Shown here piece by piece: positions 1 to 24,125 of a stretch of DNA of 24,125 nucleotides; positions within the stretch are counted from its first letter, which is position 1, and the number at the start of each line of letters is the position of its first letter. The translations under genes were made by a program, and so were the position numbers. Below the pieces are notes generated by a model that was not told the DNA's origin, did no database searches, and was given only the letters and a program-made list of their open reading frames with translations. The stretch comes from a virus. The stretch spans positions 1 to 24,125 of the IMG/VR virus record IMGVR_UViG_3300013138_000476. One strand, written 5' to 3'.

Positions 1-1758
1 ATGCGTGCCGAGTTCGGTGAGGTCAACGACGACGATATCCTTTTGATAGAAAGCCGTCCAACCACTTGCGCGAGCGTCTACCATTGAGAAAGTTGTATCT
101 GAGGCGCTTGAAGCAGCGGTATGGACATAGGAAACAGTATGCCATTCGTTATCACCGATTGACGCATAGGCGTTTCCCGAAACGCCCATACCGGTTACAA
201 GAACCTTTACATCGTTACTTGGTGTTTTGTAAGTGATTTTATGGAAATAAACGTGGTCAGCAATCCGAGTATAGTGATTGTAAAGATATCCATTTTGAGC
301 AGTTACCAAAACGCGAGCATAACCGTCTTTGTAATTTGCGTTAGCGTTACTTGCTGACCAGTTCGTTCCTTGTTGTGCGAAGTTTCCGTTTTTGATAAGG
401 TCTATGAACGTCAATCCTTTCACGTTGATGCTGTTGAGGTTGGCGCGTTTCTCGGCATCTGCGGCGGTCGGGCTTGCTTTGGTAAGCGTTGCGACTGGTC
501 TGCGGTCTGCGAGGCGCTCTTGCTCACCGACGGAGGTGGATACCATGCCGGCGACTTGCGATTGCAAATCGTCAACTTCGCCCTCAACTGCCGTCATACG
601 ATTATTCTGAGTAGTCTGTTCAGCCTCAAGAGTGTTTATATCAGCTTCTGCTTGAGTGATACGGGCGATCGCATCGTAGATAGACGTATAGGTATAGTAG
701 TTTGCCGAACCAAAGTCTTTCAGGTTCGTAGCATTATCGGCCTTGAGAACTTGCATAATACCATCGATGATCGATATGTACTCATTGCCTTTAACAAGAC
801 CAAAAATCGCATCAGAGGCTTTAGCATTGGTATATTCGCCGTTATCTACCCAGTTCGTGCCATTGAACTCCCACTCATGATAGCGCACGCCAAGTCCAAC
901 ACCAGTATCGTAACAGAGATCATTGGTCGATGGCGTATATTCTTGACCGCCATAACCGTCTTGGATCTCGAACAAGATAACAGCGTTGCAATCTCCAACA
1001 CTCATAGCAGTTAACTCGGCATTTGTATAAGGGATCTCGCCATATGACTTACCACGAGCATCAAGACGCGCGATTTCTTGTTGCAATGCTTGAATAAGCC
1101 CACGAAGATATACGTGAGAAGTCGTTGAACCGTCGTGAGAACTTAAATACCCAGTAACATTACCTTTAGTAGGCACGTGATTATCGCTAGCAGGTACTGA
1201 AATATACGCCGGATTGATATAGATACCAGCTTCATTCATACGAATGATCGGGGTGTAGTCAGCGTCACCGTCAGAGATAACTACGGAAGCAGCACCATGA
1301 TCATCATAGTTGATTTGAACGTAATAGCGGTCGACGAGTCCGGTTTTACGCATATTGTTCGGACCGACTTTGAGAACTGAGTCACCTAGCAATTGTACTT
1401 CAACTGCCGAATCGGTCCAAATGAATCCGGTCGAAAGTGCTAAAACGTAGCAATGAACTTTGCCAGTCAATCGTCCTATTGGCATCGGCTCACCAGAACT
1501 ACGTTTGAGTTCAAGATCTTGACCTTTAAAGGTAATATGCACTTCAGTCGTCTCATTTGTATCGGCTATGTATAGTTGATATTCAGTATAGTCAGTAAGG
1601 CCGAGAATGAACTTAGACGCAGCAGAATCTATCTCGTAATAGTCTTTATCGTTTACAACAGTATGAGTAGTTTGAAAAATTCGATCGTTCCAGCGCTGAA
1701 CTATCGAGCCGCTGACTTTGTGTAATACTCCGTTTTCATCTTTTCTATATACAGACAC
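1..1758 (-). CDS. Large tail fibre / adhesin-like protein, C-terminus beyond window
   Basis: I read an open frame of 586 codons from a GTG at 1758 to the window edge without a stop, so the C-terminus lies outside. The GTG follows an AAAGGAGG Shine-Dalgarno sequence that overlaps the end of the upstream gene. Around residues 293-325 there is a fibre-like stretch (AIFGLVKGNEYISI). Residues about 355-400 are heptad-like and probably form a coiled coil (ARITQAEADINTLEAEQ). From about residue 446 a beta-rich domain opens with LIKNGNFAQQGTNW, resembling the start of carbohydrate-binding jelly-roll modules in phage tail proteins. This order, a trimerising coil followed by a sugar-binding-like head, suits a host-recognition fibre. 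It is the last visible gene of the leftward virion operon. The exact role (tail fibre, head fibre or baseplate) cannot be decided. Confidence 0.72.
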   Translation of the reverse strand, partial: MSVYRKDENGVLHKVSGSIVQRWNDRIFQTTHTVVNDKDYYEIDSAASKFILGLTDYTEYQLYIADTNETTEVHITFKGQDLELKRSSGEPMPIGRLTGKVHCYVLALSTGFIWTDSAVEVQLLGDSVLKVGPNNMRKTGLVDRYYVQINYDDHGAASVVISDGDADYTPIIRMNEAGIYINPAYISVPASDNHVPTKGNVTGYLSSHDGSTTSHVYLRGLIQALQQEIARLDARGKSYGEIPYTNAELTAMSVGDCNAVILFEIQDGYGGQEYTPSTNDLCYDTGVGLGVRYHEWEFNGTNWVDNGEYTNAKASDAIFGLVKGNEYISIIDGIMQVLKADNATNLKDFGSANYYTYTSIYDAIARITQAEADINTLEAEQTTQNNRMTAVEGEVDDLQSQVAGMVSTSVGEQERLADRRPVATLTKASPTAADAEKRANLNSINVKGLTFIDLIKNGNFAQQGTNWSASNANANYKDGYARVLVTAQNGYLYNHYTRIADHVYFHKITYKTPSNDVKVLVTGMGVSGNAYASIGDNEWHTVSYVHTAASSASDTTFSMVDARASGWTAFYQKDIVVVDLTELGTH

Positions 1759-1770
1759 GCTATTCCTCCT

Positions 1771-2049
1771 TTATCTGTCTACCCACACTAAGTTTCCATT
1801 AGCGTTAGTAGCTAAGATCTTATTATATCCGGCAGCTCCATCGGGAACTTGAATAAAAGCCGCATCTCCATTAGCGTCTGTGATCAAAATGCCCTTTTTG
1901 GTGGCTAGTTTACGAGCAAATGTTTTCGCTCCACTAGCCACCAAAACGCATTCAACCACTAACGTATCCGGAGTCAAACAGGTTCTAGAGTGGTTTTGCT
2001 CACTCAGTATTGTGGTACTATTCCTTATTTGTCCGCCGTCAGTAGCCAT
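1771..2049 (-). CDS. Small appendage protein made mostly of a shared 'ITDANGD' module
   Basis: This is a 92-aa protein with ATG at 2049 behind TAGGAGG. The stop lies 12 bases before the next gene's GTG, so the two are co-transcribed. Residues 52-92 carry two related half-motifs, GILITDANGDAAF and KILATNANGNLVWVDR. The same pair occurs in the 88-aa protein at 7193-7459, in the N-terminus of the glycine-rich protein at 5884-7200 and as degenerate repeats in the 849-aa protein. No enzyme motif, signal peptide or membrane segment is visible. Given its place among fibre genes, it is probably a virion appendage or fibre-adaptor subunit; that role is inferred from context. Confidence 0.7.
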   Translation of the reverse strand: MATDGGQIRNSTTILSEQNHSRTCLTPDTLVVECVLVASGAKTFARKLATKKGILITDANGDAAFIQVPDGAAGYNKILATNANGNLVWVDR

Positions 2050-2057
2050 ATGTCCTC

Positions 2058-4607
2058 CTAGTAGTAATAAATGCAGTTCGGACGCATATTCTCGGGTGCA
2101 ACTTGCGCAAATACTGCCACCAAGCCTTTGAATGCCAACGCTGTTTCTTCATCAGGGTTCTCAGTGAGTACCGTTTGAGGCAGATACTCGAATGCTTCGG
2201 GAACGTCGACCCATCCAGGACCATCTTCGCCATCAGATACAAGCATTTGACCAATATCGCCATGCGGAAGTTCTCTCAATGTTCCATCAGCATCAGTGAC
2301 GAGAATCTTATTAAGCGCCAAGTGAGTTCTAAGTTTGACCGAACCAGGGGTTGCACCTCTCACGACAAGAGCATCTTCGACACCATTATCTACCCACGAT
2401 TCAACCACATTTCCAGCACTCGCAATAACAACAGCACCTTCAGTTAGTGTCGCTGGAGTCTCGCCAAGATCGGTTTTAACTAAGTTTGCTTCCAGCCAGT
2501 CAACAGACTCCAACGCGCCGTTGCTATCACTTCTTACAACCTTATCAGTATCAAGCAAAATAACAGAAAGAGTATGAGCACCATTAGAACCAATAGGACG
2601 ATTAGCAACTATACCAGAACTCCAAGTTTTTATCAAGTTTCCAACATCAGAAATTATTACTCGATCGGCAGCAAGTTGAACATTATCACTTCCAACTCCT
2701 GTAAATGGTATATTGTTCGGATTCAAAGTAGTTGTCTCAAGTCTACCTGCACTATCACTCTTGAGTAGTCTATTTGCAGTTAATGTTAATTTAGCGAGCG
2801 TTGGACCATTAGCACTATTGACCACTACCGCCAACTTTTGAGGAGTTTCAGCGTCCGCCATTGTCAATGCTTCAACGCGTCTGCGGTATTGATCGTCGCC
2901 AGTAGGAGAAGTCTTTGTGATGGTAACCGGAACACCATATACGTTGTTCGACACATCAACAACTACGAAATTGTCGATAACACTGTCGCCACGAGCAGGA
3001 ACTGTGATACCAAGCTCGTCCATAACGTCACTGAGAACAAGATCACCAGGCTCATACTCTTCATCGTCGTCAACAACTACTAGCGATCCTGCCGGAAGTT
3101 CGTTAAACAACACGTTGTCAAACTCTGCAGCAGTACCGGCCCAATAACTCTCATTCGTTGTTTCGTCTTGTACGAAGTCCGGCAAACTATTCTTCCAGTT
3201 GTGTAAGTGTTTAGCCGTTCTGATATACGGAATATTGACAATTGGCGTTGCCATTTCGAGAGTAAAATCGCCATCACCAGGTGCGTCAGTAGTTATTTGG
3301 ACAGTAGTGCCAACATCGAGTTTAGCCGCATCGCTGGGATGAACGTGGTCGGAGTTGACCCACTTGCCAGAAGATCCAACCGACGGTACATCACCATTCT
3401 GTTGAAGGTTATCGGGGTCAAGCTCCATAAGTTCCATAAAGTCGAATTCAGCGAGAGTGTCTTGCCATTCCCAGACGTCAACATTGTAAACAACTATCCA
3501 ATATGTACTAGTAGCAGTCACATAAGCTAGATGACCAGAAAGACTTTCACTTGCCGGATGTGCAGTCTCTAGAGCACTTTGAGTCGCAAAGAAGCCGAGG
3601 AACAGACCCAGCGACTGAATCGAGGCCCAAAGTGAAGAGTCTTCATCGCTGAGAAGTTCGAGATATTTTCTAACCGTACCGTCGCTTGCGTCTGCAGTGT
3701 CCCAGTCTCTGAAAAGACCAGACTCACCATCCCACAAAGCTTTATTTAACTTCGCATCATATTGTGCTTGTAGGTAGGCTTTCATAGCAGTGCCAAAATC
3801 ATCATATTCCCACTCAGAGAAAGCCTTATTTTCAACACTGTCGAGACCAACCGCAGCCTTCGTGATCTTGATTAACGTATTGCCATCAACGTCTCTCTTA
3901 GCAAGACCGGTCTCAAGGTCGATATAGTCCGTATCATCTTCAGTATAAGTCGGTTTGATTCTAGTATTGGCTCTAACCACATCGACGTCGAGTTGTAAAG
4001 CATTTTCAGCGTCAAAGTTTAAGCCGCCGGCCGTTTTAATCTTCACGAGACCATATGACGTAGTCTCATGAGCAAATGGCCAGTTGATATTAATGATACC
4101 AGAAGCAAGTTCAAAATCATCTGGATCAAGTTGGACGACAGTGGGAGTAAGCAACGGATTTTGTCTCTTAATATTGTATTTGTTGAACGATTCACCAGCA
4201 GGTCCAGTAACAACTTCAGCTTCAAAGTCATTACCAAGCATGACCAACTCTGGTCTAGTTAAAGCATTTCTAGTACGGCGGTTGAGTTTGATTTCAGCCG
4301 TTTCACTCTCATACTCTATACCAGTAGCCGGGTTGATAAGTTTCGTTACGATGGTGGTTTTTTCAAACTCGTCGGACAGAACTTTTGTCAATGACGGTCG
4401 AACAGTAGGATCTGCCAACTGCTCAACCATCATGTCCATCGGCCAACGAAGTTTCACTTTGCCCTGTACAGTCGAAAAGTCTTTAGTCTCGAAAGAGGCT
4501 ATGCCTTTACTGTTTGCAGTGGCAATCGGCGAATACACGAAAATCCGTTCTTCGCCGAGCACTTTAGGTTTTTCAGGAACTACTTGTTGCCTAAAATTGG
4601 TGCTCAT
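2058..4607 (-). CDS. 849-aa fibre-like structural protein with C-terminal repeats
   Basis: ATG at 4607 follows AAGGAGG with a 6-base spacer. The protein is acidic and has no enzyme motif. Residues 248-266 (ITKAAVGLDSVENKAFSEW) match the VGLxxVxN motif common in phage tail fibres. Residues 411-430 contain NSDHVHPSDAAK, a known tail-fibre motif type. Residues about 612-801 hold six degenerate repeats of the form hydrophobic-(S/T)D-x-x-G-x-L (LLKSDSAGRL, VVRSDSNGAL, ILVTDADGTL, MLVSDGEDG and two weaker ones), related to the module in the neighbouring small proteins. This suggests a beta-structured trimeric shaft or appendage. It sits between an unrecognised virion-type gene and the 92-aa module gene, with short gaps. 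Fibre-like is well supported; where on the virion it sits is unknown. Confidence 0.75.
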   Translation of the reverse strand: MSTNFRQQVVPEKPKVLGEERIFVYSPIATANSKGIASFETKDFSTVQGKVKLRWPMDMMVEQLADPTVRPSLTKVLSDEFEKTTIVTKLINPATGIEYESETAEIKLNRRTRNALTRPELVMLGNDFEAEVVTGPAGESFNKYNIKRQNPLLTPTVVQLDPDDFELASGIININWPFAHETTSYGLVKIKTAGGLNFDAENALQLDVDVVRANTRIKPTYTEDDTDYIDLETGLAKRDVDGNTLIKITKAAVGLDSVENKAFSEWEYDDFGTAMKAYLQAQYDAKLNKALWDGESGLFRDWDTADASDGTVRKYLELLSDEDSSLWASIQSLGLFLGFFATQSALETAHPASESLSGHLAYVTATSTYWIVVYNVDVWEWQDTLAEFDFMELMELDPDNLQQNGDVPSVGSSGKWVNSDHVHPSDAAKLDVGTTVQITTDAPGDGDFTLEMATPIVNIPYIRTAKHLHNWKNSLPDFVQDETTNESYWAGTAAEFDNVLFNELPAGSLVVVDDDEEYEPGDLVLSDVMDELGITVPARGDSVIDNFVVVDVSNNVYGVPVTITKTSPTGDDQYRRRVEALTMADAETPQKLAVVVNSANGPTLAKLTLTANRLLKSDSAGRLETTTLNPNNIPFTGVGSDNVQLAADRVIISDVGNLIKTWSSGIVANRPIGSNGAHTLSVILLDTDKVVRSDSNGALESVDWLEANLVKTDLGETPATLTEGAVVIASAGNVVESWVDNGVEDALVVRGATPGSVKLRTHLALNKILVTDADGTLRELPHGDIGQMLVSDGEDGPGWVDVPEAFEYLPQTVLTENPDEETALAFKGLVAVFAQVAPENMRPNCIYYY

Positions 4608-4620
4608 GTGCTTCCTCCTT

Positions 4621-5442
4621 CTATAATACTTTCCGCAAATTAGTGACTACTTGTAGTTTGGTAGGAGGCAGTATAACTTGCGGATTATCTACAATCCCTA
4701 CCGGAGATTCTATATCGATGTCATCTTGGAACCATGCTGGCAACCGAGTCTTAATGAATGGGAATAGAACGTCGATATTGTCTTGAATCCACGCATCTCT
4801 AAACTCTACCCAGCTCGCTTCTAAATTGCTTTCACCAACTTCTTGAACCGGTTTATCCCAAGCAGGATCAGTCACTTCGACCCAATCAATCCACTCTAAT
4901 TCAGGATGAGTTTCATGTGCATCTTGAATCACTTCGCCGATTGACAGAGTATCAACAAGAGTAATTTGGTACTGATAATTTTGACTTTCCCAAAGTCTTG
5001 TTTCAGAACTAAGGAACTGCATTACGATGTGACACTCGTAGTCGTCGTGAGCTTCTCCCAGATCGTCAAAGTATACATAATGATATGGTTTGTGGCCAAG
5101 AGTAAGATCAAGAGTCTCATTTTGTCTTGTATAACGATATAATGCATACATAGGAGAATCAGCAGTCGGTTTAGATACAGGTTGGTATTGCAGTAATTCA
5201 CCAAGGTCTGATGGTACCGTTTGATAAAACTTCGGAAGCTCTAACGTATCTAACCACCAAGTTTTTACAAAGCGCTCATTCTTCTCGAACTTAGTAGAAG
5301 CCACAGTAATTGCCCACATCGGATTTACTCGTTCACTAGATACTATAAAAGGTATATATTCGATACTTGATTGACTGACCAAAATGTCTAAGTTCCAAGT
5401 TTCGCCTTGGTGAATTATCCGTTCATTACCAAGCACTAACAT
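4621..5442 (-). CDS. Unrecognised virion-operon protein (273 aa)
   Basis: I chose ATG at 5442, preceded by AAGGAG, over the in-frame GTG at 5460. The start overlaps the end of the upstream gene by 17 bases. The protein opens with LVLGNERIIHQGETWNLDI and is rich in aromatic and acidic residues. It has no transmembrane segment, Walker motif or catalytic signature that I recognise. The alternating pattern suggests beta structure, as in many baseplate or tail accessory proteins. It lies between two other structural-type genes and is likely co-expressed with them. I cannot name a family. Confidence 0.65.
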   Translation of the reverse strand: MLVLGNERIIHQGETWNLDILVSQSSIEYIPFIVSSERVNPMWAITVASTKFEKNERFVKTWWLDTLELPKFYQTVPSDLGELLQYQPVSKPTADSPMYALYRYTRQNETLDLTLGHKPYHYVYFDDLGEAHDDYECHIVMQFLSSETRLWESQNYQYQITLVDTLSIGEVIQDAHETHPELEWIDWVEVTDPAWDKPVQEVGESNLEASWVEFRDAWIQDNIDVLFPFIKTRLPAWFQDDIDIESPVGIVDNPQVILPPTKLQVVTNLRKVL

Positions 5443-5884
5443 TGATCTCTCCTTTCTCACCGAGTAATTTCAAATAAAACTCAGTGGCTTTTAGAATCGT
5501 ATCGTAAATCTCAAAACCCGCAATACCGAAATCATTCAATCCATCAACTAGTTTAACAGTCAATACCCCATAACTGTAAGAATCAGATAAGGTAGTAGTG
5601 CTTTCTATCAAAAGCTCATTAAGCACATACAGTTTATTTTTGCATAATTTTGTAGGTAACGATTCAGACGTCAATTTGACTTGTAGCTTATGCAACAAAT
5701 GAGTCGACCAACCAGTCAAGCTTTTCGTCGATCCAACAAAGATAATTAAGTCACCTGGTCGTAAAGTTTCATATGGTTTATAAGGTTCATCTATATAACC
5801 AATAAGTGTCAATTGTATTCTATCGTTTTTAGCAATTGCTGTGATATGGTCAAACTCTCGTATAGACTTTAGGACCTGCAACAT
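5426..5884 (-). CDS. Unrecognised small virion-operon protein (152 aa)
   Basis: The start is ATG at 5884, which shares its A with the TAA of the upstream glycine-rich gene (TAATG) behind GGAGG, so translational coupling is likely. An in-frame GTG upstream at 5899 is less well placed. The protein has a mixed hydrophobic pattern (RPGDLIIFVGSTKSLTGW near the middle) and ends LLGEKGEINVSAW. No known domain is recognised. It could be a chaperone or minor structural protein for its fibre neighbours, but only gene order supports that. Confidence 0.62.
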   Translation of the reverse strand: MLQVLKSIREFDHITAIAKNDRIQLTLIGYIDEPYKPYETLRPGDLIIFVGSTKSLTGWSTHLLHKLQVKLTSESLPTKLCKNKLYVLNELLIESTTTLSDSYSYGVLTVKLVDGLNDFGIAGFEIYDTILKATEFYLKLLGEKGEINVSAW

Positions 5885-7200
5885 TACTCGCACCTCCAAA
5901 GTCTAATAATACCATTGCCACCAGTGCCACCATTTGGTGAGATAAAATCGCCATCCATCATATCATTGAAGTTAACTCCAATACCAGCGACACCACCATT
6001 GTTTGCCGAACTATAACTTGTTTCACTACAAGTGCCATCAGCTCCAGGAGTAGATTCGTTGACGCCTCCATAACCAGCACCAGCACCACCTCCACCACCA
6101 CCACAAACGATGAAGTGCAAACCCCATTGAAATATCGAACTTGCACCACCACCGCCGCCACCACTTGATAAAGTATAATCGTCAGGACTTACAAATACAC
6201 CATTACCTCCACCAGCACCAACATAACCAATTGGTTTACTTGGAACCGTCCCACCACCATCACCAGCATATGCTAAACCACCACCGGCACCACCGCCGCC
6301 ACCAGAAGCACTACGAGCGACTCCAGTGTTACCAGTATATTTAGATTTACCTCCGTCACCACCATATAGCCCATTTCCTCCACCACCAGAACCACCAACA
6401 CCTTGAGCATCACTAGGAACGCTGCCTTCATCAACAACATGACCAAGTTCCATTTCACTATCTCCACCATTAGCACCACTATTGATTCCAGCACCACCAG
6501 TTTTAATAAGAGGCGTGAGAGTACCATTAAACATATAGACAGGATCAGCTCCATCATTAGCTTGAGCGGGACTTTCAACCATACCTGGTTGAATGGCCAT
6601 TTTACCACCATCACCACCACGGTTATAACGGTCTATATTAGTTGTTGGTGTAGGAGTCGTTCCGACCATTATCCATGAGGTACCAGAGCCTTTTTTACCA
6701 CCAGTGCCTGGTCTAAAAATAGCAGTAGTAAATACATTTGTTTTAAACGCTGTTTTGAGATATGCTCCTGCACCACCAGCGGTACCTTTTAGAAACGCAC
6801 TATCGCCATCATGCCAACGACCAACGCCAGCACCACCACCACCACCACCACCAATGATTTCTACCTCATACCAGTAAAATGGTTCTAGTTGTATATGAGC
6901 ATACGATGTAGTTTCTAGTATCAACACTCTACCAGGTGGCGGAACACTAGGAGCCTGAGAAACTAACTCGAATCGACCATTACCATCAACGCCGATCAAC
7001 TTATCAGGTTGGTTGTAACTAAAACTATCGGCGTCGCCATTGGCATTAGTAATCATAATTCTCTTAGGACCAGGATTGAAAGTCTTCACGTTGAAACCAC
7101 TAGCACTAACGACATACTTGTTTTTGAGTAAGTCATCAGGAACGAGCACGGTGTTCGAAGATACTATTTCAGCGTAAATCTTGTCTTTATCTCTAATCAT
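5884..7200 (-). CDS. Glycine-rich phage adhesin-like protein (438 aa)
   Basis: I prefer ATG at 7200 (after GGGGTGAG) to the in-frame GTG at 7209; it overlaps the upstream stop by 8 bases (ATGATTAG). Residues 1-82 are paralogous to the complete 88-aa protein just upstream: both open MIR-x-K and share the F-x-PG-x3-I-x-IT pattern and a following LIG-x-D-x-x-G stretch. Residues about 88-117 (PPPGRVLILET, then YEVEIIGGGGGGG) begin a poly-glycine domain of the kind seen in glycine-rich phage tail adhesins. It continues with many GGxGG runs to the C-terminal GGTGGNGIIRLW. Known glycine-rich adhesins such as T-even gp38 form polyglycine-helix bundles that display receptor-binding loops; similar use here is inferred. 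Confidence 0.75.
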   Translation of the reverse strand: MIRDKDKIYAEIVSSNTVLVPDDLLKNKYVVSASGFNVKTFNPGPKRIMITNANGDADSFSYNQPDKLIGVDGNGRFELVSQAPSVPPPGRVLILETTSYAHIQLEPFYWYEVEIIGGGGGGGAGVGRWHDGDSAFLKGTAGGAGAYLKTAFKTNVFTTAIFRPGTGGKKGSGTSWIMVGTTPTPTTNIDRYNRGGDGGKMAIQPGMVESPAQANDGADPVYMFNGTLTPLIKTGGAGINSGANGGDSEMELGHVVDEGSVPSDAQGVGGSGGGGNGLYGGDGGKSKYTGNTGVARSASGGGGGAGGGLAYAGDGGGTVPSKPIGYVGAGGGNGVFVSPDDYTLSSGGGGGGASSIFQWGLHFIVCGGGGGGAGAGYGGVNESTPGADGTCSETSYSSANNGGVAGIGVNFNDMMDGDFISPNGGTGGNGIIRLWRCE

Positions 7201-7459
7201 CGATCTCACCCCTATCTATTAAGACTATGTTGCCGTCCTCATCGGTACCAATTAACTTGTTGAATTGCCCAACAAGGCTAATGCTCGAAATTGTACCAGT
7301 TCCGGTAGTAATTAAAATATGATTGGCACCTGGGGTAAAGCCGGAAATAGTCTTATTGCCTCCACCCCTCAGCCACTTATTGACAGTTATCGTTCCTGAC
7401 GACTCGACAGTATTAGGGTCATTTGTTTCGCCATACACACGGCTTTTAGTTCTTATCAT
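7193..7459 (-). CDS. 88-aa stand-alone copy of the appendage module
   Basis: ATG at 7459 overlaps the portal stop as ATGA, so it is coupled to the portal gene. The whole protein aligns by eye with the first ~82 residues of the glycine-rich protein encoded immediately downstream. The conserved features are MIR-K start, NTV, NK, F-x-PG, I-L-I-T (residues 48-51) and LIGTDEDGNIVLIDR (69-83). It is related to the 92-aa protein at 1771-2049. It may be an adaptor or a separate subunit of the same appendage. A domain duplication producing a free copy next to a fused copy is the simplest reading. Confidence 0.72.
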   Translation of the reverse strand: MIRTKSRVYGETNDPNTVESSGTITVNKWLRGGGNKTISGFTPGANHILITTGTGTISSISLVGQFNKLIGTDEDGNIVLIDRGEIDD

Positions 7460-9567
7460 TTGCCAGTGCCTCCCTGAACTCCTCCAGTAGCTGCACCAAC
7501 TTTGTTCGTAGTATCGCCTGTAGCCGCGCGAGTCTCATTGTTCGCCGCGCCCTGCTGTTGGCCTTTCGTAGCCGGGCTTGCCGGTTTGCCAGCACCATCG
7601 CGTGCTCCACCAGAGCCGACTGCTCCTCCACCATTCTGAGCATCTTGTATGTAACTCATTGCCAACTGGACTGCCTCAGGATTATTGACCAAAGCCTGCT
7701 CGATCTGAGTCGGGAGATGCTTGACAGCTTCATCGAGGAACGACAGAGCAAAATCCGCCGTCGGATAGCCAAACTGCTTCTTCATGTTCCAATACATACG
7801 TAGTGCACGGATCGGGTCGACCTCAGTACCCATAGTTCCATTGATAAAGTCGTTGTCGATCATTTGCCACATAGAGGCTCTATCTTGAGTGATCTCAGTC
7901 GCCTGATCTACGCTCCAAGCGAAATCATCACGGTAGTAAAACTCGCCGTTCTTGTCTTTCTCAAGGAACATATACTTCGACCAAACTTCTTCTTTGACTG
8001 TACCGTTAGGCAGTAAACTAATGAACGACCGCTCTTCGTCGCAGAACGCGAGCAAGTACTTGAAGATGAGCTCATACACACCAGCATAGGCAATATTGCG
8101 CTGAGTCAATGGAGCCGCTTGCCTCTGCTGTGACGCCATCATCTGAAGTTGTTTCGCTTTGCCGGAGCGAGCTGACGGGTCATTTTTACCCTGGTCCGTA
8201 TCAGTCACACCGACAGTGCTCTTGACGGCCTGGTACAACATCTCAGCCATCGTGATCTCTTCAGTAATATCGGCCATGACTTGTTTGACCTGAATCGCTT
8301 GACCTTCGTCAGCACTCTCAACGTTCACATAAGTAATCTCTTTGTCTTCGTCGTCAATATATGTATCCTTCAGCTTAGTTACATAAGCCTTAGACATTTG
8401 GCTCTTACGCTCAGCCTTATTCAGGAACTTATTCACTGAGTCTTGAGCCTGCAACGACAAGTCGACCTCAGAAATGCCATATATGCTTTGTGGTACCTTA
8501 CTAGCACGTTTCGGAACAAAAGGCAATTGACGAATTAGGTAGAATGGAATCTCAGTGCCAGCCGGAATAGTCTGATCAGCATCTTTAGTCTGCTCATCTT
8601 TGCTGCGATCCGAAGACGTGCCAGACCGATATGGATTGGTAATAAACTCAAGGTCATTCTCAAGAGTCTGCTTTTTGACACCAACATATGAAAACTCAGT
8701 ACCGCCACACACCGGACAGACTGCTTCAGTATTTACGACAGCATGACAGGCATTACATTCGCGCCGACGACGCATCCCCCACTCCAAGTCGTTGCACAAC
8801 ACGACCAAAGTGTCTTTTACATAGACAAAACGACCGACGTGTCTGTCTCTGTTTAGGTAATATACCTCAACAATGTTGACAATGTCAGTCACTTCAGGCG
8901 ATTTAATTTGCCGGTCATATAAGTCTGCTATCTGTGCAAGTGTCATAGTGCGAGTCTCAAATATGTACTCAAGTTTCTTATAGTTTGTTACTCCGGGCTG
9001 TGGAAATACAGTGTCAATCGGACAGTTCTCTACGACTGGCATGCCGGACCGCTCGTGAGTATTATCGAATGGATCCCAAGTCACTTTGAACCATGCCGTT
9101 GAGTCAATAAGACACGATCTCTCTGACTCGTCCTGTGTGTCCTCTGACAACATTCGGTCCATCTCTTGCCGGATCAAAGCCTCTGTAGCTTTGACCGGGA
9201 CCAAATCGCTGTGGTATCTCGGCGTCATCTTTGGCGCCGGTATTCTCGGATTGATCTTTTGCTCGACCAACTCATACGATAACTTACGCAAAGCCTTCAT
9301 TTTCTCATCTGTAGGCTTGCCTTCTTCATCCAATTGGTAGAAGTCGCCCATATAGGCGTTTCTCCACATGGTCAGATTCGTAGAATTGACCCGACTTCGT
9401 TCAAACTCCTCTTTTGCTAGCTTGAACTTACTATCCCAGAGCTTGACTAGCTTATCTTCTTCTTCTGTATTAACGTAAGACGCCTCTACAGTCTCTTGAT
9501 TTAAGTAAGTCAATACTCGAGAGTCAGATACAGTTCCTTTTGGTAACTTGCCTTGCTCGACGGCCAT
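7456..9567 (-). CDS. Portal protein with internal zinc-ribbon
   Basis: I chose ATG at 9567, which follows AAAGGAGG with a 7-base spacer, over a longer in-frame start at 9609 inside terL. The product is 703 aa, in the size range of large portal proteins. Identification rests on position directly after terL and on portal-like composition: a long helical N-terminus and an internal helical segment with a Gln/Lys-rich stretch (SGKAKQLQMMASQQRQAAPL). Unusually, residues 271-287 form a C-x2-C-x9-C-x2-C zinc-ribbon (CNACHAVVNT...CPVCGG). The C-terminal ~60 residues are low-complexity Gly/Ala/Thr. A portal forms the dodecameric DNA channel at the capsid vertex and docks the terminase. Confidence 0.78.
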   Translation of the reverse strand: MAVEQGKLPKGTVSDSRVLTYLNQETVEASYVNTEEEDKLVKLWDSKFKLAKEEFERSRVNSTNLTMWRNAYMGDFYQLDEEGKPTDEKMKALRKLSYELVEQKINPRIPAPKMTPRYHSDLVPVKATEALIRQEMDRMLSEDTQDESERSCLIDSTAWFKVTWDPFDNTHERSGMPVVENCPIDTVFPQPGVTNYKKLEYIFETRTMTLAQIADLYDRQIKSPEVTDIVNIVEVYYLNRDRHVGRFVYVKDTLVVLCNDLEWGMRRRRECNACHAVVNTEAVCPVCGGTEFSYVGVKKQTLENDLEFITNPYRSGTSSDRSKDEQTKDADQTIPAGTEIPFYLIRQLPFVPKRASKVPQSIYGISEVDLSLQAQDSVNKFLNKAERKSQMSKAYVTKLKDTYIDDEDKEITYVNVESADEGQAIQVKQVMADITEEITMAEMLYQAVKSTVGVTDTDQGKNDPSARSGKAKQLQMMASQQRQAAPLTQRNIAYAGVYELIFKYLLAFCDEERSFISLLPNGTVKEEVWSKYMFLEKDKNGEFYYRDDFAWSVDQATEITQDRASMWQMIDNDFINGTMGTEVDPIRALRMYWNMKKQFGYPTADFALSFLDEAVKHLPTQIEQALVNNPEAVQLAMSYIQDAQNGGGAVGSGGARDGAGKPASPATKGQQQGAANNETRAATGDTTNKVGAATGGVQGGTGK

Positions 9568-9581
9568 TGCATAGCCTCCTT

Positions 9582-11438
9582 TCATCCTGTAACATTCTTC
9601 GACTGCCACTCACGAGGCGCCCCATGCATGCGGATGAACTCGTCTCGCGTTGGTTTGTCTTTAAGTTGTTTATAGTCTGACCACATCTCTGGCCACCAGT
9701 CGGAGTATCTCGTGAACCTCTCGACCTTCGCCGGCGCTTTCTCAGTACCACTCAATAGCCCAATGTTCTTCTTAATACCTTGTGTGAACGCGTCCACCAT
9801 GTCGTCATTTGCAGCGAACGGGAACGTGCCCAACTCTTGTTTATAACACTGCGTATAACTCAACCCCTGCTCTTCCCATGCAAAGTCCTCAGAGCTTGAC
9901 AATAAGGCCGCGTCTTTCTCGCAAGGTATGAAGCATCTGCCGTCTCGCTGATATACTGACGCAGTCTGCGCTCGTGAGTATTTGCCGCCCTCAGGCTCAA
10001 CAGGGACAATTGACGGAAAGTCTTTCTCGTCAATCCCGAGTTTCACGCGCCACTTCTTCAGCACCTGCACGATACCAGGTCCGTTGGCCTTGTCCTCGAT
10101 ATACACCGTCTCAATCTCAGGGAAGCGTTTGATCAACGCCACTACTTTGTCGATCGTATCAGGCAGGTCCATCTGCTTTCGGACAAGATAACGTAAGTAC
10201 GAGTTTCCTTGCTTGACACCCGTCAACTCCATAGCAACAAAGTCAGATGTCAACTGGTCCTTGAACGTGGCGTCTATCGACAAATAGATTCTGTCGAACT
10301 TGACAATCTGCTCCTTGGTGCTCCAGTGCTTCTCAATCTCATAGTCTCGCCAGTCGTCAGACCGGAACAAGTTCCCGAGCTCATTCGTCGGACTGCCTTG
10401 GAACATAGCGTTATAGACATGTGCGCCCTCAGACGCAAGATATGACTCTTTGATGATCTCTGCCCAGTGTGTGTCCTTGCCCATCTCAGGGCAAATCCCT
10501 TCACCGACTCGTCTTTTCAGTGGATCCGCCCCGATATTCTCTTCGGTAGCAAGTGCCGCGTAATTGTAGTCTCCGACAATAAAGTCTTTCCGGTGTCTCC
10601 GTAGCCAGCCGATCAAGTCATTTGGCACCCATCTAGTCGCCATGACAATGCAAAGACTGCCAGGGTTGCCGAGTAGACGAGTCTCAACCGTCGACTGATA
10701 AGCCTCGATATTGCCCTCGATCATGACCTCGGATAGAGCGTCCTGCATGTTCTTGATAGGGTCGTCGATAACAACAATGTTGCCGGTTTTACCTGTTACG
10801 ACGCCTCGAATACCAGCGCAAGACATGCCGCCGTTCGTATTTACGTAGAGCTTAGTTGCCATATCGAGCAACATCGTCTCCCACTCGTCGGTCGACTGGA
10901 TGTTGTCGTGTATCTTGACTCGTCCGTGCGTCAGTTTCGGCGCAAACTCTATGAACTTGTCTCTATTACGTCTGCCGAAGCGGGCAGCGAAGTCACTGGC
11001 GTACCCCAGCGTTAGAACACCTAGCCTGGGGTACTTGATGAGGCACCAAGATTGGAACGACTCCGTTATGGTCAACGATTTACCGGTTTGCGGAGGCGCG
11101 CTCAGGAGTATTAAGCCGTAGGCCATACGATGAAAGTCAGGCCTAGACGGGTCATACGGTTTGCTTCTGTCCACTAAAGCCTTAAGCCCAGGTGTCGGAT
11201 TTGGTCCTCTCTCGAACTCTCGCTGCAAGTTCGCAGCCATGCTATAATGATACGGCGTCATTTGGTAGCCGAAGTTTACACATTGTAGGTATGCAGGGTA
11301 CGATTTTATGCATTTGCGTAGCACAAGCTCACCATTTAGGCCTTCCCAATTGATGGTATGGGTTCGAATCTCGGTAATTTCTTGTGCCGTCAACAGTTGA
11401 TAACCATACTCAGCTTGTAATTCTTGTAAGGTTATCAT
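9582..11438 (-). CDS. terL: Terminase large subunit (DNA-packaging ATPase and nuclease)
   Basis: This 618-aa protein has the full TerL layout. The N-terminal ATPase has a Walker A motif APPQTGKS (114-121), Walker B IVVIDDP (221-227) and coupling motif MATRW (266-270). The C-terminal RNase-H-fold nuclease has the expected acidic triad regions: SIDATFKD (Asp389), YIEDKANG (Glu448/Asp449) and NDDMVDAF (Asp545, Asp546, Asp549). It pumps phage DNA into the prohead through the portal and cuts the concatemer. ATG at 11438 overlaps the upstream stop as ATGA, and the portal gene follows after 14 bases. All catalytic residues appear intact. Confidence 0.96.
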   Translation of the reverse strand: MITLQELQAEYGYQLLTAQEITEIRTHTINWEGLNGELVLRKCIKSYPAYLQCVNFGYQMTPYHYSMAANLQREFERGPNPTPGLKALVDRSKPYDPSRPDFHRMAYGLILLSAPPQTGKSLTITESFQSWCLIKYPRLGVLTLGYASDFAARFGRRNRDKFIEFAPKLTHGRVKIHDNIQSTDEWETMLLDMATKLYVNTNGGMSCAGIRGVVTGKTGNIVVIDDPIKNMQDALSEVMIEGNIEAYQSTVETRLLGNPGSLCIVMATRWVPNDLIGWLRRHRKDFIVGDYNYAALATEENIGADPLKRRVGEGICPEMGKDTHWAEIIKESYLASEGAHVYNAMFQGSPTNELGNLFRSDDWRDYEIEKHWSTKEQIVKFDRIYLSIDATFKDQLTSDFVAMELTGVKQGNSYLRYLVRKQMDLPDTIDKVVALIKRFPEIETVYIEDKANGPGIVQVLKKWRVKLGIDEKDFPSIVPVEPEGGKYSRAQTASVYQRDGRCFIPCEKDAALLSSSEDFAWEEQGLSYTQCYKQELGTFPFAANDDMVDAFTQGIKKNIGLLSGTEKAPAKVERFTRYSDWWPEMWSDYKQLKDKPTRDEFIRMHGAPREWQSKNVTG

Positions 11439-11866
11439 TTGTCAGCCTCTTTCTTGGTGGCTCTGTGCTCAGCGATCAATGCCAACTCGTCGTCAGACAA
11501 TTCTTCGAACTGGCCCACACCAATGCTAATCTCTTCTTTGACCTTACCAGCTGTCCGGTCGAGGATGACGTTGAAGGTCTGAGTGTCGAACGCAGCGCGG
11601 ATCAAGTTTGATTCGACAATAAGTTCAGCTTTCATCGGAGACCGAGAAAGCCCAGCATCCTTTAAGCGCTTTTGGACGCTCGAGTAAGCTTCCTTGTAAA
11701 TCTGAGACTCAAGGGTCTCATTACCCGCTTTGTCGACTACTTCCGGAGGAAGTGCCGCATCAGATTGCAGCGATTTCGACAGTAATTGCTTCCATGCCTT
11801 CTTGGCGTACCGCTCGTCACTGAAAAGACTCTTGTGTTCTAACTCCTCACGCGCTTCTTTAGTCAT
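11435..11866 (-). CDS. terS: Probable terminase small subunit
   Basis: The 143-aa reading starts at ATG 11866 behind GGAGGTAAACTT. A longer in-frame start at 11914 would sit on the promoter -10 element and is rejected. The C-terminal half (LDRTAGKVKEEIS, then LSDDELALIAEH) resembles the C-terminal pattern of phage small terminases, and it is the gene directly before terL, coupled by ATGA. TerS proteins form rings that recognise the packaging site and stimulate TerL. A clear N-terminal helix-turn-helix is not obvious by eye. As first gene of the operon it lies downstream of the extended -10 promoter and its operator-like motif. Confidence 0.75.
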   Translation of the reverse strand: MTKEAREELEHKSLFSDERYAKKAWKQLLSKSLQSDAALPPEVVDKAGNETLESQIYKEAYSSVQKRLKDAGLSRSPMKAELIVESNLIRAAFDTQTFNVILDRTAGKVKEEISIGVGQFEELSDDELALIAEHRATKKEADK

Positions 11867-11882
11867 AAGTTTACCTCCTCTC

Positions 11883-11898
11883 CTAGAAATACCTTTCT
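11883..11898. promoter_or_regulatory. Operator-like motif over the late-promoter start site
   Basis: CTAGAAATACCTTTCT has AGAAA/TTTCT inverted half-sites and covers the predicted start of the leftward promoter. It matches 12043-12057 (CTAGAAATACTTTCT) apart from one inserted C. Two copies, one placed on a promoter, suggest a repressor or activator site. The binding protein is unknown. Confidence 0.45.
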
Positions 11899-11900
11899 CT

Positions 11901-11909
11901 ATTATATCA
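11901..11909 (-). promoter_or_regulatory. Extended -10 promoter for the packaging/virion operon
   Basis: On the minus strand the sequence reads TG-A-TATAAT, a perfect -10 hexamer (11906-11901) with the extended TGn motif (11909-11907). No good -35 is present, which fits an extended -10 promoter. The start site would fall near 11894, about 28 bases before the TerS ATG. The motif is strong, but transcription is unproven. Confidence 0.7.
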
Positions 11910-12039
11910 TACACCGAAATGATCAGTTTCCGTCACTTTTTAGGCAAAAATGCCCACGAACAATTAAGACCGATTGACCTAAGGCCTAGATTCCTTCGAT
12001 CACTGCAAACTCACTAGCCTAAATCTCAAAACGGATAGA

Positions 12040-12062
12040 TTACTAGAAATACTTTCTAGTAA
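12040..12062. repeat. Perfect 10-bp inverted repeat, second operator-like copy
   Basis: TTACTAGAAA-TAC-TTTCTAGTAA is a perfect 10-bp inverted repeat with a 3-base centre, lying about 145 bases upstream of the leftward promoter. It shares its core with 11883-11898. It could be an operator partner for looping, or a short hairpin. Confidence 0.6.
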
Positions 12063-12078
12063 AAATTTCTGGAAAATA

Positions 12079-12120
12079 TATGGGCGCGCGATCCTTATAT
12101 ACGGGCGTATGGGCGCGCGA
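12079..12120. repeat. 13-bp GC-rich direct repeat pair
   Basis: TATGGGCGCGCGA occurs at 12079-12091 and 12108-12120, 29 bases apart (start to start), with a partial ACGGGCG between. The spacing is near three helical turns, so a DNA-binding protein could contact both on one face. Confidence 0.6.
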
Positions 12121-12260
12121 GCAAGCTATTTCAAAAGGACTGCGGTCACTTTTGTGGTTTTAGTCGCACTGAGGCCTCAAAACTCTTTACTACCGATTAG
12201 GACGCGCCGGCCGAGGGGGCGATTTTCAATATATTTCAATTCACCTCTATCGTGGAAGAC

Positions 12261-12309
12261 GATCAACGATCAATTGATCGATCATCTATGATCGCGATAG
12301 CGTTCGATC
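12261..12309. repeat. GATC cluster with 14-bp palindrome
   Basis: Six GATC sites start at 12261, 12268, 12276, 12280, 12290 and 12306. CGATCAATTGATCG (12267-12280) is a perfect 14-bp palindrome. The block ends 34 bases before the first rightward gene. Such a density is compatible with methylation-sensitive control or an operator, but neither is shown. Confidence 0.55.
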
Positions 12310-12343
12310 GCTAAATACGACGCAACTGGAGGATTACTGAATC

Positions 12344-12760
12344 ATGGAAAAACTGGTTTTGATTCGCAAAGATCGCGACGTGTACCACGACGGTACGAAA
12401 CTCACCCGCGTCGATCAGTCGACGAAGGGGGCGGGGAACGAAGTCATCAAAATCGAGGGGCTGCCGAACGCGAACGGAAAGAAGTGGGTATCGCTCTCCC
12501 TGCTCGCCGAAGGTGTCAATGAATTGACGTGCACGGCTCGCGACGTCACCCGCCACGCCCAAACCCCCTCACAGAAGTACGTGCTCACCGCGGACGAGCA
12601 GCACATCGTGACCCAACTGCAAGCCCAGATCGACGCGATCGTCAACGCAGCCAAGGCTCGCTTCGTCCCCAAGCCCGACCTCAACGTCGACCCGTCCAAG
12701 ATGACCCCGGAAGAGCGCGAAGCCAAGATCGCCGAGGTCCGGAAGTACTTCGGGCTCTGA
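12344..12760 (+). CDS. Unknown 138-aa protein, GC-rich codon use, first rightward gene
   Basis: ATG at 12344 follows TGGAGG. The protein has a basic, beta-type N-terminus (LVLIRKDRDVYHDGTKLTR) and a helical C-terminus (residues about 85-138) ending MTPEEREAKIAEVRKYFGL. Codons favour C or G at the third position far more than in neighbouring genes, a trait shared only with the gene at 19582. This may reflect high expression or separate origin. It is followed by a strong hairpin at 12771-12806, so it may be expressed mainly alone. I do not recognise the family. Confidence 0.72.
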   Translation: MEKLVLIRKDRDVYHDGTKLTRVDQSTKGAGNEVIKIEGLPNANGKKWVSLSLLAEGVNELTCTARDVTRHAQTPSQKYVLTADEQHIVTQLQAQIDAIVNAAKARFVPKPDLNVDPSKMTPEEREAKIAEVRKYFGL

Positions 12761-12770
12761 GCCCAGCACC

Positions 12771-12806
12771 AAGAAAAGCCGATCATACGCTTGACCGGCT
12801 TTTCTT
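12771..12806 (+). terminator. Hairpin after the first rightward gene
   Basis: AAGAAAAGCCG (12771-12781) pairs perfectly with CGGCTTTTCTT (12796-12806) around a 14-base loop. The 3' arm is T-rich but no long T tract follows. A partial terminator or mRNA-stabilising hairpin is equally possible. Confidence 0.6.
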
Positions 12807-12812
12807 TGTCAG

Positions 12813-12838
12813 CTCCAACCATCGCAAGTAATGCCAAC
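12813..12838 (+). repeat. 26-bp intergenic box, copy 1
   Basis: CTC-x-AACCA-x-CGCAAGTA-x-TGCC-x-AC. It lies between a hairpin and the SD of the next gene and matches 13116-13141 at 22 of 26 bases. Its role is unknown. Confidence 0.55.
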
Positions 12839-12850
12839 AGGGAGGCAACC

Positions 12851-13069
12851 ATGTACAAAACTATGCACGCGGTATTACGCTTCAAAGCAGGAACACCGTT
12901 CGCCGGTTCATATATCTACAAACTAACCTCTGACAAAGGTTACCAAGTTACACCGCGATTAGAGGCTGCTATGTTATTTGCTAGTAAAACCGCAGCCGAA
13001 TCATACTTACGTTGTGCAAAATACGCATACTTCGCGAACACTCTAGAAGCAATTACTGTCGAACTCTGA
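12851..13069 (+). CDS. Unknown 72-aa protein
   Basis: The ATG at 12851 directly follows GGAGGCAACC; the longer in-frame start at 12791 lies inside the preceding hairpin and is rejected. The sequence is YKTMHAVLRFKAG at the start and ITVEL at the end, with a central helix (AESYLRCAKYAYFAN). It looks like a compact beta-alpha-beta fold of the kind common in phage early proteins. No function is recognised. It sits between two hairpins in a repeated gene-hairpin-box-SD arrangement. Confidence 0.6.
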   Translation: MYKTMHAVLRFKAGTPFAGSYIYKLTSDKGYQVTPRLEAAMLFASKTAAESYLRCAKYAYFANTLEAITVEL

Positions 13070-13075
13070 CAGACT

Positions 13076-13110
13076 GAAAATCGGATATGCTGATTGTCCG
13101 GTTTTCTTTT
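13076..13110 (+). terminator. Hairpin with T-rich tail after the 72-aa gene
   Basis: GAAAATCGGA (13076-13085) pairs with TCCGGTTTTC (13097-13106) with one G-U pair, and the tail is TTTT. It is analogous to the hairpin at 12771-12806 and is followed by the same 26-bp box. Confidence 0.6.
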
Positions 13111-13115
13111 ACTTC

Positions 13116-13141
13116 CTCGAACCAGCGCAAGTATTGCCGAC
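13116..13141 (+). repeat. 26-bp intergenic box, copy 2
   Basis: This is the second copy of the box at 12813-12838, again just after a hairpin. Downstream is a small hairpin GACGT-TTAG-ACGTC (13139-13152) before the SD of the next gene. Confidence 0.55.
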
Positions 13142-13184
13142 GTTTAGACGTCGCGAATGATGTCAACACCTAGGAGGCTACAAC

Positions 13185-13409
13185 ATGAAGAAGCCCGCGT
13201 CGAAACCACCGTATCCAGTATTATTGACTGGTGAGGTTGCAACCTACCGAGGTATTACGAACATTCAAGAAATCGAGGACGCGTTTCAAACCTGCGAAAT
13301 CGAACGCCAAATGCTGCACACGCTCGCTGACTACATGCTCGGCGACGAACAAACCATCGAAGAGGTTCACGCAATAATCGAGAAACGTATCAACGAGATA
13401 TATCGCTAA
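13185..13409 (+). CDS. Unknown 74-aa protein
   Basis: ATG at 13185 follows AGGAGGCTACAAC, a leader nearly identical to that of the next gene. The N-terminus is basic and proline-rich (MKKPASKPPYPVLLTG). The rest is acidic and helical (EIERQMLHTLADYML, EEVHAIIEKRINEIYR). No domain is recognised. It is probably co-transcribed with the 111-aa gene 18 bases downstream. Confidence 0.6.
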   Translation: MKKPASKPPYPVLLTGEVATYRGITNIQEIEDAFQTCEIERQMLHTLADYMLGDEQTIEEVHAIIEKRINEIYR

Positions 13410-13427
13410 CGCGAAGGAGGCTACAAC

Positions 13428-13763
13428 ATGAACGAACATATCAAAGCATTCAGACTCGCAATCGCAACAAACGATCATGACGCGATCAAAGCGGCGGGAA
13501 CGCTGACCTTCCTTGACGATGTCACGCAGACACAACTCGCGGATATCACCGAGGAAGCGCTGCAACCCAGCAAACAACTCATCGTCGATCTCATCGACGT
13601 GCTGCGGCGTTTTAACCTCGTCAACCAGAGCGATGTTAAAGGGTTAGCGCTCGCCACGTTCAACAAGATTGAATCGCTGGCGTGGAAAACCTACCTGCAG
13701 TTCATCCGCAAAGCATATCGCAGAGGCACGGAGCTTCAAGCTCGCAGCCTTCGGATCGAATAA
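13428..13763 (+). CDS. Unknown 111-aa helical protein
   Basis: ATG at 13428 follows AAGGAGGCTACAAC. The protein is predicted nearly all alpha-helical, with an amphipathic pattern (DVTQTQLADITEEAL, KQLIVDLIDVLRRF) and a basic C-terminus (FIRKAYRRGTELQARSLRI). It could bind nucleic acid or a host protein, but I recognise no family. It is the last clear gene before the 890-base non-coding stretch. Confidence 0.62.
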   Translation: MNEHIKAFRLAIATNDHDAIKAAGTLTFLDDVTQTQLADITEEALQPSKQLIVDLIDVLRRFNLVNQSDVKGLALATFNKIESLAWKTYLQFIRKAYRRGTELQARSLRIE

Positions 13764-13809
13764 CCGCCTGCGCTGATAGCGAAATTAACGCTAGAAGGAG
13801 GCAACGAGA

Positions 13810-13908
13810 ATGCGACTCCATACATAGACGGATCGCTCTAAGACCGTGAGCTGCTGCACTTACTAAGCCTCGAGTTTGAAATGAACAACAAAAACCGAGT
13901 TCGTCCAT
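13810..13908 (+). pseudogene. Possible decayed small gene after a good SD
   Basis: AGAAGGAGGCAACGAGA precedes ATG at 13810, but that frame stops after five codons (MRLHT). A neighbouring frame (from 13812) reads ATPYIDGSL, a TAA at 13839, then a protein-like DRELLHLLSLEFEM and stop at 13908. This pattern fits a small gene broken by a frameshift and a nonsense change, or a functional mini-leader. Support is weak. Confidence 0.25.
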
Positions 13909-14031
13909 AACGTCTGCGCCGTTCGGTGCTACGGGTCGAACAAAGTTGCTAGCCATTCGGAAGAGAGATACTTTCGGGGCATGCAGCAAGCAAGGTTATC
14001 GGCTGTCCTTGCAACAAAACTTAATACTATT

Positions 14032-14054
14032 AAGCGTTAAGCTTAGCGCTTTTG
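14032..14054 (+). terminator. Terminator-like hairpin
   Basis: AAGCGTTA-AGCT-TAGCGCTT (14032-14051) forms an 8-bp stem with one G-U pair and a tight loop, followed by a short T run. It could end transcription from the four small genes or of a small RNA from 13900-14050. Confidence 0.55.
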
Positions 14055-14080
14055 TCGGACATATATAGAATATGCTCGAC

Positions 14081-14170
14081 GAGGAGTCAGCCATTTCAGA
14101 TGCTTTTTGGTTCTTGACTCCTCATTTTCGATGAGAATGAGAGCTAAAAGTCCTCGTTCTCATCGAAAAT
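14081..14170. repeat. Two adjacent perfect hairpins
   Basis: GAGGAGTCA (14081-14089) pairs with TGACTCCTC (14115-14123). Directly abutting it, ATTTTCGATGAGAA (14124-14137) pairs with TTCTCATCGAAAAT (14157-14170), a perfect 14-bp stem with a 19-base loop. They may act as a strong terminator, a structured RNA or a replication structure. Confidence 0.65.
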
Positions 14171-14251
14171 GATCGATAGTTCTATCAATAATGAATTCAA
14201 AGTTCTTTTTTAATTTAATTTCCTCTTTTTCAATTATCCTAAAACGAACAA

Positions 14252-14317
14252 AGTTGAAGGCTTTTAGCATCATTAGAAGAGATTTTCTCAAAAATCCGGA
14301 CAGTTGAAGCCTTTTAG
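14252..14317. repeat. 16-bp direct repeat pair
   Basis: AGTTGAAGGCTTTTAG at 14252-14267 recurs at 14302-14317 with one mismatch, 50 bases apart. The pair lies just left of the AT-rich inverted-repeat block and may be an initiator-binding repeat. Confidence 0.55.
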
Positions 14318-14371
14318 GACATAAAAATCGCCATTTTACATCGAAAACGATGTGAAAAATGAGGTCTTTGG

Positions 14372-14551
14372 AATAATTTAATTTCCTTTGTTCACTAAAT
14401 ATCTCTAAGTAATGAAAATATAAAATTAAATTATTATATATAGGTATATATACATAGGTATATAGGTATATGCGTATACTATATATGGATAATTTAATTT
14501 ATATATTTCAATATCATATATAATTTAGTGAACAAACTAAATTAAATTATT
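14372..14551. repeat. AT-rich inverted-repeat block, candidate replication origin
   Basis: Arms of 29 bp at 14372-14400 and 14523-14551 are inverted copies with 27 of 29 matches; the perfect 14-bp core is TTTGTTCACTAAAT and its complement. The 122 bases between are almost all A/T. They contain TAGGTATA at 14441, 14455 and 14463, with a degenerate fourth copy at 14471, and inner AATTTAATTT-type repeats. TAATTTAATTTCCT in the left arm (14374-14387) also occurs at 14211-14224. Inverted repeats, iterons and an easily melted segment together resemble a theta-type origin; function is inferred. Confidence 0.6.
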
Positions 14552-14651
14552 TAATTACGAGCCTTTCGTTTATTAATGGGCTAGAGAGAGAGAGAGCTAT
14601 CAGGTTATAGCACAAACCGAGTATACAGCCAAAAAGGAGGCTATAGAGTAT

Positions 14652-14684
14652 ATGAAGATTGCAAGCAGGAGGTATTCTAAATGA
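14652..14684 (+). CDS. Ten-codon leader ORF
   Basis: ATG at 14652 follows AAAAAGGAGG with a longish spacer and encodes MKIASRRYSK. Its TGA overlaps the next ATG as ATGA, and the internal AGGAGG within its codons serves as the SD of that next gene. This arrangement suggests a translated leader that couples ribosomes into the operon. Confidence 0.45.
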   Translation: MKIASRRYSK

Positions 14685-15073
14685 CCACTCAATATCGTAA
14701 TCAAACCGAGCTGTGTAAAGCTCACCGGACACCGAGTCTGAATTACACGCATCAAGACATCGTTGACATCATCGACCAGTACCACGTGTTGATTCACAAG
14801 CAATGGCACAGTCAATACAAGCGTCGCAACCAGAATTACGAACGGATTCTCGATCTCATCGCTAGTCAGTTCGCCGGTATCGGTTCCTTCGATACGTATC
14901 AATTGTCGAAGAGCCTGAAGTACTCGATCAAGTACATCAAAGATACCATCATCGCTCACATCAATGACACCAATCCGGGTTATGATCTTGCTCCGCACAT
15001 CGTCATGAGAACCTATAATCTGTTTGTGTCACTTGATAAATCACTAGACATTTATATGAGGAGGGCAATATGA
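14681..15073 (+). CDS. Unknown 130-aa protein
   Basis: ATG at 14681 follows AGGAGGTATTCTAA and overlaps the leader ORF stop. The protein is basic, rich in Tyr, Gln and His, and mostly helical (DIVDIIDQYHVLIHKQW, YQLSKSLKYSIKYIKDTI). It has no recognised motif. It is the first gene of full size after the candidate origin, a position often held by replication or host-takeover genes, but there is no sequence evidence for either role. It overlaps the next gene by ATGA. Confidence 0.62.
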   Translation: MTTQYRNQTELCKAHRTPSLNYTHQDIVDIIDQYHVLIHKQWHSQYKRRNQNYERILDLIASQFAGIGSFDTYQLSKSLKYSIKYIKDTIIAHINDTNPGYDLAPHIVMRTYNLFVSLDKSLDIYMRRAI

Positions 15074-15273
15074 ACAGAAAAAAGACTTGGGAAGACATCA
15101 AGCAGTGGCTTGATGAGAATAAGTGGGAGTATAAAGAAACTGAAAACGAACTCATCTTCGTGTTCGGTAACGGCAACATTATCATCGACAAAGAAACAAA
15201 CATCTATATGTTCGACACGATCATCGCGAGTGCTGATTGTGACGAATTGCTCGACGAACTCGAGAGTAATTAG
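15070..15273 (+). CDS. Unknown 67-aa acidic protein
   Basis: ATG at 15070 follows GAGGAGGGCAAT and overlaps the previous stop by four bases. A helix (TWEDIKQWLDENKW) leads into beta strands (NELIFVFGNGNIIIDKETNIYMF) and an acidic tail (ADCDELLDELESN). Small acidic proteins of this type in phage early regions often bind host factors, but no target can be named. Confidence 0.6.
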   Translation: MNRKKTWEDIKQWLDENKWEYKETENELIFVFGNGNIIIDKETNIYMFDTIIASADCDELLDELESN

Positions 15274-15285
15274 GAGGAAAAAACT

Positions 15286-15510
15286 ATGATGTATGCGGTC
15301 AAGTATCAGATGGGCAAACAGGGCGTCGGTGACAAACACTATCTGGAGGCTGAATCTGTCGCTGACGCATTCACCAAAACGAGGCAGTATTTCATCAATC
15401 TGTTTAACGAGCAGATCATCAAAGAAATGCCGCTGACTCTGATCAGTGCTATTCCGTTCGTCGACGGCAAGCCGGGGATTCACGAGAAGACTGCGAAGGA
15501 GAAGAAGTGA
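15286..15510 (+). CDS. Unknown 74-aa protein
   Basis: Two adjacent ATGs (15286, 15289) follow TAGGAGG; the first gives the better spacing. The protein opens with a strand (MYAVKYQMGKQ), then a helix typified by EAESVADAFTKTRQYFINLF, then LTLISAIPFVDGKP and a lysine-rich tail. The strand followed by an EAES-type helix is a frequent small-domain pattern in phage proteins. Function is unknown. Confidence 0.58.
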   Translation: MMYAVKYQMGKQGVGDKHYLEAESVADAFTKTRQYFINLFNEQIIKEMPLTLISAIPFVDGKPGIHEKTAKEKK

Positions 15511-15511
15511 C

Positions 15512-15817
15512 ATGAAGACTACTGAGAATGTGAAGCTCGTGTGGAAACTGAAGGACGGGATTGACTACAAGACACTCGAGTCTTTCGGCTTTCAGCTTCG
15601 CACCAAGTTTTATATGCGCAAGCTGTCTAACGATGGTCCGCTGAGCATCAACTTTGTTTACATCGGCAGCGATAATGCGGTCTTGCCACGGCTCGTCACA
15701 ATGTTCTATGACCGCGACGATGTGACACCGCACATTCAAGACCTCATCGAGGCCGGGCTTGTAGAGCTCGTGGAAAAGTCGCTCGAGCTGATGAAGCACA
15801 TAGGTCCACGCAAATGA
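15512..15817 (+). CDS. Unknown 101-aa protein
   Basis: I chose ATG at 15512, one base after the previous stop and behind AAGGAG, rather than the in-frame start at 15446 inside the upstream gene. It has a mixed alpha/beta pattern (KLVWKLKDGIDYKTLESFGF, LSINFVYIGSDNAVLPRL) and a helical C-terminus (LIEAGLVELVEKSLELMK). No domain is recognised. It overlaps the next gene by ATGA. Confidence 0.6.
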   Translation: MKTTENVKLVWKLKDGIDYKTLESFGFQLRTKFYMRKLSNDGPLSINFVYIGSDNAVLPRLVTMFYDRDDVTPHIQDLIEAGLVELVEKSLELMKHIGPRK

Positions 15818-16170
15818 GAATAGTCCAGCCGGCAGTGTTACCAAGTGATAAAGAGCGCGCGAGCAAATTGCTAAAGAACCACGCGTTAAATGATGCTGAC
15901 TTTCAGGCTATCAAGATTGCAATGCGTGAGCTTGGGTATATCCCGAACCCACAGATTATATACGAAATGGCGATTCAAGTATATCGCGAAGTTAACAACA
16001 TTGGCATCTTCGACATTGACGAATTATGTGATGAAGATCGGCTAGCTCGAGAAGAATCAGACCGACGCGAGCGAGATTCTCATCGACAAGCAATGATGAA
16101 GATGCGAGCAGCAATGGCCGGCTATACGGCTGAAGAGAATCCATACCAGAAGGAGAGCGAAAGTCAATGA
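15814..16170 (+). CDS. Unknown 118-aa charged helical protein
   Basis: ATG at 15814 overlaps the previous stop (ATGA) and has only a weak SD, so it probably depends on coupling. The N-terminal two thirds are helical. Residues about 70-110 are very charged (DEDRLAREESDRRERDSHRQ) and may form a coiled coil or single helix. No known family is recognised. Confidence 0.6.
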   Translation: MRIVQPAVLPSDKERASKLLKNHALNDADFQAIKIAMRELGYIPNPQIIYEMAIQVYREVNNIGIFDIDELCDEDRLAREESDRRERDSHRQAMMKMRAAMAGYTAEENPYQKESESQ

Positions 16171-16568
16171 CAAACACTCAAGCAATTCCACGTATCACGA
16201 CACCTCACATCAACCCAAATGATTGTTGGTGCCTCGTCATTGCGCAAGTGACCGGCAAAAGTTATGACCAGATTTGGAAGGATTTTGAGGGCGAGATTCT
16301 TCCAAATGGATCCCTGCCGCGAGCGAATGCTGACTATTATCTGTTGAAGCTGGGCTGGACACCAGTGTCCCTCTCCGGCGATATGACAGTCCGCGAGGCT
16401 ATCTATGGTGCTGAGCGGAAGCTGATAATCTCAAGCTTTGATACTCGTAAGCGAATGCACCATCTCTCGTATTTCGACGGCAATAGCCTCTACACGACTC
16501 AGGAGACTGATGAGTGTTTCGAGGACCCAGCACTATATGTCTATATTCGTATCAGGAGGACGGCATGA
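16167..16568 (+). CDS. Papain-fold / C39-like protein (133 aa), putative
   Basis: ATG at 16167 overlaps the previous stop. Residues 17-36 (NPNDCWCLVIAQVTGKSYDQ) resemble the N-terminal Cys helix of small C39-like or papain-fold proteins: a DC-x-x followed by ATGKSYD-type. A later H-x-S-x-F-DG segment (His98/His99, Asp104) matches the expected His-Asp region. Candidate catalytic residues are Cys20, His98 or His99 and Asp104. It could be a peptidase, an amidase or an inactive fold used for binding. The assignment is by pattern only. Confidence 0.5.
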   Translation: MTNTQAIPRITTPHINPNDCWCLVIAQVTGKSYDQIWKDFEGEILPNGSLPRANADYYLLKLGWTPVSLSGDMTVREAIYGAERKLIISSFDTRKRMHHLSYFDGNSLYTTQETDECFEDPALYVYIRIRRTA

Positions 16569-16885
16569 GCACTAGTATGTTGCAGGATGAGAACAGCACT
16601 TTGATAGCAATTCAGAAGAAAGAGAACTATCTTTACTCGTACCTCGACCAGATTGCCAATGATCCGCGAGGGCTTATCGACAAGAACACCATGGTCGAGA
16701 TTCGAGCGGTATCGTCGAAGGGTGAAGTGTCACTCGGCAAAATGCCGTTTCACACGGTAAAGAAAAGAGTCAATAACTACTTTATTCTCGAGGCGAAAGC
16801 CGGCCATATGGTAGAGAGTCCAGTCTATGTGGTCATGGTCATTATCGTCTTAAATCGATATAAGTGGGTGGACAAACAATGTTAG
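16565..16885 (+). CDS. Unknown 106-aa protein
   Basis: ATG at 16565 follows AGGAGGACGGC and overlaps the previous stop (ATGA); the longer frame from 16514 lies inside the upstream gene. The centre is basic (LGKMPFHTVKKRVNN), and there is a hydrophobic strand near the C-terminus (PVYVVMVIIVLN). That stretch is too short and beta-like to call a membrane helix with confidence. Function is unknown. Confidence 0.58.
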   Translation: MSTSMLQDENSTLIAIQKKENYLYSYLDQIANDPRGLIDKNTMVEIRAVSSKGEVSLGKMPFHTVKKRVNNYFILEAKAGHMVESPVYVVMVIIVLNRYKWVDKQC

Positions 16886-16977
16886 TACCCATTCTAGCAA
16901 TCGACTATGATCCGTATTTTCAAGAGCTTATAAACAATAGAGTCATAGAGTTGGAGGACAACAGTGACAACGATTGA
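16879..16977 (+). CDS. Small 32-aa ORF
   Basis: ATG at 16879 follows GGGTGG and overlaps the previous stop by seven bases (ATGTTAG). It encodes MLVPILAIDYDPYF and ends EDNSDND. It fills an otherwise unused gap and overlaps the next GTG start by 14 bases, as expected in this tightly packed operon. It may only carry ribosomes to the next gene. Confidence 0.4.
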   Translation: MLVPILAIDYDPYFQELINNRVIELEDNSDND

Positions 16978-17356
16978 GATGGTGACACGCACGAAGAATC
17001 TGCCCAAAACACAAGCGGTGTTCCGCATTGGAGGTCATGATTATCTGGTGACCTTCAAGAGCGAGCTCTATGCGCTTGCCGCGAAACAGAACATTCAGGA
17101 TGGCTACATCGTCAACCTGACGCAACTCTACTCCTACGAGGTTGTGAACATCCATGAAGTCTTCTCAGTGAAGAGGTACTTCATTGTTACAGGCATCGAC
17201 CATGGTCAGCTGGTCATACCGTATATGATCGAGACTCTGGGTCAAGTGCCTAAGTTCGGTGATGAGTGCTTCTGCTGCGCGATTGATATCGGGCGCAGTC
17301 AGGTCATTGAGAACATGAAGCATGGAATGAAACTTGTCGAAAGACACGAAGGCTAA
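16964..17356 (+). CDS. Unknown 130-aa protein, GTG start
   Basis: GTG at 16964 has GGAGG seven bases upstream; the next in-frame ATG at 16979 lacks such spacing. The protein is mainly beta (AVFRIGGHDYLVTFKSE, GYIVNLTQLYSYEVVNI, VKRYFIVTGIDHGQLVIPY) and has a Cys pair (ECFCCAI). It may be a small barrel-type binding protein. I recognise no family. It ends 11 bases before the GHKL gene. Confidence 0.6.
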   Translation: MTTIEMVTRTKNLPKTQAVFRIGGHDYLVTFKSELYALAAKQNIQDGYIVNLTQLYSYEVVNIHEVFSVKRYFIVTGIDHGQLVIPYMIETLGQVPKFGDECFCCAIDIGRSQVIENMKHGMKLVERHEG

Positions 17357-17367
17357 GGAGGCCAAGA

Positions 17368-18552
17368 ATGAAGTACAATCTGAATCTGACTCAGGATTAT
17401 GTCAAGCATTGGGGTCTCAAGGAAGCAATTCGAGAGCTCATCGCGAACAACATCGACGAGGGCGGCAGTCTGAGCTATACCGCTAAAACCACGCTGGAGG
17501 GTGAAGAGCGGCTCTCCATGCTCGTCTTCAAGACTGAGAAGGAGTTACCCATCGAGGCGTTCCTTCTTGGTTATTCGGTCAAATCAAACCCGGATGCGAT
17601 CGGGCAGTATGGCGAAGGGCTGAAGTTGGCAATGCTCGTGCTAACCCGAGAACACCAGACCGTTCTCTTCAAGTCCGGCGGGTATTTCTACCGGTTCTTC
17701 TTTGAGATGCCTGAGGGCTTTGGGGTCTCGACGCTTCATCTCGAGAAGCTTGAGATCAATCCGGCCTACGATGATGAAGAGCCCGTTGTCGGTACTGAGA
17801 TCACAGTGTTCGACATCGAGCGGTCTCTTCTCGAGAACTGCTATACGTATTCGCCGCCCAACCAGGTCGTGCCGAAGCGCCGTGGGCTTTTCTGTCAAGG
17901 TCTTCTTGTCGAAGAGGGGTTCTACGTACGCATCAAAAATGTTGAGTATGGTGTGAACCTCGCCCATGCCGTCAAAGGCAATCGTGACAGAAACTATTTC
18001 CCGGACAAAGAGCTCGTCGTGCCGATTCTCGAGAAAACCTTCCAACCTGAAGAGTTACTCAACATCAGTACCAGTTGGTATTCGAGCAGCATCTATGAGC
18101 ACTTCTCGCCGGAGTTCAAGCAAGCGATCGCGTGCAAGTGGTTTCTCAAGAACTCGATTTCGTACACCGAGGAGTCGATCAGTGGCAAGAGAATCTTGAT
18201 TCCATGCTGGTATGGTGAACGGTATTCAAGAAAAGCCGGCTATCTCATCGCGCCGTATTGGGGCGCCGGTTCGTCTCTCATGAATGACGAAGACAAACGA
18301 GTTTTGGCATCGCTCAAGATCGACGACGAAAAGATCAAGACTGACGAAGACTACACAGAACGTCGAAAAGCGTTTACGGAGAAGCTGCTGGGCGAACTTC
18401 GACTTGCAAGTACTCTCACCGAGTTCCTCGAAGCGTTGGTCATCTATGTTCCTGGTCTTGGCCATGCTGCCGAGCGGGCAGAAGTGACTGAAGAGATTAT
18501 CGGCATCGCACGAGCCGTCGAGCGCGAAGAGACTGAGAAGCAGGAGGATTAA
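17368..18552 (+). CDS. GHKL-superfamily (Hsp90/MORC-like) ATPase
   Basis: ATG at 17368 follows AAGGAGGCCAAG; the product is 394 aa. The GHKL N-box is clear at residues 19-31 (EAIRELIANNIDE; Glu23, Asn27, Asp30). The lid/G3-like motif follows at 78-86 (IGQYGEGLK), then GTEITVFD (about 142-149). This is the Bergerat ATP-binding fold of Hsp90, MutL and MORC proteins. The usual D-x-G-x-G loop between N-box and lid is not evident; the matching region reads KELPIEAFLLGYSVKS, so nucleotide binding may be altered. The second half (IPCWYGERYSRKAGYLIAPY) may be an S5-like transducer. A stand-alone GHKL ATPase in a phage operon could act in DNA handling, folding or defence; no partner is evident. Confidence 0.72.
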   Translation: MKYNLNLTQDYVKHWGLKEAIRELIANNIDEGGSLSYTAKTTLEGEERLSMLVFKTEKELPIEAFLLGYSVKSNPDAIGQYGEGLKLAMLVLTREHQTVLFKSGGYFYRFFFEMPEGFGVSTLHLEKLEINPAYDDEEPVVGTEITVFDIERSLLENCYTYSPPNQVVPKRRGLFCQGLLVEEGFYVRIKNVEYGVNLAHAVKGNRDRNYFPDKELVVPILEKTFQPEELLNISTSWYSSSIYEHFSPEFKQAIACKWFLKNSISYTEESISGKRILIPCWYGERYSRKAGYLIAPYWGAGSSLMNDEDKRVLASLKIDDEKIKTDEDYTERRKAFTEKLLGELRLASTLTEFLEALVIYVPGLGHAAERAEVTEEIIGIARAVEREETEKQED

Positions 18553-19200
18553 ATGGCAGAGAAGACTAGACAGCAGTTACTCGACGAACTTGAGGAAGAG
18601 CTGAAGAAGCAGGGGATCGGCAAAACCGGGCGGAAATTGCGCTCGGATGCCGGTCAGCTTCGAGGCAAATATCAGCGCTCCGACAAACCACGTGCAGATG
18701 CTGGTAAACCACGAACTGATTACAACAAAACGCCTATTCATCACAAGAACATATTTACCACGTTTATTGCTGCACACACCAACGAAAATGGCGACGAGCT
18801 CGGCAGAGATTCGAACCTGATATTTCCTCCGCAAGTCACCAACTATTATCGATTGATCTCTGTAGCCGGTAGACTACCATACTATACTTCTGTCAAGCGC
18901 GGGATTCATCCTGAAGCGATGCGGTGGCGTTGGTGGTTTGCGGAGTTTGAGGCGGCAACTGATAAGACCTTGTGGACGAAGAGAATCTGCGACTGGTATT
19001 TCATCAAACCTGAGGACCTTGGTGCTTGGACGTTCGACGAGTGGTCGTGGGCATATTACACCCAGATCGGCGGACACCAGAACCGAGTGCCTGAGCGCAT
19101 CATACTGTCGTATGAAGAGTTTTTGAAGGGCAAATACACCATGCCCACACTAGATGCTGAAGGCGACATCATCTGGCTACGACCAGGAGGAGAGCAGTAA
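18553..19200 (+). CDS. Unknown 215-aa protein with basic N-terminus
   Basis: ATG at 18553 immediately follows the GHKL gene stop, behind GGAGG. Residues 1-60 are highly charged and probably disordered (EELEEELKKQGIGKTGRKLR, then arginine-rich). Residues about 75-205 are rich in Trp and Tyr (WRWWFAEFEA, WTFDEWSWAYY) and probably globular. Zero-base spacing to the GHKL gene suggests the two products work together. No family is recognised. Confidence 0.62.
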   Translation: MAEKTRQQLLDELEEELKKQGIGKTGRKLRSDAGQLRGKYQRSDKPRADAGKPRTDYNKTPIHHKNIFTTFIAAHTNENGDELGRDSNLIFPPQVTNYYRLISVAGRLPYYTSVKRGIHPEAMRWRWWFAEFEAATDKTLWTKRICDWYFIKPEDLGAWTFDEWSWAYYTQIGGHQNRVPERIILSYEEFLKGKYTMPTLDAEGDIIWLRPGGEQ

Positions 19201-19439
19201 TGACTATCGTCGAGTATCTCAGACATATCACTGGCAACAAGAAACTAAAGTGGCGACCTGAAGGTTGTCCACATATCAACTTCGAATTGAATGGCTTGAA
19301 GTATACTCTGTTGAAGAGAACCGCGGGCTATCAGCTCAATGTTGAGGGCTGCAAGGAAACACCATCGTTTATCACCAACCGCTGGGTGACAATCCGGAAG
19401 AGATTGGAAGCTAAAATAAGTTCGAATATAGTGAAATAA
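19200..19439 (+). CDS. Unknown 79-aa protein
   Basis: ATG at 19200 shares its A with the previous TAA (TAATG) behind AGGAGG. The protein is basic, opens TIVEYLRHITGNKKLKW and ends with a helix (TNRWVTIRKRLEAKI). It contains two Cys residues without metal-site spacing. It is the last gene before the promoter and leader of the GC-rich gene. Confidence 0.58.
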   Translation: MTIVEYLRHITGNKKLKWRPEGCPHINFELNGLKYTLLKRTAGYQLNVEGCKETPSFITNRWVTIRKRLEAKISSNIVK

Positions 19440-19455
19440 AATTGTCTTTCAGGAA

Positions 19456-19466
19456 TATAATATAAT
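19456..19466 (+). promoter_or_regulatory. -10 element(s) for the GC-rich gene
   Basis: TATAATATAAT contains two overlapping perfect -10 hexamers (19456-19461 and 19461-19466), just after the preceding operon. TTGTCT at 19442 is too close to be a standard -35, and no better one is visible. A start near 19470 would give a leader of about 110 bases. Confidence 0.5.
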
Positions 19467-19496
19467 GAGGAAGAGAAAATCGCAGTCTCGTCCACA

Positions 19497-19571
19497 AACG
19501 TCCGCTAGACGTTGTAACACAAGCACTAAAGGTAAAATCGCCCTGAGAATACCTGTGAGGGCAATCGGAGG
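19497..19571 (+). ncRNA. Structured mRNA leader with pseudoknot beside the SD
   Basis: A hairpin AACGTC-CGCTA-GACGTT (19497-19513) is followed by an interleaved pair of stems. AGGT (19530-19533) pairs with ACCT (19551-19554), and GCCCT (19540-19544) pairs with AGGGC (19558-19562). That order is an H-type pseudoknot. It ends five bases before the SD GGAGG (19567-19571). Such placement is known in translational control, as in the T4 gene 32 leader and some riboswitches. Ligand or regulator is unknown. Confidence 0.5.
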
Positions 19572-19581
19572 TAAGTAAATC

Positions 19582-20370
19582 ATGGCAAGAATCGTTCTCA
19601 ACCAGAATTACGTCGATTCCGGCGACGCGAAACGTACCGGTCAGTATCTCTTCGATGCCGGTGACGGCGCGGCTCCGGTGGAGCTCGTCGTGTGGCTCGA
19701 AAAGTCCAAAGCCTCGGAGAAACATCCGGAAGGCAAGCCGTGGATCCGTCTGCCCAAAGACAATCCCACCAACCGCGCCTACTTCAGCGAAGACCTCTTC
19801 ATCTCCAGTCAGATCAACGGCGCCGTCGACGTCGAGATCAAGACCGCCGCTCCGCGCACCCTCGGTGCGACCGGCGTCAAGCAGGAAATCGTCGACAACC
19901 TTCAGTCCGACCTCGCGACTGAATACACCGCCCTCGTCGACCTCGCCATCGAAGCGTTCAAGACCGCCAAGGCCAATGCCCGGCACAAGAAGCCCGAGGA
20001 AATGACCAAGGAAGAGCTCGAAGCTCTCATCGCTGCCCTCGAAGCCGGCGTCAAGTACGCCGCCCCGGCCGCGCCGAAGTCCTTCCTCGACATGTTCTCC
20101 GAGACTCAGTATGCCCGCTACAACGAACTGCTCGCCATCGCCGCTGAAAACAAGGCGAATGCGCCCAAAGCCGTTCGTGCTCCGCTTACTCCCGAACAGA
20201 AAGCTCAGCGCCAAGTCAAGCGCCAGCACACCGAACTCACCAAGGCTCAGGCTCTCCTCGCCGCCCTCCGCGCTCAGTCGGCCGCCGGTACTCCGGTTTC
20301 CGACGGTGATGCCGAGGCTTCCGAGGAAGACGAACCCGTCGTCGAAGAAGACTTCGTCGACCAGGACTAA
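19582..20370 (+). CDS. GC-rich unknown protein with acidic tail, SSB-like by layout
   Basis: ATG at 19582 follows GGAGG. The 262-aa product has a globular N-terminus (residues 1-100; RTGQYLFDAGDGAAPVELVV, YFSEDLFISSQINGAVDVEI), then helical Ala/Lys/Glu-rich segments (about 110-230) and an acidic C-terminal tail (EASEEDEPVVEEDFVDQD). Acidic tails are typical of single-stranded DNA-binding proteins such as T7 gp2.5 and T4 gp32, but the core fold cannot be confirmed by eye. Codons strongly favour C/G endings, unlike neighbours other than the gene at 12344, suggesting high expression. It has its own -10, a pseudoknot-capable leader and a structured 3' UTR, so it is probably an abundant, self-contained expression unit. 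Confidence 0.7.
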   Translation: MARIVLNQNYVDSGDAKRTGQYLFDAGDGAAPVELVVWLEKSKASEKHPEGKPWIRLPKDNPTNRAYFSEDLFISSQINGAVDVEIKTAAPRTLGATGVKQEIVDNLQSDLATEYTALVDLAIEAFKTAKANARHKKPEEMTKEELEALIAALEAGVKYAAPAAPKSFLDMFSETQYARYNELLAIAAENKANAPKAVRAPLTPEQKAQRQVKRQHTELTKAQALLAALRAQSAAGTPVSDGDAEASEEDEPVVEEDFVDQD

Positions 20371-20393
20371 CCAGTCCTCGATCCGGCTTCACT

Positions 20394-20484
20394 CGGGGTG
20401 CTGAGAGGCTAACCACCTCTAAAGGTCAAATGCGAATACCTAGTCCTCTGATTGGTCTCAGAGCAAACTAATCGAACAGCCCCG
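20394..20484 (+). ncRNA. Candidate multi-hairpin RNA in the 3' UTR
   Basis: Outer stem: CGGGG (20394-20398) plus CTG (20401-20403) pairs with CAG (20477-20479) plus CCCCG (20480-20484), with a 2-base bulge. Inside are three hairpins: AGAGG/CCTCT (20404-20420), AGGT/ACCT (20423-20441) and CTCTGA/TCAGAG (about 20445-20462). The middle hairpin carries CTAAAGGT-x-AAAT...GAATACCT, the same box as the leader at 19526-19554. It could be a small RNA processed from the mRNA, a riboswitch for the next operon or a binding site for the upstream gene's product. Confidence 0.45.
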
Positions 20485-20487
20485 GTT

Positions 20488-20527
20488 ATGGGCGGCTATT
20501 GAAGAAACAGTAGCCGCCCATTTCTTC
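20488..20527 (+). terminator. Strong hairpin terminator
   Basis: ATGGGCGGCTA (20488-20498) pairs perfectly with TAGCCGCCCAT (20511-20521) over 11 bp with a 12-base loop, followed by a short T-rich tail. It ends the GC-rich gene's unit and separates it from the operon at 20567. Confidence 0.68.
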
Positions 20528-20566
20528 AGTAGAATAAAAAGGACATCTTAATTTAGGAGGAAGGCC

Positions 20567-20929
20567 ATGCTACAATATTTCAGGTTTGAAAGCGAGATTC
20601 AAGATACTAAAACCATCGTGTCGTTCGGCACATTCGATGGTGTTCGTGTTGATATTTCCAAGAAGTTTCTCAAGAAAGACAAGATCAGCAACAGGTGGTG
20701 CTTCACGAAACTTGTCATGAACCCTCGCACTGGCGTCAAGGTTGAAGCGAAAACATACATCACGCTCGGCGACGTTTATATTGTTCAATGTCCTGAGCAG
20801 TTGGCTGTCGGCGCTTTCGACGATGCTGGCAAACCGCGTCATATCTATTCAGCAACTGATCTCATCAGCTTCCGAGAGGTCAATGCTTACAGAGGAATAC
20901 ACAATGCCGAAGAAACTTACCGAAGCTAA
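20567..20929 (+). CDS. Unknown 120-aa protein
   Basis: ATG at 20567 follows TTAGGAGGAAGGCC. The protein is beta-rich and basic (YFRFESEIQDTKTIVSFGTF, TYITLGDVYIVQCPEQL). No domain is recognised. It opens the final rightward operon. Its 3' end overlaps the next gene by 26 bases in another frame, so the two are likely coupled. Confidence 0.6.
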   Translation: MLQYFRFESEIQDTKTIVSFGTFDGVRVDISKKFLKKDKISNRWCFTKLVMNPRTGVKVEAKTYITLGDVYIVQCPEQLAVGAFDDAGKPRHIYSATDLISFREVNAYRGIHNAEETYRS

Positions 20930-21143
20930 TGAGAAAGACAAGTGGAACTTCTACTTCCCCAAATTGTTGAAGCTCCAGATGCATCATAAACTGCTGAACT
21001 TGGGGCTACAAAACCGACAGTCGGCTCTATTGCGGGCATTAGTCAGAATGTTTGTAGCTGGTGAAGTGTCCGACGATAGAGTTAAGGCGTTGGTTGAGGA
21101 AGAAACATATATCACTGCAACTGACAAAGTCTCTACTTTGTAG
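20904..21143 (+). CDS. Possible ribbon-helix-helix DNA-binding protein (79 aa)
   Basis: I chose ATG at 20904, with AGAGGA seven bases upstream, over in-frame starts inside the previous gene. Residues 14-50 fit the CopG/MetJ-type spacing: a strand ending in Pro19 (WNFYFP), a helix, then GLQNRQSALLRALVRMF (34-50) like the G-x3-RS-x-LIR second helix. Such proteins bind operators as dimers. This would be a candidate for the operator-like repeats at 11883 and 12040. The match is by pattern only. Confidence 0.5.
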   Translation: MPKKLTEANEKDKWNFYFPKLLKLQMHHKLLNLGLQNRQSALLRALVRMFVAGEVSDDRVKALVEEETYITATDKVSTL

Positions 21144-21150
21144 GCGTATT

Positions 21151-21960
21151 ATGTGTAAAATGCGTATAGTGAGTTTTACGCTAACACAGAATGACAATCC
21201 GTTCAAATGGGCAGAAAGTGACCTAAGCCGATTAACTGATAATCAAGTCGTAGTAGGCTATATACTTAGAACCATTAAGATTGAGACTGAAATAGCCTCA
21301 TTATTGAATCTCTATGTAGTAGACCACGATGATGTAACTGACACTAACAAGATTATAACGCTGCAAGGTTTGAAAAACGTATTCTCGCAATGGCTTGAGT
21401 GTTTAGTGGAAGACCCAAACACTTTTCTGTTTAGGAATCCACCACTAGATAAGTGGTTAGAAACAAAAGAGAATTGGATCAAAAAAATCACTCATAAGTT
21501 ATCGCTGGCTTACAGCAAAGCATACGACGAGTGTTTGAGTTCTTTGTATACCACCATACTTCATTGTTACAATAAAGAAAATGTGTATATGGGGAACTTG
21601 CATTATCTTATTGTTTCTGTTAATAATCGTATCAAGATAGAGCATCGTTATCTACGGAATCGCCTTCAAGGTGAACATCCGAATGCTATTCATTTAGATG
21701 CTGTTCCTAGTGACTTTAACGGTTCACTAGAAGATAGTATCTCATCTCTACATGAAATCATCGGTGGAGCTGAGGATCCGTCGGTTCAACGTGAAAAGAC
21801 TCTAGAAGTATTCAGTGCAATTAAGGCTGATTTGCTCGAAGATTTTTCAGAACGCGAGATCGATCAGATCATTAACTCGCCTGGCTATTTACCGAACACG
21901 TTATATCGTAAATTACTTAAATGGAGAAAGTCGCATAAGCGGGAGGATTATGTCGAATGA
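21151..21960 (+). CDS. Divergent sigma-70-family-like protein (269 aa)
   Basis: The first start after the preceding stop is ATG at 21151 (a second is at 21160); the SD is weak, so coupling is likely. Residues about 123-172 resemble sigma region 2: AYDECLSSLYTTILHCY in place of the D-x-x-D-x-x-Q-E helix, then NLHYLIVSVNNRIKIEHRYL like the W-L-x-x-I-x-x-N...D-x-x-R segment. Residues about 213-262 resemble region 4 (a helix, FSEREIDQII, then NTLYRKLLKWRKSHKR as a recognition helix). The order and spacing fit a small phage sigma factor that redirects host RNA polymerase. A purely structural helical protein remains possible. It overlaps the next gene by ATGA. Confidence 0.5.
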   Translation: MCKMRIVSFTLTQNDNPFKWAESDLSRLTDNQVVVGYILRTIKIETEIASLLNLYVVDHDDVTDTNKIITLQGLKNVFSQWLECLVEDPNTFLFRNPPLDKWLETKENWIKKITHKLSLAYSKAYDECLSSLYTTILHCYNKENVYMGNLHYLIVSVNNRIKIEHRYLRNRLQGEHPNAIHLDAVPSDFNGSLEDSISSLHEIIGGAEDPSVQREKTLEVFSAIKADLLEDFSEREIDQIINSPGYLPNTLYRKLLKWRKSHKREDYVE

Positions 21961-22664
21961 GCAACTATATTAAGCCGTATATACTGTTGTGGCCAGATGC
22001 CGATCAGTATATTTACGAAGGTAAAGTGATAGGTATGATCGTTTCAAAACCTGAGGTTAGTCCATTTGACTTTCTTGCACTGACCATCAACCGAGAAGAT
22101 TTATCGCTGAGAGATTCTATTCGGTTCGCTAAATATGCAAATAGTCTTGGTACGAAAGTTGTATTTGTTCCAACGCTCGATTCAAGACGTGAACCGTGGT
22201 TCTTAACTTCGGTACAGCAACATGAGATTTTGGTTGAAATAGCACAGCATTCGCAAGATGACATTCAGACTGCAGTTCTTGCTGGTCGAGGAGAAATCAA
22301 GTCTCTTGTTGATTACAACTATGCGGCAGTCGCCTATTCATACAACCAGATTCTTGGCAGTACGGTACATCATGCTGAAGCAGTTCTAGCTGAGTTCTTG
22401 AAAGTCATTAGTTTCAAAGAGCCAAAAGATGAACCAGGTCTATGGTGGTTGATGTTATTAGAACCTTGTGAACATTGTCTTAGAAACATGGTTGACGCAA
22501 AAGCTAGTTTGATCACGTATTATAACGATCACAAAGCTAAATGGAACACGCCTGAATATCTTGCGCTCAAAAACGAATTAGTTTGCAAAAGAACTTACAC
22601 GAAAGAGATTATCGTCGAAGAAGTTTTAGTGCCAGAAGCTCTCATTGAGGAGGTCGTCGAATGA
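21957..22664 (+). CDS. Zinc-dependent deaminase-family protein (dCMP/cytidine-type motif)
   Basis: ATG at 21957 overlaps the previous stop (ATGA) behind GGAGG. Residues 139-141 (HAE) and 170-174 (PCEHC) form the cytidine/dCMP deaminase signature: zinc ligands His139, Cys171 and Cys174, with Glu141 as proton shuttle. The flanking LLEPCEHCLRNMVDAKASL is typical of the family. The N-terminal ~130 residues are not deaminase core and match nothing I know. The C-terminus is acidic. The adjacent kinase gene suggests a role in dUMP/dTTP supply, or in making a modified pyrimidine. A nucleic-acid deaminase is an alternative. Confidence 0.75.
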   Translation: MSNYIKPYILLWPDADQYIYEGKVIGMIVSKPEVSPFDFLALTINREDLSLRDSIRFAKYANSLGTKVVFVPTLDSRREPWFLTSVQQHEILVEIAQHSQDDIQTAVLAGRGEIKSLVDYNYAAVAYSYNQILGSTVHHAEAVLAEFLKVISFKEPKDEPGLWWLMLLEPCEHCLRNMVDAKASLITYYNDHKAKWNTPEYLALKNELVCKRTYTKEIIVEEVLVPEALIEEVVE

Positions 22665-23260
22665 TCATTTATCTCGAAGGTGCTGATGCATCTGGCAAGA
22701 GCACGTTGCGTCATAAGATCGTCGAGCAACTGTATGCTACGGTGGATGAGTGGACAGAGTTTGGCATCATTGGAATCGTCGAGAACGGCGAAGAGTTGAT
22801 ACCTACTCGGCCGACTAATCCAAAGCGACTCAATCTCGAAGATTTGTTCCGCAAACTCTGGGAAATGGCTTTCGACTTGAAAACCATTTATATCTGCGAC
22901 AGAGGTCCGATCAGTGACATCATCTATCGGACCTTTGACAAGTTTCAACCAGTCATGACTCTCAATCAATATGTCAACTTCTGGATTAAAGCTCACAGAC
23001 TCATTGTCACGGTCTGGTGTGACTCCGACGTTTCAACTGAAATGCTGCATGAACGTGGCGACAACAATCCAATTGCCGTTGCTAATCATGCGGCTATTCG
23101 TTATTTGTACAAACAGATCATGCCGATCTTCAAACCGGTTAAGTACGACTTCGCTAAAGTGACTGATGGCGGTCAAGGCAAAATCGACATTATTTTGATG
23201 AATCTGTATAACGGTTTGTATCTTGCCACCGAAGAAGCAAAGAAGGCTGAACTGAAATGA
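22661..23260 (+). CDS. P-loop nucleoside-monophosphate kinase-like protein (thymidylate-kinase type)
   Basis: ATG at 22661 overlaps the deaminase stop (ATGA) behind GAGGAGG. The P-loop is GADASGKST (residues 7-15). A DRGPIS motif (80-85) matches the DR-x3-S substrate-base motif of thymidylate and deoxynucleoside kinases. A lid-like ERGDNN and a Tyr-containing helix follow. At 199 aa it is the usual size. It likely phosphorylates a dNMP (perhaps dTMP or a modified one), feeding phage DNA synthesis. The substrate cannot be set from sequence alone. Confidence 0.8.
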   Translation: MIIYLEGADASGKSTLRHKIVEQLYATVDEWTEFGIIGIVENGEELIPTRPTNPKRLNLEDLFRKLWEMAFDLKTIYICDRGPISDIIYRTFDKFQPVMTLNQYVNFWIKAHRLIVTVWCDSDVSTEMLHERGDNNPIAVANHAAIRYLYKQIMPIFKPVKYDFAKVTDGGQGKIDIILMNLYNGLYLATEEAKKAELK

Positions 23261-23619
23261 GAACGGCGGCTGAATCACTTAAAAAATACGGATTTCTTAC
23301 TGATCCAGAAAGTACTTTACAACGATTGGACAAGAATGATTATTACAAGATAGTTGTAACTCAGCTTCGACCGGCGGTTTTAGGTGTTAGTTCATCTAGA
23401 CGGTTAGCAGTTATGCTTCGTGACCTCGATGTCATAAACCTTCGCGCGCATCTGAATCAAGGCCAACGGTACAAAACTGCCGTTCATACGGTTAGAGCTA
23501 GATTGGCTGCGAGCTATGCAGCCATGCCAGAAACAGAATTACAAAAGAGCGTTGCTTCAATTGTTGATGCCACTTTCGAGGACATCATCAATGAAGCGGA
23601 AGGAGAGAAAAAGGAATGA
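23257..23619 (+). CDS. Unknown 120-aa protein sharing an N-terminal motif with the last gene
   Basis: ATG at 23257 overlaps the kinase stop (ATGA). The protein is helical and basic. Residues 5-25 (ESLKKYGFLTDPESTLQRL) resemble residues 5-24 of the partial protein starting at 23885. The middle (SSRRLAVMLRDLDVINLRAHL) is amphipathic and the C-terminus is acidic. No family is recognised. Confidence 0.6.
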   Translation: MRTAAESLKKYGFLTDPESTLQRLDKNDYYKIVVTQLRPAVLGVSSSRRLAVMLRDLDVINLRAHLNQGQRYKTAVHTVRARLAASYAAMPETELQKSVASIVDATFEDIINEAEGEKKE

Positions 23620-23888
23620 AACTATCTGTTGCTCGGAAACTGATTGACGAAAACACCAGCACCGACTGCAAAAAGAAACTTCGCAAAATGGCGCAGTATA
23701 TGGGGCGCTTGACAAGAAAAGACAATGCCTATGTTCAAATGCGCGACGCTATCGTTGTGTCGCTAACGACACTATTAGTTGCATATGATAACGCCAACAA
23801 CACGCTGACGACCATCATTGGTCACCAACGGCTTGACGATCTGCTTGGCGCGATTTTTGAGCCAGAAGAATCAAGTGAACCGAAATGA
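23616..23888 (+). CDS. Unknown 90-aa protein
   Basis: ATG at 23616 overlaps the previous stop (ATGA) behind AAGGAG. The N-terminus is lysine-rich (MKLSVARKLIDENTSTDCKKK). Two helices follow (VQMRDAIVVSLTTLLVAYDN, LDDLLGAIFEPEE). The hydrophobic stretch is not long enough for a clear membrane span. Function is unknown. Confidence 0.58.
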   Translation: MKLSVARKLIDENTSTDCKKKLRKMAQYMGRLTRKDNAYVQMRDAIVVSLTTLLVAYDNANNTLTTIIGHQRLDDLLGAIFEPEESSEPK

Positions 23889-24125
23889 CCCCCCTCGAAA
23901 CCTTGCAGAAATACGGATTGAAAACGGACAACGCAAGCATCAAGGAACGGCTTGAAAACTTTGATAAACTTGAAGAAATAAAAGACGCGGAATATAAGTT
24001 ATACGCCGCCGACCTCGCCCTTCTCTGCGAACGTGCGGAAATGGGGGAACGCCTTGACAAACAAAACGATGAATTACAATGTGAACTATCAATGTTGAGA
24101 TATGACAAGGTTCAATTAAAGCAAA
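23885..24125 (+). CDS. Unknown helical protein, C-terminus beyond window
   Basis: ATG at 23885 overlaps the previous stop (ATGA), and the frame stays open for 80 codons to the window end. Residues 4-24 (LETLQKYGLKTDNASIKERL) match the N-terminal motif of the protein at 23257. The rest is a long charged helix with coiled-coil spacing (LALLCERAEMGERLDKQ, then ELQCELSMLRYDKV). Confidence 0.6.
   Translation, partial: MTPLETLQKYGLKTDNASIKERLENFDKLEEIKDAEYKLYAADLALLCERAEMGERLDKQNDELQCELSMLRYDKVQLKQ

Follow-up and report, generated by a model that had tools for sequence, protein, structure and literature searches.

The block at positions 14372–14551 of the analysed window, a virus record of 24,125 nt, is interpreted as a cis-acting DNA stem-loop element and most likely as the replication origin of the phage, an assignment that we hold with moderate confidence. 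This role has the best support, since proteins of the Prim-Pol/SF3 helicase-primase type are linked to stem-loop origins and one is encoded in each of the four complete genomes of the family. Few virulent phages have a known replication origin, and the present family has no close isolate relative in the collection searched. The 180-base block, existing in seven natural versions with different arms, offers a direct test of structure versus sequence recognition by Prim-Pol/SF3 initiators; the idea of structure recognition comes from pRN1, and no phage test of it was found in the literature searched.

The inverted repeat block and its surroundings

In the window the structural genes (portal, terminase) are directed leftward and the early genes rightward. 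The left outer arm of the block (14372–14400, plus strand), on the side of the small terminase subunit gene (terS), opens with the family-wide outer motif AATAATTW. The right outer arm (14523–14551, minus strand) lies 122 nt away and is complementary to the left one in 27 of the 29 positions (93%). Both the coordinates and the pairing agree with the sequence-only reading made earlier of this DNA, and the arms stand far above the 200 dinucleotide shuffles: the best inverted-repeat score of the gap was 23, a value reached by none of the shuffled sequences (mean 9.8, maximum 13). No other inverted repeat with a score of at least 15 (spacer at least 40) was present in the 24-kb window. Folded as single-stranded DNA the block had a free energy of −34.3 kcal/mol, as against −13.1 for the shuffles (sd 2.7; z = −7.9).

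The loop (14401–14522) has the 122 nt first given for it, but it is 84% A/T, with 19 of the 122 bases being G or C, and not nearly pure A/T; it is a candidate DNA unwinding element. Just inside the left arm is a CTCTAAGTAATGA motif (14403–14415, plus strand), the core of which is CTAAGTAA in six of the seven phages compared and CTAAATAA in the seventh (G003). The loop also holds a second, inner stem, formed by 14410–14434 (plus strand; AAATTAAATTATT, an inverted copy of the outer motif) paired with 14489–14513 (minus strand; ATAATTTAATTT). Three copies of TAGGTATA were found where they had been reported, at 14441–14470 on the plus strand (starts 14441, 14455 and 14463), followed by the degenerate copy TGCGTATA. 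Further short repeats are AATTTAATTT, which occurs at 14212, 14375 and 14491, and AAATTAAATT, at 14423 and 14539.

The gap between the reading frames flanking the block measures 917 nt (13764–14680), instead of the 890 bases stated before. The same gap includes two further hairpins within 14060–14175, namely GAGGAGTCA...TGACTCCTC and a 20-nt inverted repeat of 95% (14122–14172), both without a match in Rfam and possibly representing a terminator or a small RNA. No Rfam match, tRNA or tmRNA was found in the window.

The small terminase subunit gene (11435–11914, minus strand) ends on its early side at the divergent boundary, which is 1.7–3.0 kb from the element in all the phages. On the same side of the element there is a small conserved early gene with no assigned function (12344–12760, plus strand). 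Downstream of the element, the early gene at 18553–19200 (plus strand) is conserved in five genomes and encodes basic R-x-D-x-G repeats near the N terminus. Its product might, speculatively, be a DNA-binding partner; the predicted structure model of this protein gave no fold match.

Some other early genes were characterised in passing. The region 17368–18552 encodes a 394-aa protein of PHROG 6077 (function unassigned), in which the GHKL-ATPase-like motifs ELIANNID and GQYGEGLK were recognised by eye. The protein of 21061–21960 is conserved in all four complete genomes and had one sub-threshold Pfam match as its only family match; by eye, its C-terminal part resembles a helix-turn-helix or sigma-like region. 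At 21957–23260 there is a nucleotide-metabolism pair, a dCMP-deaminase-like protein followed by a thymidylate-kinase-like one (PHROG 761), and the G001 homologue of the former matches PF00383.

The element in related phages

Scans first run with early-gene proteins as queries found no relatives, and relatives were found by terminase searches, the close ones being approximately 57–87% identical. Four of the relatives were judged complete on the basis of end overlaps of 56–99 nt (G001, 55.6 kb; G002, 54.1 kb; G005, 59.5 kb; G006, 57.5 kb), and all four assemble as circles. The hosts of the family are probably Bacilli, because G006 falls in a Bacilli metagenome bin, with the usual caveat on binning. 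The nearest isolates are distant, with less than 35% identity in the terminase among the best matches listed and approximately 26% in the portal, and among 50,697 phage records no isolate was closer than the latter value in portal identity. No DNA match of the region was found in the phage records either.

Sequence across the site was available for seven phages, namely the window, L032, G003 (L004), G006 (L110), G005 (L036), G001 (L009) and G002 (L030), and each of them carried the same element; close relatives ending short of the site (e.g. L003, L005–L008 and L035) were left out of the count. In all seven it is situated between the same two early-gene neighbourhoods, and the surrounding gene order is common to them. 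The sequence-only reading had named the lack of the block in otherwise colinear relatives as evidence against its proposal, and every covered phage proved to carry the block at the corresponding place. The shared architecture consists of outer arms of approximately 28–53 nt starting with AATAATTA or similar, the motif CTAA(G/A)TAA immediately internal to the arm on the terS side, and an A/T-rich loop. The motif, CTAAGTAA or in G003 CTAAATAA, has the orientation of the early genes in all seven. The arms are 53 nt long in G001 (96%, spacer 183), 32 nt in G002 (97%, spacer 94) and 30 nt in L032 (spacer 139).

In the window, and likewise in G001, G002 and G005 among the complete genomes, the block contains the strongest inverted repeat. 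Phage by phage, the observed inverted-repeat score was attained by 0–5 of 200 shuffles, and the DNA-fold z was negative in all seven (−2.2 to −11.8), being weakest in G003 (−2.2), G005 (−2.4) and G006 (−2.9). A scan of viral contigs by the motif alone gave mostly chance matches among those listed, and these were reused as a control: among the 78 unrelated contigs listed, the inverted-repeat score was at most 14. Ninety-five loci whose terminases are more distant yielded no comparable site (score at most 13), and none was found in the more distant phage G007, which has a homologous helicase (38%) and the record of which may be incomplete.

Additional repeats were observed in two of the genomes. 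G001 carries two identical copies of the 53-nt right arm in direct orientation, 72 nt apart (L009 6917–6969 and 6989–7041). G002, which alone among the seven phages has tandem repeats near the block, carries 19-nt CTATCTGTGTCTATTAGCA-type repeats beside the stem-loop, tandem AGATAAGCAC near terS and a second long inverted repeat with 40-nt arms and a spacer of 136 (L011 183–400, L011 2539–2628, L030 714–929). In the comparison of whole genomes, G002 showed two more long inverted repeats outside the block.

A MAFFT alignment of the seven blocks was poor, the arms being different, and the arms were compared directly instead. When the left arm of each phage was scored against the right arms of all seven, own-arm scores were 20–49, as against a mean of 11.2 and a maximum of 19 between phages. 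At each of the 19 stem positions that follow the ninth, the matched base pairs seen across the seven phages were of two to four kinds. The first 28 stem positions, read on the early strand and counted by eye, included four G-T (G-U) and six A-C mismatches; since G-U mismatches are not enriched over A-C, there is no sign of selection for an early-strand RNA hairpin, and this candidate was left unsupported.

Replication proteins and the possible roles of the element

The Prim-Pol/D5/SF3 helicase-primase is encoded in all four complete genomes, the proteins being 48–87% identical to that of G006. The G001 protein matches Prim-Pol (only at the Pfam cut-off), D5_N and DUF5906, and is encoded together with an Enc34-type single-strand-binding protein (SSB) and an SNF2-type helicase. 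Such an SSB and SNF2-type helicase belong to the replication proteins of the complete genomes in general, along with a DNA polymerase (identified in G002), and a family match indicated a ligase in G002. The helicase-primase also matches the PHROG DNA primase family and PDB entry 7ola (E = 5e-20), which we take to be the SaPI5 helicase. Examined for the C-terminal winged-helix DNA-binding domain of pRN1-type initiators, its structure model was of low confidence (mean pLDDT 45), with residues 597–648 predicted to be helical. The helicase gene is located approximately 14–20 kb from the element in the complete genomes, and the window record is without it. The 700 nt downstream of that gene showed no strong stem-loop.

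Control of transcription of the early operon is the main rival, because the element is always upstream of early genes, and we regard it as a possible but rather unlikely role. Promoter or operator function would then reside in the A/T-rich centre, and the arms would be paired binding sites or would form the fold of an RNA leader. Such a role agrees with the constant position of the element, flanked by early genes of one orientation and shortly ahead of a gene that has a ribosome-binding site. However, a consensus scan, which does not cover a promoter type of the phage's own, detected no sigma-70-like promoter at the block, and promoters do not need arms of 28–53 nt whose complementarity outlives their sequence. 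Neither does the early strand show the excess of G-U mismatches (counted by eye) that a leader fold might leave.

It appears improbable that the element serves in packaging, recombination or segregation, as a pac-like or centromere-like site bound in hairpin form or as a pair of sites. The small terminase gene is 1.7–3.0 kb away in all seven phages and the circular genome assemblies fit headful packaging, but the element belongs to the other transcription unit and is neither in nor beside terS, where pac sites are usually located. As to segregation, no partition genes were recognised in an unsystematic inspection.

Still less probable is a mobile palindrome or a functionless, accumulated hairpin of the MITE type. 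The arms do vary between the phages and G002 has other long inverted repeats, but the gene position is fixed and the inner motif is common to phages with terminase identities down to approximately 57–59%. The short segment bounded by inverted arms also suggested a switch that inverts between recombination sites, but this was rejected as scarcely credible, since no tyrosine or serine recombinase was found in G001, G002, G005 or contig C1 of G006, and the position of CTAAGTAA next to the arm on the terS side is constant among the seven phages, with no second orientation seen.

For the replication origin, the conserved element and the helicase-primase support the role first proposed, but the TAGGTATA copies regarded as iterons do not belong to the evidence: the blocks of the relatives do not share them, and no iteron array is common to the seven blocks. 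Cumulative GC skew gave a mixed picture. In the window the skew turns nearby, but in the two complete relatives profiled, G001 and G002, it tracks gene direction and has its minimum at the divergent promoter, approximately 2–3 kb from the block. A shift of third-codon skew at the block was seen in the window only. The skew of the relatives counts against an origin at the block, as do the distance from the helicase gene, the negative result in G007 despite its helicase, and the two further long inverted repeats of G002.

We infer that hairpin extrusion, initiator binding and priming take place at the block. The arms would extrude as hairpins under negative supercoiling or after melting of the A/T-rich loop, and the phage's own Prim-Pol/D5/SF3 helicase-primase would assemble there, with CTAAGTAA and the outer AATAATTA boxes as possible guides. 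It would open the loop, prime on the exposed strands and load the phage DNA polymerase and the single-strand-binding protein.

The helicases of G001 and G006 are 87% identical yet the inner arms of these phages differ, which makes a one-to-one recognition code between arms and helicase unlikely. The same comparison hints at an origin read by its shape. We consider it a tentative and fairly unlikely proposition that the element represents a class of phage origins read mainly as DNA shape, in which only the outer boxes and CTAAGTAA would be read as sequence, the arms would drift while retaining their pairing, and the helicase-primase gene would be distant.

Comparison with known origins

The earlier statement that the block matches no known origin was too strong, as there is a close analogue in the stem-loop origin of the pRN1 type. 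Replication of pRN1 requires a stem-loop of 100 nt whose structure is conserved and whose sequence is not, and a damaging mutation of the stem was rescued by a compensating change that restored the symmetry (PMC4234260). The pRN1 protein unites the same two activities, primase and SF3 helicase, and a similar stem-loop origin has been proposed for phages with the same protein type, e.g. BIP-1 (PMC4234260). The present element resembles those of pRN1 and BIP-1 in having a long stem and a large loop in non-coding DNA, a structure kept with varying sequence, and an encoded primase/SF3 helicase. The dimensions differ: pRN1 has a 21-nt stem and a 58-nt loop (predicted at 75 °C), whereas the stems here are approximately 28–53 nt and the A/T-rich loop has a conserved motif. 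The function of the pRN1 stem-loop has been tested, while that of the phage element is proposed from sequence.

The helicase belongs by sequence to the same family as those of the SaPI and SCCmec elements (D5_N, Pfam; PDB match 7ola), and SaPI5 Rep bears a D5_N type domain (PMC7581432). The origins of SaPI and SCCmec consist of short iterons in direct repeat that closely follow rep, whereas no conserved iterons were found here, and in SCCmec the inverted repeats are dispensable for binding (PMC7581432). In both pRN1 and the SaPIs the origin adjoins the initiator gene (PMC4234260, PMC7581432).

Herpes simplex OriS likewise has inverted boxes around an A/T-rich spacer and a further inverted copy allowing an alternative hairpin (PMC12543377). 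The likeness is only architectural, as the virus is unrelated, its initiator is an SF2 helicase and its boxes are of fixed sequence (PMC12543377).

We propose that the element works like a pRN1-type origin in its mechanism without being a strict member of that type, because the pRN1 stem-loop is directly 3' of the replication gene and the present one approximately 14–20 kb away from that of the helicase. Stem-loop origins used by Prim-Pol/SF3 initiators have been described or proposed before; new here are the phage family itself, the remote position of the element, and outer boxes and a motif that are conserved.
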